A model generated the notes under the pieces. That model was not told the DNA's origin, searched no databases, and saw nothing but the letters and a program-made list of their open reading frames with translations. A DNA stretch of 64,000 nucleotides from Beijerinckiaceae bacterium. Its GTDB lineage: Bacteria > Pseudomonadota > Alphaproteobacteria > Rhizobiales > Beijerinckiaceae. Every line of letters starts with the position of its first letter. Position 1 is the first letter of the stretch. The DNA lies in assembly GCA_019745195.1 (NCBI GenBank), contig JAIETL010000004.1:1-64000 (forward strand), given 5' to 3'. Shown one piece after another: positions 1 to 64,000 of the stretch. A program made the translations under genes and the position numbers.

Positions 1-185
1 CCATATCCGCCGCTCCCCAACGCCAGTGGCCTGCTTTTACTCCGCCACGATGGCCTGGAATCCGACCGCCGTTGACATGCGACAGGTGGCACATGAGATA
101 AGTGATCATGGACATCACTTTCTCTCTAGGCAGGCCAGGAAAAATCATTATAAGGATGATACACAGATTTCACATGGAGGCCGCC

Positions 186-950
186 ATGAACTTTGAATTG
201 CTCACCCGCTTCGCCACCAAGATCCGGAATGCCCCGGAAGGCCTCTCTGACCAACTGGCCCAAGACCTTACGATTATGGAGTCGCGCCCGCTGTCAGCGA
301 TCTACGCGCCCTTCGACTATGTGCCAACTGGAGCTCGCATCGCGATCGTCGGCATCACTCCCGGCCGGGTCCAGGCCGATAATGCACTTCGCGCGGCGAG
401 TCGCGCATTCCGTGCCGGCAAATCGATCGAACAGGCAGCGGCTATTGCCAAACTGGAGGCGAGCTTCAGCGGCACGCAGACCCGCAACAACCTCGTCGCG
501 ATGCTCGACGAGGTTGGATTGGCCAGCAAGTTCGGGCTCAACACTTGCGCCGGACTGTTCGCTCCGGGATCCGAGCAGGTGCACTTCACCTCGGCGTTGC
601 GCTACCCTGTCTTTCTTGCTGGCGACAACTATCGCGGCAATCCGTCGATGACCCGAACCCCGGCGCTGCGCCAGATGGTCGAAACCTATCTCGCCGAAGA
701 GGTTCGGGCGCTGTCTGGAACCCTTTGGCTGCCGCTCGGCCCTAAGCCGGCCGAGGCTTTGGCGTATTTGGTTCGCGCCGGCGTGCTGAAGAAGGAGCTG
801 GTCCTCGACGGAATGCCGCATCCCAGCGGCTTGAACGGGGAACGGGTATCGGCCTTCCTCGGCAAGATCGATCGCGCCTCGATCAAGACGGACATCGCAA
901 AGCTCGTGGCCGCCAGGGCGCGGCTGACCAACCAGATCGCCACGCTCTGA
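186..950 (+). CDS. Uracil-DNA-glycosylase-superfamily-like protein
   Basis: 254 aa. A central strand followed by GITPG (residues 56-60) and a late PHPSG (211-215) resemble the two signature loops of the uracil-DNA glycosylase superfamily (GxxPG and HPSP/HPSG). LPLGPKP (182-188) sits where family members carry an LG..A turn. No catalytic Asp or Asn of classical family 1 or 4 enzymes is evident, so DNA-repair activity is inference; it could bind or modify nucleotides or DNA instead. The start at 186 is chosen over the in-frame ATG at 102 because GGAGG lies 5 nt upstream. It is followed after 7 nt by a gene for an HTH-like protein on the same strand, so the two form an operon. Confidence 0.6.
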   Translation: MNFELLTRFATKIRNAPEGLSDQLAQDLTIMESRPLSAIYAPFDYVPTGARIAIVGITPGRVQADNALRAASRAFRAGKSIEQAAAIAKLEASFSGTQTRNNLVAMLDEVGLASKFGLNTCAGLFAPGSEQVHFTSALRYPVFLAGDNYRGNPSMTRTPALRQMVETYLAEEVRALSGTLWLPLGPKPAEALAYLVRAGVLKKELVLDGMPHPSGLNGERVSAFLGKIDRASIKTDIAKLVAARARLTNQIATL

Positions 951-957
951 GGCCACG

Positions 958-1821
958 ATGATGAAATCACAGACCTATCCTCCGTTTACCCAGGAGGAGT
1001 TCGCCGCGGAAATCCGCGAATTCCTTTTCATCCAGGCGGGCCACATCGCGCACGGCTGCAATGCCGAAGCGGCAACGATCTTCCTCGGGATCCCCCACGA
1101 GTTCTCGCCAACCGAAGGCGTTAAGGATGAGATCATCAATCAAATCGACCTGTCACGTTTCGAATGCTGGAAGTTCTTGAGAGCGGCCTATGACTTCGCG
1201 TTCCAGGTCGGCGACAGTTGGCACTACGACGAGGACACCAACATCGACCTTGTCGCCTTCATGCAGGGAATGTCGATCTATGCCATTTCAGGGGAGTATT
1301 CCCCCTATCTGGTCCCCGACAGCAAGTGCCGACATGTGATCGATCTTGCGATCGGCCGCTTCTACCTTGAGGAGCCGCACGCGCAGTCGATAACGGTCCG
1401 GCAACTGGCCTTGTTGGCGGATATGTCGGAGGCAGCGGTACGCAACTCTTTGAGCGCTGAGAAAATGAAGGCGCCGGTAGAAGCCGACGCAGCCCGGACC
1501 TGGCTCCAGGGGCGTAAGGGGTACGTGCCGACAAAGGTTGAGGATAACCGGCGGGCTGATTGGGAACTGACGCTAAAGGTCTCGATCAACGGAGGTCGCT
1601 TCAGCTCTGGCCTGGAATCGATACTCAAGCGGATGGGACTGACTGCTGAAACGGCCGCTGAACAAGCAGGGATTGCGCCTTCTGACATTGCAATGCTTCT
1701 CGATGGGCCATCCGGATTGCCCGACTTGGGTGCCGTTAAACGCCTCGGGGAGCTCCTTCAGGCAGACGTGCCAAATTTTGTCGGGCAGGCCGTCGAGGCA
1801 GCGATGCGGCAGCAGAAGTAA
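958..1821 (+). CDS. Unrecognised protein with HTH-like segment, partner of the UDG-like gene
   Basis: 287 aa; the start could also be the second ATG at 961. The N-terminal ~130 residues form no recognised domain and are rich in acidic and aromatic residues. Residues about 145-166 (TVRQLALLADMSEAAVRNSL) have the spacing of a helix-turn-helix. They are followed by a WLQGRKGYVPT stretch like those after small HTH domains. A second helical segment near the C-terminus (LTAETAAEQAGI then LGELLQA) also looks Xre-like. Seven bases separate it from the UDG-like gene, and TGAGG overlapping the upstream stop can serve as ribosome site. Probably a DNA-binding partner or regulator; no function can be named from sequence alone. 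Confidence 0.55.
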   Translation: MMKSQTYPPFTQEEFAAEIREFLFIQAGHIAHGCNAEAATIFLGIPHEFSPTEGVKDEIINQIDLSRFECWKFLRAAYDFAFQVGDSWHYDEDTNIDLVAFMQGMSIYAISGEYSPYLVPDSKCRHVIDLAIGRFYLEEPHAQSITVRQLALLADMSEAAVRNSLSAEKMKAPVEADAARTWLQGRKGYVPTKVEDNRRADWELTLKVSINGGRFSSGLESILKRMGLTAETAAEQAGIAPSDIAMLLDGPSGLPDLGAVKRLGELLQADVPNFVGQAVEAAMRQQK

Positions 1822-2164
1822 AAGGTTAAGGCGCAGCAGGCGGTCGCTGAGGGTAACCCACTAACACCTGCAGCCAGTGGATGGTGTCGTCTTTCCGCCG
1901 TTTGAGCTGGCGATGGCCCGAGACAGCAATGTCTCGGGCGCTATGCGTTTCGCTACCTCAAACAGGAGCATCCTCCAACTCGCCTTCATGCGGCAGCTTT
2001 GATCAAGCGCTTGTGTAAACGGTGTCTGCTACGTCCGCTTTTCGGATACTGCTCAATGTCTGCAAGTGGCGCGTTTCGTTGCGACGATCCCCGCAGGGCC
2101 AAAGCCGTATCTAAAATCTGTGGCAGCGAACGGAACCTGGGGATTGCTCGATGGTTCTTATTCA
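1822..2164. other. Non-coding stretch with a terminator-like hairpin
   Basis: No gene is supported between the HTH-like gene and the DUF3072 gene. The stretch holds one perfect inverted repeat (see the hairpin at 1916-1939) and ends in a GTTC half-site (2154-2157) that belongs to the LexA-like region. Confidence 0.5.
1916..1939 (+). terminator. Hairpin downstream of the UDG-like operon
   Basis: GCCCGAGAC - 6-nt loop - GTCTCGGGC is a perfect 9-bp stem about 95 nt after the stop of the HTH-like gene. There is no T-run, so it may be a structured 3' end or a protein site rather than a standard intrinsic terminator. Confidence 0.4.
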
Positions 2165-2179
2165 GAACATATAATGAAC
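2154..2179 (+). promoter_or_regulatory. LexA (SOS) box upstream of the DUF3072 gene
   Basis: GAAC at 2165-2168 and GAAC at 2176-2179 are separated by exactly 7 bases. GAAC-N7-GAAC is the reverse complement of GTTC-N7-GTTC, the LexA box of alphaproteobacteria. A third half-site GTTC (2154-2157) sits another 7 bases upstream in inverted orientation. The site ends 14 bp before the ATG at 2194, so a bound repressor would cover the transcription start. Confidence 0.65.
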
Positions 2180-2193
2180 ATAAGGTAAGCGTC

Positions 2194-2436
2194 ATGACAT
2201 ACGCTGATGACGGCTCGCAGCCTGCAAACCCCAAGCTCTTCGAACGACCCGCCGACAATGCTCAAAAAGCGCCTGACGAATGGGTTTCAGGCGACGAGCC
2301 GATGACGGGGGCGCAGGCCTCATATTTGAAGACGCTCTCCGAGCAGGTGAGCCAGCCGGAGCAATTCGACCACACACTCTCGAAGGCGGAAGCGTCCAAA
2401 CGGATCGACTTGCTCAAATCTGCGAAAGGCGGCTGA
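2194..2436 (+). CDS. DUF3072 family small protein, probably SOS-controlled
   Basis: 80 aa. The C-terminal half contains MTGAQASYLKTLSEQ and SKAEASKRIDLL, the conserved core of DUF3072 (short proteins often found near stress genes in alphaproteobacteria; function unknown). The start at 2194 is chosen because AAGG lies 8 nt upstream and because the reading frame before it runs through the LexA box. The N-terminal ~35 residues are polar and probably flexible. SOS control is inferred from the operator, not shown. Confidence 0.75.
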   Translation: MTYADDGSQPANPKLFERPADNAQKAPDEWVSGDEPMTGAQASYLKTLSEQVSQPEQFDHTLSKAEASKRIDLLKSAKGG

Positions 2437-2458
2437 GCCGAGCCGGCAGACGGCGCTG

Positions 2459-2851
2459 TCAACCGGCGAGCCTCGCGATCGCCCAGCCGGCAGCGCCGAT
2501 ATGCCCGAGCGTGATCGCGACCGAGAGCCCGTGCAGCGCCCTGAAGCGCGGCTTGTCGCCGGCATCCGTCGCGCGGTTGATGGCGGGCATCAGGAACTGG
2601 CGGGTCGGCACGGTCGTCGCGGCGATTGCAGCGAGGCCGAGCGCCGCGACGTGATCGGCGCGCGCAAGAAGCGCCGCTGCTGCAGCGGCCGTGACGATGA
2701 CAAAGAGATAAAAATGCGGAAACGCACGGCGGATCGTCGCGCGGGCCATGTCCGCTGGTAGGACCTTCAGCAGGAAGGCGGCGAAGCCGAAGGAAAACAG
2801 CGTCATGCCGCCGAACAGCAGGGCGGCAGTGAGAAGACCTGCGGTCTGCAT
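2459..2851 (-). CDS. DUF4149 family membrane protein
   Basis: 130 aa with four hydrophobic segments (about residues 3-28, 46-64, 65-82, 108-128). The layout, and residues such as the LLKVLPADMAR and PTRQFLMPAIN loops, match the DUF4149 (TMEM205-like) family of unknown function. It lies 12 nt downstream of the FAD/photolyase-like gene on the same strand and is probably the last gene of that operon. The location is the inner membrane. Confidence 0.7.
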   Translation of the reverse strand: MQTAGLLTAALLFGGMTLFSFGFAAFLLKVLPADMARATIRRAFPHFYLFVIVTAAAAAALLARADHVAALGLAAIAATTVPTRQFLMPAINRATDAGDKPRFRALHGLSVAITLGHIGAAGWAIARLAG

Positions 2852-2863
2852 GGGTGTGCTCCG

Positions 2864-4132
2864 TCAGCGTGCCGAGGACAAGGGCCGTCCGTCGGCTGAC
2901 GCGGCGCTCAGCACGTCGGGGATCAGGCGGGCGACCAGCGCCGGGATGCGTTCCTTGACCTTGAAGAAGCCGGCGCTCGCCAGCGGCCAGACCGCCTCGT
3001 CCCAGTCGCGGCGCCATTCCGCGAGGACGATGCCGCGGGCCGCGAGCGCCGGCCGCGCCCTTTCCAGCCAGTCGTGCACGGGGCCGCGCGGGATGAAGGG
3101 TGTGGCGATCTGCGTCGCGCCCGCCCGTTCGGCGAAGCGTGCGACGTCGTCGGGGACGCCCGCCAGGAGACGATCCACAGGGCGCCCCGCGCGCATGGCC
3201 GCATCGGCCAGAGCTTCCGTTTCGATGGCGATGACGGCGTCGGAAACCTCTCGCGGCGAGCGCAGGTGGCTCGCCGACAGCGTCGCAACGGCGCGAATGT
3301 CGAGCCCTGCGAGATCGAAGTCCTCCGTCCGGGCGTCCTCGTCGGTGATCAGGAGCAAGGTCGGACGACTCGTCTGCGGCGGTGTCGGCTCGCGCAGTGG
3401 CTGGAGCGGCGGCAGGCCCTCGGGCTCGAGATGATCGAGGCTCTCCTGCCTGCGGGCGAGCTCGGCCTCGGAGGGCGTGAAGCGCTGTCCGGTATAGGTC
3501 GCGATGTTCCAGGGCTCGGCATGATAGGCCTTGCCGCGCGTGTGCAGGCCCGCGACCCAGCGCCAGCCCAGCGTGTTGGACGCGGCGTCGCCGTCGAGCA
3601 GATGGCGATAGAAGAAATCCGCGCCGAGTCGCCAAGGCAGATCTAGCGTGAAGATCCAGATCGAGGCGAACCACATCCGCGTGTGGTTGTGCAGATAGCC
3701 CGTCTCGACGAGTTCCTGCGCCCAGGCGTCGAAACAGGCGATCCCCGTCTCGCCGGCCTCGGCCGCCTCCACGGCGCGGCGCAGGCGACGGTCGCGCGAG
3801 AGCGCGGCGAGATCGGCGTCGAGACCCTCGACATAAGCGCGCCAGACCTGCGGGCGCAGCTCCAGCCAGCCCTTGAAATAGCTGCGCCAGGACACCTCCT
3901 GGACAAACTTCTCCGCGCCATCGAGACCATGGGCGGCGATGGCCGCAGAGACGAGTTCCTGCTCGGTCACGAGCCGCCGGCGCACCCAGGGCGACAGGCC
4001 GGAAACCGCCTTACGGTTCTCCGGGCCGTAATCGTAATTGCGGCCGGCGGCATAGCGTCGGCCCATGGCAGGCACGAACGCCGCCATCGCCTCGAGCCCC
4101 GCTGCCCGCGTCCCCTGCCAGTGTCGCGCCAT
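2864..4132 (-). CDS. FAD-binding photolyase/cryptochrome-like protein, permuted domain order
   Basis: 422 aa. Residues 40-220 are the alpha-helical FAD-binding domain of the photolyase/cryptochrome superfamily: VSGLSPWVRR (43-52), QEVSWRSYFKGWL (78-90), TGYLHNHTRMWFASIWI (144-160), DGDAASNTLGWRWVAG (180-195). The usual N-terminal alpha/beta antenna domain is absent. Instead residues about 245-400 form an alternating strand/helix region (TLLLITDEDA, IATPFIPRGPV, FFKVKERIPALV) after the FAD domain. DNA repair or blue-light sensing are both possible. GGAGG about 10 nt upstream supports the ATG. It is followed by the DUF4149 gene and preceded by the DCC gene, all on one strand. Confidence 0.75.
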   Translation of the reverse strand: MARHWQGTRAAGLEAMAAFVPAMGRRYAAGRNYDYGPENRKAVSGLSPWVRRRLVTEQELVSAAIAAHGLDGAEKFVQEVSWRSYFKGWLELRPQVWRAYVEGLDADLAALSRDRRLRRAVEAAEAGETGIACFDAWAQELVETGYLHNHTRMWFASIWIFTLDLPWRLGADFFYRHLLDGDAASNTLGWRWVAGLHTRGKAYHAEPWNIATYTGQRFTPSEAELARRQESLDHLEPEGLPPLQPLREPTPPQTSRPTLLLITDEDARTEDFDLAGLDIRAVATLSASHLRSPREVSDAVIAIETEALADAAMRAGRPVDRLLAGVPDDVARFAERAGATQIATPFIPRGPVHDWLERARPALAARGIVLAEWRRDWDEAVWPLASAGFFKVKERIPALVARLIPDVLSAASADGRPLSSAR

Positions 4133-4231
4133 GGTCGTCCGCCCTCCGCCTCAAACCGATTGGGAGCTATGGCAGCGCTGGCGCGGATCAACCGGCAGCG
4201 GCAGAGCGTCGCGCGGCCGGTGCCGCGCACC

Positions 4232-4642
4232 TCATCGCGCCGGCGGTCCGCCCGTCCTCGATTCCTCCCGCTTTTGCCGCCGCACGAGCCGCGCGATATG
4301 CGGCCGCAGCGGCAGGAAGGCGCGATAGCCCGCCTCCAGCACCGGCAGGACGCCTGGAAGCCGCGCGATCCGCGCCGCCCAGCGCCATCGCGGCAAGAGC
4401 TCCCAGACTCGAACGAACCCTGCCGCGCCAGAGGCCAGTTCGCCGTCGCGCCCCCGGACGTGGAATCGTGCCATCGCGTTGGTTCGGTCGAGATCGGGAC
4501 CGGTCTCAGCGTCCCCCCGGGCGACGTCGACGAAGCAGATGGCGTCCGCACCTTCCTGGCGTCGGTAATGGGCGATTTCCGCCCGGCAGAGCGGGCAGGA
4601 TCCGTCATGGTAGACGGTGAGCCTCGGCTCGCCGACGCTCAT
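4232..4642 (-). CDS. DCC family (DUF393) thiol-disulfide oxidoreductase
   Basis: 136 aa. The N-terminus reads [13 protein letters not shown], the DxxCxxC signature that names the DCC family; these small thioredoxin-like proteins are presumed redox enzymes. The middle and C-terminus ([30 protein letters not shown]) fit the family. The ATG overlaps the stop of the upstream 86-codon reading frame (ATGA at 4639-4642), so translation is coupled. DCC genes often sit beside photolyase and FAD-oxidoreductase genes, as here. Confidence 0.85.
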
Positions 4643-4899
4643 TGCACCGCCTCCGGGCCGAGGACTGGACCGGCTTGCCCGTCGCCGCTGTCGAACAGGG
4701 CTTTCAGACGCGGCCCGAATGCGCCGCTGTAATGGACTGACACCGGCGCTTCCGCTGTCCCGATGCTCAAGCCCTTCGCCGCGCGCGTAGGCGACCAGCA
4801 AAAGCAACTGGTGACGTTTGTCGCGTCGACGGCCTTCAATCGTCGCGCTGCGGCAAACGCGGCCATACCGGCGCCGATCACGGCCCTATGCTCGCCCAT
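4639..4899 (-). pseudogene. Remnant of a renalase-like FAD/NAD(P)-binding oxidoreductase
   Basis: 86 aa. It begins [20 protein letters not shown], a dinucleotide-binding GxGxxA motif, and the middle weakly follows the start of renalase-like amine oxidoreductases (a KG...[14 protein letters not shown]...RLKAL pattern). Full family members have about 310-330 residues, so almost everything after the first 80 is missing. The ATGA overlap with the DCC gene is intact. Most likely an internally deleted gene; a genuine small protein cannot be excluded. Confidence 0.45.
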
Positions 4900-5449
4900 C
4901 GATCAATTCTCTGCTTGCCATCGCTTACGCAGCCCTCGGACAAACGGACCATGCACGTGACCGTGGCGCTCGCGAGCATTGTGACGCCACGAGCCCGAGG
5001 GACGTTCTCGGGGCGAGAGCTGGTCGCCGGGATCGGCGACGTGCAGATGCAACCGTCTCTGCGCGTTGCGTCGTCGTGGTGGAACGAATATCCGGTCTTC
5101 GGCGGTACACCAATGTCAGCAAGTGTGAAGGGTTTCGGATGTCGGCCCGTGCGAGCGGGTTCGGACCGGGCTGAGGGCCGGCGTCCGAAAGCCTCCAAGG
5201 GAGGAAGCCGCGGCTCGGGGCCGTGGGCTATGGGGATTTCGCCGCGCGGCCTGGGTGGGTGGGATCGTGCGAGGCGCGGGTCGGCGGCGCGATGCTCCGA
5301 CCAAGATGCCCGGAAGCCCCGGTCTTGCTGCACCTGGGAGGGAATCGGGATCGCCGCAAGGTCCATTTCCGCGATCAGCGCGATCGGAATTGCCCGCTCT
5401 CTGGCCGCGCCCGGTCGTGGTCTGTCTGGGTGTCGCCGTGGCGCCATCG
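4900..5449. other. No supported gene; likely downstream flank of the IS91-type element
   Basis: Open frames here are long only because of high GC and give no recognisable protein. The stretch follows the transposase stop and may be the 3' (origin) end of the IS91-type element, but no diagnostic end sequence was recognised. Confidence 0.35.
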
Positions 5450-6635
5450 TCATGAGGTGTCGATCCTGACGGCGACGATGGTGCGCGGGGCTGTGCCGGG
5501 CACGAAGCGCTCGACGAGGATCATGCGGCCACCGCAGCAGGGGCAAGGACGCCTCCGCTCATCGACCGGATCGGATTGCTCTTCCGAAATCTCTGCTTCA
5601 CGATCTGCCGTCGTTGTGGCCGGCATTGCCGCCGCCATGATCTGCCTGATGCGGGCGATGGTATCGGCGCGCCGGCTGGAGGCGCGTAGGCCGTAATGGC
5701 GGATACGGTCGAAGCCGTCGGGCAGGACGTGAAGCAGGAAGCGGCGGATGGACTCGGGGGCCGTCAGCGTCATGGTCTTGCGCCAGGCCTTGCCGGCGGA
5801 GCGGGCGCGATAGTCCTTCCAGCGGAACGTGACCCCGTGCCTGTCCATGGCAATGATGCGGCTGTTGGCGATGGCGACGCGGTGGGTGTAGCGGGCGAGA
5901 TAAGCCAGGACAGCCTCAGGGCCACCGAATGGACGCTTGGCGTAGACGACCCAGTCGGCCCGGCGCAGCGGCGCCAGCAGGGCGGCGAAGGTATCGGTTT
6001 CGGCGAGCGCGGCGAGATTGCCGTGGAAGGCTCGCCGCCCGGCCGCGTGCGGGGCGGCGAGCCCTTCGAGGAAGAGTCGTCTGAACAGCCGGGAGAGCAC
6101 GCGTACGGGCAGGAAGAAGCCTGGCCTGCACGGGATCCAGCGCGCGCCGTTGGTGCTGAGGCCGCCGCCGGGCGCCATGATGTGGAGACGGAGATGATGG
6201 GTCATCGCCGATCCCCAGGTGTGCAGCACGCTGGTGAAGCCGATGGGGGCGCCGAGATGCCGGGGATCGCTCGCGATGGTGGCGAGCGACGCGGCCGCGG
6301 CCCGGAACAACAGGCCGTAGACCTCGGCCTTGTTCTGGTGGGCGATCACCGCGATCGGCGCCGGCAGGGTGAAGACGAGATGGTGGTAGGCCACGGGCAG
6401 CAGATCGACCTGGCGATCCGCCAGCCAGTCCTTCGCCGCTGCGCCCTGGCATCGCGGGCATAGCCGGTTGCGGCAGGAGTTGTAGGCGATGGCCTCGTGA
6501 TCGCATTCGCTGCAGGCCAAGACATGGCCACCGAGCGCAGCCGTACGGCAGGTCCGGATCGCACCATCACCTTGAGCTGGCCGCGGCTGAGCCGATGACG
6601 CGCGAGATAAGCCTCGCCATGCCGGTTCCGCTGTC
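5450..6635 (-). pseudogene. IS91 family transposase, frameshifted near its N-terminus
   Basis: The frame ending at 5450 encodes the IS91-type zinc-ribbon/HUH transposase: RTCRTAALGGHVLACSECDH, NSCRNRLCPRCQG, VFTLPAPI, SVLHTWG, HHLRLHIMAPGGG, AYLARYTHRVAIAN, FLLHVLPDGFDRIRHYG and a C-terminal CPCCGGRM. The family's N-terminal segment (HGEAYLARHRLSRGQLKVM) lies in another frame at about 6560-6620. It joins the rest if one base is restored near 6565, where two bases replace a codon. The first ~20 residues are also missing. The element is therefore probably inactive. IS91 relatives move by rolling-circle replication and can capture neighbouring DNA. Confidence 0.75.
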
Positions 6636-6895
6636 GATCGCGCGCTGCTCGCAGCATTCGATGACATCGCGAGCCCGCCCGGCCCGCCCGCAGTCGAACA
6701 AGCCTTGCGCCCGGGCGATCAAGAGCGGTGCCGAAAACCGGCGATAATCCGCGTTCTCGAGCCAACGCGGGGCGGTTTCGATTATGGCAACTCCGCCCTC
6801 CAGATCGCCGGTGGCGATTGAGACCTCGCCCCTGAACGCGGTTGCGAGCGCGGCGTAGGGGCGAATTAGCGGTGATCTCGATGGAAACCAGGCGC
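6636..6895 (-). pseudogene. Fragment of a TPR-type protein interrupted at the IS91 junction
   Basis: A frame open for about 85 codons reads YAALATAFRGEVSIATGD, GGVAIIETAPRWLE, FSAPLLIARAQGLFDCG and RARDVIECCEQRAIDSGTG. This helical-repeat pattern (short helices rich in Ala, 'GE..I..GD' turns) is typical of the C-terminal tetratricopeptide region of large ATPase-type transcriptional regulators. No start or stop of its own is seen, and it runs into the IS91 transposase. It is read as the relic of the gene into which, or next to which, the element inserted. The family assignment is tentative. Confidence 0.35.
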
Positions 6896-6984
6896 GCGGC
6901 GAATATTAAATCCCGACCAAATCGAACCGGATGGCGCAGCGGCCGCCGACCGACAGCACGGGCCACGCCTCGCGCGATTGAATC

Positions 6985-7013
6985 GAGTGCTCGTTCAAAA
7001 AGATCGAGCACTC
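6985..7013. repeat. Perfect 9-bp inverted repeat
   Basis: GAGTGCTCG - 11 nt - CGAGCACTC lies in the gene-poor stretch between the IS91 element and the mobilisation module, about 100 bp past the 3' end of the minus-strand gene at 7110-8057. It could act as a terminator or a protein site. Confidence 0.35.
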
Positions 7014-7109
7014 ACGCCGGGTACGACCAGATGCGAGAAGCTGGCGTCCAGCTTAATCGTATGCGTGCGGCTTGCTACAAGCAGCAACGCGACACGATGC
7101 TGGGTCGGG

Positions 7110-8057
7110 TTACCGCACGCCAGAGATGGTTGAAACAGCCTGATCGAAAATGCTTCGTTCGAGTTCGTGCAATCCCAAAGTGTTGAGATGGGCTAGGGCC
7201 TCAGCGATCCCGGCAGCACCTGGCGGATCGGCCTCGAGCTTATCGTCAGGCTGGTGATCTCTGACGGACGCCGAGGTCGTTTCAGCTTGACCTTCCCAGG
7301 TGCTTCCACCGCCGAAATTGCTGAAATCCAGGGTTTCGAGAAGCAGCAGCAACGTCGCTTTCGCTGTCGCAGACGAGACCGGTATCACCTCTTCGCCTGA
7401 AGTGACGTGGAGCGCGACTTGAAGCGAGCCATGGTCATCATTCGCGTGGCAGGCCGCGAGGAGCCGGGATGGCGCTTTACCTGCGGCTTGTGCTCTCCGG
7501 ACCCAAGGGTCCGTTGAGATGATCTGATCGAGAAGCGGGCGAACAATATCTTTGTCGGACCGATCCGCAGATGGCTGCGACGGGCCTTTCCTCTCTTCAA
7601 TATCTGAGGGAAAGAAATTCTTGCCGCCGACAATAAGTTCGACGGCGAAAACCATTCGATCATCATCTCGAACGCTGAATTTCGGAGGGTTCAAGAACGG
7701 GATGGACTTTCGCTGCACATCGACATGGGCGGCACCGATCGAGGGCGGGTTTCGATAATCCAATCGCTTCGCAAGAATCTTCTGCGCCTGCGACAAGAGA
7801 TCGGCCACATCAGCAGGCACCTGCGACACCCCGGCAGCGAAGATGCTTCCGGTCGCGATCGGTGCGGCTGTGATCGCATCTCGAACCGCGAATTCGAACG
7901 GCTTGATGTCGTCGGAGGTCGGCGACTGTGGTCGCGCGAAATGGTCCGGGCCCGCGTCTATGGCGGCAATTCCAGACCGGTCCACCGAAGGCCTTTGTTG
8001 ACCGAGGTGTTCTGAGGGAGAAACCGCGCTCGGGTCCTGTTTTTGCTGATTTGGCAT
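7110..8057 (-). CDS. Mobilisation-module protein of unrecognised family (paralogue of 15422-16363)
   Basis: 315 aa. The start at 8057 is chosen because GAGG lies 8 nt upstream; the frame is open further but without a ribosome site. After a polar N-terminus (about 70 residues) comes a domain shared with the gene at 15422-16363. Shared elements are an IATGSIFAAG/IASGNLFAGS turn, PPKFSVRDDDRMVFAVELIV against PPVLAFRQEDWMMFAAELIL, and a DPWVRR...LQVALHVTSGEEVIPVS block against DPIVRQ...VRAALHLTADGEPVPLS. No known domain, signal peptide or membrane segment is seen. It lies downstream of the relaxase on the same strand, so a role in conjugation or plasmid biology is inferred from context. Confidence 0.6.
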   Translation of the reverse strand: MPNQQKQDPSAVSPSEHLGQQRPSVDRSGIAAIDAGPDHFARPQSPTSDDIKPFEFAVRDAITAAPIATGSIFAAGVSQVPADVADLLSQAQKILAKRLDYRNPPSIGAAHVDVQRKSIPFLNPPKFSVRDDDRMVFAVELIVGGKNFFPSDIEERKGPSQPSADRSDKDIVRPLLDQIISTDPWVRRAQAAGKAPSRLLAACHANDDHGSLQVALHVTSGEEVIPVSSATAKATLLLLLETLDFSNFGGGSTWEGQAETTSASVRDHQPDDKLEADPPGAAGIAEALAHLNTLGLHELERSIFDQAVSTISGVR

Positions 8058-8300
8058 GATGTTTTCCTCGGTGCGATCAAAAGACGTGGGCCGGACCAGA
8101 TCCTCAGATTCGTTCGGCAGAGGGCCGATGTGACGTTGGACGGGCGAGAAGCGGGTCAGGCACGAAGGCAGGTATGTCACGGCGACCCCATCCGGTCCTT
8201 ACTGAGAGCGGTTCAAACTTCATTGACTGCGCTGCGAAAATGAAACGTCGGTATGGTTGCGGGCTTACAGCAGCCCCTTTCAAGAAGACGCCGACGTCCT

Positions 8301-11300
8301 TCAGATTTCCGGCTCGTCTTTACGGTGCCTGGGGGGAGCTTGAGGGCGGCCCGCTGCTGCTTGACCCGGCGAAACAACTGTCGATCGAGACGGCGGATTG
8401 CCTATCGGCCCCGACTTCCCATCGGTCGTTCTCACAGGGTCTTGCTTTAGAACGTCTGCGCCGGTGCGCTCGCGCGGCACGATGTCATCGACATTCAGCC
8501 CCGGCACGTCGAAAATCCGGGTGCCCCTTGGACGAGATCGTGCTGGGGCCGTTGCCACCGGCTCCACAACGACGTCGATGGGCGGCGGATTGTTCTGGCG
8601 CTTCGGGTCGCTTGGCTGGGCAAGGGAGGGTGCAATGGCCTCTTTCTGAAAGATCGAGCGTATGCGCGCGATTAATCCGGGGCGCTGATCGCTCGCGTCT
8701 TGGCCGGTTTCGGGATTGTTTTTCGATGTCACTGGCGTAGCCGCAATGGCGACGGTCCCTCGAGACGATCCCGAGGTCGAAGCGCTACCCAGTTGGACCG
8801 CCGATATGGGGTTCGGGCTGATCTTCGATGGATCGAGCGGCTTCAGGCGCGCGGCTTGTTGAGGTAAGGGCGACAACATTCCGGTCGTCACAGTAGGTGA
8901 TGTAGCGATTTTCTTTACCGGCTTGTCTACCCGAGTAAGCATCGATTGCGGGGGCCCAACACCATCCTCGGTGTGTCGAGCTGTCTGTTCTTGGCGCAGC
9001 GAAGCCACGTTGGGCTTTCGGTCGTCGATCGCTTCACGCGGAACGTCGGGGTTCACGGCAAATGCGTCGGATCGAAGCGCTTCCAGGAGCGCCTGGCGAT
9101 GGATCGCACGTTTGCGCCGACGCACGCCGGCCGAGTACGCATCCTCATCGTCGATTGCGATTGAGCTGATGGCGCAGGCAGGCGATGGGTCGAACGGAGT
9201 GGAGACGTTCGTTTTTGTTTTCGACGAGCCGATGGGTTTGCGTTCCCTCTCGGCCGACTGTGCACCGATGTGTTGCTGCGCCCGCTCCCTCTCCACAAGC
9301 CCGTCGGCTGCATGAACGTGACGACTGTTTCGTTCAAATGAGAGCCTATCGTTGAGCCTCAGTTTCGCCACCTGGGCGAGCGAGGCCTTGCGGCGCTTCA
9401 CGCCGGTGGAGACATGGGCGCTGATGTCATTGGTTCTTCCGCTACCGAGAGGGCCAGTTTCGGTCAGTGAGATGGTGCTGAGCCGCTCGGCTTCGCGCAC
9501 CCGAATTTCAGCTGCTCGCTCGATCGCCAAAGTGCCATCGGGATCGCGACCGATACCCATCCCTTTCCAATTTGCAGACGAAAGAATTGAAACTGCGGGC
9601 GCCTTTTGTTGCTGATGTCGCTGCATCAGGAACGCTTTCTGCCGTTTCACACCGGTCGAAATGTCTGTGACGATCTCGTCCGCAGGGCTGACTGCGGGCG
9701 TGCTCATCATCGCCAATTCGGAGTTCCTGCGCCGCCATGCCGTTCGGGCGACGTTTCGGGCAGCGCGCGCAATCGGATTGAGCGCCCAGAGGCCAGCCTT
9801 GTCACGCACCACGTTGCGCGCTTCCCGAAGGGTTTTGGACAGGAAGAGCACCGCTGCTTGAATCAGGCGGTGCTCGGTAACGGCGCCGACACGTCGCAGC
9901 TTTTGACCCGCCCGGCGGGACCACGGGGGCCGGGACGTTCGGACATCGATCGCAAAGCCGCTCCCGCGATGGGCGAGGATGCTAGTTCCGATCATGCGCC
10001 CGCCAAACCAGCGCGCACAGGTCTCGACCAACGGCAAGCCATCGAGATGAGCCCACTCCGCGTTCGATAGCGACAAGGGCGTTCGAGCCTGGCGGCGATC
10101 GGGCTTGGGTTGGTCGATGGGCGTCAACCGTATCTGGTCGCGCGACGGCTTGCTTTTGGCGACCCGCGACGTTCGGGACCTGATCTGCGCATCCGTTCGC
10201 GCCTGCATCCGCTGACGAAATGCGACGATCGGATCTTGGGCTTGAGTCCAAGCCAGCACGTCATCGACAAAGTCACTTGGGTTGGCCTTGAGCGGGCGGC
10301 TATTGGCTTCGCGGCGCAGTTTGTCGATCACCCGGTCGATCTGCTTTTGCGAAAGGGTCGGCGATTCCAGATCGCCGCTCTCGGTCGCACCGCGAAAGCT
10401 ACCATGCCGCGAAATTCCGGCTGTACGAAAGCCGTTTCGCGACAAAATACGGCTCGCATCGACGTGGATTCTCAAGCTGACGCGATGGCGCGTACAAGCG
10501 ACGTAGATATCGGAAGAGCCCATCGACGAGAGGTTAGCGACGATGGCGATATCGACGGTCTGACCCTGCGCTGCGTGGTTGGTGCACGCGTAGGCATGTT
10601 GAAGATGGATGGCAGATCCTGAGTTTTTTGCATCCTTGACTGCAAGCTCGCTCACGCGGCCCGACAGCACAATCGGACGTCCGTGATCGTCGACCCGGTC
10701 GAGTTCGAACGTCAGCTGCGGATCGCGCCCGTCATCATGGACCGAGAGCACTGTCGCCACGTCGGAATTGAACACTTCGGCCGCGCGCAGACGCAAGCGA
10801 CGACCGAACATGATACGGTCGCCAGCTCGCAATTCCACCGGGCTCGAGAGCATTTTGGACCCGCGTCCGATCGCCTCGAAACGGATTGATTCTTGGCCGA
10901 GATGCCCCTCTGCGATCAGGGCTTCGCGGACGACGTGATTGAGGGCTTGCACATCCTCGTTTCTGGCGGTGATGAGCAGCCGGCGAGCCAAGTTCTTTGT
11001 CGTCCAGTCGGGATTGGTCCATGTATCAGCATCCAGAAAGGATGCGACACAGGCTGCCAACGTCGTAGAGCGGTCGCGATGAACCGCGATTTCGCCAGCA
11101 TCGTGATAATGGTCGAGGCCGGCAACCGTATCGCCGGAGGCGAAAGCCTCCGATGCGTCGCGCATCCACGACGAAATCTGCCTGCGAATATGGTCGAGAC
11201 GATGCGATCCGAGCAGATCTATCAGTGCCCGCATCGGCGCGCCTCTGGCGACCGGCTGCAACTGACGGGTATCGCCGGTCAAGATCACCTTGGAACCAGC

Positions 11301-13028
11301 GCGGGCTGCCGCTTCGACAAGTATCTGAATATCCCGGCAGCCGGCCATCCCGGCTTCGTCGACGACGATGACGGTGCGGTGATCGATCGCTTCCTGCCCG
11401 GTTTCGATGGCGGTGACCAAGGGTGCGAGCGCTTGGGCATCTGCGAGCGAAACCTGTGCTTCCTGGCCCGCCAGACGTGCTGCTTTCCAAGCCGGTGCTG
11501 CGATCAATACCTTGCGCTGGTCTGCCGTCAGGATCTGCCTGAGCAGCTTCAACACATAAGTCTTGCCGGTGCCGGCGGCACCTTCGGCGATTGTCACGCC
11601 GTCGCGATTGAGCATGTGGCGGACAGCCTCACGCTGCTCGGGACTCGCTGTGCTGCCGCTCAGGATCGATGCGATGAGCGCTTCAGAAGGGGGCGCCCAT
11701 CTTTCGCGCGTAGCAACCGCCGTTTGTAATAGGGCATGCTCGTCACGAATGGCTTGCGCAACCATGAAACGCTGCGGCTCGTGGGAATATCGAGGCAAGG
11801 CCACGAAGTCGGTCTCCTTCGCCTGCGCGGTCTGAAGGATCTCGTCGGCCGTCGATCGTGTCTGCCTCGCCTGGGCCTCGATGCGAAGGATGTCTGCGCG
11901 CGTTACGATGAGGTTGATGTCGGCGTATGCGTCATGACTTCTTGCGACGTGCTGCTCCTGCAAATCCAAGCTGGTCGCAGAGCCAAGCGTCTTGCTCAGC
12001 CGTGCCGACCCGGCCTTGACGCTCGTCCAGATCGCGCCGATGTCGAAGCCGGCTTCAGCCAGTTCGTCATGCCAGGATTGCTGTAGCTGCGTCAGTGGCG
12101 TCGAGACATCCTTTCGATCGCGCGTTGCCTTGGCGGCATAATTCGAAGCTTCCCGATGCTGGGCGCTGTCCAGACCTTTGGCCGCGAGATCTGCGACGAC
12201 GTCCGCCCGCCGCTGGCTGAAAAGCCTTGAGACTTCGATCGGAAAACCTGGAATCGTGATGCCAGGACCATCCTTGGCAAGCTCTGTCTCGATACCAAGC
12301 CGCGCTTTCATCCGATGGACGAGTTCGGCGCGATATAGAGCCGAGCAGGCATTCTTGAAAGTGAGGAGATCTTTGTTTTCGATTGCCCCCACGCGGCCAT
12401 CGTCGCGCAGGCAGAGATTGAACAGGACGGCGTGGCTGTGCAGGTGTGGATGCTTGTCGCGGTTGGTCAGATGTCGATAGACCGCGACGCAGGATTCCGC
12501 TGCGGGTTTGCGAATGCGTCCCTGCGCGCCGCGACGATTGAGAATGAATCCTTGGCGCGCCATCAGACGCAGTGTCGCCTCCACTGCTTCGTCATGGATC
12601 GTCAACATCCGATCGCGCGTTTTTGCGTCCGCTAGGAGTGCAAGAATCGAATACGCTTTCTCGGGAGAGAAGGTGAGATCGTAAGCGACGACATGGGTCG
12701 GCGTCTCCAGGTCCGTCTTCCACCGCCCACGGCGGCCGCGCACCGTTGCGACAGGCCTGATGACGACCTTGCCCGTCTCCAGATCCTTTCCCTGGCCGAG
12801 ACGCTCCACGATGGCGAAGCTTGCGGCATCTCCGTCCCGGAAGCTCCTGAAGGGTCCTCTTTCGCGATGACCATCGGTCGTTTCGGGGCCAGCGAGCCGG
12901 AGCAATGTTCCCAATGAGCCGCCGCGTTCCTCGTAATAGCCGAGGCCCAGATCCTGTCTGTCTTCGCCGACGCGGTTTTCCTTGACCTGGTAATAGGCGA
13001 TGGAGGTGATCGTCGTGATCGTGATCAT
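8301..13028 (-). CDS. MobF-type conjugative relaxase-helicase (TrwC/TraI-like)
   Basis: 1575 aa. The TrwC-type relaxase domain (residues 1-~330) has the N-terminal Tyr pair (Y12, Y13), YY at 31-32 and the metal-binding histidine cluster HPHLHSHAVLFN (193-204). A RecD/TraI-like helicase follows: GAAGTGKT (Walker A, 483-490), VVDEAG (Walker B, 555-560), LTGDTRQLQPV and a late HAYACTNHAAQGQT motif. The last ~650 residues are polar and low-complexity, and carry a thrice-repeated S(T/A)GV(K/R)RxK motif near residues 1121, 1203 and 1296. It would nick oriT and unwind the transferred strand. The start overlaps the stop of the upstream RHH gene (ATGA, 13025-13028), so translation is coupled. Confidence in the family is high; intactness looks good. 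Confidence 0.9.
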   Translation of the reverse strand: MITITTITSIAYYQVKENRVGEDRQDLGLGYYEERGGSLGTLLRLAGPETTDGHRERGPFRSFRDGDAASFAIVERLGQGKDLETGKVVIRPVATVRGRRGRWKTDLETPTHVVAYDLTFSPEKAYSILALLADAKTRDRMLTIHDEAVEATLRLMARQGFILNRRGAQGRIRKPAAESCVAVYRHLTNRDKHPHLHSHAVLFNLCLRDDGRVGAIENKDLLTFKNACSALYRAELVHRMKARLGIETELAKDGPGITIPGFPIEVSRLFSQRRADVVADLAAKGLDSAQHREASNYAAKATRDRKDVSTPLTQLQQSWHDELAEAGFDIGAIWTSVKAGSARLSKTLGSATSLDLQEQHVARSHDAYADINLIVTRADILRIEAQARQTRSTADEILQTAQAKETDFVALPRYSHEPQRFMVAQAIRDEHALLQTAVATRERWAPPSEALIASILSGSTASPEQREAVRHMLNRDGVTIAEGAAGTGKTYVLKLLRQILTADQRKVLIAAPAWKAARLAGQEAQVSLADAQALAPLVTAIETGQEAIDHRTVIVVDEAGMAGCRDIQILVEAAARAGSKVILTGDTRQLQPVARGAPMRALIDLLGSHRLDHIRRQISSWMRDASEAFASGDTVAGLDHYHDAGEIAVHRDRSTTLAACVASFLDADTWTNPDWTTKNLARRLLITARNEDVQALNHVVREALIAEGHLGQESIRFEAIGRGSKMLSSPVELRAGDRIMFGRRLRLRAAEVFNSDVATVLSVHDDGRDPQLTFELDRVDDHGRPIVLSGRVSELAVKDAKNSGSAIHLQHAYACTNHAAQGQTVDIAIVANLSSMGSSDIYVACTRHRVSLRIHVDASRILSRNGFRTAGISRHGSFRGATESGDLESPTLSQKQIDRVIDKLRREANSRPLKANPSDFVDDVLAWTQAQDPIVAFRQRMQARTDAQIRSRTSRVAKSKPSRDQIRLTPIDQPKPDRRQARTPLSLSNAEWAHLDGLPLVETCARWFGGRMIGTSILAHRGSGFAIDVRTSRPPWSRRAGQKLRRVGAVTEHRLIQAAVLFLSKTLREARNVVRDKAGLWALNPIARAARNVARTAWRRRNSELAMMSTPAVSPADEIVTDISTGVKRQKAFLMQRHQQQKAPAVSILSSANWKGMGIGRDPDGTLAIERAAEIRVREAERLSTISLTETGPLGSGRTNDISAHVSTGVKRRKASLAQVAKLRLNDRLSFERNSRHVHAADGLVERERAQQHIGAQSAERERKPIGSSKTKTNVSTPFDPSPACAISSIAIDDEDAYSAGVRRRKRAIHRQALLEALRSDAFAVNPDVPREAIDDRKPNVASLRQEQTARHTEDGVGPPQSMLTRVDKPVKKIATSPTVTTGMLSPLPQQAARLKPLDPSKISPNPISAVQLGSASTSGSSRGTVAIAATPVTSKNNPETGQDASDQRPGLIARIRSIFQKEAIAPSLAQPSDPKRQNNPPPIDVVVEPVATAPARSRPRGTRIFDVPGLNVDDIVPRERTGADVLKQDPVRTTDGKSGPIGNPPSRSTVVSPGQAAAGRPQAPPRHRKDEPEI
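9107..9668 (-). repeat. Three copies of a basic motif in the relaxase tail
   Basis: Within the relaxase C-terminal tail the peptides ISTGVKRQKAFL (about 9630-9668), VSTGVKRRKASL (about 9386-9420) and YSAGVRRRKRAI (about 9107-9142) recur at 80-95-residue intervals in otherwise unrelated sequence. Conserved short basic motifs in a disordered tail suggest repeated binding sites for DNA or a partner such as a coupling protein. Confidence 0.55.
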
Positions 13029-13285
13029 CGAGGTGCCCGCCTCCCGTTGAGAAGGTATCCCGCGATCGTCTCGATCTGTTGATCCACCACCGTCGCGCGC
13101 TGCAGTACCTTCTCGACCGCTTCCGCGAGGATCTGCTCGCGCAGGGCGTTCTCGACAACCTCGGCAGGCGAGCGCCGTCGGAGCTTCGCCAAGCGCTGAA
13201 CGTGATCATGGACCTCGCAGCTCAAAGCGACCCGTAACTCACGCCTCGATCCGGTCCGCGCCGACTCAGTTTCACGGTTTTTCAA
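13025..13285 (-). CDS. Ribbon-helix-helix relaxosome accessory protein
   Basis: 86 aa with a TTG start preceded by a GGGGGAG/AAGG purine-rich site. Residues about 16-50 (ELRVALSCEVHDHVQRLAKL, then SPAEVVENALREQI) show the strand-helix-helix pattern of RHH proteins such as TrwA and TraY, which bind oriT and bend it for the relaxase. The C-terminal 35 residues are helical. It overlaps the relaxase start by four bases and begins just beside the oriT candidate, which fits an oriT-binding, self-regulating accessory protein. Confidence 0.7.
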   Translation of the reverse strand: MKNRETESARTGSRRELRVALSCEVHDHVQRLAKLRRRSPAEVVENALREQILAEAVEKVLQRATVVDQQIETIAGYLLNGRRAPR

Positions 13286-13315
13286 TACCTTGCTCCCCCG
13301 ACCGCCGGTTGGACT

Positions 13316-13340
13316 GCACCCTCGGTGCGTAGGGTGTAAC
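13316..13340 (+). other. oriT: Candidate origin of transfer (oriT) with nic site
   Basis: The plus strand holds a small hairpin, GCACC-CTC-GGTGC (13316-13328), running directly into TGCGTAGGGTGT (13326-13337). In MobF plasmid R388 an equivalent GCACC/GGTGC hairpin runs into TGCGTATTGTCT with nicking after the last T; the F-plasmid nic core is TGCGTGGGGTGT. The match to F is 11 of 12 bases. Nicking is predicted between 13337 and 13338. The relaxase gene would enter the recipient last, as is usual. It lies between the RHH gene and the divergent leading-region gene. Confidence 0.7.
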
Positions 13341-13407
13341 GATCACCTTCTCGGCTCAGGGAGCATCAGGGCAGCAAGGTAATGAAACCTTAATTGTCGG
13401 GCGTCAG

Positions 13408-13424
13408 TCTATGTCAGACATAGA
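13408..13424 (+). promoter_or_regulatory. Palindromic operator before the leading-region gene
   Basis: TCTATGTC-A-GACATAGA is a perfect 8-bp inverted repeat with one central base, 16 bp before the ATG at 13441. Its position at the likely -10 region suggests a repressor site for the leading-region gene or for both divergent genes. Confidence 0.5.
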
Positions 13425-13440
13425 TTATGGAGACCGATCG

Positions 13441-14025
13441 ATGAAGACGAGTTCGAAGCGCGACGTAGCAGATACGGCCAAGGCGGAGGCGCGGGAGGTG
13501 CCGGTTATCCGGCGCAAGGAGTTGGAGCAGACGATCCAGGAACTGCTGACGCAGCCCTCGCCGGTGCTGCTGATGGCCAGGATAGAGACCGAGTATGGTG
13601 CGAAGCTGCATGCGCTAAAGGAAGCCGGCTACGCTGTGCAGGACGTTGCGCAGCACTACATCGAAAAACTCCCCAAATGCACCACCAGGATGAAGAAGAC
13701 GATCAAGGCCATCTTCGAGCAGCTCTTCACCGATCTGGAGAGCGGGAACTGGCGGCCCATTTCCGCTGCGGCAAACCAGCAAGAGCAACAGCAGACGAAG
13801 TCCGGCGACACGCCGGAGGTTGGTTTGGAGAGCGAAGCAGCAAACGAGACGGCTGCAATCGAGCTTGAGGAAAAGCACAAGACTCCTTCCGGCCACCGGG
13901 AGGGCCCCGACGATGAACCGGACGAGCTCGAGACGCTCGAGAAGCAGTTGGTTCGTAACCTTGAGCCTCGAGCTGACGAGACGAACGCCGAGCGGCCCCC
14001 GGTTGATCAGGGCGACGACAAGTGA
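13441..14025 (+). CDS. Leading-region protein with acidic tail, unrecognised
   Basis: 194 aa. The start at 13441 is preferred to the ATG at 13411 because GGAG lies 8 nt upstream and 13411 falls inside a palindrome. Residues about 20-100 are helical (KELEQTIQELLTQ, YGAKLHALKEAGYAVQDVAQ, RMKKTIKAIFEQLF); the ALKEAGYAVQDVAQHYIEK segment could be an HTH-like turn. The last 90 residues are low-complexity and very acidic (EGPDDEPDELETLEKQL). It is the first gene after the predicted nic site. Acidic leading-region proteins can act early in the recipient, but no function can be assigned. Confidence 0.55.
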   Translation: MKTSSKRDVADTAKAEAREVPVIRRKELEQTIQELLTQPSPVLLMARIETEYGAKLHALKEAGYAVQDVAQHYIEKLPKCTTRMKKTIKAIFEQLFTDLESGNWRPISAAANQQEQQQTKSGDTPEVGLESEAANETAAIELEEKHKTPSGHREGPDDEPDELETLEKQLVRNLEPRADETNAERPPVDQGDDK

Positions 14026-14870
14026 GGGTGCAAAACAAGGCGTTCGACACTGACAGCAGGAGCATGTCCGGTAGCTTGGATTCTCACGAGCATTTCGCGC
14101 GCAGCCTCGCACTCGTCGTCGTGGGTCGAAACAAAGATCGCGCGATAACCGAGCGCGCAGTACCCGATCAGAGCCATCACGGATTGCGTCGTCAAGGTCG
14201 TCCGTCTCGGGACAGTGCCACGGATGGCCGAAATCGAGATCAGCATCGTGCCGCCATCGAGATCGAAGGCCAGGTGAAGGAGCGGCGTGCGTTTCAGGAC
14301 GCCAATCGGCCCAGGAATTTTCAACCGTGTTCGGGGGGCCTCGCTCCAACCCTTGGCCGACCAAGTCAGCTTCGCCGAAGGATGGCGTTCCGTGATCAGC
14401 GCTTTGGCTGCCTGAGCGACATGAGCCTGCCAGACACTGTCGCTCGCAGAGCGACCTGGAGCCTGCGATCGTATGGTCCGGCTGTGTTTTTCGAGTTCCC
14501 GCAAACCGGACAACCCGATATCGCCCGCTACCACGCGACGCGCCGCAGCAAGAGCGCCGTCGTGATCGCGCCTGGCCCATCCCGCCAATGCCAGTACGGA
14601 ATCGATCGGGGCAGTCTGCAACGCGCGCCCCAAGTCTGGATCGCCGATCTCGACGTCCAGAGCAAACCGCGCAGCGCGAATGAGACGCTGCACGACCTGC
14701 ATCTTGCCGCCGATCTTGATTGCAAACGACCGGTAGGCCTCTTCGCTCGGCCCGCCCGAAACATCGAGATGGCGCATCGCTGCCTCGGCATACCCGAACC
14801 AGGCGCCTGCCGTCGCAAGATGTCGCCCCGCGTGAACCGTCCGCTCGTTGATGACGACGCCTCCATCCAT
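14007..14870 (-). CDS. Unrecognised helical protein of the mobilisation module
   Basis: 287 aa from the ATG at 14870; in-frame ATGs at 14888 and 14906 are also possible but would overlap the divergent gene starting at 14887. The first ~120 residues are helical and well ordered (AGAWFGYAEAAMRHLD, KMQVVQRLIRAARFAL, PIDSVLALAGWARRDHDGAL). The second half is beta-rich (LLHLAFDLDGGTMLISI, TQSVMALIGYCALGYRAIFV, EMLVRIQATG). No known domain was recognised. The 3' end overlaps the convergent leading-region gene by 19 bp. Codon structure favours this strand over the long antisense frame. Confidence 0.5.
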   Translation of the reverse strand: MDGGVVINERTVHAGRHLATAGAWFGYAEAAMRHLDVSGGPSEEAYRSFAIKIGGKMQVVQRLIRAARFALDVEIGDPDLGRALQTAPIDSVLALAGWARRDHDGALAAARRVVAGDIGLSGLRELEKHSRTIRSQAPGRSASDSVWQAHVAQAAKALITERHPSAKLTWSAKGWSEAPRTRLKIPGPIGVLKRTPLLHLAFDLDGGTMLISISAIRGTVPRRTTLTTQSVMALIGYCALGYRAIFVSTHDDECEAAREMLVRIQATGHAPAVSVERLVLHPHLSSP

Positions 14871-14886
14871 GAACAGGAGACCTACC

Positions 14887-15351
14887 ATGCCCAGCCATAG
14901 CGACAATGATCAAAGCAAAGTTCGACCGCGCCTGACGTTGCTCGACGACCGGTTGCAGCCAGATGACAGAAGTGAAGCCCAGCTTTCGAAACGACAGACT
15001 CGTATCGTAGAGAACGAGGATCAACCCGACGATCTCACCGATCACGAGCTGCGGCTGAAACTGTCCGACATGGCCGGGCAAATTTACCTGAGGGGATGGC
15101 ATCGCAATGTCGCGATGCTGACACCAGCGGAAGCAGCCGTCATCGCAACTGCCATCGTCGGCCTTGCGACGTCCGACGACGCCATAAAGCTCTACGACGA
15201 CGTACTCGAACAGAACGAGGCGACGATCGGTGCTCTGCTGGACAGCATCAAGACGGCCGCTAATCGCATGCAACAGGACATCGAAGCGGCGGATCGTCGA
15301 TACCATAAGCACGAAGCGGAGGCGTGGGCGGGTCAGCCCGGCTCTGCTTGA
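14887..15351 (+). CDS. Small unrecognised protein, divergent from the 14007-14870 gene
   Basis: 154 aa. AGGAGA lies 7 nt before the ATG at 14887, which decides this start over one further upstream. The N-terminal 50 residues are charged. Residues about 53-140 are three long amphipathic helices (DHELRLKLSDMAGQIYLRG, TPAEAAVIATAIVGLATS, TIGALLDSIKTAANRMQQDI) with a His-rich end (YHKHEAEAW), which could support coiled-coil pairing. Only 16 bp separate its start from that of the divergent gene. Function unknown. Confidence 0.5.
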   Translation: MPSHSDNDQSKVRPRLTLLDDRLQPDDRSEAQLSKRQTRIVENEDQPDDLTDHELRLKLSDMAGQIYLRGWHRNVAMLTPAEAAVIATAIVGLATSDDAIKLYDDVLEQNEATIGALLDSIKTAANRMQQDIEAADRRYHKHEAEAWAGQPGSA

Positions 15352-15421
15352 CCAACTTATGACAGAGCGACATCGGCCGTGACCCCGGCCTGCCGACATG
15401 TATGACGGCGCGGGCACCAGC

Positions 15422-16363
15422 TCACGCCGATATCGCGGATCTCGGCGCCGATACGCGAAGGTTCGCCTGTTGCTGAATGCCGACGGCCAGGCAATCCAAG
15501 CCAAGTAGGCGCAGGTAGCGCTGGACTGGGCGAATCAGCGCCGCGCGTTGCCCGTCATTGGCAAGTTGACGTTGCGCGATGGCGGCCCGAGCCGTCGCCG
15601 ACGAAGGGACGGGGAAAGCGCCATCGCGATGAGCCGTCAGCCCGGTTTTGCGATTGTAGTTGGCGCTCCGCAGCAGAACGCAGAGAACGGCCATAACCGT
15701 CGTGGGCGAGAGAGGAACCGGCTCGCCATCGGCCGTCAGGTGTAATGCGGCTCGAACAACACCTCGGCCACGCGGCAGGTGCGCCGATACAAGCTCCCAA
15801 GAAACTTTCTTCATAGTGGCCCGGCTTTGCCGGACAATGGGGTCAGTCTCGATAATGCTTGCGACATAAGTATCCACAACGCCGCATCGCAAAGCCCTCC
15901 GGGCGGTTTTGTCACGCGCTCCAAAGATCGGAAGCCCCTTGAGAATGAGCTCGGCAGCAAACATCATCCAGTCCTCCTGCCGGAACGCTAATACAGGTGG
16001 GCTGGGTAGTGGCAGAGGCCTCTCCTGTGCTTTCACCAGGATGTCGAGGGGCAATTCACCCTCGATATTAAACGAATAGCTCAGCGCACGGACAGCACCC
16101 TCCAGGGCGATGCGGGCATATGTCTGGGCTTGCCTTGGGGAGCCCGCAAACAGATTTCCTGAAGCAATCGGTCGTCCATCGGCGCCGTTGAAGATCGTAT
16201 AGGTGAAAGGCCTCAGTTTGGAACTGGATCGCTCGGCGCTGCCAACAGAGCAGACGTTACCAGTTGATCTCGCACATCTCAGTGACTGACAAAATTGTGA
16301 CGAGACTTCAACTGTGTTCTCATCCGCAGAAATCTGGCCCTTGCTCGATCGAATGCTTTTCAT
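15422..16363 (-). CDS. Mobilisation-module protein of unrecognised family (paralogue of 7110-8057)
   Basis: 313 aa. The start at 16363 has GGAG 8 nt upstream. The first ~70 residues are polar. Residues about 72-250 match the gene at 7110-8057 in order and spacing (FAAELIL, DPIVRQSRATMKK, VRAALHLTADGEPVPLSPTTVMAVLCVLL). The C-terminal ~60 residues differ: here they are basic and helical (TARAAIAQRQLANDGQR). No recognised motif. Both copies sit on the same strand at the two edges of the mobilisation block, which suggests related but distinct jobs. Confidence 0.55.
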   Translation of the reverse strand: MKSIRSSKGQISADENTVEVSSQFCQSLRCARSTGNVCSVGSAERSSSKLRPFTYTIFNGADGRPIASGNLFAGSPRQAQTYARIALEGAVRALSYSFNIEGELPLDILVKAQERPLPLPSPPVLAFRQEDWMMFAAELILKGLPIFGARDKTARRALRCGVVDTYVASIIETDPIVRQSRATMKKVSWELVSAHLPRGRGVVRAALHLTADGEPVPLSPTTVMAVLCVLLRSANYNRKTGLTAHRDGAFPVPSSATARAAIAQRQLANDGQRAALIRPVQRYLRLLGLDCLAVGIQQQANLRVSAPRSAISA

Positions 16364-16561
16364 GGTTGGTCTCCACCGAACGGCGAGCCCGAGGACGGCG
16401 CTCATAAGACAGGATCGTCTGCAGATCGACCGCTTTGCGTGACGGGCCGGGCTTGCCTTAAATCCTCACGCATTCGATCTCTTTTGGCTCGACACGGTGT
16501 TAAACTTGCTGCTTCCAATTTGAGCGGCAGCGATGCAAAAGCGAAACGGGCCAGGTGTGAA

Positions 16562-17548
16562 ATGAAGGACAACTTCGGTAGCCCGGACAGCCTTGAGACC
16601 CTGGTCTGGGATGATCTTCGGTTGTTCGTCGCTTTGGCGGATGAGGGAAGCTTGCGACGGGCTGCGGCACGAACAGGCGTCAGCAGCGCCACCGTCCTTC
16701 GCCGCGTCGCGGCGCTCGAGGCATACTGCAAAGGGCGACTGCTCGATCGCAATCCTGAGGGCGCAAAACCGACGTTGCTGGGACAACAGGTTCTCGATAT
16801 CGCCCGCGACATGCATGGGCCCGCAAACGATTTACACAGGCTGATCGCGGGCCGACGGGCCGAACGAAGCTGGGTCTCGATCACAGTTACTCAAGGCTTG
16901 GGCATCAACTGGCTCATTCCGAACACCGCTGCCTTTCAGGCCGAACATCCGATGATCGGCATCGATTTCCGCATCTCCAACACCGTCGCTGACATCCTGC
17001 GGTTCGATAGCGATCTTGCGATCCAGATGACACCGCCCACCGCCGCGGATGTCTATGCATTCAAGCTCGGACGAATGCATTTCGAGCTATTCGCCAGCCA
17101 GCGCTATCTCAACGCCCACGGCCGGCCGACGACCGTAGAAGCGTTACGTAATCATCGCTTCATCGAGCAATGGGACGGCCATGTCAGCGATGGGCATTTG
17201 GTCAACGTCCTGGGGCCGGTTCGTCCGATCCAACTCGTCGTCAAGGTTCACGGCTCTGCCGGCGCTATCTCGGCAATCGAGCAAGGCTTAGGCATCGGTG
17301 CTCTTCCGAACTACAGCGTTGCCTTCGGCAACCAAGTCGTGCCGCTGGAATTGCCGGTCACCGCGCACCGCGACATCTGGCTCACCTATCGTCGGGAGGC
17401 GCGAGATAGCCCCGAGGTCACAGCGACGGTCGGCTGGCTCAAGACGCTTTTCGACAGTCGCCAAAAGCCATGGTTCAAAGATGCATTTGTTTCCGCCGCA
17501 AAGCTTCCGCCGCTCTGCGACGACGCCCACCTTAGACTAAGGTCGTGA
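16562..17548 (+). CDS. LysR family transcriptional regulator
   Basis: 328 aa. Residues about 15-75 are the winged HTH (WDDLRLFVALADEGSLRRAA, SSATVLRRVAALEA); the rest is the LysR effector-binding domain (GLGINWLIPNTAAFQAEHP, AISAIEQGLGIGALPNYSVA). The start at 16562 is chosen because AGGTG precedes it and the HTH begins shortly after; the longer frame adds 41 non-conserved residues. There is no adjacent divergent operon of obvious function, so its target is unknown. Confidence 0.8.
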   Translation: MKDNFGSPDSLETLVWDDLRLFVALADEGSLRRAAARTGVSSATVLRRVAALEAYCKGRLLDRNPEGAKPTLLGQQVLDIARDMHGPANDLHRLIAGRRAERSWVSITVTQGLGINWLIPNTAAFQAEHPMIGIDFRISNTVADILRFDSDLAIQMTPPTAADVYAFKLGRMHFELFASQRYLNAHGRPTTVEALRNHRFIEQWDGHVSDGHLVNVLGPVRPIQLVVKVHGSAGAISAIEQGLGIGALPNYSVAFGNQVVPLELPVTAHRDIWLTYRREARDSPEVTATVGWLKTLFDSRQKPWFKDAFVSAAKLPPLCDDAHLRLRS

Positions 17549-17739
17549 TGTCGAAAATCGGCTACGACAGCCTGCTCGGCGTCGCAACCGCTTGCGACAC
17601 GTTCGACAGGCGATTGCGCGCCACGGGAGCCGTCAGCGCTGACGTTGCGGACAGGTGACCTCTTCGGCTGCGATATGACGACTGTGACATCTCTCACGCC
17701 CGAAGCCGCCAGCGTACAGGTCAGCCAGTTGCGCGATCG

Positions 17740-17973
17740 CTATGGCGAGATTGACGAGAGCCGGGGACGCACCGCTGTCGCCGGCTTACTGCGAAGCGAC
17801 AGATTGTCGGACGCCTCGAGCGCAGCTTTGATAGCGGGACGGACATAGGCGCGCATGTCTTCGCGCCAGGCTTCCGACATGTTTTCCCACCTGAACTGAT
17901 GGCGATCCCTGATCGACTCGTGCAGCGCTTTCGCACCCGCTTCGACCGCAATCTTCACGCGAACATGATCCAT
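17740..17973 (-). CDS. Small phage/plasmid-like hypothetical protein
   Basis: 77 aa. The pattern AGAKALHESIRDRHQFRWENM, SEAWREDMRAYVRPAIKAAL is like a group of short proteins common in phages and plasmids, with 'W..... ..R...R.AI.A' spacing, that have no known role. The ribosome site is weak. It lies next to the IS3 remnant. Existence is plausible but not certain. Confidence 0.4.
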   Translation of the reverse strand: MDHVRVKIAVEAGAKALHESIRDRHQFRWENMSEAWREDMRAYVRPAIKAALEASDNLSLRSKPATAVRPRLSSISP

Positions 17974-18195
17974 CGCATACTAACCCCGCCGTCTGTATGC
18001 ATCATGAGTGCGAGATTATCGCTTGGGAAGGTGACGATCGCGACTTTCGCGAAGTTTTCAACGACTTGGTTAGCTCGGCGATGGGAAGTTTGCACCTGAC
18101 GTGCAAGGCCGGGCCTTCACGCGACGTGCGCTGACGTTGCCCCTCGGGCTTGATCCGTTTTGAAGTTCGTTCTGACCCATTGAGAGAACCAGAAC

Positions 18196-18462
18196 ATGAA
18201 GCGCAGCCGCTTCTTGGAAGAGGAGGTCATCGCGATCCTGAAAGAACAGGAAGCGGGTGTCTCGGTCGCCGATCTCTGCCGCAAGCACGGTGTGAGCGAC
18301 GCCAGCATTTACAGATGGAAGGCGAAGTTTGGCGGGATGGACGTGTCGGAGGCCAGACGCCTTCGAACGCTGGAAGACGAAAACGCCAATCTGAAGCGAA
18401 TTCTGGCCGATGCGATGCTCGACAATGCCGCGCTGAAGGATCTGCTGGGAGAGAAATGGTGA
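18196..18462 (+). CDS. IS3 family (IS407-group-like) transposase OrfA
   Basis: 88 aa. HTH of OrfA (FLEEEVIAILKEQEAGVSVA, CRKHGVSDASIYRWKAKFGG) followed by a leucine-zipper helix (LRTLEDENANLKRILADAML) and the usual DLLGEKW end. It looks full length. OrfB starts in the -1 frame at the overlap (about 18459), the arrangement used for programmed frameshifting in IS3 elements. Confidence 0.85.
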   Translation: MKRSRFLEEEVIAILKEQEAGVSVADLCRKHGVSDASIYRWKAKFGGMDVSEARRLRTLEDENANLKRILADAMLDNAALKDLLGEKW

Positions 18463-18948
18463 CGCCCGCTGCCGAGCGGAAAGCTGTCGCGCATCGCGTG
18501 GAGCATCACGCGATGAGCGAACGGCGGGCATGTAAAGCCATCGGCTGCTGCCGCATGACCGTGCGATATCGATCCGCGCGCCCTGCGGGATCGCATGATC
18601 GCGATTGCCGGCGAACGCCGACGCTTTGGCTATCGGCGTCTGCATATCCTGCTCAAACGCGAAGGCCATGTCTTGAACCACAAGCGGCTCCTCCGCCTCT
18701 ATCGCGAGGAAAAGCTGGCGGTGCGTCGGCGTGGCGGGCGTAAAAGGGCCATCGGCACAAGAGCGCCCATCCTGGTTCCGCTCAGGCCAAACGAGCGCTG
18801 GTCTCTCGACTTCGTCTCCGATCAGTTCACCGATGGCCGCCGCTTCCGGATCCTGGCCATCGTGGATGACTGCACGCGCGAGAACCTGGCGCTAGTCGCC
18901 GACACCTCGCTGTCTGGCCTTACGATCCAAACTCAATCAGCGCCCTGA
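18459..18948 (+). pseudogene. IS3 family OrfB, frameshifted and 3'-truncated
   Basis: OrfB starts normally (VTPAAERKAVAHRVEHH, CRMTVRYRS) but its reading frame shifts at about 18,565-18,590. It continues as RMIAIAGERRRFGYRRLH, VNHK-like and RWSLDFVSDQFTDGRRFRI, up to DDCTRENLALVADTSLSGL, where homology ends. The last ~100 residues, including the final catalytic Asp/Glu block of the DDE domain and the right inverted repeat, are missing. Dead element. Confidence 0.8.
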
Positions 18949-19029
18949 GATTGCTACGATTGGTTGATCATCGATCCCGTTCATCGCGTTGCGCCGGTTT
19001 CTCGAGCGTGGTGATCCGGGACTTCCCAA

Positions 19030-21282
19030 TCAGACGGCATCGGCCAGGATCTTGTCGATCGTGATCGGCAGGCTGCGGATGCGATTGCCGGTGGCGTGGT
19101 GGACGGCGTTGGCGATGGCGGCCGCCGTGCCGACGATGCCGATCTCGCCGAGGCCCTTGACCCCGATCGGGCTCGTCTTGTCGTCGTGCTCCTCGACGAA
19201 GATCACCTCGATGTCATGGATGTCGGCGTTGGCGGGCACATGATACTCGGCGAACGAGTGGTTCATGATCCGGCCAAGCCTGTGGTCGGTAAGCGTCTCC
19301 TCATGGAGCGCCATCCCGATGCCCCAGACGACGCCGCCGATGATCTGGCTGCGCGCGGTCTTGGGATTTAGGATACGCCCGGCCGCGACCGCGCTGACGA
19401 TGCGGGTGACGCGCAGCACGCCGAGATCCTGGTCGATCCTGACCTCGGCGAAGACCGCCGCATGGGTATAGGACGAGTGGCTCTTGGGCAGCATCAGGCC
19501 AAGTAGGCCCGGCCCGGCGGATTCCTCGGCCTCGACCGAGCCGCCGGCCGCAGCGACCGCATCGGCCAGGGATAGGCTCCTGCTGGCGTCGAGGCGCATC
19601 ATGATCCGGCCGCCGGCGAACGCGACGTCATCGATACCGGCGCCGACCAATGGCGATCCGTCGATCTTCCCGGCGTGCTTCACGAGGGTCTCACGCAAGC
19701 TCTGACACGCCGCCATGACGGCGCTTCCAGCCGACGCGGCCGTCCATGATCCGCCCTGCACCGGCGAAGTCGGAAGCGACGAATCCCCGAGCGCGACCGT
19801 GACGTCGTCCATGGCCAGTCCCAACGCATCGGCCGCGATCTGGGTCAGGATCGTATAGGTGCCGGTGCCGATGTCGGACGTGGCGCAAGAGATGGCGAGC
19901 TTGCCGTCCGCCCCCAGCACTGCCCGCGCCGAGGTCTTCATCATGTTGGCGTCCCAGACTCCGCTGGCCATGCCCCAGCCGATCAGCTCCCGGCCCTCGC
20001 GCATCGAGCCGGGCTTTGGATCGCGCCGGCTCCAACCGAACCGTTCGGCCCCCTCGCTGTAACAGGCGCGCAGCGCCTTGGAGGTGAAGGGCTTGTCGTC
20101 GTTCTCGTCGCGCTCGGCATAGTTGCGCAGCCTGAGCTCGATTGGGTCGATGCCGGCCGCTATGGCGAGTTCGTCCATCGCGCTTTCAAGAGCGAAGACG
20201 CCGAGCGGCGCGCCGGGCGCGCGCATGTCGCCGGGCGAAGCGGTGTCGAGCTTGGCGAGTTCGTAGCGCAGATCAACGTTCTCGGCGGGGTAGAGCAGCC
20301 CCGACCAGTTGACCACGACCTCCTGATGATCCTCGAATCGCGATGTCGCGGCGAGCGCGTGGTGCTGGATCGAGGTGAGCTTGCCGTCCTGGTCCGCGCC
20401 CAGCGACAGCACGTTGATCGTCTCGGGCCGATGGACATGGGAGAACATCTGCTGGCGCGTCAGCTCCAGTCTGACCGAGCGCTCGAGGGCGAGCGACGCC
20501 ATCACCGCCAGGAAGAGCTGGTGCTGCGGGCGCAGGCCGGAGCCGAAGCCGCCGCCGACATAAGGCGAGATGACCCGGACATCGTCGCTCGACAAGCCGA
20601 AGACCCGGGCGACATAGGCCTGGCTGCTCTGCACGCCTTGGGTCTTGTCATGGACGGTGAGCTTGCCCCCGCCTTCCCAGATCACGGTCGTGGCGTGCGG
20701 CTCCATCGGATTGTGATGCTCGGTCGCGATCGTATACTCGGCGCTGACGCGCACGGCCGCCTCGTCATAGGCCTTTGCGGCGTCGCCGCGCGGCTTGGGC
20801 GGAGGGGCGATACCCAGCCGCCTTCTCGGAGGCTCGTAGCTGTCGCTGCGGGCGCGGCCGAGATCGGTCTCGTGAGGATGCTGCTCGTAGGCGACCTTCA
20901 CCAGCGAGGCCGCGTGGCGCGCCACATCGAAGCTCTCCGCCACCACCAGCACGATCGGCTGGCCGCTATACTGGATCTCGTCGCTGTAGAGTGGCCGGAA
21001 GGGCCGGCCGGGCGGGCCGACGATAGTTTTGTGTCTAAAGGACAACCAGGCGGTCCTGGGCCGGTTCTCATGGGTGAAGATCTTGATCACGCCGGGCACC
21101 GCCCCGGCCGCCGCGACGTCTATGCCCGTGATCTTGCCGCGCGCGACGCTGCTCCCGACGATGTAGGCATGAGCGAGATCGGGCGTCGCGAACTCGGCCG
21201 CATAAGTCGCCTTGCCCGTGACCTTGGCAGGCCCATCGACCCGGCTGCGCGGCGAGCCGATATGGGTATCGTTCTTCAACAT
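19030..21282 (-). CDS. paoC: Molybdopterin-binding subunit of a PaoC-like aldehyde/xanthine oxidoreductase
   Basis: 750 aa. Large subunit of the xanthine-oxidase family: IGSPRSRVDGPAKVTGKATY at the start, VGGGFGSGLRPQ, DMRAPGAPLGVFALESAMDE, SDIGTGTYTILTQIAADAL, and KGLGEIG with the catalytic Glu near residue 730. It binds the molybdenum cytosine dinucleotide cofactor and oxidises aldehydes. The ATG at 21282 is preferred because AAAGG lies about 10 nt upstream; a TTG at 21300 would overlap the previous stop. It is the last gene of the FeS-FAD-Mo order typical of PaoABC. There is no Tat signal on this subunit, as expected. Substrate unknown. Confidence 0.85.
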   Translation of the reverse strand: MLKNDTHIGSPRSRVDGPAKVTGKATYAAEFATPDLAHAYIVGSSVARGKITGIDVAAAGAVPGVIKIFTHENRPRTAWLSFRHKTIVGPPGRPFRPLYSDEIQYSGQPIVLVVAESFDVARHAASLVKVAYEQHPHETDLGRARSDSYEPPRRRLGIAPPPKPRGDAAKAYDEAAVRVSAEYTIATEHHNPMEPHATTVIWEGGGKLTVHDKTQGVQSSQAYVARVFGLSSDDVRVISPYVGGGFGSGLRPQHQLFLAVMASLALERSVRLELTRQQMFSHVHRPETINVLSLGADQDGKLTSIQHHALAATSRFEDHQEVVVNWSGLLYPAENVDLRYELAKLDTASPGDMRAPGAPLGVFALESAMDELAIAAGIDPIELRLRNYAERDENDDKPFTSKALRACYSEGAERFGWSRRDPKPGSMREGRELIGWGMASGVWDANMMKTSARAVLGADGKLAISCATSDIGTGTYTILTQIAADALGLAMDDVTVALGDSSLPTSPVQGGSWTAASAGSAVMAACQSLRETLVKHAGKIDGSPLVGAGIDDVAFAGGRIMMRLDASRSLSLADAVAAAGGSVEAEESAGPGLLGLMLPKSHSSYTHAAVFAEVRIDQDLGVLRVTRIVSAVAAGRILNPKTARSQIIGGVVWGIGMALHEETLTDHRLGRIMNHSFAEYHVPANADIHDIEVIFVEEHDDKTSPIGVKGLGEIGIVGTAAAIANAVHHATGNRIRSLPITIDKILADAV

Positions 21283-21296
21283 GATGGCCAAGCCTT

Positions 21297-22322
21297 TCAA
21301 GCGATGCGCTTGTCGGTCTGCGATTGCGGCGTGCCGGCCGCGGCCTGGCCCAGCGCGCGAATGACGGCGCGCCGCGCCAGCTCGACCTTGAAGGCATTGT
21401 GCTCATGGCCCTGAGCGCCGTCGAGCAGCAGGTCGGCGGCAACGGCGAAGCTGTGCTCATCGGCGGCCCGGCCTGCCAAGGCAGTCTCGGCCTCCTGCCG
21501 CCGCCACGGCTTGTGGGCGACGCCTCCCAGCGCGATGCGAGCCGAGCTGATCGTGCCGCCCTCCATCGTCAGCGCCGTCGCGACGGAAACGAGCGCGAAG
21601 GCATAGGAGAGCCGGTCGCGCAGCTTGAGATAGCTGTGATGCACGCCATGGCTGGCAGCGTCGGGCGGAAGCACGATCGAAACTACAATCTCGCCAAGCC
21701 GCAGCGTATTGTCGCGTTGCGGCGCGTCTCGCGGCAAACGGTGATAGTCGGCAAAGGGTATGACACGCTCGCCATCAGGCCCAACGACATGAACGTCGGC
21801 TCCTAGCGCTGCGAGGCCGACGCACATGTCGGACGGATGCGTCGCGATGCAGTGCTCGCTCGCGCCGAGGATCGCGTGGATGCGATTCAGCCCGCCGATC
21901 GCGGAACATCCGGAACCGGGCTCACGCTTGTTGCAGGGCGTGGCCACGTCGTTGAAATAGTAGCAGCGCGTGCGCTGGTTGAGGTTGCCGCCGGTCGTGG
22001 CCGCATTGCGAAGCTGCGGCGTCGCGCCGGCCAGAATGGCGCTGGCGAGCAGCGGGTAGCGCGAGGCGACACGTTCGTCATAGGCGACCGTCGTGTTGGG
22101 CACGAGCGCGCCGATGCGCAGCCCGCCGTCTTCCGTTTCGCTGATGCCCTTGAGCGCTTCGATGCGCGTCACGTCGATCAGCGTCGAGGGTTTCTCGACA
22201 TCGTATTTCATCAGGTCGACAAGATTGGTGCCGCCGGCGATGATCTTCGCCGCCGGATCGGCCGCCAGCGCCCTGACGGCGTCGTCGATCGTGTCGGCGC
22301 GGTGATAGGAGAACCGGTTCAT
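21297..22322 (-). CDS. paoB: FAD-binding subunit with extra [4Fe-4S] site, PaoB-like
   Basis: 341 aa. FAD loop AAKIIAGGTNLVDLMKYDVE (about 25-44), then NAATTGGNLNQRTRCYYF followed by CNKREPGSGCSAIGG. The Cys-rich insertion after the FAD loop is the hallmark of PaoB-type subunits, which carry an additional iron-sulfur cluster absent from ordinary xanthine dehydrogenases. It overlaps the FeS-subunit gene by four bases (ATGA at 22319-22322). It passes electrons from the molybdenum site to an external acceptor. Confidence 0.85.
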   Translation of the reverse strand: MNRFSYHRADTIDDAVRALAADPAAKIIAGGTNLVDLMKYDVEKPSTLIDVTRIEALKGISETEDGGLRIGALVPNTTVAYDERVASRYPLLASAILAGATPQLRNAATTGGNLNQRTRCYYFNDVATPCNKREPGSGCSAIGGLNRIHAILGASEHCIATHPSDMCVGLAALGADVHVVGPDGERVIPFADYHRLPRDAPQRDNTLRLGEIVVSIVLPPDAASHGVHHSYLKLRDRLSYAFALVSVATALTMEGGTISSARIALGGVAHKPWRRQEAETALAGRAADEHSFAVAADLLLDGAQGHEHNAFKVELARRAVIRALGQAAAGTPQSQTDKRIA

Positions 22323-22990
22323 TCGACGGTTTCCTTCATGAGCTGGCCGCGCTGGACCAGCACGTCCTCGATCGCATCGACGATGTTGGGATAGGCGCCG
22401 CAGCGGCAGATATTGCCGCTCATATGCTCGCGGATCTCCTCGCGACTCGTGGCGCGCCCCTCGGCGATCAGCGCGACGCCCGAGCAGATCTGGCCCGGCG
22501 TGCAGTAGCCGCACTGGAAGGCGTCGCGCTCGATGAAGGCGGCCTGCAGCGGATGTAGCGCGCCGTCCGGCGACAGCCCCTCGATCGTGGTGATCGCCTT
22601 GCCGTCCTGCATCACCGCAAGCTGCAGGCAACTGTTGATGCGCTGCCCGTCGATGATGACGGTGCAGGCGCCGCACTGGCCGTGGTCGCAGCCCTTCTTG
22701 GTCCCGGTCAATGCGAGGTCGTGCCGGAGCAGGTCGAGCAGCGTTGTCGCCGGCGAGACCTTCAGCGATCGGCGCTCGCCGTTCAAAGCGATCGCGATGG
22801 TGACGGTCTGCGTCCCGACGATGGCGCGCGCAGGCAGGTCTCGATGAACCGACAAGGTTTCGTCTCCTGCGAGCGGCGGGGGTTGTTCGGGCAGGCGGCA
22901 CAAGCGAGAGCCGGGACCGCTTGCGGATGCTTTCACAACAGGGCCGGCCCCCGCATGTTCCAAAGTTTCGATCTGGAACAGATCTAGCAT
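22319..22990 (-). CDS. paoA: [2Fe-2S] subunit of the PaoABC-like oxidoreductase
   Basis: About 223 aa. Plant-type ferredoxin motif CDHGQCGACTVIIDGQRINS, then helical-domain cluster motif CGYCTPGQICSG and SGNICRCGAYPNIVDAIED. The start is uncertain: the ATG at 22990 has no clear ribosome site and adds about 50 unconserved residues. E. coli PaoA has an N-terminal Tat signal, but no twin-arginine motif is evident after 22990, so the location may be cytoplasmic, or the start lies elsewhere. The four-base overlap with the FAD gene ties them into one operon. Confidence 0.8.
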   Translation of the reverse strand: MLDLFQIETLEHAGAGPVVKASASGPGSRLCRLPEQPPPLAGDETLSVHRDLPARAIVGTQTVTIAIALNGERRSLKVSPATTLLDLLRHDLALTGTKKGCDHGQCGACTVIIDGQRINSCLQLAVMQDGKAITTIEGLSPDGALHPLQAAFIERDAFQCGYCTPGQICSGVALIAEGRATSREEIREHMSGNICRCGAYPNIVDAIEDVLVQRGQLMKETVE

Positions 22991-23093
22991 GTGCGCGGCG
23001 AAAAAAGCACGACGCGACAACGACTTCGTTGAAGAGCAAAAAACGCGGCCCGATCCGCTGCGCCGTCGCGCCGCTCGGCCGGCGACCGGATGA

Positions 23094-24200
23094 TCAGCCG
23101 GCGAGGAAGAACCGGACCATTTCGCGCGATGCGTCAGGACCTGTCGCATCGGTGAAACTGCCCGCCCGATCGCCGCCGGACCACGCATGACCGCCGCCCT
23201 CGACGACCCAGTGCTCGGCGATTATCGGGCCGGCGTCTGGAGCCAGCAGGGTCCGCGTGACGCGCTTGCCGTCGATGATCGTCTCGGTCGTCAATTCCTG
23301 CCACGCCCCGCTCTGCGATCGGGCCCGGTCGAATAGCATCGTGCCATTCGACGCGTGAACCGTGGCGTCGGACGCGCCGTGGACGATAATCCTCCGGCAG
23401 TTCGTCTGGTTGCGGGGGGCGGCGGGTGTGGCGTTGCCCTTCATCGCCGCGAAGGCCGACATGACGTCGCTCGCCGCGCCATGGGGAAGGCCAGAATGAA
23501 TTCCGGCTGCGGAAAACACGTCCTCATAGGTCGATGCCAGGATGTCAGCCATGGCGCCGCCGGCCGACAGTCCGGCGACGAATACGCGCTTGCGGTGGAT
23601 CCCGAATTCCCCCGCCAATTCCTGGGCCAGGCCGGCCAGCACCGCCGGCTCGCCTGCGCCGCGTCGCTGATGACGCGGATCGAACCAGTTCCAGCAGCCC
23701 TGCGCGTTGGCGGCCCGCGGCTGGTGCGGATAGGCGACGATCAGGCCGAACTCGTCGGCCAGCGCGTTCATCCGCGTTCCCCGGGCAAAGTCATCCGGGT
23801 TCTGCGTGCAGCCATGCAGCATCAGGACCAGTGCCAGGTTCCGCTCTGCGTGGTCGGCCGGCGCATAGAGCTTGTAGCTCGACGATCCCGCCGCGCAGCG
23901 AAAGCTGCGGGCGCTGAAGCGGGCGTCGGACCCGTTGAGCTCGTGCGGCGACTCCGCCTCGCGCGGGCTTGCGGCGAATTGCGCCCTGCCGGCGCGTAGC
24001 AAGGGCAGGACCTCGCCGAGGCGGCGTGGCAATGGGCCATAGAGCCCGGCCTCGCTCGGTGCGCCGGCTCGGGGCTGCTGCGCCGCAGCGGCGGGCTTGC
24101 CGGCCAGCGCTCGCTGGATGGCGGCGGTTGCGCCCGCCACATCGGATGTCCGCAGACGGACCATGGCTTTGCCGACGGCGGCGCGAAGATGCGTATTCAT
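23094..24200 (-). CDS. PHB-depolymerase-family (LpqC-like) esterase
   Basis: 368 aa. Alpha/beta-hydrolase of the PHB depolymerase/feruloyl-esterase type: LVLMLHGCTQNPDDFARGT (oxyanion region), GCWNWFDPRHQ, FVAGLSAGGAMADILA (catalytic Ser in GLSAGG), HGASDATVH (Asp region) and GGGHAWSGG (catalytic His). The N-terminal 100 residues are Ala/Pro-rich. AGGA lies 8 nt before the ATG. It hydrolyses polymer or ester side chains; whether it acts on PHB cannot be told. It lies 16 nt behind the CopG gene, so the two form one unit. Confidence 0.85.
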   Translation of the reverse strand: MNTHLRAAVGKAMVRLRTSDVAGATAAIQRALAGKPAAAAQQPRAGAPSEAGLYGPLPRRLGEVLPLLRAGRAQFAASPREAESPHELNGSDARFSARSFRCAAGSSSYKLYAPADHAERNLALVLMLHGCTQNPDDFARGTRMNALADEFGLIVAYPHQPRAANAQGCWNWFDPRHQRRGAGEPAVLAGLAQELAGEFGIHRKRVFVAGLSAGGAMADILASTYEDVFSAAGIHSGLPHGAASDVMSAFAAMKGNATPAAPRNQTNCRRIIVHGASDATVHASNGTMLFDRARSQSGAWQELTTETIIDGKRVTRTLLAPDAGPIIAEHWVVEGGGHAWSGGDRAGSFTDATGPDASREMVRFFLAG

Positions 24201-24216
24201 GGGTATGTCCTTTGTC

Positions 24217-24609
24217 TCACGCCAGCCGGTCGGCCAGCGCGGCCTTGATCTCGGGCGCGGCATGGAGGGCACCGAGCACCGTCAGGGAGGCGATCGTGTC
24301 CCGCGCCAGCTCCGGGGATACGTCCTGCTCGATGACGGCCAGTCCGAGAACCCGGATCTCCAGGCGCTCGCCTGCGGCCTTGACCGCCTCGAGGTCGCGC
24401 CTGGTGAAGGTTCGCAGGCCCAGTTCGAGCGCGAGCCGGGTCGTGGCCTGCGCGGCGACATCGGCATGGGTCGCCAGCTGGTTGCGGATGGCCGTGCGGA
24501 TGAAGTCTGAGCGGTTCGAGTAAAATCCGTCCCTGACGAGCAGATCGACGCGCCCGAGATCGACGAAGCCGAGATTTACGGTGAGCTTTTCACTATCTGG
24601 CGTTTTCAT
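24217..24609 (-). CDS. CopG-type ribbon-helix-helix repressor
   Basis: 130 aa. KLTVNLGFVDLGRVDLLVRD (strand and first helix) and YSNRSDFIRTAIRNQLAT (second helix) form the RHH domain at residues 8-46. The rest is a helical effector or oligomerisation region (RDLEAVKAAGERLEIRVLGL). The ATG at 24609 is chosen because the frame before it runs through the operator. It lies directly upstream of the esterase gene and downstream of the repeated ATGGATGG sites, so self-control of the pair is likely. Confidence 0.75.
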   Translation of the reverse strand: MKTPDSEKLTVNLGFVDLGRVDLLVRDGFYSNRSDFIRTAIRNQLATHADVAAQATTRLALELGLRTFTRRDLEAVKAAGERLEIRVLGLAVIEQDVSPELARDTIASLTVLGALHAAPEIKAALADRLA

Positions 24610-24623
24610 GATCGATCCAAAAA

Positions 24624-24650
24624 CCATCCATATGGATGGTATATGGATGG
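24624..24650. promoter_or_regulatory. Repeated ATGGATGG operator for the CopG regulator
   Basis: CCATCCAT (24624-24631) is directly joined to ATGGATGG (24632-24639), a perfect 16-bp palindrome. A further ATGGATGG (24643-24650) follows 11 bp on, one DNA helical turn. RHH proteins bind short half-sites in tandem with this spacing. The site starts 15 bp before the CopG gene. Confidence 0.65.
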
Positions 24651-24848
24651 TCTAAAGAGAAATTCAAGGTGAATGGCTGGCGTCGCGCCCGCTGCTCGCA
24701 AGGGCTCGAGATGGCCGGCGCGATGCTCGTATCGATGCGGCGTGCCACAAATCTCGGCTGCGCCCCGTCCGGCACGGAACACGAAGCAACCAGCCCGGTT
24801 GAAGCGGCAACCGATCACCCGGCGCTCGGGACACGACCGATGGGACCG

Positions 24849-25321
24849 ATGGGCGAAGCGAACTTCACCGCGTGTTTCAAGCGCGACGCGGTCCTCCAGG
24901 TCACCGAACGGGGCTACGGCTACCGGAAGCTCCATGACGATCTGATGGACATGGGCGAGAGCTGCAGTCCGAACCGTGTCGCCCGACTGGCGCAACTTGC
25001 CGGCATTCGGGCTCAGATCGGCTACAAGCGCCGGCCGGGGCAGTATGGCGGCAAGCCGTCCCTGGCTGTCGACAACACGCTCGGCCGCCGGTTCGACGTG
25101 GAGGCGCCGGACAGGGCCTGGGTGACAGACATCACCTACATCCGAACGCAGGAGGGCTTCTCCTACCTCGCGGTGGTGCTGGATCTTTTCTCCCGCCGCA
25201 TCGTCGGCTGGTCCATCCAGGCCAGACAGACGACCAATGTCGTGCTCCAGGCGCTGCTGGCCGCCGTCTGGCGACGAAAGCCCAAAGGCCGTGTCCTGGT
25301 GCATTCGGATCAGGGCAGCCA
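24849..25321 (+). pseudogene. IS3-group transposase remnant: OrfA start fused to OrfB middle
   Basis: The frame opens with ANFTACFKRDAVLQVTERGY, the start of an IS3-type OrfA, and jumps at once to YGYRKLHDDLMDMGESCSPN of OrfB. It continues through GIRAQIGYKRRPGQYGGKPS, WVTDITYIRTQEGFSYLAVV and RVLVHSDQGSQ. About 200 codons (OrfA HTH and zipper, OrfB start) are deleted in frame. It stops at the IS30 insertion. Inactive. Confidence 0.8.
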
Positions 25322-26782
25322 GGGCGGATTCAACCGGTCGTCGCAACACGATCATCATACTGCTGAGCAAGGAACTGATCGAGCACCTCGATCGGTGTTT
25401 TCCATCCCAGCGTTTTGCGAGGCCGCGTGTTCATCGCGTGAGCGACGGCGGCCAACTCGCCGGTTGAGTGCAGGCTAAGATCGGTCCCTTTCGGGAAGTA
25501 CTGGCGCAGGAGGCCGTTGGTGTTTTCATTCGAGCCGCGTTGCCACGGGCTTTGCGGATCGCAGAAGTAGATTTCCAGCCCACTCTCGATGCGGAGCCGT
25601 GCGTGCTGAGCCATCTCGGCTCCCTGATCCCAGGTCAGCGATTGACGAAGCGTTGCGGGCAGTTCGCTCATGGATTGGACGATCGCCGTGCGAACGGCTT
25701 CAGCACCGTGCCCGGCAAGTGGCGGGCCGTTCTTGACCCTCTGCCCCCGCTGATATCCCTCTTGGCGCGGCAGGTGCAGCAGCATCGTGAAGCGCGAGCT
25801 ACGTTCGACGAGAGTGCCGATCGCCGAGCTGTGCAGGCCAAGGATGAGATCACCTTCCCAATGCCCCGGGATCGCCCGGTCTTCGACCGTCGGTGGCCGT
25901 TCACTGATCATGATGGCATCGCCCAGGAAGGCCTTTCCACGGCCGCGGGTCCGCTCTCGCGGAACACGCAGAGCTCGGCCCGAGCGCAAGCAAGCCGTCA
26001 GCTCACGGCGCAACGCCCCGCGCCCTTGGATGTACAAGGACTGGTAGATCGCCTCGTGGCTGATGCGCATGGTGGGATCCTCCGGGTAATCAATCCGAAG
26101 TCGATGGGCGATCTGCTCTGGGCTCCACGCGGTTGACCAGCGCCGGCTCTGCCGAAGCACAGCGCGACGCTTCTTCCATATCACCTCGGGACCCGCGAAG
26201 CCGGCGCCATCGACGTTCGTGACCTGACCCGAGAGACGCCGCTCGACATAGGCGCGTAGAGCAGGGTTGCTGGCCAGCTTGCCAGGGCGGGGTCGTCGTG
26301 CCGCGCGGTCGGCATGCCATTTCGCCGCGATGGCGCGATAGTCGAGGTTGCCACCGCGTGTGGCGGCGTTGCGGCGCACTTCGCGTGAGACCGTGCTAGG
26401 CGAGCGCGCAAGCTTACGCGCAATCGCACGGATCGCTGTTCCCTTGGCAAGCTCGATCGAGATCTCCTCGCGCTCGCCGAAAGACAGGTATCTTCCGGCG
26501 GGCACGGGCGCCGAAGGCGCAAGGTGGGTTGGCGGCATCCCTCCCGAACTCCGAAACCAGCGCGGCCCCAGCGGTGCCGAAATGCCAGCGTCGGCGGCCG
26601 CCTGCTTACTCGTACGTCCGCGCGCGATAGCCTGCCAGAAACGGCAATAATGCTCACGCTGCCAGGCAGGTGGTCGTCCTGGCGAACGCAACTTCCGCCG
26701 TGTGCATAGATCCGATGCTCGTCGACCAGCCATCGTCACAACCTCCAATCTCTGGGTGTTGCGATGACCGGTTGAATCCGCC
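25322..26782 (-). mobile_element. IS30 family insertion sequence, apparently intact
   Basis: The ends are matching inverted repeats of about 26 bp: left 25322-25348 starts GGGCGGATTCAACCGG, and right 26757-26782 ends CCGGTTGAATCCGCC, with one mismatch inside. Both flanks carry CA, consistent with a 2-bp target duplication. The single transposase gene fills the element and its stop codon lies inside the left repeat. The neighbours left and right are remnants of two different IS3-family elements. Confidence 0.8.
25330..26733 (-). CDS. IS30 family transposase
   Basis: 467 aa. The N-terminal HTH region contains YLSFGEREEISIELAKGTAI and IARKLARSPSTVSREVRRNA; the catalytic domain has IPGHWEGDLILGLHSSAIGT (first Asp), TWDQGAEMAQHARL (second Asp) and NENTNGLLRQYFPKGTDLS (Glu), then NTRPRKTLGWKTPIEVL. 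All DDE residues are present. GGAGG lies 8 nt upstream of the ATG at 26733. Full family length, no frameshift, so the element may be able to move. Confidence 0.9.
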   Translation of the reverse strand: MAGRRASDLCTRRKLRSPGRPPAWQREHYCRFWQAIARGRTSKQAAADAGISAPLGPRWFRSSGGMPPTHLAPSAPVPAGRYLSFGEREEISIELAKGTAIRAIARKLARSPSTVSREVRRNAATRGGNLDYRAIAAKWHADRAARRPRPGKLASNPALRAYVERRLSGQVTNVDGAGFAGPEVIWKKRRAVLRQSRRWSTAWSPEQIAHRLRIDYPEDPTMRISHEAIYQSLYIQGRGALRRELTACLRSGRALRVPRERTRGRGKAFLGDAIMISERPPTVEDRAIPGHWEGDLILGLHSSAIGTLVERSSRFTMLLHLPRQEGYQRGQRVKNGPPLAGHGAEAVRTAIVQSMSELPATLRQSLTWDQGAEMAQHARLRIESGLEIYFCDPQSPWQRGSNENTNGLLRQYFPKGTDLSLHSTGELAAVAHAMNTRPRKTLGWKTPIEVLDQFLAQQYDDRVATTG

Positions 26783-27082
26783 CAATACGTCAGCATTCGA
26801 TACACCGAGCGCCTCGCCCAGGCAGGCATCGAGCCCTCCGTCGGCAGCGTCAGCAACTCCAACGACAACGCTCTCGCCGAAACGATCAACGGCCTCTAAA
26901 AGGCGGAGCTGATCCACCGGCGCGGACCCTGGCGAAGCTTCGAGGCCGTCGAGTTTGCCACGCTGACCTGGGTCGACTGGTTCAACAATCGCCGGCTGCT
27001 GGAGCCCATCGGCAACATCCCGCCGGCCGAGGCCGAGGAACGCTACTACGCCATGCTGGACGAGCCAGCCATGGCGGCGTGA
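26783..27082 (+). pseudogene. 3' end of a second IS3-family OrfB with an internal stop
   Basis: It starts in frame after the IS30 end: QYVSIRYTERLAQAGIEPSV, NALAETINGL, stop, KAELIHRRGPWRSFEAVEFA, NNRRLLEPIGNIPPAEAEER. This SIRYTERL...EPSVGS type of ending belongs to a different IS3 subgroup from the remnant at 24849-25321. TAA at about 26897 replaces the expected Tyr codon. The right end of the element is near 27,120. Confidence 0.75.
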
Positions 27083-27284
27083 CTCAAACGAAATGGCCTC
27101 CGGGAAACCCGGCGCGGTTCAAAGCGCAATGAGAAGCCCAGCTCCTGTGAGCACAAGGATATAGGGATCGGGAGCGAGGTCAGTTGGCGACTGCATGTCA
27201 GTCAACCGCCGGTCAGCCCATTCGATCCTCGGGACCCACGAACTTTTGGCTGCAACGGGTCATCTTATAAAAGCGACATCTGTC

Positions 27285-28010
27285 CTATCTCCCTGCGCCG
27301 AGGAAGCGTCCTCGCATTTGCCGTTCAACGGAGGAGACCGTCGGCTGCGAACGCATCCCAGCCTTCCAGCGGCGCTCGCACGCCATTGTCCTCGTTGCCT
27401 TCGGTCTCGCCCCCTTGATACCCTGAGACTTGCTGGCGCGCGCGAGAGCTGCTTTGGCGGCCGCGCGCCGTCGGTTCTCGGCCGCCCCGCGCGCATCGTC
27501 CTCACGCCAGACGACTGGACGGTCCTCATCGAGGATGTCCTCTATTTGCCGCGGGTCGAGAACGTGAAACGTCACGGCCTTGGCGCGACCGCGCAGTTTC
27601 ACGTTGCGCGTTCTGGCGCTTTTTTAACGCCCATCCTTCAACCACATGTGACGCTCACGCGAAGACATGGAGAGGATATCCTCCGCTTCGCGCGGGAAGA
27701 TCGGCAGAGCTTCGATCCCGACCAGCGCTTCGGCGATCGTCACCGAGGCGGCGTCGAACGCAGCCTGCTCGGCCTTGAACATCCGCAGCACGACCCCGCC
27801 AGCCATCGCGACGACGTATTTTCGAGTCGTCAGGGCAGGCGGCGCCGTACCTCCCGCTCGATCCCTTTCAATCGCACTGACGAGCCGAGCGTCGCCGCCG
27901 ATGGCAGCGACCATTCGGCAACCAGCGCAGGCGACATTTCGGCAACCTGCTTGGAAGGCATCATGCCAACTCATAGTCGGGACTGTGCATGGTGAACCGC
28001 AGCCGATCAC
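27285..28010 (-). pseudogene. Unrecognised gene split by a single stop codon
   Basis: Two frames are in register on the minus strand, separated by one TAA (27622-27624). Before it: LTTRKYVVAMAGGVVLRMFK, EALVGIEALPIFPREAEDIL, SSRERHMWLKDGR. After it: KSARTRNVKLRGRAKAVTFH, DPRQIEDILDEDRPVVWREDD, AENRRRAAAKAALAR. The text reads as one protein (REAEDIL ... HMWLKDGR/xx ... RAKAVTFHV), so a nonsense change is the simplest view. A GTG at 27602 could restart translation. Family not recognised; a phage or plasmid origin is possible. Confidence 0.45.
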
Positions 28011-28052
28011 ACGTGTTCCGGCACGCGGCCCACAATGCGCGCATATCCGAAG

Positions 28053-28805
28053 TCACAGCAGCCGCGACTGCACCGCCACGGTCGGCGGCGGGACATCTGA
28101 CTTTTTGCCGCGTCGCGCCAACTCCGTCTCGGCGCTGAAGCGCAAGTCGACGTCACGGTCGCGTGAAAGGTCCCGTAGCGCGGCGATGTGGACCTGATCC
28201 CAGCTCTTGCCTCGGTCCGGGCCGGACGGCACCCGCGGCAGAAGCCCGGGCTGGCGGCTCCATGATAGGAGTTGCTCAAGCGAGGCCTGGTTCAGCATGT
28301 CACGAAGGTGATGCGCGGTGACGTAGGCGTCGGGCATGGCGCGATGCGCTGGAAGCCCGATCTCGTGGACGAGCCCGTCCGGCATGCGCTGATAGCGCAG
28401 GAGTTGGTTCGAGAACCGTGGCAGGTGCGGCCAGACCCGCAGAGCGCATTTCCAGGTGCAGATCCAGCTTGCCGCGCCGCTCAGCATGGGGGTGCAGTAG
28501 CGCTGTTCGAACGCTGCGCGATGGGCCGCCAGAGCGACGATTCCGCCTTCGGGGCGCAGGACGGATGGCGCGGCATCCCTCCAGAACGGCGCGCCGACGA
28601 CGTCCTCGTCGCGAATGTGATGTATCGCCATGGTATCGGGCGATATCGGCCGACCGGGGTTCACAAAGACCGCCCCGCGCTCCTCGTCGACGCGCCATGA
28701 GCCGTCCGGCCCCAGCAAGACATCCTGCCATCCGATCTCGCAGACGTCGTGAGATCCGTTTCCCGCGGTTTCAAGATCGATGACGCGGACGCGCGTGGTG
28801 AGCAT
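28053..28805 (-). CDS. DnaQ-like 3'-5' exonuclease (DEDDh type)
   Basis: 250 aa. VRVIDLETAGNG (residues 6-17) carries the first Asp-x-Glu pair, GIVALAAHRAAFEQRY (about 88-103) the second exonuclease motif with its Asn/Asp position altered to Arg-Ala, and HRAMPDAYVTAHHLRDML (about 154-171) the His-x4-Asp motif. It resembles the ExoX-like group. The second motif normally has HNxxFD, but here it is HRAAFE, so activity may be reduced or differently arranged. C-terminal Ser/Arg-rich tail. Role in repair or tRNA/DNA trimming unknown. Confidence 0.75.
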   Translation of the reverse strand: MLTTRVRVIDLETAGNGSHDVCEIGWQDVLLGPDGSWRVDEERGAVFVNPGRPISPDTMAIHHIRDEDVVGAPFWRDAAPSVLRPEGGIVALAAHRAAFEQRYCTPMLSGAASWICTWKCALRVWPHLPRFSNQLLRYQRMPDGLVHEIGLPAHRAMPDAYVTAHHLRDMLNQASLEQLLSWSRQPGLLPRVPSGPDRGKSWDQVHIAALRDLSRDRDVDLRFSAETELARRGKKSDVPPPTVAVQSRLL

Positions 28806-28918
28806 GAACTGGAGATCACCATCGCAACTGGCCGATACAAGTCAGGAGCGACGCTCTGTCTCGGTTCCGCGCGGCGCGCTTTCAGGACCTGAGACTGAGC
28901 CAGTGAAACGGTGCTCGC

Positions 28919-29058
28919 CGTTACTCCAACCTGTCCCACATCCGATCTGTCGTTTTGGAACAGGCCTGTAGGACGTTCTCCCCTTTGATGCACTCGGTCG
29001 TCGCGAAGACGCTGATCGTCTCGCGGTCGCAGCAGTCGAGCGCAAAGGCGATGCGATC
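28919..29058 (-). pseudogene. IS3-family OrfB relic
   Basis: A short minus-strand segment reads GVDRIAFALDCCDRETISVF followed by ATTECIKGENVLQA and an early stop. The AFALDCCDRE core is conserved in the catalytic region of a group of IS3 transposases. Nothing of the rest survives. Confidence 0.5.
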
Positions 29059-29079
29059 CACTCCCTGGTGATCTCGCGA

Positions 29080-29260
29080 AGAAGGGCGGCGGCTCGCCGC
29101 AGGGCCGCTACATCCGCTGGCTGACGATCGCCGACGCGAACCACGCCGCCATCCATGATGTCAGGCGTATCCGGAACCATCCCCTCGTCCCGCCCGGCAT
29201 TCCGATCTACGGCTGCATCTACGATGTGAGAACGGGCCGTTTGATCGAGATCGAGGCCGC
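29080..29260 (+). pseudogene. C-terminal fragment of a beta-carbonic anhydrase
   Basis: A plus-strand frame encodes GRYIRWLTIADANHAAIHDV, RRIRNHPLVPPGIPIYG and CIYDVRTGRLIEIEAAS. This is the conserved ending of beta-class carbonic anhydrases (..RIRxHPLVP...IYGxIYDVxTGRLxEI..). The zinc-binding N-terminal two thirds are missing and the natural stop is lost. It abuts the IS3 relic on one side and a LysR fragment on the other. Confidence 0.6.
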
Positions 29261-29332
29261 CAGCAGGGCTGGACGGCCCGATGGGCAGGCCGAGCAGCCG
29301 GCCGCGTGGGGAGCGCGGCCGGCTGCACGCCG

Positions 29333-29767
29333 CCGATCGCGCCCGAGCACAGGCGCATCGCCGGGCTCGACTACCGCCCCCTGTTCATCGAGCGCAACCT
29401 GCTGTTCTGCGGACGCGGCAATCTCTTGTTCGGCCTCGAGCCTGCGGCGCTGAGCGAGGAGATGCTGGACAGCCAGCGCCGCATCGACCGCGGCTATTTC
29501 GAGGGTTTCGACGCCGCGATCTTCTGCACCGATCGGCACGCCGCCACCATCTACCACACCGAGGCCGCCGCGCCGCTGATCCTCGCCGGCGACTATATCG
29601 GTTTCCTGCCCGAGCATTACGCCAGGCGCTGGGTGGAGGAGAGCCGCATGCGGGCGCTCGCGCCCGAGCGCTACGCCTTCGACGCGCATTTCTGCCTGAT
29701 CAGCCGCAAGGAGCGCGCCGACGACCAGCGCGTGCGGCTGCTGATCAGGGCGTTCGGTCAGGGCTGA
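29333..29767 (+). pseudogene. C-terminal fragment of a LysR regulator
   Basis: APEHRRIAGLDYRPLFIERN, LLFCGRGNLLFGLEP, RRIDRGYFEGFDAAIFCTDR, LAGDYIGFLPEHYARRWVE and FDAHFCLISRKERADDQRVR match the effector-binding half of LysR regulators. The DNA-binding half is absent. The intact stop at 29765-29767 overlaps the convergent RraA gene by about 20 bp. It was probably the regulator of a neighbouring locus before truncation. Confidence 0.65.
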
Positions 29768-30476
29768 CCTCACCAGGCGTCCACGCCTCGTAGCGCGCCA
29801 CCGTCGCGGCGTCGGGCGGGTAGACGCCGACGATGGAGCGGCCTGCCTCGATCTCGGTGATGAGGAAGCGCTCGCGGCGTTCCATGGCGGCGCCTTCGGT
29901 GGCGATCTCCTCGGCAAGGTGACGCGGGACGACGATCACCGCTTCGCTGTCGCCGAAGACGATGTCGCCCGGATAGACCGCGACCCCGCCGCAGGTGACT
30001 GGAACGTCGATGTCGGCCGCGTGGTGGCCGGCATAGTTCGGCGGCGCGGCGGCGCCGGCGCAATAGACGGGCAAGTCGAAGCCTGCGATCGCCGTGGTGT
30101 CGCGCACCCCGCCATCGAGCACGACGCCGCGCAGCCCGCGCTCGCGCAGGCGGCGCACGAGGATCGAGCCGATGCCCGCGATGTCGGCGTCGCCCCGGCA
30201 ATCGACCACAAAGACATGACCGCCCGGCGCGATCTCGATCGCCTGGCGCTGCAGATTGGCGGGGTCGCCGCCCGAACCATAGGCGTCGATGTCCTCCCGC
30301 GCCGGGATGTAACGCAAGGTGAAGGCGGGGCCGACCATCGGCGGAAGTCCGGGACGCAGCGGCCGGACGCCACGGATCGCGGTGTTACGCAGGCCGCGCT
30401 TGACCAGAAGCGTGCTCAGCGTGGCGGACGAGCATTGCGAGAAGGCGTGGCGCAGATCGGCGCTGATGTCCGTCAT
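29745..30476 (-). CDS. RraA-family aldolase-like protein
   Basis: 243 aa. RraA/HMG-aldolase fold: TLSTLLVKRGLRNTAIRGVR, VGPAFTLRYIPAREDI, VFVVDCRGDADIAGIGSILV, GLRGVVLDGGVRDT (the G-x20-R-D metal/pyruvate site) and GVAVYPGDIVFGDSEAVIVV. Family members cleave 4-carboxy-4-hydroxy-2-oxoadipate-type acids or related 2-oxo acids; others regulate RNase E. In this sugar-acid context an aldolase or decarboxylase role is more likely. It follows the SMP-30 gene after 35 nt on the same strand. Confidence 0.8.
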   Translation of the reverse strand: MTDISADLRHAFSQCSSATLSTLLVKRGLRNTAIRGVRPLRPGLPPMVGPAFTLRYIPAREDIDAYGSGGDPANLQRQAIEIAPGGHVFVVDCRGDADIAGIGSILVRRLRERGLRGVVLDGGVRDTTAIAGFDLPVYCAGAAAPPNYAGHHAADIDVPVTCGGVAVYPGDIVFGDSEAVIVVPRHLAEEIATEGAAMERRERFLITEIEAGRSIVGVYPPDAATVARYEAWTPGEVSPDRTP

Positions 30477-30511
30477 GACGATGGTCCTGTCTGATCGAGA
30501 TGTCTGGCGCG

Positions 30512-31369
30512 TCAGGCGACGCGGAGCGAAAAGCGAGGCGGCCTGGGGCCGGAGCGCGAGGTCGGGACGAGAATGATGGCGCCGTCGTCTGCTTTTGGCT
30601 CGGCGATGCGCCGGTGCGAGGTGACGAAAAGCGTGCCGGGCGGCCCGAAGGCCGGCATTGTCGGGGCCTGCACGGGCAGCGGGATGCTCTCGAGTAGCGC
30701 GCCGTCGGGCGCGAAGCGGTTGAGGCGTCCGGTCGAGACGCCGGCCGACCAGTAGCAGCCCTCGTCATCCATCGCAGCGCCGTCCGGCCGGCCCTGGTCG
30801 GCGCTCGGCGTCGCGAACACACGGCGGTTGGTGATCGCGCCCACCGAGGCATCCCAGTCCGCAGCCCAGATGATCGCGGCGCGGCTGTCTGAAAAATACA
30901 ACGTGCCGCCATCGGGGCTCCAGGCGACGCCGTTGGCGACGACGAGATCGCGCGCCAGCGTCGCAACCCTGCCATCGGCGGCGAGGCGGTAGAGCGATCC
31001 CGTCGCCTGCTTGGGCTCGCGCTCGTCCATCGAACCGAAGACGAAAAATTGGCCGCAGGGCGAGATTTTGCCCTCGTTCAGCCGATTCTCCGGCCGCTCC
31101 GGCTCGGGGTCGAACAGGCGCTCCAGCTCGCCCGACGGCAGATCGAGGAGCGCGAGGCCGCTCGCCAGCGCCACCAACGCACGCTCGCCATCGGCCAAAA
31201 GCGCGAACGCGCCGACCGGCTCGGGCAGCGGCCATGAACCAAGCGCCCGCCCCTCGACATCGTAGCGATGCAGCGCCGGACGACGGATGTCGATCCAGAA
31301 CAGGCTCTGGCTCGCCTCGTCCCAGAACGGGCCCTCACCGACCTCGGCCCCACTCCTCCAGATTCTCAT
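30512..31369 (-). CDS. SMP-30/gluconolactonase-type sugar lactonase
   Basis: 285 aa, six-bladed propeller. Metal-binding positions are visible: EGPFWDEASQSLFWIDI (Glu near residue 13), ENRLNEGKISPCGQFFVFGS (Asn), ANGVAWSPDGGTLYFSDS (Asn) and RPDGAAMDDEGCYWSA (Asp). It hydrolyses a sugar-acid lactone. With the uronate-dehydrogenase-like enzyme at 34370 it would open the aldarolactone that enzyme forms. First gene of a minus-strand pair with the RraA gene; 44 bp from the divergent GntR gene. Confidence 0.85.
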   Translation of the reverse strand: MRIWRSGAEVGEGPFWDEASQSLFWIDIRRPALHRYDVEGRALGSWPLPEPVGAFALLADGERALVALASGLALLDLPSGELERLFDPEPERPENRLNEGKISPCGQFFVFGSMDEREPKQATGSLYRLAADGRVATLARDLVVANGVAWSPDGGTLYFSDSRAAIIWAADWDASVGAITNRRVFATPSADQGRPDGAAMDDEGCYWSAGVSTGRLNRFAPDGALLESIPLPVQAPTMPAFGPPGTLFVTSHRRIAEPKADDGAIILVPTSRSGPRPPRFSLRVA

Positions 31370-31383
31370 CGACCCCTCTTGAT

Positions 31384-31396
31384 TATAGATTCTATA
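31384..31396. promoter_or_regulatory. Inverted repeat in the SMP-30/GntR divergent promoter
   Basis: TATAGA-T-TCTATA is a perfect palindrome in the 44-bp AT-rich gap between the two start codons; a further ACTATAG follows at 31405-31411. It is a good candidate operator for the GntR protein encoded beside it. Confidence 0.5.
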
Positions 31397-31413
31397 TAAT
31401 CCAGACTATAGAA

Positions 31414-32109
31414 ATGAACAGCGCCACGTCCAGCGGTTTTTCTGCCAGCGGCTTCTCCGCCCCCGCCTATGCCCGGCTGCGCGAGCAGATCACGGCCGAC
31501 GTCGCCTCGGGCGTCTGGAAACCCGGCCAGCATCTGACGATGGCCGAGCTCAGCCTGTATTACGGGGTGAGCGCCAATCCGCTGCGCGAGGCGCTGCACC
31601 AGTTGCAGGGCTATGGCCTCGTCGAGATGCGGCTCAATCGCGGCGCCGTGGTGCGGCAGGTCGACGCCGCCTTCGTCAAGAACGTCTACGATGTGCGCGG
31701 CGCGATAGAGGGCATGCTCGCGGCGGAGACGACGCGGCGGGCGACGGCCGAAGACATCGCGCGCATCGAAAACTTCGTCGAGATCTACGAGGCGGCGGTC
31801 GCGACCGGCGACATCGGCAAGATCGTCCCCGCCAACCGCGCGCTGCACCAGACGATCGGCGCGATCGCCGACAACCCGCTGGCGCTGGAGATTTTCGATG
31901 GGCGCTCCTGCCTGATTGACGCGCTGCGGCGCAGCCTCGGCAGCCGGCCGGGGCGCCTGCAGGAGATCATCGCCGAACATCGCGTCATCCTCGACGCGAT
32001 CAAGGCCGGCGACGCAGAGGCTGCGGCGCTGGCCGCGCAGCGGCACACGCGCCGCGCCCGCGACCACATGCTCGACAACATCAGGGAAACGGCCGGGACA
32101 ACGGCCTGA
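31414..32109 (+). CDS. GntR family (FadR/FCD subgroup) regulator
   Basis: 231 aa. Winged HTH at residues about 15-75 (GVWKPGQHLTMAELSLYYGV, NPLREALHQLQGYGLVEMRL); then the all-helical FCD ligand domain (VYDVRGAIEGMLAAETTR, ANRALHQTIGAIADNPLALE, IAEHRVILDAIKAGDAEAAA) with its metal-binding Asp/His residues. The start at 31414 is chosen because an earlier frame would run through the divergent promoter. It probably senses a sugar acid and controls both the lactonase pair and the downstream transporter operon. Confidence 0.85.
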   Translation: MNSATSSGFSASGFSAPAYARLREQITADVASGVWKPGQHLTMAELSLYYGVSANPLREALHQLQGYGLVEMRLNRGAVVRQVDAAFVKNVYDVRGAIEGMLAAETTRRATAEDIARIENFVEIYEAAVATGDIGKIVPANRALHQTIGAIADNPLALEIFDGRSCLIDALRRSLGSRPGRLQEIIAEHRVILDAIKAGDAEAAALAAQRHTRRARDHMLDNIRETAGTTA

Positions 32110-32127
32110 CCAGTACGGGAGGACATG

Positions 32128-33120
32128 ATGACCACGACCCCGATCACGCGCCGAAGCCTGCTTGCCGGCGCGGCGGCCGGCTCCGCCGCCCTCATCTCGC
32201 CGGGCGCAGGTCTGGCGCAGGCCTATCCCACGCGGCCCGTGCGCTTCGTGATCGGCTTCCCGGCCGGCGGCGTCTCGGACGCCATCTCTCGCCTGCTCGG
32301 CGCGGAGCTGTCGAAGAGCCTCGGCCAGCAATTCGTGGTCGAGAGCAAGCCCGGGGCCAGCGGCAACATCGCGACGCAGGCCGTGCTCGGCGCGCCGGCC
32401 GACGGCCACACCATCTATCTCGCGCAGATCAACCTCGCAACCAACCCCTTCGTCATGGATGTCGGCTACGATCCGGCGAAGGCCCTGACCATGGTCTCCC
32501 AGATCGTCAGCATTCCGGTGGTTATGCTGACCAACCCGAAATCCGGGCTGAAGTCGGTGCAGGACGTGGTCGCCGCCGGCAAGGCCCGCAATGGCGAGCT
32601 GAAGTTCGGCGGCGTGCTCGGCACCTCCTCGCATCTCGGCCCCGAGCTGTTCGCCCGCGACCAGGGCTTCACCTTCAAGTTCGTGCCCTATCGCGGCGGG
32701 GCGCTCGCCGTGCAGGCGCTGATGTCGGAGGAGGTCGACGTGGTCTGCGACCTGATGTCGGGCACGCTGAAGGGGCTCGTCGAGGCCGGACAGGTCCATG
32801 GGGTCGCCATCCTGCAGGACGCAGCCGTCAAGGGGCTGGAGAAAATCCCGCCGGCGGGGGCGAGCGGCGTCTCGCCGGCCGGGTTCTTCCGGAGCTGGAT
32901 GGGCGTCGCCGTGCGCGCTGGGACGCCCGCGCCGATCGTCGCAAGGCTCCATGAGGCCGTGGTCGCGGCGGTCGGCCGGCCCGATTTGCGCGAAAAGCTG
33001 GAGCAGCTCGGCAACGAGGTGGTGACGAGCCCCGATCCGGCGGCGTTCCAGAGCTACTACACGGCGGAAACCGCGCGGCTCGGCGAGCTGATCAAGGCGA
33101 TCGGCTACAAGCCGCAATAG
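32128..33120 (+). CDS. Tripartite tricarboxylate transporter receptor (Bug/TctC)
   Basis: 330 aa. Tat-like signal ITRRSLLAGAAAGSAAL followed by a cleavable hydrophobic stretch, then YPTRPVRFVIGFPAGGVSDA and the Bug-family fold (KPGASGNIATQAVLGAPADG, FVPYRGGALAVQALMSEEVD, EQLGNEVVTSPDPAAF). Periplasmic solute receptor for the TctAB permease encoded at 35275-37235, separated from it by two enzyme genes. GGGAGG ends 5 nt before the ATG at 32128; the ATG at 32125 is too close. Ligand probably a carboxylated sugar. Confidence 0.85.
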   Translation: MTTTPITRRSLLAGAAAGSAALISPGAGLAQAYPTRPVRFVIGFPAGGVSDAISRLLGAELSKSLGQQFVVESKPGASGNIATQAVLGAPADGHTIYLAQINLATNPFVMDVGYDPAKALTMVSQIVSIPVVMLTNPKSGLKSVQDVVAAGKARNGELKFGGVLGTSSHLGPELFARDQGFTFKFVPYRGGALAVQALMSEEVDVVCDLMSGTLKGLVEAGQVHGVAILQDAAVKGLEKIPPAGASGVSPAGFFRSWMGVAVRAGTPAPIVARLHEAVVAAVGRPDLREKLEQLGNEVVTSPDPAAFQSYYTAETARLGELIKAIGYKPQ

Positions 33121-33161
33121 GCCGACCGAACCCTGCCCTCTCACAGTGAGGCCCGAGCCGC

Positions 33162-34373
33162 TTGCGCATCGTCGACATCATCCCGCTGGTCATGCAGGCC
33201 GGCGCGCCGGAGGTCACCTCCTGGACCGGCGCGGGCGGCACGAGCGCGCTCGCGACCGGGCGCAACTGGCTTTTCGTCAAGGTCGTCACCGACGTGCCGG
33301 GTCTCGTCGGGATCGGCGAGGGCTCGGGCTGGCCGCGCGTGATCCACGCCGCGATCGGGGATCTGAAGCAGGAGCTGATCGGCCAGGACGCGCGCGACAT
33401 CGAGCGGCTCTGGCAGCGCATGCGGCTCGCCATGATGGGCCATGGCGATACCGGCGTCGTCGGCGCCGGCGCGATCACGGCGATCGACATGGCGTTGTGG
33501 GACATCAAGGGCAAGGCGCTCGGCACGCCGGTCTGGAACCTGATCGGCGGCAAGCTGCGCCGACGCGTGCGCTACTACGCCCACGTCAAGACGGTCGCGG
33601 ATGCGCAGGCGCTGGTCGCGCGCGGCGTCACCACGGTCAAGCTCGGCGGCCATGAAAACATCGTCGAGCGCGTCGCGGCGATGCGCGCGGCTCTGGGGCG
33701 CGCGATCGACATCACGGTCGATCTGCACGGGCCGCCCTGGCTGCCGGCGAGCGACGCCATCGCCATCGGCAAGGCGCTCGAGCCCTTCGACATCCTCTTC
33801 CTCGAGGACCCGGTCGCGCCCGAGGATGTCGAGGGCTGGGGCCGGGTCCGCCGCGCCCTGCCGCACACGCCGATTGCCGGCGGCGAGAGGCTGGCGACGA
33901 AATGGGGGGCGCAGACGCTGCTGCGAAGCGGTCTCGTCGACATCATCCAGCCGGACACCGGCCGCGCCGGCGGCATCACCGAGATGAGGAAGATCGCCGC
34001 GCTGGCCGAGGCGCATTTCGTCCAGTTCGCGCCGCATTCGGGCTCGCTCGGCCCCGTCGCCGAATTCGCCGCGCTACATCTGATGGCGGCGATCCCCAAC
34101 GGCCTGATGATGGAGCGGCTGGAGCCCGACTGGGCCGGCAAGGCGCAGGCCGTGACCCCGGTCCCGGAGGCGGAAGACGGCCATCTCCTCGTGCCCGACA
34201 GGCCGGGCCTCGGCGTCGAACTGGTCGAGGATTTCATCGCCGCCCATCCGAGCCGCCGCAATGTCGCGATCGCGACCGGCGGCTGGCAGGACGCGGAAGA
34301 ACAGGGCGCGACCTATGTCGCGATGCGCCGCCGCCGGGCGCAACTGCTCTCTCCCGAAGAAGGCCAGTCATGA
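33162..34373 (+). CDS. Enolase-superfamily sugar-acid dehydratase (mandelate racemase type)
   Basis: 403 aa, TTG start with GTGAGG 10 nt upstream. It shows the capping domain and barrel of the MR/MLE group: LWDIKGKALGTPVWNLIGGK, TVKLGGHEN (acid/base Lys region), VDLHGPPW, LFLEDPVAPEDVEGW and GERLATKWG (metal ligands), QPDTGRAGGITEMRKIAALA and APHSGSLGP (catalytic His). This pattern is that of galactarate/gluconate-type dehydratases; the exact substrate is not decidable. It overlaps the next gene by four bases (ATGA). Confidence 0.85.
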   Translation: MRIVDIIPLVMQAGAPEVTSWTGAGGTSALATGRNWLFVKVVTDVPGLVGIGEGSGWPRVIHAAIGDLKQELIGQDARDIERLWQRMRLAMMGHGDTGVVGAGAITAIDMALWDIKGKALGTPVWNLIGGKLRRRVRYYAHVKTVADAQALVARGVTTVKLGGHENIVERVAAMRAALGRAIDITVDLHGPPWLPASDAIAIGKALEPFDILFLEDPVAPEDVEGWGRVRRALPHTPIAGGERLATKWGAQTLLRSGLVDIIQPDTGRAGGITEMRKIAALAEAHFVQFAPHSGSLGPVAEFAALHLMAAIPNGLMMERLEPDWAGKAQAVTPVPEAEDGHLLVPDRPGLGVELVEDFIAAHPSRRNVAIATGGWQDAEEQGATYVAMRRRRAQLLSPEEGQS

Positions 34374-35224
34374 CCACGCCCGCCATCCTGATCACCGGCG
34401 CGGCCGGACGCATCGGTTCGCTGCTGCGCCGCGAGTTGCCGGGCGACGCCGAACTCGCCGCCTTCTTCGGCGGCCCGTTCCGGCTCAAGGCGACCGACAT
34501 CGTCGATCCCGGCCCGGGCGAGCATGCGGACGAGGTCTCTACCGGCGACCTCGCCGACGCCGCCTTCGTCGAGAGCCTCTTCGCGGATGGCGGGGTCGCG
34601 GCCGTGATCCATCTCGCCGGCTATCCGCGCGAGGCGGACTGGGACGTGCTGCTCGACGCCAATATCCGCGCCACGATCAACATCTGGGAGGCGGCCCGCC
34701 GGCACGGCGTCGACCGCGTGCTCTACGCCAGCTCGAACCACGCGATCGGCTTCTATCCGCGCTCGCGAAAAATCGATCATCGCGTGACGCAGCGGCCCGA
34801 CAGCCGCTACGGGCTGACCAAGGTTTTTGGCGAGGAGCTTGGCTTCCTCTACGCCCACAAGTTCGCAATCCGCTCCTTCAGCATGCGGATCGGCATGTTC
34901 CTGCCGCAACCGACCAGCCGTCGCGGCCTCTCGAACTGGCTTTCGCTCCCCGATGCGGTGCGCCTCGTCAAGGTCGGCCTCACCGCCGACTACATTTGCG
35001 AGACCGTCTACGGCGTCTCGAACAATGCGCGCTCGTTCTGGGACAATTCCTCCGCCCACAGGCTGGGCTACCGGCCGCAGGACGATTCCGAGGCCTTCGC
35101 ACATCTGTTCCCAGGCCCCGACCACCCCGGCGACCGCTGGGCCGAGCATTTCCAGGGCGGCCCCTATGTCTCGAACGGGCTGAGCGCGCCGGACGAGCGC
35201 CTGGCCGCACTCGACCGCTTCTGA
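34370..35224 (+). CDS. NAD-dependent uronate-dehydrogenase-like enzyme
   Basis: 284 aa. Short extended dehydrogenase: ILITGAAGRIGSLLRREL (NAD site), VIHLAGYPREADWDVLLDAN, LYASSNHAIGFYPRSRKID, SRYGLTKVFGEELG (active Tyr-x3-Lys), FSMRIGMFLPQPTSRRGLSN, SFWDNSSAHRLGYRPQD. The ASSNHAIGFYP and RPDSRYG segments are as in uronate dehydrogenases, which oxidise galacturonate or glucuronate to the aldarolactone. Coupled to the dehydratase gene before it. Cytoplasmic. Confidence 0.75.
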   Translation: MTTPAILITGAAGRIGSLLRRELPGDAELAAFFGGPFRLKATDIVDPGPGEHADEVSTGDLADAAFVESLFADGGVAAVIHLAGYPREADWDVLLDANIRATINIWEAARRHGVDRVLYASSNHAIGFYPRSRKIDHRVTQRPDSRYGLTKVFGEELGFLYAHKFAIRSFSMRIGMFLPQPTSRRGLSNWLSLPDAVRLVKVGLTADYICETVYGVSNNARSFWDNSSAHRLGYRPQDDSEAFAHLFPGPDHPGDRWAEHFQGGPYVSNGLSAPDERLAALDRF

Positions 35225-35274
35225 CCAGCGCGCCGCAGAGCGCGGGACGACAACGCCGTCCGGGAGGGACGACC

Positions 35275-35730
35275 ATGATCCGCATCCGTTCGCCGCAGGA
35301 TTTCGGCGCGGCCCTGATCTTCCTTGCGGTCGGCGCGGCCGGCCTCTGGTTCGGTGCCGGCCTGCCCGGCATGCGCGCCGGCGGGCAGCTCGGCTCCGGC
35401 ACGACGCCGCGCATCCTCAGCGTCATCTGCCTCGGCTTCGGCGGGCTGATGCTGCTGCGGGCGCTGCGCGTCGACGGTCCAGCCATCGAGCGCCTGCCCT
35501 GGCGAGCGCTCATCACTGTTACGCTCGCGGTCGTGCTGTTCGGGCTCGCGATCGAGCACATCGGCTATGTCGCGACCGCCATGCTCACGCCCTTCGTCGC
35601 GGCGCTCGCCCTGCCGCCGGTGCGCTGGCGCGAGGCGCTGCTCGTCGCGGGCCTGCTCGGAGGCGGCACGGCGCTGCTGTTCGTGGTGATGCTCGGCCAG
35701 CCGCTCAAGCTGTTCGGGGGCACGCCGTGA
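35275..35730 (+). CDS. TctB-family small membrane subunit
   Basis: 151 aa with four hydrophobic segments (about 12-30, 45-62, 78-108, 120-142), the normal TctB layout: FLAVGAAGLWFGAGLP with MRAGGQLGSGTTPRILSVI in between. GGGAGGGAC precedes the ATG. The stop overlaps the next gene's start. Inner-membrane partner of TctA. Confidence 0.8.
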   Translation: MIRIRSPQDFGAALIFLAVGAAGLWFGAGLPGMRAGGQLGSGTTPRILSVICLGFGGLMLLRALRVDGPAIERLPWRALITVTLAVVLFGLAIEHIGYVATAMLTPFVAALALPPVRWREALLVAGLLGGGTALLFVVMLGQPLKLFGGTP

Positions 35731-37235
35731 TGGACCTGCTCGGCCCGCTCGCGCTCGGCCTCGCCACGGCCTTCACGCCGCTCAACCTCGGCATGTGCCT
35801 CGCCGGCGCGCTGATCGGCACGCTGATCGGCGTGCTGCCCGGCATCGGGCCGATCGCCACCATCGCGATGCTGCTGCCGCTGACCTTCTCGCTGCCGCCG
35901 GAGGGCGCGCTGATCATGCTGGCGGGCATCTTCTACGGCGCGCAATATGGCGGCTCGACGACCGCGATTCTGGTCAACCTGCCGGGCGAGGCCTCCAGCG
36001 TCATCACCACCATCGACGGCTACCAGATGGCGCGACAGGGCCGCTCCGGGCCCGCGCTCGCCATCGCCGGCATCGGCTCCTTCGTCGCCGGCTCGATCGC
36101 GACGCTGCTGATAGTGCTGGTCGGCCCGAGCCTGGCGGGGCTGGCGCGCCATTTCGGCGCGGCGGAGTATTTTTCGCTGATGGTGCTGGGGCTCGTGGCC
36201 GCGACCGTGCTCGCCAATGGCGATCTCGCGAAGGCGCTCGGCATGATCTTCGTCGGCCTGCTGCTCGGCCTCGTCGGGACGGACGTCAACACCGGGGCGC
36301 AGCGCTACTCCTTCGGCCTCAACGTGCTCGCCGACGGGCTCGGCTTCGTGCCGCTGGCGATGGGCTTGTTCGGCCTGGCCGAGATCGTCGCTAATCTCGG
36401 TCGCCCGGCCGAGCAGCGCTCGCTCGTCGCGAGCAAGATCGCCGGCCTGTTCCCGACGCTCGCCGACCTGAAGGCCTCGGCCGGGGCTGTGCTGCGCGCG
36501 ACGGGCTTGGGCTCCGTGCTTGGCGTGCTGCCGGGCGGCGGGCCGACGCTCGCCGCCTTTTCGGCCTATGTGCTGGAGAAGAAGCTCGCCGGTGCGAGCG
36601 GGCGCTTCGGCCAGGGCGATATCCGCGGCGTCGCCGCGCCCGAAGCCGCCAACAACGCCGCGGCCCAGACCTCTTTCATCCCGATGCTGACGCTCGGCCT
36701 GCCCTCCAACGCCGTGATGGCGCTGATGATCGGCGCGATGACGATCCACGGCATTCAGCCGGGACCGCAGGTGATGACGCAGAACCCGGCCCTGTTCTGG
36801 GGGCTGATCGTCTCGATGTGGCTCGGCAACCTGATGCTTCTTGTCATCAACCTGCCGCTGGTCGGTCTCTGGGTACAGCTCCTGAAAGTGCCCTACCGAA
36901 TCCTGTTCCCGGCGATCGTGCTGTTCTGCGCAACCGGCGTCTACGTCATCGGGCTCTCGACCTTCGAGGTGCACTTGATGGCGGCCTTCGGCGTGATCGG
37001 CCTGCTGCTAGCGCGCTGCGGCTGTGATCCGGTGCCGCTGCTGCTCGGCTTCATCCTCGGGCCGATGCTGGAGGAGAATTTGCGCCGGGCGCTGCTGATC
37101 ACCAATGGCGACCCGAGCATCTTCGTGACGCGGCCGATCTCCGCCGGCTTCCTGGCGCTCGCGCTCCTGCTGGTCGGGCTCGCCTTGCTGCCCGCGCTCG
37201 GCGCCAAGCGTGAGGAGGTGTTTCAGGACGGTTGA
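35730..37235 (+). CDS. TctA-family large membrane subunit
   Basis: 501 aa, about 11-12 membrane segments. The two GxG-rich signature loops of TctA are present: GVLPGIGPIATIAMLLPLTF (about 38-57) and GVLPGGGPTLAAFSAYVLEK (about 266-285), plus FYGAQYGGSTTAILVNLPGE and FIPMLTLGLPSNAVMALMIG. Its start overlaps the TctB stop (TGATG); a GTG at 35727 is an alternative. It completes the tripartite carboxylate/sugar-acid uptake system. Confidence 0.9.
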   Translation: MDLLGPLALGLATAFTPLNLGMCLAGALIGTLIGVLPGIGPIATIAMLLPLTFSLPPEGALIMLAGIFYGAQYGGSTTAILVNLPGEASSVITTIDGYQMARQGRSGPALAIAGIGSFVAGSIATLLIVLVGPSLAGLARHFGAAEYFSLMVLGLVAATVLANGDLAKALGMIFVGLLLGLVGTDVNTGAQRYSFGLNVLADGLGFVPLAMGLFGLAEIVANLGRPAEQRSLVASKIAGLFPTLADLKASAGAVLRATGLGSVLGVLPGGGPTLAAFSAYVLEKKLAGASGRFGQGDIRGVAAPEAANNAAAQTSFIPMLTLGLPSNAVMALMIGAMTIHGIQPGPQVMTQNPALFWGLIVSMWLGNLMLLVINLPLVGLWVQLLKVPYRILFPAIVLFCATGVYVIGLSTFEVHLMAAFGVIGLLLARCGCDPVPLLLGFILGPMLEENLRRALLITNGDPSIFVTRPISAGFLALALLLVGLALLPALGAKREEVFQDG

Positions 37236-37286
37236 AGCGAGTCGCTAATGGCGTCTGGCTAACGCAGGGACAGGCGGATCGCGCGG

Positions 37287-37634
37287 TCAGGGCGTCGCTT
37301 TCGCTGCCGCGTGCAGCACGTAGAATTTGGTGACTGGCACCGGCATGTCCCAGATCCCCCGAAAGCCCGCCGGCACCATGAAGCCGTCGCCTGGGCGGTA
37401 GATCTCGGTGTGCCCGTCGGCGTCGGTTAGATGCACCTCGCCCTCGACGATCAAGCAGAACTCGTCGCGCGCATAGTTGACCTCCAGGCGGTTGGCCTGC
37501 GAGCGCCAGATGCCGCTGGTCAATGCGCCGGTCGGATCGGCATAGGCCTTCGTTGCGGATGTGGGCTTGTCGGCGGGCGGGGGCGGGCAGTCCTCCGGCC
37601 TGATCCGGATCGAGGCCGGGCTCTGGTTCGTCAT
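37287..37634 (-). CDS. Cupin domain protein
   Basis: 115 aa. A single cupin barrel: GIWRSQANRLEVNYARDEFC, LIVEGEVHLTDADGHTEIYR, PGDGFMVPAGFRGIWDMP. The RDEFCLIVEGEVHLTD and PGDGFMVPAG blocks are those of the small DUF861/cupin_3 group. It may bind a metal through few ligands. It ends convergently to TctA and lies 4 nt behind the aminotransferase gene, so it belongs to that operon. Confidence 0.8.
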   Translation of the reverse strand: MTNQSPASIRIRPEDCPPPPADKPTSATKAYADPTGALTSGIWRSQANRLEVNYARDEFCLIVEGEVHLTDADGHTEIYRPGDGFMVPAGFRGIWDMPVPVTKFYVLHAAAKATP

Positions 37635-37638
37635 GGCG

Positions 37639-38970
37639 TCAGTCCAGTCGGTTGAGGATGTCGTGGATTGTCTTAAACAGGCGTTCGATGTCGGCTTTAT
37701 CGAGGACCAGCGGCGGCGACAGCAGCAGCGTGTCGCCGGCGTTGCGGATCAGCATGCCGGCCTCGAAACAGGCCTGGGCGCAATCGTTGCCGCGCGCGCC
37801 GGACGCACCGGAGCGGGGCGTGAGGTCGATGCCGGCGAGGATGCCGGCCGTGCGGATGTCGGCGACATGGGGCGCATCCCTCAGGCCCCGTGCCGTCTGT
37901 CGCCAGAGCGGCTCCAGCCGCGCGGCGCGGGCGTTGAGGCCGAACTCATCATGAACGGCGATAGTCGCGAGCCCGGCGGCGCAGGCGAGCGGATGCGCCG
38001 AGTAGGTGTAGCCGTGAAGCAGTTCGATCGCGTCGGGCGGGCCGGCCATGAAGGCGTCGAAGACAGTGTCGCGCGCGAGCACGGCTCCCATCGGCACGGC
38101 GCCGTTGGTCATGCCCTTGGCGCAGGTCAGCAGGTCGGGCAGCACGCCATAAGCTTGCGCGGCGAAACTTGCGCCGAGCCGGCCGAAGCCGGTGATGACC
38201 TCGTCGAAGATCAGCAGGATGCCGTGGCGGTCGCAGATCGCACGCAGGGCATCGAGATAGCCGTGCGGCGGCGGATAGACGCCGCCCGAGCCGGTCACCG
38301 GCTCGACGATGACGGCCGCGATCGTGCCCGCGTCGTTGACCGCAACGATTTGCTCCAGCGCCTGCGCATAGTCCGCGCCATGTCGCGGCTGGCCGTCGGA
38401 AAACGCCATCGTGGCGTCGTAGGGCAGCGGCAGATGCGCGACCTCGCCGAGCAACGGCCCGAAATCGCGCTTGTGACGGCCGATGCCGGAGACCGACAAT
38501 CCGCCCCAGCCCATGCCATGGTAGCCCTTGGCGCGGCCGATGAGCTTGACGCGCCGGCCCTCGCCTCTCGCCTGGTGATAGGCGCGGGCGATCTTCAGCG
38601 CGCTGTCTACCGCCTCCGAGCCCGAGCTGACGAAGAAGGCGTGGTCGAGGCCGACTGGGGCCAGCGCGGTCAGCGCCTGCGCCATCGCGGCTGCGCCGGG
38701 ATGGCTCATGCGGAAGGAGGAGACGAAATCGAGCTGGCCTGCCATGTCGCGGATCGACTGCGTGATCCGGGGCTGGCCGTGGCCGGCATTGACGCACCAG
38801 AGCCCGGCCATGCCGTCGAGGATGCGGCGGCCGTCATCGGTCTCGTAATGCATGGCATCGGCGGAGACGAAGTTCATCGGCTTTCGCCGGTACTGCCGCA
38901 TCGCGGTGAACGGCATCCAGAAGGCGTCGTCGCGGTTGCGACCCGGCGCATCGGCGTCGGCAAAGGTCAT
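37639..38970 (-). CDS. Class III omega-aminotransferase
   Basis: 443 aa, PLP fold type I. FWMPFTAMRQYRRKPMNFVS at the start, FVSSGSEAVDSALKIARAY (cofactor phosphate loop), GRAKGYHGMGWGG, LLIFDEVITGFGRLG (Asp binding the pyridine N) and LTCAKGMTNGAVPMGAVL with the PLP Lys. The start of this type resembles beta-alanine or taurine:pyruvate transaminases. It probably removes the amino group from an omega-amino compound released by the neighbouring enzymes. Stop 4 nt before the cupin, start 11 nt after the FAD oxidase. Confidence 0.85.
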   Translation of the reverse strand: MTFADADAPGRNRDDAFWMPFTAMRQYRRKPMNFVSADAMHYETDDGRRILDGMAGLWCVNAGHGQPRITQSIRDMAGQLDFVSSFRMSHPGAAAMAQALTALAPVGLDHAFFVSSGSEAVDSALKIARAYHQARGEGRRVKLIGRAKGYHGMGWGGLSVSGIGRHKRDFGPLLGEVAHLPLPYDATMAFSDGQPRHGADYAQALEQIVAVNDAGTIAAVIVEPVTGSGGVYPPPHGYLDALRAICDRHGILLIFDEVITGFGRLGASFAAQAYGVLPDLLTCAKGMTNGAVPMGAVLARDTVFDAFMAGPPDAIELLHGYTYSAHPLACAAGLATIAVHDEFGLNARAARLEPLWRQTARGLRDAPHVADIRTAGILAGIDLTPRSGASGARGNDCAQACFEAGMLIRNAGDTLLLSPPLVLDKADIERLFKTIHDILNRLD

Positions 38971-38981
38971 CGGCCTCTCCT

Positions 38982-40274
38982 TCAGGGCGAGGGCGCGCTC
39001 TGGCGCTCGATCGTGTCGCGAAACCGCAGCCAGGCGCTGCCGGCTGCGGCATAGACGCGTTTGAGGCCATGGAACGGGATCGGGCTCGGCGGACGCGCCG
39101 GCGGCAGCGGCAGCGTGTCGAGTTCAGCCCCTGTTAGCGCTTCGGCCAGAACCGAGCCCAGCGCCAGATTCCAAGCGACGCCTTTGCCATTGCAGCCGAG
39201 CGTTGCGAGCACGCCGTCCTCCAGCACGAAGAGGCGGGGTAACCGGTCAAGCGTCAGCGAAACCTGCCCGCCCCAATAATAGGTCGGCTTGATTTCGCCG
39301 AGCTGTGGGTAAAGCCGCGCCAGCGTCAGTTTCTGCAGGTTGAACGAGCCCGGACCCTTGGGACCCGTCGGCGTGCCCTTGCCGCCGACGATAAGTCGGC
39401 CGGCGCTGTCACGGCGGAAATAGCGCAGCACGCGGCGTGAATCCGACACAACCGCGCCGGTGGACATCACGCCCGCCGAGGCGGGAAGCGGATCGGTCGC
39501 GATCTGGTAGCTCCAGACCGGCAGGAAGCTGCGCGCCAGAGGCGGACTCAGCGGCCCGGCCAAGGCGTTAGTAGCGATCAGAACGCGTCGAGCCGTGACA
39601 TGGCCGCGCGCCGTCGCGATGCGCCAGTCCCTGCCGCGACGCGTCAGCGCCTCGGCGCGCGAGCCGACATGGATGACGGAGCCGGCCGCCTGCGCCGCCC
39701 TCGCCAGTTCACGCACCAGGCTGAGCGGCTGCACGCCGCCGCCGCGCGGGTCGATCCAGCCGCCGAGATAGGCGTCCGTGCCGGTGAGATCGCGCAATTC
39801 GGCGCGCCTTAACTGCCGGGCCGCAACCCCGTTCGCCTGCCAGGCGTCGACGCGGCGGGCGACGAGTTCGAGCCCGGCCTGCGTGTCGGTGACGTTGATC
39901 CAGCCCTCCCGCGTCGCGTCGCAGCGCAAGTCATGACGGGCGATCAGTGCGAAGGCGGCATCGGCCGTACCGGCGCCGAAATCGTAAAGCCTGCGTCCGC
40001 GCTCGCGGCCATAGGCCTCGACCAGTTCGTCGGGAAAGTGCCGCAGGCCGGCAATGACCTGGCCGCCATTGCGGCCGGACGCGCCCTCGCCGATCGCGCC
40101 GGCCTCCAGCACGACGACCGCCACGCCGCGCTCGGCCAGCGCCAGCGCGGTCGACAGCCCGGCGAAGCCGGCGCCGACGATCGCTACCTCCGCTTCGCAA
40201 GGGCCCGCGAGGCTCGGCAGGGCAGGACCGGCGATAGCGGTTTCGGTCCAGAGGCAGCGCTGCGCGGGCAAACT
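38982..40274 (-). CDS. FAD-dependent amine/amino-acid oxidase (PuuB-like)
   Basis: About 430 aa. AEVAIVGAGFAGLSTALALA (FAD site), EGASGRNGGQVIAGLRHFPD, GWIDPRGGGVQPLSLVRELA and a C-terminal YYWGGQVSLTLDRLPRLF / LATLGCNGKGVAWNLALG. The SGRNGGQV loop and the WGG..T.DR pattern are characteristic of gamma-glutamylputrescine-oxidase-like enzymes. The TTG at 40274 is preferred, with AAAGGA about 8 nt upstream; a TTG at 40304 lacks any ribosome site. It forms an operon with the aminotransferase and cupin. Confidence 0.8.
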   Translation of the reverse strand, partial: SLPAQRCLWTETAIAGPALPSLAGPCEAEVAIVGAGFAGLSTALALAERGVAVVVLEAGAIGEGASGRNGGQVIAGLRHFPDELVEAYGRERGRRLYDFGAGTADAAFALIARHDLRCDATREGWINVTDTQAGLELVARRVDAWQANGVAARQLRRAELRDLTGTDAYLGGWIDPRGGGVQPLSLVRELARAAQAAGSVIHVGSRAEALTRRGRDWRIATARGHVTARRVLIATNALAGPLSPPLARSFLPVWSYQIATDPLPASAGVMSTGAVVSDSRRVLRYFRRDSAGRLIVGGKGTPTGPKGPGSFNLQKLTLARLYPQLGEIKPTYYWGGQVSLTLDRLPRLFVLEDGVLATLGCNGKGVAWNLALGSVLAEALTGAELDTLPLPPARPPSPIPFHGLKRVYAAAGSAWLRFRDTIERQSAPSP

Positions 40275-40325
40275 CGTCGTCCTTTCCGAGGATGGCGGCA
40301 ACAATTGCGTTTTGAAAACTGAAAA

Positions 40326-41246
40326 TCAATCCTTGCTTTCGAAGGAGGGCTGCAGCCGGCTCGCCATGTCGAGATGGCGGCGCATCAGCGCCGCGGCGAC
40401 CTGATGGTCGCGCGCCTCGAGCCGTTCGAGGATTTCGAGATGCTCGCGGCAATTCACGACGACCCGCGCGACACCATGGGTCCAGTCGTAATTGGAGAGC
40501 CGCCGCAGCCGGTTCTGCCGGCGGATCGCTGCGGCCAGATAGCGATTGCCCGAGGCGTCGCCGATCCCTTCGTGGAACGCAGCGTTCATTTCGAAGAAGC
40601 CGACGCTGGAGGATGGGCCCCACTGCCCCGCCAGCGCCGCCGCAAGGGCCATCTCATGGTCGCGGCGCATCACTTCGGCCCAGTCCGGCCGCAGCGTGAA
40701 GCCGGGCTCCACGATGGCGGCCGTCTCGATCAGCATGCGGAAGCGGTAGCTCTCCAGCCTCGCCGACCTGTCCTGCAGCGTGTCCAAGAAGCGCCAGCCA
40801 TAGCCGGCCTTGCGCTCGACGATGTCGAGATCGGCGAGGCGTTCCAGCGCGGCGCGCACGATCTGACGGCTGGCGCCGTAGATCCGCATCAGCTCGGTCT
40901 CCGAGATGTCGAGCGGCAGCAGGTCGCGGCCACGATCATGGGCGATGCGAACGATCAGATCGTCCTCGCCGCCCTCGGCCGGCTCGGCGGCGTCCGGCTC
41001 GGGCGGCAGCGCCAGCAACTCCATGCCGCGATTGGGCTGGCGCTCGACATAGCCGCCGCCGGCGAGATGCTCCAGCGCCGCGCGGATCGGCGTGCGCGAG
41101 ACGCCGAGCCTCTGCGCCAGGCGGTTTTCGTTGAGCCGCGCCCCGGGCCGCAGCCCATCCTGGTGGATCAGCCCGATAATCTGGCCGAGCAGGTCCTGCT
41201 GCAGCCGGGTCGGCGAATCGCCGATCTTTTCGCTTGATTGTTTCAT
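40326..41246 (-). CDS. GntR-type regulator with two winged helices
   Basis: 306 aa. A first GntR winged helix spans about residues 15-75 (GARLNENRLAQRLGVSRTPI, RAALEHLAGGGYVERQPNRG). A second similar one spans about 105-150 (LDISETELMRIYGASRQIVR, AALERLADLDIVERKAGYG). The C-terminal FCD-like helical domain starts near 165 (RFRMLIETAAIVEPGFTLRP, FFEMNAAFHEGIGDASGNRY). Most GntR regulators have only one winged helix. It is divergent from the C45 hydrolase gene and just upstream of the FAD oxidase, so it probably controls both operons. Confidence 0.8.
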   Translation of the reverse strand: MKQSSEKIGDSPTRLQQDLLGQIIGLIHQDGLRPGARLNENRLAQRLGVSRTPIRAALEHLAGGGYVERQPNRGMELLALPPEPDAAEPAEGGEDDLIVRIAHDRGRDLLPLDISETELMRIYGASRQIVRAALERLADLDIVERKAGYGWRFLDTLQDRSARLESYRFRMLIETAAIVEPGFTLRPDWAEVMRRDHEMALAAALAGQWGPSSSVGFFEMNAAFHEGIGDASGNRYLAAAIRRQNRLRRLSNYDWTHGVARVVVNCREHLEILERLEARDHQVAAALMRRHLDMASRLQPSFESKD

Positions 41247-41254
41247 GGAGAAAC
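41240..41254. promoter_or_regulatory. Inverted repeat over the start codon of the tandem-wHTH GntR gene
   Basis: GTTTC-ATGGA-GAAAC is a perfect 5-bp inverted repeat that includes the start codon of the regulator (41244-41246). It may serve in autoregulation. The rest of the 106-bp divergent gap (AATACAATACTGG nearby) holds the promoters. Confidence 0.35.
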
Positions 41255-41352
41255 GAAATACAATACTGGCGTGGCCCGCACAACGGCCTCAGCAGACTTC
41301 GTTCGACAGGGCCTCCTGAGGCGTCCGTCATCGTGAAAGGCGCCGACCGATC

Positions 41353-42561
41353 ATGTCGTCCCCGTCCATGCCGTCGATCGCGTCCATGCCAGCCGGGCGA
41401 GCCCAGGCGAAGCCCGTTCCCTGTCCGCTCGTCGAGATCGGCGGGCCGGCGCGCGAGCGCGGACGCCAATATGGCGAACAGGCGAAGCCGCGCATAAAGC
41501 GCGGCATCGAGCATTATTCCTCACAGCTCGAGGCCGGAAAGCTCGGCTGGCCGCAGATCGAGGCGCTGGTCGCCCGTTTCGAGCCGACGATCGCGGCTTT
41601 CGAGCCCGCCTACATCGAGGAGATGCGCGGCATCGCCGAGGGCGCCGGCGTGCCCTATCCGGCAATCGTGCTGCTGAACGCGCGCACCGAAATCCTGAAG
41701 CTCGCGCAGCGCAGGGAACGCGGCGAACCGCTCCCGGACGATCCCGATGGTTGCACCGGCCTCGTCGTGCTGCCTCAGACGACGGCGGAGGGCCGGCTGA
41801 TCCATGCGCTGGACTGGGACTGGAAGGCCGAATGCGCCGAGACCGCAGTCGTGCTGAAGGTGCGGCGGGACGATGGGCCGGACCTCCTGACCTTCACCGA
41901 AGCCGGCGCGCTGGCCCGGACCGGCTTCAACGCCGCCGGCATCTCGATCACCGCCAATTATCTCGAATGCGACCGCGACTACCGCAGGCTGGGCGTCCCG
42001 CTCGCGCTGATCCGGCGCAAGGTGCTGGAGCAGCAGCAACTGGCGCTCGCCATGCACGCGGTCTACACGACCCCGAAATCGGCCGCCAACAACATGCTCG
42101 TCGCGCAGGCCAACGGCGTCGCGATCGATTTCGAATGCGCGCCGGACGAGACCTTCCAGGTGCATCCCCAGCAGGGGCTGCTGGTCCACGCCAACCATTT
42201 CCAGAGCCCGGTCGCGCTCTCCAAGCTGATCGACAAGGGCGTCCAGAACACGCCGGATTCGCTCTACCGCGACCTGCGGGTCCGCGCGCTGATCGAGCCG
42301 CATCTCGGCCATGTCACTACCGACATCGTCAAGACCGCGCTGTTCGACGATTTTGAGACGCCCTGGTCGGTGTGCCGACCGCCGCGCCTCAACACCGCCA
42401 ACAATCTCTCGGCGACCGTCGCAATGCTGGTGATGGAGCCGGCCCGGGGCGTGATGGAGGTCGCGATGCTGCCGGCGCTCAACCGCAGCTTCGAGACATA
42501 TCGCCTCGACATGGCGATGCAGCAGCCCAACGCAGGAGCGGCGCGGCCGCACGCCGCCTGA
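41353..42561 (+). CDS. C45 family Ntn-hydrolase (acyl-transferase/acylase type)
   Basis: 402 aa. The precursor motif DPDGCTGLVVLPQTTAEGRL contains the Cys (about residue 134) that becomes the N-terminal nucleophile after self-cleavage in C45 peptidases (6-APA acyltransferase family). HALDWDWKAECAETAVVLKV, FTEAGALARTGFNAAGISIT, HANHFQSPVA and TANNLSATVAMLVMEPARGV are typical of the family. It cleaves or transfers an acyl group from an amide. No signal peptide is seen, so the substrate would be processed in the cytoplasm after import by the ABC system that follows. Confidence 0.85.
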   Translation: MSSPSMPSIASMPAGRAQAKPVPCPLVEIGGPARERGRQYGEQAKPRIKRGIEHYSSQLEAGKLGWPQIEALVARFEPTIAAFEPAYIEEMRGIAEGAGVPYPAIVLLNARTEILKLAQRRERGEPLPDDPDGCTGLVVLPQTTAEGRLIHALDWDWKAECAETAVVLKVRRDDGPDLLTFTEAGALARTGFNAAGISITANYLECDRDYRRLGVPLALIRRKVLEQQQLALAMHAVYTTPKSAANNMLVAQANGVAIDFECAPDETFQVHPQQGLLVHANHFQSPVALSKLIDKGVQNTPDSLYRDLRVRALIEPHLGHVTTDIVKTALFDDFETPWSVCRPPRLNTANNLSATVAMLVMEPARGVMEVAMLPALNRSFETYRLDMAMQQPNAGAARPHAA

Positions 42562-42627
42562 CAACGCAACCGACAATTCCAGCGAGACGAGCCGAGAAGG
42601 CCGCCGCCTCAGCAGCAGGGGAACGAC

Positions 42628-44187
42628 ATGACACGCAAGCTGATTGCCGCCCTCGCAGTCGCGCTTAGCCTCCCGGCTGGCGCAGCCGTCGCCCAGCAGG
42701 ACACGCTGCGGCTGCGCCTCAACGCCGATATCCGCTCGACCGATCCGGGCCTTAACCGCGACGCCAACACCGACGCCGTCGTGCTGCACATGGTCGAGGG
42801 GCTAGTCGCCTATCGCGAGGATGCCTCCGTCGCGCCGATGCTGGCGAAATCCGTCGAGGTTTCTCCGGATGGTAGAACCTACACCTTCGCCCTGCGCGAC
42901 GGCGTGAGCTTCCACAACGGCGCGCCGCTGACGGCCGACGACGTGCTCTTCGCCTGGAAACGCTACACCACGCCAGCCAACAACTGGCGCTGCTTGCCGG
43001 AGGTGGACGGGCGCGGCCTGACCAAGGTCGTCGATGTCGCCGCCAAGGACGCCAAGACCGTCGTCTTCACGCTGGAGAAGCCGTCGGCGCTGTTCCTGAC
43101 GCTTCTGGCCCGCACCGATTGCGGTGGAACCGGCATCTATCACCGCGCCTCGCTAGACGCGGACGGCAAGTGGAAGGAGCCGGTCGGAACCGGCCCGTTC
43201 AAGCTCGCGGAGTGGAAGCGCGCCCAGTACATCGACCTCGTCCGCAACGATGCCTATACGGCGCTGCCCGGCGAGCGCGATGGCCATGCCGGCAACAAGG
43301 CGCCACTCGTGCCGAAGCTGCGTTTCGTGATCATCCCCGACGCCTCGGCGGCGAAGGCGGCGCTGCTGTCTGGCGGCATCGACATCAATCCCGACATCGT
43401 CAACGCCGACATCGCCGAATACAAGGCGCGAAAGGATCTCACCCTGCAGACCAAGCAGGCCATGGACATCCAGGCGGTGCTGTTCCAGACGCGCGATCCA
43501 CTGCTGAAGGACGCCCGCCTGCGTCGCGCCATCGCGATGTCGCTCGACGTGCCGCAGATCGTCGAGACGATCACCGAGGGCGAGTCGAAACCGAGCCTTT
43601 CGATCATTCCGGTCCCGTCGGGCTTTTACGGCCAGGCGCAGGCGCAGATGCCCAAGCGCGATGTCGCCGGGGCGAAGAAGCTGCTGGCGGAGGCCGGCTA
43701 CAAGGGCGAGACGATCAAGCTGCTGGCGACCAAGCGCTATCCGTCGCTGTTCGACTTCGCCGTGCTGACCCAGGCGATGGCGCAGGAGGCCGGCCTCAGG
43801 ATCGAGATCGAGGTGCTGGACTGGGCGACGCTGCTAGACCGCTACACCAAGGGCGACTACCAGGCGATGGCCTTCACCTACTCCTCGCGACTCGATCCCT
43901 CGCTCTCATTCGAGATGATCAGCGGCGACAAGGACAAGCAGCCGCGCAAGGTCTGGGACAATGCGGAGGCGCGCGAGCTGATGACCCGGAGCATGGAGGT
44001 GACCGACAAGGCGCAGCGCCAGGCGATCTTCGACGAGCTGGAGGCCAGGTTCCGCGCCGACATGCCGATGATCGTGCTGTATTCCAGCGTCGAGACCAGC
44101 GCGGCGCGCAGCAATGTCCAGGGCTATGCCGGCTGGGCGCTGGGCCAGCCGCGGGCCTGGGGCGTCTCGCTCAAGCCGGGCTCCTGA
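42628..44187 (+). CDS. Dipeptide-type ABC transporter substrate-binding protein (family 5)
   Basis: 519 aa. Signal peptide (KLIAALAVALSLPAGAAVAQ), then the SBP family 5 fold: DTLRLRLNADIRSTDPGLNR, TYTFALRDGVSFHNGAPLTA, DDVLFAWKRY, VGTGPFKLAEWKRAQYIDLV and RRAIAMSLDVPQIVE. Periplasmic receptor for the transporter encoded by the next three genes; the ligand may be a peptide or an N-acyl amine given the C45 hydrolase before it. A purine-rich site (GGGGAACGAC) precedes the ATG. Confidence 0.9.
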   Translation: MTRKLIAALAVALSLPAGAAVAQQDTLRLRLNADIRSTDPGLNRDANTDAVVLHMVEGLVAYREDASVAPMLAKSVEVSPDGRTYTFALRDGVSFHNGAPLTADDVLFAWKRYTTPANNWRCLPEVDGRGLTKVVDVAAKDAKTVVFTLEKPSALFLTLLARTDCGGTGIYHRASLDADGKWKEPVGTGPFKLAEWKRAQYIDLVRNDAYTALPGERDGHAGNKAPLVPKLRFVIIPDASAAKAALLSGGIDINPDIVNADIAEYKARKDLTLQTKQAMDIQAVLFQTRDPLLKDARLRRAIAMSLDVPQIVETITEGESKPSLSIIPVPSGFYGQAQAQMPKRDVAGAKKLLAEAGYKGETIKLLATKRYPSLFDFAVLTQAMAQEAGLRIEIEVLDWATLLDRYTKGDYQAMAFTYSSRLDPSLSFEMISGDKDKQPRKVWDNAEARELMTRSMEVTDKAQRQAIFDELEARFRADMPMIVLYSSVETSAARSNVQGYAGWALGQPRAWGVSLKPGS

Positions 44188-44207
44188 GCCGCCGCCGGGA
44201 GCCGGTC

Positions 44208-45161
44208 ATGCACGGCCCCCTCGGCTATGTCGGCAAGCGGCTGCTCTGGACGCTGCCGACGCTGCTGCTGGTCGGCTTCACGGTCTTCGTGATGGTCAGG
44301 CTGATTCCGGGTGATCCGGCGCTGGTCATCCTGGGCGACGCCGCGACGCCGGACCAGATCGCAGGGCTTAAGGCCCAGTACGGGCTCGACCGGCCGATCC
44401 TGGTCCAGTTCGGCCTCTGGCTCGGGCGCCTGGCTCAGGGCGATCTCGGCGTCGCCATCACCGACGGGCAGCCCGTGCTGCCGCTGCTCTGGGAGCGCTT
44501 CCAGGTCACCGCGGCGATCGTGTTCCTCGCCGTGGGATTGGCGGTGCTGATCGCGGTGCCGGCCGGCCTGCTCGCCGCCTGGAAGCAGAACAGCGGCCTC
44601 GACATCGCGGTGGTTACGACCGCCACGCTCTTGCTCTCGATCCCGAGCTTTTGGCTCGGCCTGATCCTGCTCCTGGTGTTCGGGCTCAAGCTCGGCTGGG
44701 TGCCGGTCATCGGCTATGTCCCTTTCGGGCAGAGCCCGACGCAGGCGCTACTCTACATCCTGCTGCCGGTCGTCACCCTGACGCTGATTGAGGCCGGCGT
44801 GCTCACGCGGATGGCGCGCGCCAGTGCGATCGAGGTGCTGCGGCTAGAATACGTCATGCATGCCCGCGCCAAGGGGCTGCGCGAGCGGCGTGTGCTGCTG
44901 CGCCATGTCCTGCCCAACGCCTTCGCGCCGACCTGGACCGTGATCGGACTGGTGCTCGGCAATCTGCTCGGCGGCATCGCCGTGCTCGAGACCGTCTTCA
45001 CCTTGCCCGGCCTCGGCCGACTTCTGGTCGACGCCATCTTCGCCCGCGATTACCCGGTGGTTCAGGGATGTCTGTTGTTCACCGCCCTCATCTACGTGCT
45101 GGTCAACCTGATCGTCGATCTGTGCTATCCGCTGTTCGATCCGCGGGTCGCGGCCTCGTGA
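44208..45161 (+). CDS. ABC transporter permease (DppB type)
   Basis: 317 aa, six membrane segments. KRLLWTLPTLLLVGFTVFVM, RLIPGDPALVILGDAATPDQ and GLDRPILVQFG form the conserved start. MHARAKGLRERRVLLRHVLP (about 217-236) is the EAA loop that meets the ATPase, and ETVFTLPGLGRLLVDAIFAR is conserved too. It begins 20 nt after the receptor gene and its last four bases overlap the next start (GTGA). Confidence 0.9.
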   Translation: MHGPLGYVGKRLLWTLPTLLLVGFTVFVMVRLIPGDPALVILGDAATPDQIAGLKAQYGLDRPILVQFGLWLGRLAQGDLGVAITDGQPVLPLLWERFQVTAAIVFLAVGLAVLIAVPAGLLAAWKQNSGLDIAVVTTATLLLSIPSFWLGLILLLVFGLKLGWVPVIGYVPFGQSPTQALLYILLPVVTLTLIEAGVLTRMARASAIEVLRLEYVMHARAKGLRERRVLLRHVLPNAFAPTWTVIGLVLGNLLGGIAVLETVFTLPGLGRLLVDAIFARDYPVVQGCLLFTALIYVLVNLIVDLCYPLFDPRVAAS

Positions 45162-45991
45162 ACCGGCTCGGCCGGCTCGCGGCCCTGAGAGCCAACGCGC
45201 TGATCGGCGGCCTCCTGGTCGGGCTCGTGCTCGCCATGGCGGTGGTCTCCGTCGCCTGGACGCCCTATGGACCGCTCGCGATCAATCTGCGCCAGCGCCT
45301 GAAACCGCCCTCTGCGGCCTATTGGCTCGGCACCGACGAGTTCGGCCGCGACGTGCTCTCGCGCGTCATGGCCGGGGCCGCGACGAGCCTCACCGTCGCG
45401 GTGCTGACGGTCGTGGTCGCGGTCGCGATCGGCGCGCTGCTCGGACTGCTCGCTGGCTATCTGCGCGGGCTGGTCGACCGGCTGCTGATGGTGGTCAGCG
45501 ACGCGCTGCTGGCGTTCCCCGGCATCCTGCTCGCGCTCGGGCTGATGGTGATCATCGGGGCCAACAAATACGGCATCATCGTCGCGCTCGGCCTCGCCTA
45601 TGCGCCCTCCGTGCTTCGGGTCGTCCGGGCGACGGTGCTGTCGGTGCGCGAGCGCGACTATGTCGAGGCCTCGCGCGTGATCGGCAACTCCGAATGGACG
45701 ACGATGCGCCGCCACGTCCTTCCCAATTGCGTCGCGCCAATCGTCGTGCTCGCCACCTCGATGGTGGGCTGGGTCATCCTGGCCGAAAGCGCGCTGTCCT
45801 TTCTCGGGCTCGGCGTGCCGCCGCCCGCCGCGACCTGGGGCAACATGCTCTCCTCGGGCCGGCCCTTCATCGAGAGCGCGCCCTGGCTCGGCATTGCGCC
45901 GGGCCTGTGCATCGCGCTCTCGATGCTGGGCATCAACCTGCTCGGCGACGCGCTGCGCGACTGGCTCGACCCCCGCATGGAGCGCGGCTGA
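45158..45991 (+). CDS. ABC transporter permease (DppC type)
   Basis: 277 aa, GTG start overlapping the previous stop by four bases. It shows the DppC pattern: WLGTDEFGRDVLSRVMAGAA, SLTVAVLTVVVAVAIGALLG, DYVEASRVIGNSEWTTMRRH (EAA loop) and ESALSFLGLGVPPPAATWGN. Five to six membrane segments. Pairs with the DppB-type permease in the inner membrane. Confidence 0.9.
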   Translation: MNRLGRLAALRANALIGGLLVGLVLAMAVVSVAWTPYGPLAINLRQRLKPPSAAYWLGTDEFGRDVLSRVMAGAATSLTVAVLTVVVAVAIGALLGLLAGYLRGLVDRLLMVVSDALLAFPGILLALGLMVIIGANKYGIIVALGLAYAPSVLRVVRATVLSVRERDYVEASRVIGNSEWTTMRRHVLPNCVAPIVVLATSMVGWVILAESALSFLGLGVPPPAATWGNMLSSGRPFIESAPWLGIAPGLCIALSMLGINLLGDALRDWLDPRMERG

Positions 45992-47610
45992 TGTCCGCTG
46001 GCCAGCCCGCTCCGCTTTTGTCGCTGCGCGGCCTGTCCTTGAAGGGACCGGGCGGGCTGACGATCCTCGACGGCGTTTCCTTCGACGTCGCGGCGGGCGA
46101 GATCCTGGCGCTGGTCGGGGAATCCGGCAGCGGCAAGACGATGGCGGCGCGCGCCGCGCTGCGCCTTCTGCCGCCGCAGGTCAGGCGCGCCGGCGGAACG
46201 CTGCTGTTCCAGGGCGAGGATGTCGACGCGCTCTCGAACGAGGCGATGCGGCGTCTGCGCGGCGGCGCGATCGGCATGGTCTTCCAGGAACCGATGGTCT
46301 CGCTCAATCCCGCGATGACGATCGGCGCGCAGTTGATCGAAGGCCTCATGCTGCACGAACAGCTTTCGGCGCAGGAGGCGCGCCGGCGCGCCTCCGCGAT
46401 GCTGACGCGGGTCCAGATCGCCGATCCGGAGAGCTGCCTGTCGGCCTATCCGCACCAGTTCTCCGGCGGCATGCGCCAGCGCATCATGCTGGCCTCGGTG
46501 ATGCTGCTGAAGCCGAAGCTCCTGATCGCCGACGAGCCGACCACGGCGCTCGACACGCTGACCCAGCGCGAGGTGCTGCAGCTCATGGTCGAGCTGACGC
46601 GCACCGCCGGGACCGCCGTGCTGCTGATCACCCATAATCTCGGTCTGGTGGCGCAGTACGCGCAGTCGGTCGTCGTGCTGGAGCGCGGTCAGTTGGTCGA
46701 GGCCGGGCCGGTGGCGCAAGTGCTGCGCCAGCCGCGCGAGCCCTACACCAAGGCCCTGATAGACGCCCTGCCAAAGCGCGACGAGACGCGCGCTCCCGTC
46801 GCCGGGACGCAGAACCTGATCGAGGCGCGCGCGGTCAGCGTGCGCTTTCCGGGCTCCGGCGGATTGTTCTCGACGACTCCGCCGAAGCTCGCCGTCGACA
46901 GCGTCTCGCTCGGCGTCAGGCCGGGAGAGGCGGTCGCGCTCGTCGGCGGCTCGGGCTCGGGCAAGACCACGCTCGGGCGCGCCATGATCGGGCTGCTGCC
47001 GCTTTCGGGCGGCGAACTCCTGTTCCGCAGCGAGCCGCTGGCGGGGGCGTCGCATGAGCGCCGGCGCGATTTCCGGCTGAACTGCCAGCTCGTGTTCCAG
47101 GATCCCTACTCATCGCTCGATCCGCGCCAGCAAATCGCCGAAGTCGTCGCCGAGCCGCTCGATCATGGTCCTAAGCTGAGCCGGGCTGAGCGGGCCGAGC
47201 GGGTCGCGGAGATGCTCGCCGAGGTCGGGCTATCGGGCTTCGGCGAGCGCTATCCGCACGCGCTCTCCGGCGGGCAGCGCCAGCGCGTCGCGATCGCCCG
47301 CGCCATCATCCGCAACCCGGCCTTCGTCGTCGCCGACGAGCCGGTCTCGGCGCTCGACATGACGATCCAGAAGCAGGTGCTCGCGCTGTTCCGGCGGTTG
47401 CAGGAGCGCCACGGCTTCGCCTGCCTGTTCATCTCGCACGACCTCGGGGCCGTCTCGCAGGTCGCCGACCGGATCGTGGTGATGCAGGAGGGGCGCATCG
47501 TCGAAGAGGGTGGCGTCGCAGACATCCTCGACCGGCCCCGCCATGACTACACCAGGGCTCTGCTCCAGGCTGCGCCAAGCCTGGCCGCCTCCAGTGCGTC
47601 CGCAGGCTGA
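45991..47610 (+). CDS. Fused dipeptide-type ABC transporter ATPase (DppD-DppF in one chain)
   Basis: 539 aa with two complete ATPase domains. First: GESGSGKT (Walker A, about 43-50), YPHQFSGGMRQRIMLASVML (signature), LLIADEPTTALD. Second: GGSGSGKTTLGRAMIGLL, YPHALSGGQRQRVAIARAI, VVADEPVSALDMTIQKQVLA, plus a LVFQDPYSSLDPRQQIAEVV Q-loop. Both halves are intact, so the protein serves as its own heterodimer. TGATG overlap with the permease gene. Last gene of the operon. Confidence 0.9.
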   Translation: MSAGQPAPLLSLRGLSLKGPGGLTILDGVSFDVAAGEILALVGESGSGKTMAARAALRLLPPQVRRAGGTLLFQGEDVDALSNEAMRRLRGGAIGMVFQEPMVSLNPAMTIGAQLIEGLMLHEQLSAQEARRRASAMLTRVQIADPESCLSAYPHQFSGGMRQRIMLASVMLLKPKLLIADEPTTALDTLTQREVLQLMVELTRTAGTAVLLITHNLGLVAQYAQSVVVLERGQLVEAGPVAQVLRQPREPYTKALIDALPKRDETRAPVAGTQNLIEARAVSVRFPGSGGLFSTTPPKLAVDSVSLGVRPGEAVALVGGSGSGKTTLGRAMIGLLPLSGGELLFRSEPLAGASHERRRDFRLNCQLVFQDPYSSLDPRQQIAEVVAEPLDHGPKLSRAERAERVAEMLAEVGLSGFGERYPHALSGGQRQRVAIARAIIRNPAFVVADEPVSALDMTIQKQVLALFRRLQERHGFACLFISHDLGAVSQVADRIVVMQEGRIVEEGGVADILDRPRHDYTRALLQAAPSLAASSASAG

Positions 47611-48190
47611 GGCGACCGCATCGCGAGACGACGCATGAGGCGTGCCGGCGCTGGCGCTCGGCGAGCCCGGCCGTCTTCGCGGTTGCGAACCGCGTCTCGC
47701 ACGGACCCGCGCTTGCGGCGGTCTCGACGATGGTGGCGACTCGGTTCGGTCAGGTGAGCAAAGAAGCGCGAAACCCTGACGAGCGCTAATTCGAACGGCC
47801 ACCATTGATACGATGCCGCACTGCAACTGACAGCTCAACTCAATAAATCTGCCAAAGTAGTGATAGATTTTTTATCTTGCATTTGTCGAAAGAGCATTGG
47901 GCAGAGAAATAATAAGCACCCGAATTGAGAAAACATTTCGAGTGCTCCGTAAGAAATTTGTAGAGAATTTTGTCTGTAAATCTGCGCAGGGTTTCGACGT
48001 CGATCGGCGTTATGATTTTTTAAAATCATATGTGTTAAGTTGGTCGCTCGGTTGCGCCGATCCACGGCAAAAATCGCAGAAGCAGCGAATCCGGCTCTCT
48101 CACGCTGGTAGGCGATGAAGGTTCGCTTTCGGGCAAGGACTGCGACTACCGCTCATAAAGCTTTGCAGCGCTGACTTGGAACTGGCGCGA
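47611..48190. other. Gene-free stretch with an AT-rich centre
   Basis: 580 bases between the ABC operon end and the convergent LysR gene. The part at about 47,815-48,030 is much richer in A and T than the rest of the window. A 73-codon frame there has no recognisable protein and unusual composition. No terminator hairpin with T-run was recognised. Confidence 0.4.
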
Positions 48191-49084
48191 TCACGGGTAA
48201 CTCGTCTTGACGACATCGAGAAAGGCGCGCAGCGGCGGCGGCACGGCGCGATGTCCGGAGTAATAAATCGCGATGCTTTCTGAAGCTGGCGTCCAAGTCG
48301 ACAGAATTCGGCGCAGCCGGCCATCCTCCAAGGCTGGGTCCGCTGCCGGACTTGCGACATAGGCGACGCCGAGCCCGGCGATGGCGGCGTCGACCATCAG
48401 CTCTTCGTCGTCGAGGGTCAACGAGCCGTTCAGCTCGAGCGTCATCGCCCGTCCGCCTTGCTCGAACTCCCAGCGGTAGAGCTTTCCGCTGGGCACGCGG
48501 TGACCGATGCAGCGATGGTCCTTCAGCTCATCGGGCGTCTGCGGCTCACTGAAGCGTTTGAGATAGGCGGGCGACGCGACGCAGACGAAGCTGACCGCGT
48601 CGCCGAACGGCACGGCGATCATGTCTTTTGGGATGGAGTCGAACAGGCGTACGCCGGCGTCGAACCCCGCCGCCACGATGTCGATCAGCCTGCCCTCGAC
48701 GACCAGGTCGATAACGACGTCAGGATAGCGCTCGGACATCGTCGGCAGGATGTCGCGGACCAGCAGCGTCGCCGCGAGCCGCGGCGCGTTGATCCTGACC
48801 GTGCCGCTGACGGCGCCGCGAAAGGCCTGCGCGGCGTCGAGCGCTTCGTCTAGACCCGCAAGCGCCGGCTGGAGACGCCCGAGCAGGTCGAAGCCAGCTT
48901 CCGTTGGCGAGACGCTGCGCGTCGTGCGGTTGAGCAGGCGCACGCCGAGGCGCTCCTCCAAAGCGCGCACCGCATGGCTCAAGGTGGAGGGGGCCGTGCC
49001 GAGATCGTCCGCCGCGCGCCGAAAACTGCGACGCGTCGCGACGCTCACGAAAGCCTCGAGGTCGTTCAGCGAGGGGCGCTTCAT
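48191..49084 (-). CDS. LysR family regulator (CrgA-like)
   Basis: 297 aa. The HTH start (MKRPSLNDLEAFVSVATRRS, FRRAADDLGTAPSTLSHAVR, ALEERLGVRLLNRTTRSVSP) is typical, followed by an effector domain (GTVRINAPRLAATLLVRDIL, FDAGVRLFDSIPKDMIAVPF). The start at 49084 is used, not the upstream ATG at 49120, because the HTH begins directly. It is divergent from the RidA-like gene 133 bp away and likely controls it. Confidence 0.85.
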   Translation of the reverse strand: MKRPSLNDLEAFVSVATRRSFRRAADDLGTAPSTLSHAVRALEERLGVRLLNRTTRSVSPTEAGFDLLGRLQPALAGLDEALDAAQAFRGAVSGTVRINAPRLAATLLVRDILPTMSERYPDVVIDLVVEGRLIDIVAAGFDAGVRLFDSIPKDMIAVPFGDAVSFVCVASPAYLKRFSEPQTPDELKDHRCIGHRVPSGKLYRWEFEQGGRAMTLELNGSLTLDDEELMVDAAIAGLGVAYVASPAADPALEDGRLRRILSTWTPASESIAIYYSGHRAVPPPLRAFLDVVKTSYP

Positions 49085-49217
49085 TGCTGGCGAATGTGCA
49101 TCAGCCCGTGCCGAATGCAACGGCTAATCGTATCAATAGTCACCCGCTATCTCATGTCGGCAAGAGCGAAGCTCGCGGATTGGCCGCTTGCCTTCGCGAA
49201 CGATGAGAGGACCCGAC

Positions 49218-49625
49218 ATGACCAGACGCGACGCCATTTTTCCTGCGGGCCGGCACGCGCTCTACGATATCCACCAGTACTCCGCCGCGATCCGGTCCGG
49301 CGATCTATTGTTCGTCTCCGGGCAGGTGGGCAGCCGCGAGGACGGAACGCCCGAACCCGTCTACGAGGATCAGGTTCGGCTCGCCTTCGCCAATCTGCGC
49401 GCCGTGCTGGCCGCTGCAGGCGCGACGTTCGACGACGTGATCGATGTCATCACCTTCCACACCGATCCGCAGACGCAGTTCGAGAGGATGCTCGCTATTC
49501 GATCCGAGGAAATCGGCGATCCGCCCTATCCGACATGGACGGCCATCGGCGTGACCTGGCTGTCGGGGTTCGACTTCGAGATCAAGGTGATCGCCAGGAT
49601 CCCCGAGAAATCACCAGCCGAGTAG
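49218..49625 (+). CDS. RidA family protein
   Basis: 135 aa. YDIHQYSAAIRSGDLLFVSG, QVRLAFANLRAVLAAAGATF, DDVIDVITFHTD and WTAIGVTWLSGFDFEIKVIA form the RidA fold; the family hydrolyses reactive imines or enamines. A small change from the standard ending (no IEIE..A) suggests a divergent subgroup. GAGAGG lies 7 nt before the ATG at 49218. Divergent partner is the LysR gene. Confidence 0.8.
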   Translation: MTRRDAIFPAGRHALYDIHQYSAAIRSGDLLFVSGQVGSREDGTPEPVYEDQVRLAFANLRAVLAAAGATFDDVIDVITFHTDPQTQFERMLAIRSEEIGDPPYPTWTAIGVTWLSGFDFEIKVIARIPEKSPAE

Positions 49626-49676
49626 TTTGGTCGATACCCCGAAGGCGCCTGTCGCGTGGCGAGCTTAAGCTTCGGC

Positions 49677-50324
49677 TCACTCGCCACCGCTGGTCGGCCA
49701 GATCCTCGGCGTAACCGGATCGCAGAAGGGCAGGGTGCTGGCCCTGCGGATGGCCTGCGCCAGATGGGCGTTCACCTCGGCCGTCGTCGTCTTCAGCCCA
49801 TGCTTGACCGCCGCCAGGCTGACAGTCTCGTCGACGATCCTGATCGCGGCCGTCACCGTCGCCGCGCACAGGCGCACCTCGAACTCGCCGCTTGGACGAT
49901 CGAGGCGCTCGGCGATGATCTCGATCAGATGCTCCTCGCCGATCTGGCAGGACATCAGCCAGGCGCTTCGCAAGGCAGGCTCCTCTGGCAGCCTGGCAAG
50001 GAGCCTGACGACGAGGATGTCGTCCGCTGTGTCTTCGGCGGCCTGATTGTCTGGACCGAGGTTCGCGGCGAACAGCTCCTCGATCGAGAGGTTCCGGGGC
50101 CACCGTCGGAGGATCGCGGCGAATCGAAGTGACGACTGGGCGAACAACGGTTCGACGGCGCTTTCCTTCGATCGGAAGTGCCGCCAGAGCGTGCGCGTCG
50201 CGACGCCGGCCGCCGCGGCGATCTCGTCGCCGGTCGTATCGGCGACACCCTTCGACAAGAAAAGCCGAGCCGCGTGCCGCGCCAGATCAAGCCGTGTGTT
50301 CTCTCGGGCAACGCTCCGGCTCAT
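49677..50324 (-). CDS. TetR family regulator
   Basis: 215 aa. HTH at about residues 10-55: LDLARHAARLFLSKGVADTT, GDEIAAAAGVATRTLWRHFR, SKESAVEPLF. The C-terminal helical ligand domain is of no special subgroup (LFAANLGPDNQAAEDTADDI). It stands divergent to the prolyl oligopeptidase gene with a clear operator between them. Confidence 0.85.
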   Translation of the reverse strand: MSRSVARENTRLDLARHAARLFLSKGVADTTGDEIAAAAGVATRTLWRHFRSKESAVEPLFAQSSLRFAAILRRWPRNLSIEELFAANLGPDNQAAEDTADDILVVRLLARLPEEPALRSAWLMSCQIGEEHLIEIIAERLDRPSGEFEVRLCAATVTAAIRIVDETVSLAAVKHGLKTTTAEVNAHLAQAIRRASTLPFCDPVTPRIWPTSGGE

Positions 50325-50375
50325 GGCGCTCTCATCTGCTCGTCAGGGGCGCGTCATTCAAGCCGCCACATTAAA

Positions 50376-50410
50376 GACATTTCAAGCCGCATTAAATGTC
50401 ACTTAGTGAC
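50376..50410. promoter_or_regulatory. TetR-type operator between the TetR and prolyl oligopeptidase genes
   Basis: Two inverted repeats overlap: GACATTT-N11-AAATGTC (50376-50400) and GTCACT-T-AGTGAC (50398-50410). Both are perfect and lie in the 136-bp divergent gap, 51-84 bp from the two start codons. This is a typical layout for TetR control of a neighbouring gene. Confidence 0.6.
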
Positions 50411-50460
50411 AGACTAATCTGCCGCACGCGAGGCAGGCAGGATTGTATGAGGCAATGCGA

Positions 50461-52539
50461 ATGAACATCCATTGGGTCCAGACCTCTGTCGATTATCCAC
50501 ACACGCGTCGCGTCGACGTGACCGAGAGCCATTTCGGGCGTCAGGTCGAAGATCCGTATCGTTGGCTGGAGAACGATGCGCGCCGCGACGGCGAGATCGC
50601 CGCCTGGGTCCGGGAGCAGGACGCGCTGGCCCGCGGCTATCTCGACGGCCTACCGGCGCAAGCCACGTTCCGCCGCCAGATCGAAGAGCTGTTCGACTTC
50701 ACCCAGTCGAGCGTTCCCCAGAAGCGCGGCGATCGCTATTTCCACACGCTGCGTCTGCCGGGTCAGCAGCAGGCCCAACTCCATGTCCGGGAGGGGGTGA
50801 ACGGGCCGGCCCAGCTCCTGATCGATCCGAACGGCTGGTCGCCGGACGGGGCCGACGCCATGGCCGAGTGGGACGCGTCCCATGACGGCTCGCATGTGGT
50901 CTACGCGGTGCAACGCGGCGGCGCCGACTGGCGCGAGATCAGGGTGTTCGATGTCGCCACGGGCGAAACGCTCGACGACCGGGTGGAATGGGCCCGCTTC
51001 GGCGCCGTCTCCTGGGCCAAGGACGGAACGGGCTTCTTCTATTCGCGCTATCCGAAGCCCGAGCCGGGTACGGCGTCGCAGGCCGCGATCGCCAACCATG
51101 CGGTCTACTTTCATCGCCTTGGAACATCGCAAGCCGATGACAGGCTGGTCCATGCCACGCCGGAGCGGCCCGACCTGCTGCACATCGCCGGCGTGACCGA
51201 GGACGGGCGCTACCTCGTCATCCAGTCCACGCCCGGCTCCTCGATGACGATGCTGAGCGTCATCGACCTGACGACGGAGGACTGGACTGTCCGAACCGTC
51301 GCCGGCGCGGATTTCGCCGCCGAATGGATGGCCTTCGGCAATGACGGGCAAACCCTTTTCGTCGTCACGAGCCTGGACGCGTCGCGCCGCAGGATCGTCA
51401 CCTTCGATCTCGCGCAGGCCGATCCGGAGCCGCTCGACCTCCTCGGTCAGGACGAGGCGGTCCTGCAGCATGCCTGGCTCGTCGGCAGCCGCCTCGTGAC
51501 CAGCTACCTGGTCGACGCCAGCACCGAACTGCGCCGCCACGGCCTCGACGGTACGCCGGATGGCAAGATCGAGCTACCCGGCATCGGCAGCGCCGGTATC
51601 CGCGGCACCTTCGCCGATGACGAGGCATTCATCGCCTTCACCAGCTTCGACGCGCCGCTGACGATCTACCGCTACGATGTGACGACGGGAACGCAGACCG
51701 TGTGGGCAAAACCCCGGCTCGACTTCGACTTGGGCGAGATCGCCGTCGAGCAGCATTTCTATGCCTCGAAAGACGGGACGAGGATCCCGATCTTCGTGAT
51801 CAGGCGCAAGGGGGTGCAGGCGCCGGCGCCGACCCTGCTCTATGGCTATGGCGGCTATGGCATCAGCCTGACGCCCTATTACGAGCCGACTAAACTGGCC
51901 TGGGTGGCGCAGGGCGGCACGCTGGCGATCGCCAATATCCGCGGCGGCGGCGAATACGGCCGGGCCTGGCACGACGCCGGCCGCCTCGCCGACAAGCAGA
52001 CCTCCTATGACGACTTCATCGCGGCGGCCGAGTTCGTGCGCGACGCCGGCATCGCCAGGCCCGACGGCATCGCGATCCAGGGCGAATCGAATGGCGGGCT
52101 GCTGGTCGGCGCGGTGACGAACCAGTGTCCGGAGCTGTTCGCGGCCGCCTTGCCGGGGGTCGGCGTCATGGACCTGCTGCGCTTCCACCATTTCACCGGC
52201 GGCGGCTTCTGGACTTATGATTACGGCGATCCGCGCGACGAGGCGGCTTTCGACAACCTGAGAGCCCTGTCGCCGTATCACAACATTGCCGCCGGCAAGC
52301 CTTATCCAGCCATTCTGGTCACGACCGCCGATGCCGATGACCGCGTCGTGCCGGCGCACAGCTACAAATACGCGGCCGCGATCCAGGCCACTGACCTTGG
52401 CCCCAAACCGCGCCTGCTGCGCGTCGAGACCCGCGCGGGCCACGGCGCCGGCAAGCCGCTGGACAAGGTCATCGCTGAAGCCGCGGACATGTGGGCCTTC
52501 GCCGCCCGCTGGACCGAACTCGAGACCTTGCGGTCCTGA
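50461..52539 (+). CDS. Prolyl oligopeptidase (S9A)
   Basis: 692 aa. The start is set at 50461, with GAGG 8 nt upstream; the frame opens at 50443 with TTG. N-terminal YPHTRRVDVTESHFGRQVED and PYRWLEND are the family's usual beginning, followed by the propeller. The C-terminal hydrolase domain has LYGYGGYGISLTPYYEPTKL, ANIRGGGEYGRAWHDAG, GIAIQGESNGGLLVGAV (Ser543), TADADDRVVPAHSYK (Asp near 625) and RAGHGAGKP (His661). No signal peptide: cytoplasmic. It cuts proline-containing short peptides. Confidence 0.9.
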   Translation: MNIHWVQTSVDYPHTRRVDVTESHFGRQVEDPYRWLENDARRDGEIAAWVREQDALARGYLDGLPAQATFRRQIEELFDFTQSSVPQKRGDRYFHTLRLPGQQQAQLHVREGVNGPAQLLIDPNGWSPDGADAMAEWDASHDGSHVVYAVQRGGADWREIRVFDVATGETLDDRVEWARFGAVSWAKDGTGFFYSRYPKPEPGTASQAAIANHAVYFHRLGTSQADDRLVHATPERPDLLHIAGVTEDGRYLVIQSTPGSSMTMLSVIDLTTEDWTVRTVAGADFAAEWMAFGNDGQTLFVVTSLDASRRRIVTFDLAQADPEPLDLLGQDEAVLQHAWLVGSRLVTSYLVDASTELRRHGLDGTPDGKIELPGIGSAGIRGTFADDEAFIAFTSFDAPLTIYRYDVTTGTQTVWAKPRLDFDLGEIAVEQHFYASKDGTRIPIFVIRRKGVQAPAPTLLYGYGGYGISLTPYYEPTKLAWVAQGGTLAIANIRGGGEYGRAWHDAGRLADKQTSYDDFIAAAEFVRDAGIARPDGIAIQGESNGGLLVGAVTNQCPELFAAALPGVGVMDLLRFHHFTGGGFWTYDYGDPRDEAAFDNLRALSPYHNIAAGKPYPAILVTTADADDRVVPAHSYKYAAAIQATDLGPKPRLLRVETRAGHGAGKPLDKVIAEAADMWAFAARWTELETLRS

Positions 52540-52593
52540 TAACGAACCATTTGGGCCGGACATGATCGGTACGGCTCTGCAAAAGGAACCGGC

Positions 52594-53346
52594 ATGACGA
52601 TATCCAACGACGAGCAACTGACCGGGCTGAAGCGGATTGGGCGCATCGTCGCCGATACGCTTTCGATCATGAGCAGGGCCATCGAACCTGGCATGACCAC
52701 GGGCGAACTTGATCGGATCGGGCGGGACTTCATGGAGGCAGCCGGGGCCCGTCCGGCTCCGGAACTGGTCTACGGCTTTCCCGGAGCGACCTGCATCAGC
52801 GTGAACGAGGAGATCGCGCATGGCATCCCCGGCAATCGCGTGATCGCACGGGGCGATCTGATCAACATCGACGTTTCAGCGGAGAAGGACGGCTTCTTCG
52901 CCGATACCGGGGCGTCCCTCGCCGTGCCGCCCGTGTCAAGGGCGGTCGAGCGGCTATGCAGGGATGGACGCCGGGCGATGTGGACGGGACTGCGCCAGGT
53001 GGGCGCCGACAGGCCGCTGGCCGAGATCGGACGCGCCGTGGGGGCGTTCGCGCGCAGGAATGGCTACACGCTGGTGCGCAACCTCGCCAGCCACGGCGTC
53101 GGCTTGTCCCTGCACGAGGACCCGACCGAGATCGCGACTTGGCCCGATGCCTCAGACCGGCGGATGATGGGAGAGGGTCTGGTCTTCACCGTCGAGCCCT
53201 TCCTGTCGCTGGGCGCAGAACTCGCCGAGGACGGCGATGACCCCTGGACTCTCTACAGCCAGCCGAGAGCTCCCACTGTTCAATTTGAGCACACGGTTGT
53301 CGCCACTCGCCATGGAGCACTGGTTCTCACGCTGCCGGGACGGTAA
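52594..53346 (+). CDS. map: Type I methionine aminopeptidase
   Basis: 250 aa. All five metal ligands are visible: D93 (INIDVSAE), D104 (FFADTG), H167 (SHGVGLSLHEDP), E201 (TVEPFLS), E232 (FEHTVV), and the substrate His H76 (NEEIAHGIPG). AAGGA lies 8 nt upstream. It removes the initiator Met; as it is set apart from the usual adk/rpsM neighbourhood it is probably a second copy. It starts 54 bp after the oligopeptidase stop and may be co-transcribed. Confidence 0.9.
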   Translation: MTISNDEQLTGLKRIGRIVADTLSIMSRAIEPGMTTGELDRIGRDFMEAAGARPAPELVYGFPGATCISVNEEIAHGIPGNRVIARGDLINIDVSAEKDGFFADTGASLAVPPVSRAVERLCRDGRRAMWTGLRQVGADRPLAEIGRAVGAFARRNGYTLVRNLASHGVGLSLHEDPTEIATWPDASDRRMMGEGLVFTVEPFLSLGAELAEDGDDPWTLYSQPRAPTVQFEHTVVATRHGALVLTLPGR

Positions 53347-53475
53347 AGGCGCAAGCGTCGCACTGGCCCGGCGGCCGGATGTCGCCACGAACGGCATTGC
53401 TCCGGGCGCCAGTGTTCAGCGCAACGCCGGGAAGCGCATCGGTCGGCGTTCTCACCGCAATAGTAAGCCGCGAGC

Positions 53476-54375
53476 CTATCGTGACAGTTTCATGCGCTGG
53501 ACGTGCTCGACCAGCGCGCGCAGCTTCGGCGCGAGGTTGCGCCGGCTTGGATAGTAGAGGTAGAACCCAGCGAAGGGCGGGAAGTATTCGGTCAGGATTG
53601 GAACCAGTTCGCCCCGCTCCACCGCCGGCGCAAAAGTCTCCTCCATGCCGAAGGTGATGCCTGCTCCGGCGATGGCGAGCTTGATCATCAGCCCCATGTC
53701 ATTGGTCGTGATCTCCGGCGCCACCGCGACGTCGAACTCCCTTCCGTTTTCGCCGAACTCCCAGCGATAGGGCGCGACCTTCGGGGCGGGACGCCAGCCG
53801 ATGCAGCGATGCGCGACGAGCTCGCGCGGATGCTGAGGCGCGCCGAAGCGCTCGAGATAGGACGGCGCGCAGACCGCGGTCTGGCGTTGCTCGCCCGAGA
53901 CCGGCACCGCGATCATGTCCTGCTCGATCACCTCGCCGAGCCGCACACCCGCATCGTAGCCCTCCGTGACGATGTCGAACTCCTCATCGGTGACCGTCAC
54001 GTCGAGCTGTATCTCCGGATAGGAATCGGCGAAACCGCCGAGGAACGAGCCTGAAAGGAACCGTTCCGCGATCGAGGTGACGGCCAGCCGCAACTGCCCG
54101 CGCGGACGTCCCTCCAGACTGCCGACGAACTCGACCGCCGAGCGCATCTCCGCGATGGCGGGGGCGATCGATGCGACGAGACGCTCCCCGGCCTCGGTCA
54201 GGCCGACGCTGCGCGTCGTGCGCCTGACCAGCGCCACGCCCAGAACCTCCTCGAGCCGGCGGACGGTCTGACTGACCGCCGAACGGGTGACGCCGAGACG
54301 GTCGGCGGCGGCGCGGAAGTTCCGTTCCTCCGCAACGAGCGCAAAGACCGCGAGCGCGTTCAGGTCCGGGATCAT
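53476..54375 (-). CDS. LysR family regulator
   Basis: 299 aa. MIPDLNALAVFALVAEERNF, RAAADRLGVTRSAVSQTVRR and LEEVLGVALVRRTTRSVGL form the HTH; the effector domain ends FPPFAGFYLYYPSRRNLAPK, LRALVEHVQR as in the CrgA-like subgroup. It overlaps no gene and lies divergent from the Atu4866-family gene (228 bp gap), which it may regulate. Confidence 0.85.
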   Translation of the reverse strand: MIPDLNALAVFALVAEERNFRAAADRLGVTRSAVSQTVRRLEEVLGVALVRRTTRSVGLTEAGERLVASIAPAIAEMRSAVEFVGSLEGRPRGQLRLAVTSIAERFLSGSFLGGFADSYPEIQLDVTVTDEEFDIVTEGYDAGVRLGEVIEQDMIAVPVSGEQRQTAVCAPSYLERFGAPQHPRELVAHRCIGWRPAPKVAPYRWEFGENGREFDVAVAPEITTNDMGLMIKLAIAGAGITFGMEETFAPAVERGELVPILTEYFPPFAGFYLYYPSRRNLAPKLRALVEHVQRMKLSR

Positions 54376-54602
54376 TGGTTAGTCAGTCTTTCCAAGCTGT
54401 CGTTTCCATGGCGGCTTATCGCGACAATGCCGCGTGGCTAGATCCATGCCAAGCCCGAACGATCGACCCGCCAGATGCATACGGGTTCCCGATCGGCGAG
54501 CTGAACAGCCCGCCGACCCGACGCCTGCGAAGGCGGATGTCGGCGGCCCCGAAGGCCAGTCCGCAGCCGCGCGCTGCGGTGCACAGACCAGAGGAGATCA
54601 CC

Positions 54603-54956
54603 ATGAAAGACCTCCGACTTCTCGCTCTCTCCCTCGTCGCCGGCACCACGCTGATGGCGATCGAAGAGGCCAGGTCCCAGACGACAGGACCATCCATGAC
54701 CCGCACGTCACCCGCCCAGTCCCATCCTTATGTCGGCATTTGGGTCACGTCCGACGGCCGGATCCGGCACGAGTTGCTGCCGAACGGCCGTTACGACGAG
54801 GCACGCGGCAGCCGCGAAAGCGCCTATCGCGGCCGCTACGAGGTGCGTGGCCAGCACATCGACTACTGGGACGACACCGGCTTTACGGCCGATGGCGAGT
54901 TCGTCGACGAGAACACGCTGCACCATGGCGGCATGGTGTTCCGGCGGGTCCGCTGA
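54603..54956 (+). CDS. Atu4866-domain exported small protein
   Basis: 117 aa. Signal peptide (LLALSLVAGTTLMAIEEARS), then HPYVGIWVTSDGRIRHELLP, NGRYDEARGSRESAYRGRYE, IDYWDDTGFTADGEF and LHHGGMVFRR, which match the Atu4866 family of lipocalin-like beta barrels known from Agrobacterium. GAGGAGATCACC precedes the ATG at 54603; the frame upstream is not conserved. Periplasmic, ligand unknown. Confidence 0.8.
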   Translation: MKDLRLLALSLVAGTTLMAIEEARSQTTGPSMTRTSPAQSHPYVGIWVTSDGRIRHELLPNGRYDEARGSRESAYRGRYEVRGQHIDYWDDTGFTADGEFVDENTLHHGGMVFRRVR

Positions 54957-55236
54957 AGACGTGCAGGTCAAGCTCTGCCGCTTCGCAGGCGCGGGTGATC
55001 GGGCTAGCCTCTGGCCTAGATCATCGGGCGGTTACAGGCGACAACGCGGTCTGTCAAAGCTCTTCCCCACCGGCCGCTATGGTGAAGTCTGCGGCAATTT
55101 TCGGCGGGGTGATTTTGCATCGTCGCAAGCAGCCGTCGACGCCGTTCTCTCCCTGATCGTGTTTACCGCCTCGGCGGCTCGCGCCTTGGAACTGGAGCCG
55201 TTTCTTTTCCCTGTCCTGATAGAAGGAAATTTTTCG

Positions 55237-55767
55237 ATGACGCTCACGATCTTGCGCCACCGTCTGGCGAATGCCGCGTTCTGTTGCGGGCTGCTTGGGC
55301 TCATCGCCCTGACAGCTGTTCCGATGATTGCGACCCCGGCGCGGGCCGACACCACCGCTACGGCGCAAAACGAAAAGATCGTCCGCGACGCGTTCCAGCG
55401 TTGGGCGGCAGGGGAGAATGTGTTCCAGCGCCTCCTGGCAGAAGACATCGTCTGGACGATTCCGGGCTCAGGCAGTGTCGCTCGCACATATCGCGGCATG
55501 AACGATTTCGTGGAGAATGCCTCCATGCCTCTGGTCAGCCGCCTTGCGACGCCGCTTGTCCCTCACGTTGAGCATATCTGGGCGGTTGAGGATCGCGTGA
55601 TGGTCCGTTTCAACGCGTCTGCGACGACGACTGGTGGGCACCCCTATCGCAACCAGTTCGTCTGGTTCTTCCGGATGAAGGATGGAAAAGTCGCAGAGGC
55701 TGAAGCGTTCTTGGATCTCGCTGCCTATGAGGAGGTTGTCGCGAACAATGCGCCGCGGACAAGATGA
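55237..55767 (+). CDS. Exported NTF2-like (SnoaL-type) protein
   Basis: 176 aa. A strong signal peptide (about residues 8-38, CCGLLGLIALTAVPMIATPA) is followed by IVRDAFQRWAAGENVFQRLL, AEDIVWTIPGSGSVARTYRG and FFRMKDGKVAEAEAFLDLAA, the SnoaL/NTF2-like cone fold. Family members bind or convert small ligands; the exported form is unusual and the function unknown. AAGGA precedes the ATG by 9 nt. Confidence 0.75.
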   Translation: MTLTILRHRLANAAFCCGLLGLIALTAVPMIATPARADTTATAQNEKIVRDAFQRWAAGENVFQRLLAEDIVWTIPGSGSVARTYRGMNDFVENASMPLVSRLATPLVPHVEHIWAVEDRVMVRFNASATTTGGHPYRNQFVWFFRMKDGKVAEAEAFLDLAAYEEVVANNAPRTR

Positions 55768-56035
55768 AGCATTCGCTCCGCGGGGACCTTCGAACGGCCC
55801 AGAGCATTTTGGGCGCAGTCAATCGCTGATCCGCGTCGCTCAATATAATCGCGTGTCAATCGAGGTAATTCCCTCAATAATGTAAATTTGTATGTGTCCT
55901 CTATATCGTGCAGTTTCGTACTGAAGTTGGATTTTGTTATCAAATTATTCAGATTATAATTCAAATTGATTAAGCTGAGCTGGTTTTTTTGGCTGCTTCG
56001 CTGTGCCGGTCATGTCTAATCCGAGGAGAGCGGAT

Positions 56036-56938
56036 ATGAGCGATCTTGGAATGATCGAAGCGCCCGGCCCAGCGGGGCCCCTCTCGGGGACCGCACTAGG
56101 TCCACGCGACACCGATGCTCCCGTCGTTTTAATTGTCCCGGGCTCTGGGCCGACCGACCGTGATGGCAACAGCCCGCTCGGAATCAGGGCATTCTCATAT
56201 CGCTTGATCGCCGAAGGGTTGGCGGCGCGCGGGATCAGGAGCGTACGTATCGACAAGCGGGGAATGTTCGCGAGCAGCCGTGCCATCGCAGATGCCAACG
56301 CTGTCACGATTGAGGACTATGCCGCGGACATCCACAGTTGGGTTGCTGCTATCCGAGCAACGATGCGTGTCCCATGCGTGTGGGTGCTTGGACACAGCGA
56401 AGGCGGTCTATCCGCGCTGGTGGCAGCCCAACAACCCTGCGGCATCTGCGGATTGTTGCTGGTCTCGACGATAGGACGCCCGCTAGGTGACGTACTTCGT
56501 GACCAGATCACAGCGAATCCGGCCAACACACCAATCCGTCAAGAGGCTGCAGCAGTCATCGCGAAGTTGGAGGCAGGCCACCGAGTTGATGAAGATGACA
56601 TTAATCCGCAGTTGCGCCCACTGTTTCGACCTGAGGTGCAAGCTTTCTTGGCGAGTACATTTGCTCTCGATCCTGCCAAGCTCATCGCCGCATATGCGGG
56701 CCCTGTGCTGATTCTCCAAGGGCTGCGCGATATACAAGTGGGACGCGTAGACGCTGAGCGATTGCACCGCTCTCGTCCAGACGCGGAACTTGCTCTCCTC
56801 CCTGACGCAAATCACGTGCTGAAGGCGGTCGCATCTGACGATCGCGCTGCCAACATCGCGACTTACCAAGATCCGGATAGTCCCCTTGCGGTAGGCGTGA
56901 TTGAGGCTATAGCCGGATTTATCCTCGCGAGAAGATAA
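56036..56938 (+). CDS. Alpha/beta hydrolase
   Basis: 300 aa. VVLIVPGSGPTDRDGNSPLG (oxyanion region), SVRIDKRGMFASS, VWVLGHSEGGLSALVA (catalytic Ser in GHSEGG), LILQGLRDIQVGRVDAERL (Asp region) and LPDANHVLKAV (His). GAGGAG lies 6 nt before the ATG at 56036. Its codons use more A/T than those of neighbours (e.g. TTA, AAT, GAT forms) and AT-rich DNA flanks it on both sides, which suggests recent transfer. Substrate unknown. Confidence 0.8.
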   Translation: MSDLGMIEAPGPAGPLSGTALGPRDTDAPVVLIVPGSGPTDRDGNSPLGIRAFSYRLIAEGLAARGIRSVRIDKRGMFASSRAIADANAVTIEDYAADIHSWVAAIRATMRVPCVWVLGHSEGGLSALVAAQQPCGICGLLLVSTIGRPLGDVLRDQITANPANTPIRQEAAAVIAKLEAGHRVDEDDINPQLRPLFRPEVQAFLASTFALDPAKLIAAYAGPVLILQGLRDIQVGRVDAERLHRSRPDAELALLPDANHVLKAVASDDRAANIATYQDPDSPLAVGVIEAIAGFILARR

Positions 56939-57340
56939 GTCTGCGACAATTAAATCCGTTCGCCATTCAATTCCAGAACTTGTTGGAGCAGCAATGCACT
57001 ATGAGATTCAATATGGCAAGAAGTCCCTTTTTATTGACGTATATTACCTGAAATTATCAAATACGTCACTATAGACACAAATTCTTTATCCGACAGTGCC
57101 TGCATATCTAGGAGTGCATCATAGGGGTCACCCTTTAGGCTGATCGCAGCGGCGAAGGCGGTGAACTATAGCAAGCCGAAAGCGTCTAGAAAACTCGAGC
57201 GTTCAAGATGACATAGCGCTGGCTTATGACCACCCGTACGCCGACACCACGAAAGCCCGCGCGTCGCGACGCTGCAAGCTGTAACGATTTTAGCGGCCCT
57301 TCGATTGATCCGGTCGATCATCGGCCTGGAAGCGAGTTCG
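56939..57340. other. Non-coding, AT-rich stretch
   Basis: No gene or recognised element. The part up to about 57,070 is rich in A/T like the flank before the hydrolase gene; the rest returns to normal composition. Confidence 0.4.
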
Positions 57341-57619
57341 TCAGTCGATGGCGTGACAAAAGTGGTAGCGAAACGCTCTGGCGTGCCCTTCGTCAGGAAA
57401 GCGAAACTCGATTACACTGCATCCCGTCGTATCGACTGCGGCGAGACGGATGGCGTGCGGCATCTGCCAATCGATCAACCATCTCGCGATGTCCTGCAGC
57501 CGCTTGTTCAGCGTATCAGGCGCAATCCGGAGCCGGATTGCATGAGGACCATCCGCCCGCAATTCGGCAATCGCCGCGATAATCCGTTCCTCATCGTGAG
57601 CCACGATAACCCTCAGCAC
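57341..57619 (-). CDS. Small hypothetical protein
   Basis: 92 aa, GTG start with no strong ribosome site. Regular strand/helix content (RVIVAHDEERIIAAIAELRA, NKRLQDIARWLIDWQMPHAI, SVIEFRFPDEGHARAFRYHF) suggests a real folded protein. No family recognised. Confidence 0.4.
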   Translation of the reverse strand: MLRVIVAHDEERIIAAIAELRADGPHAIRLRIAPDTLNKRLQDIARWLIDWQMPHAIRLAAVDTTGCSVIEFRFPDEGHARAFRYHFCHAID

Positions 57620-57746
57620 CTTGATCGAGTTACCTTCGTTTTGCTGCTTTGATCAGACGCGACGCCGATGCTGGAATTTGCGCAAACGGTTCGGATTCCG
57701 CGTTAGTAAGCAAAGCGGAGAGTACCGCCCATAACGCATCGCTCGA

Positions 57747-58832
57747 TCAACCCTGGGCGTCGCCAACGCGGACTCGCAGTGTCAACGAGCGGCCGTCGCG
57801 GATGATCCCGATCGCGACAGTTTTACCTACTCCTGCATTCTCCAAAGCTTCGGTCAGCTCCGCCAGACGCCGGACGGATTTGCTCTCGACCGAGACGATG
57901 ATGTCACCCAGCGCGCCATTGGCGCGATCGAGGCCGCGAATTCCCGCCCGTTGCGCTGGCGAACCGGGAACAACTGAGGCAACGACGAGCCCGTCAATGC
58001 CAAGACGCATGGCGGCGCCTTCAGGCGCGATCCCGACGCCGATTGCCGGCGTCGGGATGCGGCCGCTCTCGATGAGGATCGGCACCACGCGCTTGACGGT
58101 GTCGACTGGCACCGCAAAGCCGATTCCGGCCGACGCGCCCGATGGGGAATAGATCGCCGTGGCGACGCCGATGAGCTGCCCCGCGCCATCGATCAGCGGC
58201 CCGCCGGAGTTGCCAGGATTGATCGCGGCGTCGGTCTGGATCATGTCGGCGATCTCCCTGCCGCCATCCGTCGCCAGTCGGCGCTTGAGGGCCGAGACGA
58301 CCCCCGTTGTCATGGTCTGATCAAGGCCGAAGGGATTGCCAATCGCCATCACGAACTGTCCGACGGCCAGGATGCCGGACGATCCGACCGGTAGGGCTGC
58401 CGGCAGGTCACGACCTTCGATCTTGATGACGGCGAGATCGACCTGCGCTGCGCGCCCAACGACGCGGCCTTGGCGTAATTCTCCGCCAGCGAGCCTGATC
58501 CGGACCAGTTCGGCGCCGCGCACGACATGCTCGTTTGTGACGACATGGCCGGCACCATCCCAGATGAAACCGCTGCCGGAGCGTTGGGATTGCTGCTCGC
58601 CATCGTCTGTGAAGGGCGATTGTTCGGGAGGCTGGGCGAAGACGTGGACAACCGAGGGGGCGCTTTTGCGGAAAAGCGCGATAGTTTCGGCTTCAACTGC
58701 CGCAATCGCCGTGCCCTGCCTCGTCTCGATCCCTCTCGGCGCGCCTGGTCCGATCGTTGCCCCGGGAGACCAGAGATACAGACCGGCTCCAACCAACGCG
58801 GCGACGCCGCCGACGATCCAGAAATTGCGCAT
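57747..58832 (-). CDS. HtrA/DegP-type serine protease with one PDZ domain
   Basis: 361 aa. N-terminal membrane anchor (residues 4-22). Trypsin-like domain with the triad H102 (TNEHVV), D132 (QVDLAVIKI), S209 (PGNSGGPL). One PDZ domain at about 255-355 (GLVVASVVPGSPAQRAGIRG). A single anchor plus one PDZ makes it DegS-like in layout. It would cut misfolded or signal proteins on the periplasmic face. Last gene of terC-exoD-htrA; 12 nt behind exoD. AAGGAG precedes the ATG. Confidence 0.9.
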   Translation of the reverse strand: MRNFWIVGGVAALVGAGLYLWSPGATIGPGAPRGIETRQGTAIAAVEAETIALFRKSAPSVVHVFAQPPEQSPFTDDGEQQSQRSGSGFIWDGAGHVVTNEHVVRGAELVRIRLAGGELRQGRVVGRAAQVDLAVIKIEGRDLPAALPVGSSGILAVGQFVMAIGNPFGLDQTMTTGVVSALKRRLATDGGREIADMIQTDAAINPGNSGGPLIDGAGQLIGVATAIYSPSGASAGIGFAVPVDTVKRVVPILIESGRIPTPAIGVGIAPEGAAMRLGIDGLVVASVVPGSPAQRAGIRGLDRANGALGDIIVSVESKSVRRLAELTEALENAGVGKTVAIGIIRDGRSLTLRVRVGDAQG

Positions 58833-58844
58833 CGCTTATGCTCC

Positions 58845-59573
58845 TTAGCTCAAGAACGTCCAGACCGCTTCAATCGCCTGTGCGCCAAACAGCACCAGCA
58901 TCCCCGTCCATACGATCGCGATCATCGACGTGATCGCAGCACACATCACCGCGACGCCGTCCCGCTCCAGCAGCGCGAGCGACAGCATGGCGAGCGCGAT
59001 CACCGGGAGGATGTTGCCGAGAGGGATTGGCAGGGTGATGATGATCGCCAGTGCCAGGATGCACGTGCCTAGGAAAGGCCGGGCGGCCCGTTCGCTCAGC
59101 GTCATCCATCGGCGCGGCGTCAGCCGGCCCTCTAAGCGAATGAGCCAAGGGTTGACCGCCTCGATGGCCTTGACCACGAACCCCGTCGGCAGGCTGCGCC
59201 GTCGCAGGAGCGCTGGCAGCCAGATTCGGGTCGCGCCTGCCATGACCTGCACGGCGACGAGCGCGAGGCATGAACCGAGCACCATGCCAACCGGACCCGG
59301 TATCGGAATGATCGCCGGTATGGTGAGCATCAGGAGGACGAGACCCAGGCTCGCTGGCCCGAGCCGGTCGATCAGCTTGCCAAGGCTGACCGTCTCGCTG
59401 GCGCGTATGTCGAGCGCCAGTTCGGCAAGCGCCTGAGAGGCCCGCCCGGCCGTCCGCGACGCCGCTTCGGCCGGGCTTGGTTTTGGCATCGCGGCGAAGA
59501 TGGCTCTTCGCCGCGCCAGCCACTGACGCAAGGCGCCCGATCGAAGCTGAGGCACTGTCCCGATCTCCGACAT
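58845..59573 (-). CDS. exoD: ExoD family membrane protein
   Basis: 242 aa. ELALDIRASETVSLGKLIDR, LGPASLGLVLLMLTIPAIIP and IPGPVGMVLGSCLALVAVQ are the ExoD signature; three to four further membrane segments follow (LAIIITLPIPLGNILPVIAL). ExoD was found through exopolysaccharide synthesis and alkaline sensitivity in Rhizobium; its molecular role is not settled. It lies 15 nt behind terC. Confidence 0.8.
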   Translation of the reverse strand: MSEIGTVPQLRSGALRQWLARRRAIFAAMPKPSPAEAASRTAGRASQALAELALDIRASETVSLGKLIDRLGPASLGLVLLMLTIPAIIPIPGPVGMVLGSCLALVAVQVMAGATRIWLPALLRRRSLPTGFVVKAIEAVNPWLIRLEGRLTPRRWMTLSERAARPFLGTCILALAIIITLPIPLGNILPVIALAMLSLALLERDGVAVMCAAITSMIAIVWTGMLVLFGAQAIEAVWTFLS

Positions 59574-59588
59574 ATCATGCCCTGCCCC

Positions 59589-60581
59589 TCAGCCTTTCTG
59601 CCCAGCGCTCGCCGGTCCGCGCATTTTGCCGAGGCTCCAGATCACGCCGGCAGTGATGATGCCGAAGGTGACGCCGAGCGAGACTGCGGCCGGGAATTGT
59701 TCGAGCCCGAGCAGGTCGGCAACGAAGATCTTCGAGCCGATGAAGACCAGCACGATCGCAAGCGCGGGCTTGAGGTAGCGGAAGCGGTCGATGACGGCGG
59801 CCAGTGCGAAGTAGAGTGCACGCAGTCCCAGGATCGCGAAGATATTGGAGGTGTAGACGATGAAGGGGTCGGTTGTGATGGCGAAGATCGCCGGCACGGA
59901 ATCGACCGCGAAAATCACGTCGGCGATCTCGATCAGGACAAGCGCCATGAACAGCGGCGTGATGAACAGCGCCGGCTTGCCGGTCTGCGGATGCGGCTTA
60001 CGCACGAAGAAGCGCTCACCATGGTGCTCGTCGGTGACGTTGAAGCGCCGGCGCATGAAGGCGATAAGGGCGTTGTCGGCGAGCGCGGGTGGCTTGTCGC
60101 CGAGCAGCAGCATCTTGACGCCGGTGACGATCAGGAACGCAGCGAAAATGTAGAGCACCCAGCCGAACTGGGCGACGAGCGTCGCGCCAAGACCGATCAT
60201 GATCGCGCGTAGCACGATGACGCCGAGAATGCCCCAGAACAGCACGCGATGCTGGTACTTCGGCGGCACGGCGAAGAAGGAGAAGATCAGCGCGATGACG
60301 AAGACGTTGTCGAGTGCCAGCGTCTTCTCGACGACGAAGCCAGTCAGGTAGTTCATGCCGGATTCGGCGCCGAGGTACCACCAGACCCAGGCGCCGAAGG
60401 CGAGGCCGAGGCCGATGTAGACGCCAGACAGGACCAAACTTTCGCCAATCTCGATCTGGCGATGCTCCTTGTGGAGTATGCCGAGGTCGAAGGCGAGCAG
60501 CGTCACGACGATGCCGACGAAGGAAAGCCACATCCAGAGCGGCTTGCCGAGCCACTCAGTGGCGAAAAGAGAAAGATCCAT
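59589..60581 (-). CDS. TerC family integral membrane protein
   Basis: 330 aa, about nine membrane segments. LGILHKEHRQIEIGESLVLS, EKTLALDNVFVIALIFSFFA and LVLIEIADVIFAVDSVPAIF (the Asp/Glu-rich metal-site helices), then TDPFIVYTSNIFAILGLRAL. This is the Alx/TerC type linked to tellurite resistance and manganese or metal export. The start at 60581 is the first ATG before the hydrophobic region; an earlier frame adds only arginine-rich residues. First gene of the minus-strand operon. Confidence 0.9.
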   Translation of the reverse strand: MDLSLFATEWLGKPLWMWLSFVGIVVTLLAFDLGILHKEHRQIEIGESLVLSGVYIGLGLAFGAWVWWYLGAESGMNYLTGFVVEKTLALDNVFVIALIFSFFAVPPKYQHRVLFWGILGVIVLRAIMIGLGATLVAQFGWVLYIFAAFLIVTGVKMLLLGDKPPALADNALIAFMRRRFNVTDEHHGERFFVRKPHPQTGKPALFITPLFMALVLIEIADVIFAVDSVPAIFAITTDPFIVYTSNIFAILGLRALYFALAAVIDRFRYLKPALAIVLVFIGSKIFVADLLGLEQFPAAVSLGVTFGIITAGVIWSLGKMRGPASAGQKG

Positions 60582-60604
60582 GTCTGACCACGTCAGCCGG
60601 GCGT

Positions 60605-60628
60605 GATGTCGGGAAACGATCCGACATC
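60605..60628. repeat. Inverted repeat in the terC leader
   Basis: GATGTCGG - 8 nt - CCGACATC, a perfect 8-bp stem 24 bp upstream of terC in the 294-bp divergent gap. It could be an operator for either operon or an mRNA leader structure. No match to the Mn2+ (yybP-ykoY) riboswitch was seen. Confidence 0.45.
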
Positions 60629-60875
60629 GCAAGCGCGCCGGCAGCGCTCGCCAGAGGGGCCCGGATCAGCGGGTTAGCGCGAGATGGGTGACGTTGCGGC
60701 GGTGCGCAAGGCTGGTCATGCAAAAATGTTTATGCTGACCCGCTCTTGACGCATAGCGCCAGGCTTCCGATCTCATGGCCAACCCGGGTCCGGGCCCCTC
60801 TGGCAGTCTAAGGCTGCGATGTCGGACTCTTCCACCTGAGGAGCGCAACAAGCGTTCCGATCTTGGGAGGTCGTC

Positions 60876-61256
60876 TTGTCGACGCTCGCTTTTGATGCCC
60901 CTATACTGCCTTCACGTCGAGACACGCTCGCCCGGCTTGATGCGCTGGCCCGCCTTCTCGACGCAGCCGTCCGCATTCCTGGCACCAACATCCGCGTCGG
61001 CGCCGACGCGCTACTCAACCTGATGCCGGGCTTTGGCACGCTCGTCGCAAAGGGGCTGTCCTCGTATCTGATCCTGGAAGCGCGGCGCCATGGCGTTCCG
61101 ACCGGGACGCTGCTGCGTATGGCAGGAAACGTCGCGGTCGACTTCGCGATCAGCGCGATACCAGTGATCGGTTGGTTTGGCGACGTCTTCTTCCGCGCCA
61201 ACCAGCGCAACATCGCGCTGCTTCGTGACCATCTCGAACAGGGGGCGACGCGATGA
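60876..61256 (+). CDS. DUF4112 family membrane protein
   Basis: 126 aa with a TTG start and GGGAGG 5 nt upstream. RLDALARLLDAAVRIPGTNI, RVGADALLNLMPGFGTLVAK and SAIPVIGWFGDVFFRANQRN match DUF4112, small proteins with two hydrophobic helices of unknown function. First gene of the plus-strand operon that ends in the TerB-like gene, opposite terC. Confidence 0.8.
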   Translation: MSTLAFDAPILPSRRDTLARLDALARLLDAAVRIPGTNIRVGADALLNLMPGFGTLVAKGLSSYLILEARRHGVPTGTLLRMAGNVAVDFAISAIPVIGWFGDVFFRANQRNIALLRDHLEQGATR

Positions 61257-61459
61257 CCAGTATCGCAGACTTGTTCCGCTGGGCTGCCGCAACGCGACCA
61301 ACGCTAGCAGCAACCGCACCTGCATCAGTAACTAAACCTGTCGCTCCGCCTTCTGGAAAGCGCGACTGCGCCAATCCGCTCCGACGGCAGCACCGGCGTC
61401 TGCGGATCGTTCTGTCGGTCTCCCCGCAGCCTTGGAGGAGAAATGATCATGTTGATTGA
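61253..61459 (+). CDS. Possible small protein between DUF4112 and the membrane genes
   Basis: 68 aa. It overlaps the DUF4112 stop (ATGA) and the start of the next gene. Composition is Ala/Arg-rich (RWAAATRPTLAATAPASVTK) with no recognisable fold. It may be no more than an open leader. Confidence 0.25.
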   Translation: MTSIADLFRWAAATRPTLAATAPASVTKPVAPPSGKRDCANPLRRQHRRLRIVLSVSPQPWRRNDHVD

Positions 61460-61673
61460 TCAGTTCTCACTTAGCGATCTGCCTCATCCAGTCGATCTGT
61501 TCCTGTTCTGGGGCATGGTCTTGTCGATAGGGCTCGGCTGGGCGTTCGCCCTCAAAAAGATTGCCGAAGCCATAGAGCGGACGGACCAGTTCGCCTCACG
61601 TGATGCAGATGTGACGACGTCGTCACCGCCGCCAAACGGGCCGCCGGCGCCTCTCGATCGTGGGAGGGATTGA
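61449..61673 (+). CDS. Small single-span membrane protein
   Basis: 74 aa. GGAGGAG lies 8 nt upstream of the ATG at 61449, which decides the start over the ATG at 61443. One membrane helix (VDLFLFWGMVLSIGLGWAFA) is followed by a charged helix (LKKIAEAIERTDQFASRD) and a Pro-rich tail. The stop overlaps the next start (TGATG). No family recognised. Confidence 0.6.
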   Translation: MLIDQFSLSDLPHPVDLFLFWGMVLSIGLGWAFALKKIAEAIERTDQFASRDADVTTSSPPPNGPPAPLDRGRD

Positions 61674-61984
61674 TGCAGCTGGGCATCTGGATGCTGGCGT
61701 TTGTCGCGATCGCCGTTTGGAGCCTCATCGCCTGGGCTGGCGACGGCCTACTTGACTGGACGACAGACTGGGCCGCGGACAACGCCGATAAAGTCTCGTC
61801 TGTGCCGGAGATCGTCGAATGGCTGTCCTGGGGCCTTCGCAGCCTCGGTAACGCCAGCGAGATCATCGTGCTGATCGTCTGGGCGATCGGCTCGATCCTG
61901 ATCATCGCTGCGGCTGGGCTTGCAAACCGCTTCCTTGCCGGCCGCAAGGCCAAATTGAGCGACATCACACAGTGGAGGAGATAA
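61673..61984 (+). CDS. Small two-span membrane protein
   Basis: 103 aa. Hydrophobic segments at about 4-22 (LGIWMLAFVAIAVWSLIAWA) and 63-82 (IIVLIVWAIGSILIIAAAGL), with an acidic linker (NADKVSSVPEIVEWLSW) between them. Translationally coupled to the gene before and 3 nt from the TerB-like gene. No family recognised. Confidence 0.65.
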   Translation: MQLGIWMLAFVAIAVWSLIAWAGDGLLDWTTDWAADNADKVSSVPEIVEWLSWGLRSLGNASEIIVLIVWAIGSILIIAAAGLANRFLAGRKAKLSDITQWRR

Positions 61985-61987
61985 CCC

Positions 61988-62458
61988 ATGCCGATCGACC
62001 GGACACGCAATGGCGGGGATCTGCGCCGTCAGCTTGAGGATTGGCACGAGGAGGAGGCGAGCGTTCAAATTGAGACGATTGCGGCTGCCTGCGCGTTGAT
62101 CGCCTATGCAGACGGCGTCGTGCGCCAAGCCGAGCACGACAGCATGGCCGCGTCGCTTTCGCGCTTCGGGTTGCTCGATGAGCAGTCGCGGCAGGAGCTC
62201 CTGATCGAGTTCGAGCAGGCGACGGCACGGTTCGAGATCGACCATGCAGTCGGCGAGATGGCGGCGCTGGCGACGATCGCCCGGCTCCAGAAGAGCGGCC
62301 GATTCGCGCGAACGCTGGTCGAAACCTGTCGCCATATCGGCGAGGCCGACGGCCATTACATCGTCGAGGAGCAGTCAGCGCTGGTGAAGATCTGCCGGCA
62401 ACTCCGTATCGAGCCGATAGGGGCAGGCGCATTCCCGCTCGTGCCGAATGTGTCCTAG
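61988..62458 (+). CDS. TerB-like protein
   Basis: 156 aa. The two TerB halves are visible: IETIAAACALIAYADGVVRQ with AEHDSMAASLSRFG, and LVETCRHIGEADGHYIVEEQ with SALVKICRQLRI. The ADG(V)xxxAE and ADGxYxxEE turns hold the conserved Asp/Glu pairs that bind metal. TerB proteins work with TerC at the membrane in tellurite and stress resistance. Cytosolic. GGAGGAG precedes the ATG. Confidence 0.85.
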   Translation: MPIDRTRNGGDLRRQLEDWHEEEASVQIETIAAACALIAYADGVVRQAEHDSMAASLSRFGLLDEQSRQELLIEFEQATARFEIDHAVGEMAALATIARLQKSGRFARTLVETCRHIGEADGHYIVEEQSALVKICRQLRIEPIGAGAFPLVPNVS

Positions 62459-62473
62459 CGCTATCGCAGCGGC

Positions 62474-62722
62474 ATGATCTTCGTACTCGATATCGCGATC
62501 GGCCTTGGCGCGCTCGCATCGTCCTATGTGTGGTGGATAGCGAGCCGGCAGCGTCTGCGCCGGATCAGTCGCCTTGAGGATCTGGACGCAGGCGACATCA
62601 ACCGGATTGTCACCGCGCTCAACCGCACGCAGATTCTTAATGCTAAGGCCGCTCTTATTGCGTCTGCGGCCGCCGCATTTGCTGCAGTTAGGATGGGCGT
62701 GCAGGCGATGATAGATCTTTGA
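62474..62722 (+). CDS. Small membrane protein
   Basis: 82 aa. N-terminal membrane helix (VLDIAIGLGALASSYVWWIA) and a C-terminal hydrophobic helix (AALIASAAAAFAAVRMGVQA), with a basic/acidic linker (RLRRISRLEDLDAGDINRIV). Fifteen nt after the TerB-like gene, ribosome site weak. No family recognised. Confidence 0.55.
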   Translation: MIFVLDIAIGLGALASSYVWWIASRQRLRRISRLEDLDAGDINRIVTALNRTQILNAKAALIASAAAAFAAVRMGVQAMIDL

Positions 62723-62851
62723 CCGACCTCGAACAGACGAACCAGCTCGTCATCGCTGGACGTGAGCGTATGCTCTGAAATCGTAATGTGCCGAAGCGCT
62801 GTGGGGCTTTAAACATCAGCGCTGAGACCCTTGCCGCAAAGGTGCTGCCGG

Positions 62852-62870
62852 GACCCGCTTTCAGCGGGTC
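62852..62870. terminator. Bidirectional terminator-like hairpin
   Basis: GACCCGC-TTTCA-GCGGGTC, a perfect 7-bp stem, lies between the convergent ends of the TerB operon (62722) and cydB (62927). There is no long T-run on either side. Confidence 0.5.
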
Positions 62871-62926
62871 GCGCGCTTTGCACGGTTGAGGTGCCGGATA
62901 TGGCGGGCTGTCGCCTTAGGGTTGCG

Positions 62927-63931
62927 CTAATCGTAGCGCAGCTCGGTGGCCTTGCCGCGGAACACATAGTAGCTGAACCCCGTGTAGGCGGCGATGAAGG
63001 GTAGAACGCATGCCGCGCCGATCAGGATGATCAGTAGGCTCTCGGGCGCGCTCGCCGCCTCCCAGATCGTCAGCCGCTCGGGCACGACGAAGGGGTAAAA
63101 GGAATAGGCCAGCCCCAGGAAGCCGAGCGCAAACAGCGCGGTCGCGCCCGCGAATGGCACGAAGTCGAGTGAATGGTCGCTGCGCGGCATGCGCTTCAGG
63201 AATACCCAGAGCGCCAGGAACAGCGCGCCGGTCATAAGCGGGATCGGCGCGAGCCCGATGATGTTTGGGAAGGAGAACCAGCGCTCGAAGATGCGCGGGC
63301 TGACCAGCGGCGTTGCGATCGAGACCGCCGCCATAGCGAGCGCTGTCGCCACCAGCGTGGTCCGGGTCCAGACCACGGCGCGGGCCTGGAGCGCGCCCGA
63401 GGTCTTGCCAATCAGCCAGGTCGCGCCGACGAAGCAATAGGCCGCGACCAGCCCGAGCCCCGCGCCCACGGCAAACAGCTGCGTCAGAAGGCCTGGCGCG
63501 AAGCCCATGATGTAGAGGCCCAGCATATAGCCCTGTGTCAGCGCGGTGAGCAGCGAGCCGCAGATGAAGGCTGCGTCCCACCAACGCTGGTGAGTTTCGC
63601 GCGCCTTGACGCGGAACTCGAAGGCGACGCCGCGCAGCGTCAGTCCGAGCAGCATCAGCGCCACCGGCAGGTAGAGCGCCTGCAGCACCAGCCCATGCGC
63701 CTGCGGGAAGGCGACCAGCAGCAGGCCGATGCCCAGCACGAGCCAGGTCTCGTTGGCGTCCCAGAACGGTCCGATTGTCGCGATCATGCGATCGCGCTCG
63801 GGCCGATCGACCCCGGCCATTAACATCCCGACGCCGAGATCGTAGCCGTCCAGGATAACATAGGCGAGGATTGAGACACCCATCAGCGCCGCGAAGATCA
63901 GGGGCAGGGTATGCCCGTCAAGCCAGCTCAT
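62927..63931 (-). CDS. cydB: Cytochrome bd-type quinol oxidase subunit II
   Basis: 334 aa, eight to nine membrane helices. The start at 63931 has GGAGG 6 nt upstream. LIFAALMGVSILAYVILDGY, DLGVGMLMAG, PFWDANETWLVLGIGLLLVA (subunit II motif around residues 60-80), GVAFEFRVKARETHQRWWDA and YSFYPFVVPERLTIWEAASA are typical. The length is that of the shorter CioB (cyanide-insensitive) type. It works with subunit I, whose gene ends 11 bp upstream, as terminal oxidase. Confidence 0.9.
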   Translation of the reverse strand: MSWLDGHTLPLIFAALMGVSILAYVILDGYDLGVGMLMAGVDRPERDRMIATIGPFWDANETWLVLGIGLLLVAFPQAHGLVLQALYLPVALMLLGLTLRGVAFEFRVKARETHQRWWDAAFICGSLLTALTQGYMLGLYIMGFAPGLLTQLFAVGAGLGLVAAYCFVGATWLIGKTSGALQARAVVWTRTTLVATALAMAAVSIATPLVSPRIFERWFSFPNIIGLAPIPLMTGALFLALWVFLKRMPRSDHSLDFVPFAGATALFALGFLGLAYSFYPFVVPERLTIWEAASAPESLLIILIGAACVLPFIAAYTGFSYYVFRGKATELRYD

Positions 63932-63942
63932 CGCGACCTCCC

Positions 63943-64000
63943 TCACTTCGCCTGGGCGGTCGCGCCGGCGGGCTGGGCGTAGCCGCCGCCCCGCCTGGCG
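63943..64000 (-). CDS. cydA: C-terminal end of the subunit I gene (cydA), partial
   Basis: Only the last ~18 codons lie in the window: RRGGGYAQPAGATAQAK, then TGA at 63943-63945. A Gly/Ala-rich tail is common in CydA. The identity is inferred mostly from its place just before cydB. Confidence 0.55.
   Translation of the reverse strand, partial: ARRGGGYAQPAGATAQAK

Follow-up and report, generated by a model that had tools for sequence, protein, structure and literature searches.

The question raised by this locus is whether a short hairpin in the gap upstream of a MobF relaxase gene marks the nick site of an origin of transfer (oriT) served by that relaxase. The window, that is, the whole stretch of 64,000 nucleotides that was analysed, carries the following features around the hairpin; the module is also present in two genomes of the same genus, G011 and, on a short contig, G020.

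8301–13028, minus strand: MobF relaxase-helicase, 1575 aa, overlapping the accessory gene by 4 bases
13025–13285, minus strand: small accessory gene, 86 aa, TTG start, in the TrwA position; weakly RHH-like
13280–13301, plus strand: left arm (22 nt) of an inverted repeat, overlapping the accessory gene in the region of its TTG start
13286–13440, no strand: predicted oriT region, intergenic, 155 bp long and flanked by the likely starts of two divergent genes
13316–13328, plus strand: predicted nic hairpin, arms GCACC (13316–13320) and GGTGC (13324–13328), loop CTC
13326–13337, plus strand: predicted nic core TGCGTAGGGTGT; 13324–13337 correspond to R388 positions 12–25
13337–13338, plus strand: predicted nick T13337/A13338, from alignment to R388 and F
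13366–13387, plus strand: right arm (22 nt) of the inverted repeat, pairing with 13280–13301
13408–13424, plus strand: palindrome TCTATGTC-A-GACATAGA, before the leading-side gene
13441–14025, plus strand: first leading-side gene, 194 aa, in the StbA position, matching no Pfam or NCBIfam family
14007–14906, minus strand: conserved module gene, function not assigned, 62% identical to that of G011
14848–15351, plus strand: small leading-side gene, with a similar frame in G020
15422–16405, minus strand: conserved module gene, function not assigned

Read directly, the sequence GCACC-CTC-GGTGC at 13316–13328 has five of five perfect pairs and a 3-base loop and leads into a predicted nic core, as the preliminary description of 13316–13340 had proposed. 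The 3′ arm forms the beginning of the core TGCGTAGGGTGT (overlap 13326–13328), and after 13328 the sequence continues with GTAGGGTGT up to 13337 and then AACG. The same description likened the site to those of two plasmids, and both likenesses are borne out by the plasmid records. R388 (IncW, relaxase TrwC; NC_028464) reads GCACC-GAAA-GGTGC GTATTGTCT ATAG, with a stem identical to that of the window in 10 of 10 bases, and the two have GGTGCGTA in common. F (relaxase TraI; NC_002483) reads TTTTTGCGTGGGGTGTGG, or TGCGTGGGGTGT GG with the following bases, and agrees with the window in 11 of 12 core bases, the sole difference being at position 19; F has no such hairpin before its core and its oriT lies ~26 kb from traI. 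The corresponding sequence of R46 (IncN) is TGCGTTAGGTGT ATAG.

The window differs from R388 in its loop, of 3 rather than 4 bases, and in having G at positions 20, 21 and 24. Of these, G21 and G24 are F-like, whereas R388 has T21 and C24. The sections of PMC4176350 drawn on here report that positions 12–25 are essential in R388, that position 26 must be a purine and position 20 is free, that GTGT at 22–25 is the rule for most MOBF plasmids and that TrwC mobilises G24 sites poorly. The window keeps G17, T18 and T23, which R388 needs, has a purine (A13338) at position 26 and, as in most MOBF plasmids, GTGT at positions 22–25. Since TrwC is poor on G24 sites in that account, R388 should be a poor helper relaxase for the window site, and with G21 and G24 departing from T21 and C24 we would not expect R388's own relaxase to use it well. 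In the relatives L002, L003, L022, L026, L088 and L006 the predicted nick is followed by C instead of a purine, and the purine rule of R388 is therefore not general here.

The surroundings of the site are also those of R388: the accessory and relaxase genes lie together on one side and face a divergent gene across the gap, and the relaxase gene is predicted to enter last. The gap is 13286–13440 since 13441, and not 13411, is the most likely start of the downstream gene, as judged from the starts in relatives and a ribosome-binding site. The site had been placed between an RHH accessory gene and a leading-region gene; the position stands, but the RHH assignment is only weak, the accessory gene matching Pfam PF07704 with E 5e-4, below that model's cut-off. 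This gene occupies the place of TrwA in R388, which in a Komagataeibacter plasmid is taken by a protein annotated as RHH. The 194-aa protein across the gap resembles proteins in the StbA position of related plasmids only marginally (best E 0.009); unlike in R388, the next leading-side genes match no Pfam/NCBIfam family and no StbB-like gene was recognised. A small gene followed by mobF, facing another small gene of divergent orientation on the far side of the gap, is the arrangement in 10 of 14 named plasmid loci, the other four comprising two that differ in detail, one that differs and one that is unannotated. R388 and R46 have the same layout plus an inserted coupling-protein gene, which the window does not have between its accessory gene and relaxase.

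Two repeats accompany the site. A 22-nt inverted repeat (86%), absent from the preliminary description, brackets it, and none of 300 simulated pairs scored as high for the window; over 23 sites the corresponding uncorrected values are 0.007 in R388 and at least 0.143 at the other 21. This repeat was not seen at the sites of the nearest relatives. The palindrome at 13408–13424 is mostly kept in G011 (L005) and partly in G020 (L063), and is a possible operator of the leading-side gene.

With up to three mismatches allowed, the 22-base frame 13316–13337 has a single occurrence, an exact one, in its own 5.4 Mb genome, where the pattern read backwards also has one match within three mismatches. The 12-mer alone is unremarkable (three matches at two mismatches in the window against 2.28 expected). 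Within one mismatch of the F core there is one match in the window against 0.18 per simulated window, and a near-F core joined to a 5-bp hairpin was found in none of 60 simulated windows. The DNA folding energy of the stretch is ordinary, with z = −1.37 and 21 of 200 shuffles folding equally well. Covariation in the hairpin is weak, with one pair changed on both sides and 58 of 500 shuffles as high, as counted on 15 of the 23 sites, R388 and G020 being left out for their 4-nt loops, which were shifted by the aligner, and L071, L072, L085, L091, L093 and R46 for their different stem lengths.

Conservation upstream of homologous relaxases had been named at the outset as the check on this site, and its outcome favours an oriT. 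We scanned the DNA upstream of the relaxase in 61 MobF loci, on the strand opposite to the relaxase gene, calling a score of at least 15.5 strong and a locus core only where all core positions were present with a poor hairpin. Hairpin and core were found in 17 of the 61 loci, a sample that includes close kin and a test that is not fully independent, since the scoring consensus was shaped on sites in some of the loci. The core alone was found in 4 more, and 40 were below threshold, 35 of them outside the window's 14-row group in the tree described below. The controls reached 15.5 in 1 of 1220 shuffles and in none of 61 same-strand scans. When the window, the pattern-found loci L026, L037 and L044 and the yardsticks R388, R46 and F are excluded, 12 of 54 loci are strong. 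Scan ranges were 0.7–1.0 kb, except for R388, R46 and L037, where they were 2.7–2.9 kb because sites there were already known to lie farther. L008 was placed in the core-only class by hand, its core being found by regular expression where another place scored higher, and G020 (L015/L063) stands outside the 61 loci because its relaxase is cut off. R46 falls below threshold at 14.6 and L094 has a hairpin with 10 of 12 core positions; the DNA upstream of traI in F is also below threshold, a miss by design given the distance of its oriT. Within the window's group the loci below threshold are L089, with 11 of 12 core bases and no good hairpin, L092, L095, L096 and L097.

Hairpin and core occur at the same place and polarity in the same-genus relatives, in named Methylobacterium/Methylorubrum plasmids and in R388. 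Judging by the plasmid kin of its relatives, the host is presumably an alphaproteobacterium, as the preliminary description had it. The plasmids p2METDI, pNYY1_6 and C14 unnamed2 share with the window the hairpin, core, place, polarity and small upstream gene; they differ in having C after the predicted nick, relaxases ~34% identical to that of the window over 55–57% of the protein, and tyrosine pairs 72 residues apart against 19 in the window. Closer to the window, the G011 relaxase is 66% identical over residues 1–1140 and that of G020 57% identical along 95 residues. Three comparisons of the gap gave identical columns in 23/24, 22/24 and 23/24 of the site, whereas the rest of the gap had 72/128, 61/129 and 64/129 (47–56%; Fisher 1.3e-4, 3.4e-5 and 8.3e-6 in turn); the site has been retained and its flanks have diverged.

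A tree of the 61 relaxase domains, in which several site-less rows are long branches of unsure placement, has the site in three groups, one of which includes R388. The window's group with the Methylobacterium-type plasmids (14 rows) has 8 strong, 1 core only and 5 without the site; a second group of 14 rows, most of them from the family of the host, has 7 strong, 3 core only and 4 without; and the R388/F group has the site in 2 of 14. None of the 18 rows across the midpoint root has it. The window relaxase pairs with that of G011 (100/100), and its relaxase domain is 39 and 24% identical to those of L026 and L037, respectively. Hairpin and TGCGTRNNGTGT are found in three MobF groups with widely divergent relaxase domains.

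The relaxase frame is complete. The protein scores 166.6 bits against the curated MobF model NF041492 (cut-off 100) and 164.7 bits against the TrwC domain PF08751 (cut-off 25), and aligns with the solved TrwC, pKM101 and F (TraI) relaxase structures. The motif II aspartate and HUH histidines (D117, H186, H197 and H199) are invariant in a three-protein alignment, and a helicase domain lies behind the relaxase domain (PF13604 at 461–650, with related AAA/helicase matches). Differences from G011 in the relaxase domain are 0.21/0.16/0.52 by codon position, by which measure the catalytic part shows the pattern of purifying selection; identity is only 37% in the C-terminal part. What has been observed directly is the sequence, present as a single copy in the genome, the repeated occurrence of the site next to MobF relaxases in a constant position and polarity, and a relaxase that is intact and has its family's residues. 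On this comparative evidence 13316–13337 is in all likelihood the nic region of the oriT of a MobF-type mobilizable element, and very probably a good fresh example of a well-known type of site.

The oddest feature of the locus is the wide spacing of the tyrosine pairs of the relaxase. The YY pairs of the window are at residues 12 and 31 (encoded within 12900–13028), a spacing of 19. Among 14 hand-picked sequences the spacing is also 19 in G011 and G020, 72 in four Methylobacterium-type loci, 12–17 in four others, 8 in R388 and R46 and 7 in F, the wider spacing being due to an insert between the pairs (L002, L003, L026 and L088 among the loci compared). We found no discussion of this variation in the literature searched, a part of what is published. 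Structure prediction of residues 1–345 from a three-row alignment gave a mean pLDDT of 40.8 and was discarded. No confirmed relative emerged when the genome collection was scanned with a protein pattern of the relaxase.

From the DNA side, the exact pattern was searched in a collection of one genome for each of 84,980 species and gave 18 sites. Three adjoin MobF (L026, L037 and L041); that of L035 has a sequence common to two MobF-adjacent sites, and the DNA examined ends before the expected gene. The other 14 have no MobF in the flanking DNA examined (at most 8 kb), and 11 of them lie under stop-free frames of >150 codons; the L037 and L041 sites also lie under such frames, which therefore do not sort the sites. 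A degenerate pattern in 397 genomes of the order gave 4 sites in 3 genomes: the window's own, one in G246 beside MobF and two in G337 without MobF in the DNA examined. The backward pattern had no match in the 397 genomes, and neither pattern was found in viral contigs. As the letters match many MobF-less places they are not specific at the scale of the collection; letters and place together are. The two G337 copies (L064 9858; L065 2751) have the site GCACT-CGA-AGTGCGTGTGGTGT with a common tail, and the L065 site comes after a long frame that by eye resembles a tyrosine recombinase. The 60-base site and flanks are shared by L035, L037 and L041, whose contigs carry the labels Thauera, Ferrovibrio and a betaproteobacterium, a likeness of sequence that suggests one widely shared MobF element.

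The many MobF-less places could mean that the resemblance to R388 and F arose by chance and that the real oriT is elsewhere in the element. Such a reading gains from the Ptw plasmid, the oriT of which is used by TrwC although its authors, in the portion of PMC4853378 consulted, found nothing like the R388 nic in it, so that resemblance is not required of an oriT. It is made extremely unlikely by position, polarity and conservation beside MobF relaxases, which far exceed the shuffles. The hairpin might also be a regulatory or termination element of divergent promoters and not a nick site: it is flanked by the start codons of divergent genes, of which the right-hand one is preceded by a palindrome. 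Yet no terminator-like or sigma-70-like site was found in 13200–13560, an Rfam search of the site gave no family at gathering score (its lone match was far below it), and the conserved letters extend beyond the hairpin through the nic core with one polarity relative to the relaxase. We consider this explanation highly improbable.

More weight attaches to the proposal that the site is a true oriT by descent in an element that no longer moves, that is, a mobilization module stranded in the chromosome or a large replicon. The 169 kb contig of the window has no match to PF10412 (coupling protein), PF03135 (VirB4) or the tyrosine integrase model PF00589; the module is flanked by an IS91-type gene (5450–6667) and an IS3-like stretch (~18130–18950); and the divergence of the C-terminal part of the relaxase from that of G011 points the same way. 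Against this are the complete relaxase frame with its codon pattern in the catalytic part, the retention of the site amid drifting flanks, and the coupling-protein and VirB4 matches on other contigs of the same genome. We regard a stranded module as possible, though rather doubtful.

If 13316–13337 is, as we prefer, the nic region of an oriT, its use can be pictured by analogy with R388 and F. The relaxase would recognise the proximal arm GGTGC in double-stranded form together with the GTAGGGTGT after it; strand melting would follow, and the hairpin and a GTGT U-turn (13334–13337) would bring the 13337/13338 bond into the HUH active site. A13338 would become linked to one of the tyrosines in the first YY pair and the plus strand would leave rightward, the leading-side gene entering first and the relaxase gene last as in R388, after which the second YY pair would rejoin the ends. 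More speculatively, the accessory protein may bind the bracketing inverted repeat and act as a repressor of its own operon. A coupling protein and a type IV channel would have to be provided in trans for transfer, because the models used detected neither VirB4 nor a coupling protein nor a tyrosine integrase on the contig. A joint reading, which we offer tentatively and think unlikely to hold in full, is that a subset of MobF relaxases has its tyrosine pairs pushed apart by a variable insert and still acts on an R388/F hybrid nic site. With similar reserve, the first cut and final rejoining could perhaps be carried by a segment that is flexible or folds on its own; and it is conceivable, at about the same level of doubt, that the window relaxase serves a channel-less element in which the inverted repeat is the operator of the accessory protein. 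The variation in YY-pair spacing deserves a structure.

As to the kind of element, the part common to the window and G011 is ~7.1–17.5 kb, of lower G+C than most of the window. Two genes of unassigned function, at 7110–8180 and 15422–16405, bracket the module, and their middle parts look alike by eye. G011 has a recombinase next to tRNA-Glu whose PF00589 match falls just short of the cut-off and whose end is ~6.6 kb away from the relaxase gene; a copy at the same tRNA-Glu in G017 is 96% identical over 2.2 kb (G011:C1 around 3223157; G017:C8 around 107550). The tRNA-Glu is perhaps an integration hot spot in two species, to judge from these copies. A 16-nt exact repeat links the recombinase start to a place 50.6 kb further on, and comparison with the tRNA-Glu sites of relatives gave no tRNA-end copy or resumed synteny for the far end of the element in the 140 kb of G011 read. 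Plasmid DNA searches of both flanks had IS elements and metabolic genes, not the module, among the best matches listed. An integrative mobilizable element (IME) is plausible for the window. A 2017 review, in the part used (PMC5704250), knows of no canonical IME with MobF, and the part used of a 2021 study (PMC8627217) lists MOBF-carrying IMEs in Mesorhizobium, so that an IME in the window would not be new in kind. The latter are likewise relaxase-bearing and without their own channel in that account; they are mostly Ti-like traACD loci, whereas in the window no integrase match or att site was found.

The locus provides a concrete predicted nick site for the MobF branch that includes the Methylobacterium-type plasmids, for which we found no oriT mapping in the literature searched, subscription papers lying mostly outside it. 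The site may also aid oriT annotation: pNYY1_6 has it, yet a plasmid database types this plasmid as non-mobilizable. The window's genome has a second MobF relaxase of a different branch (L024, G000:C29:49728-50591), with no scoring site upstream and a TrwB-type coupling-protein match just before it. Elsewhere in the window, at 2262–4132, a photolyase FAD-binding frame overlaps another long frame on the same strand, and a photolyase-type gene may be split or frame-shifted there.
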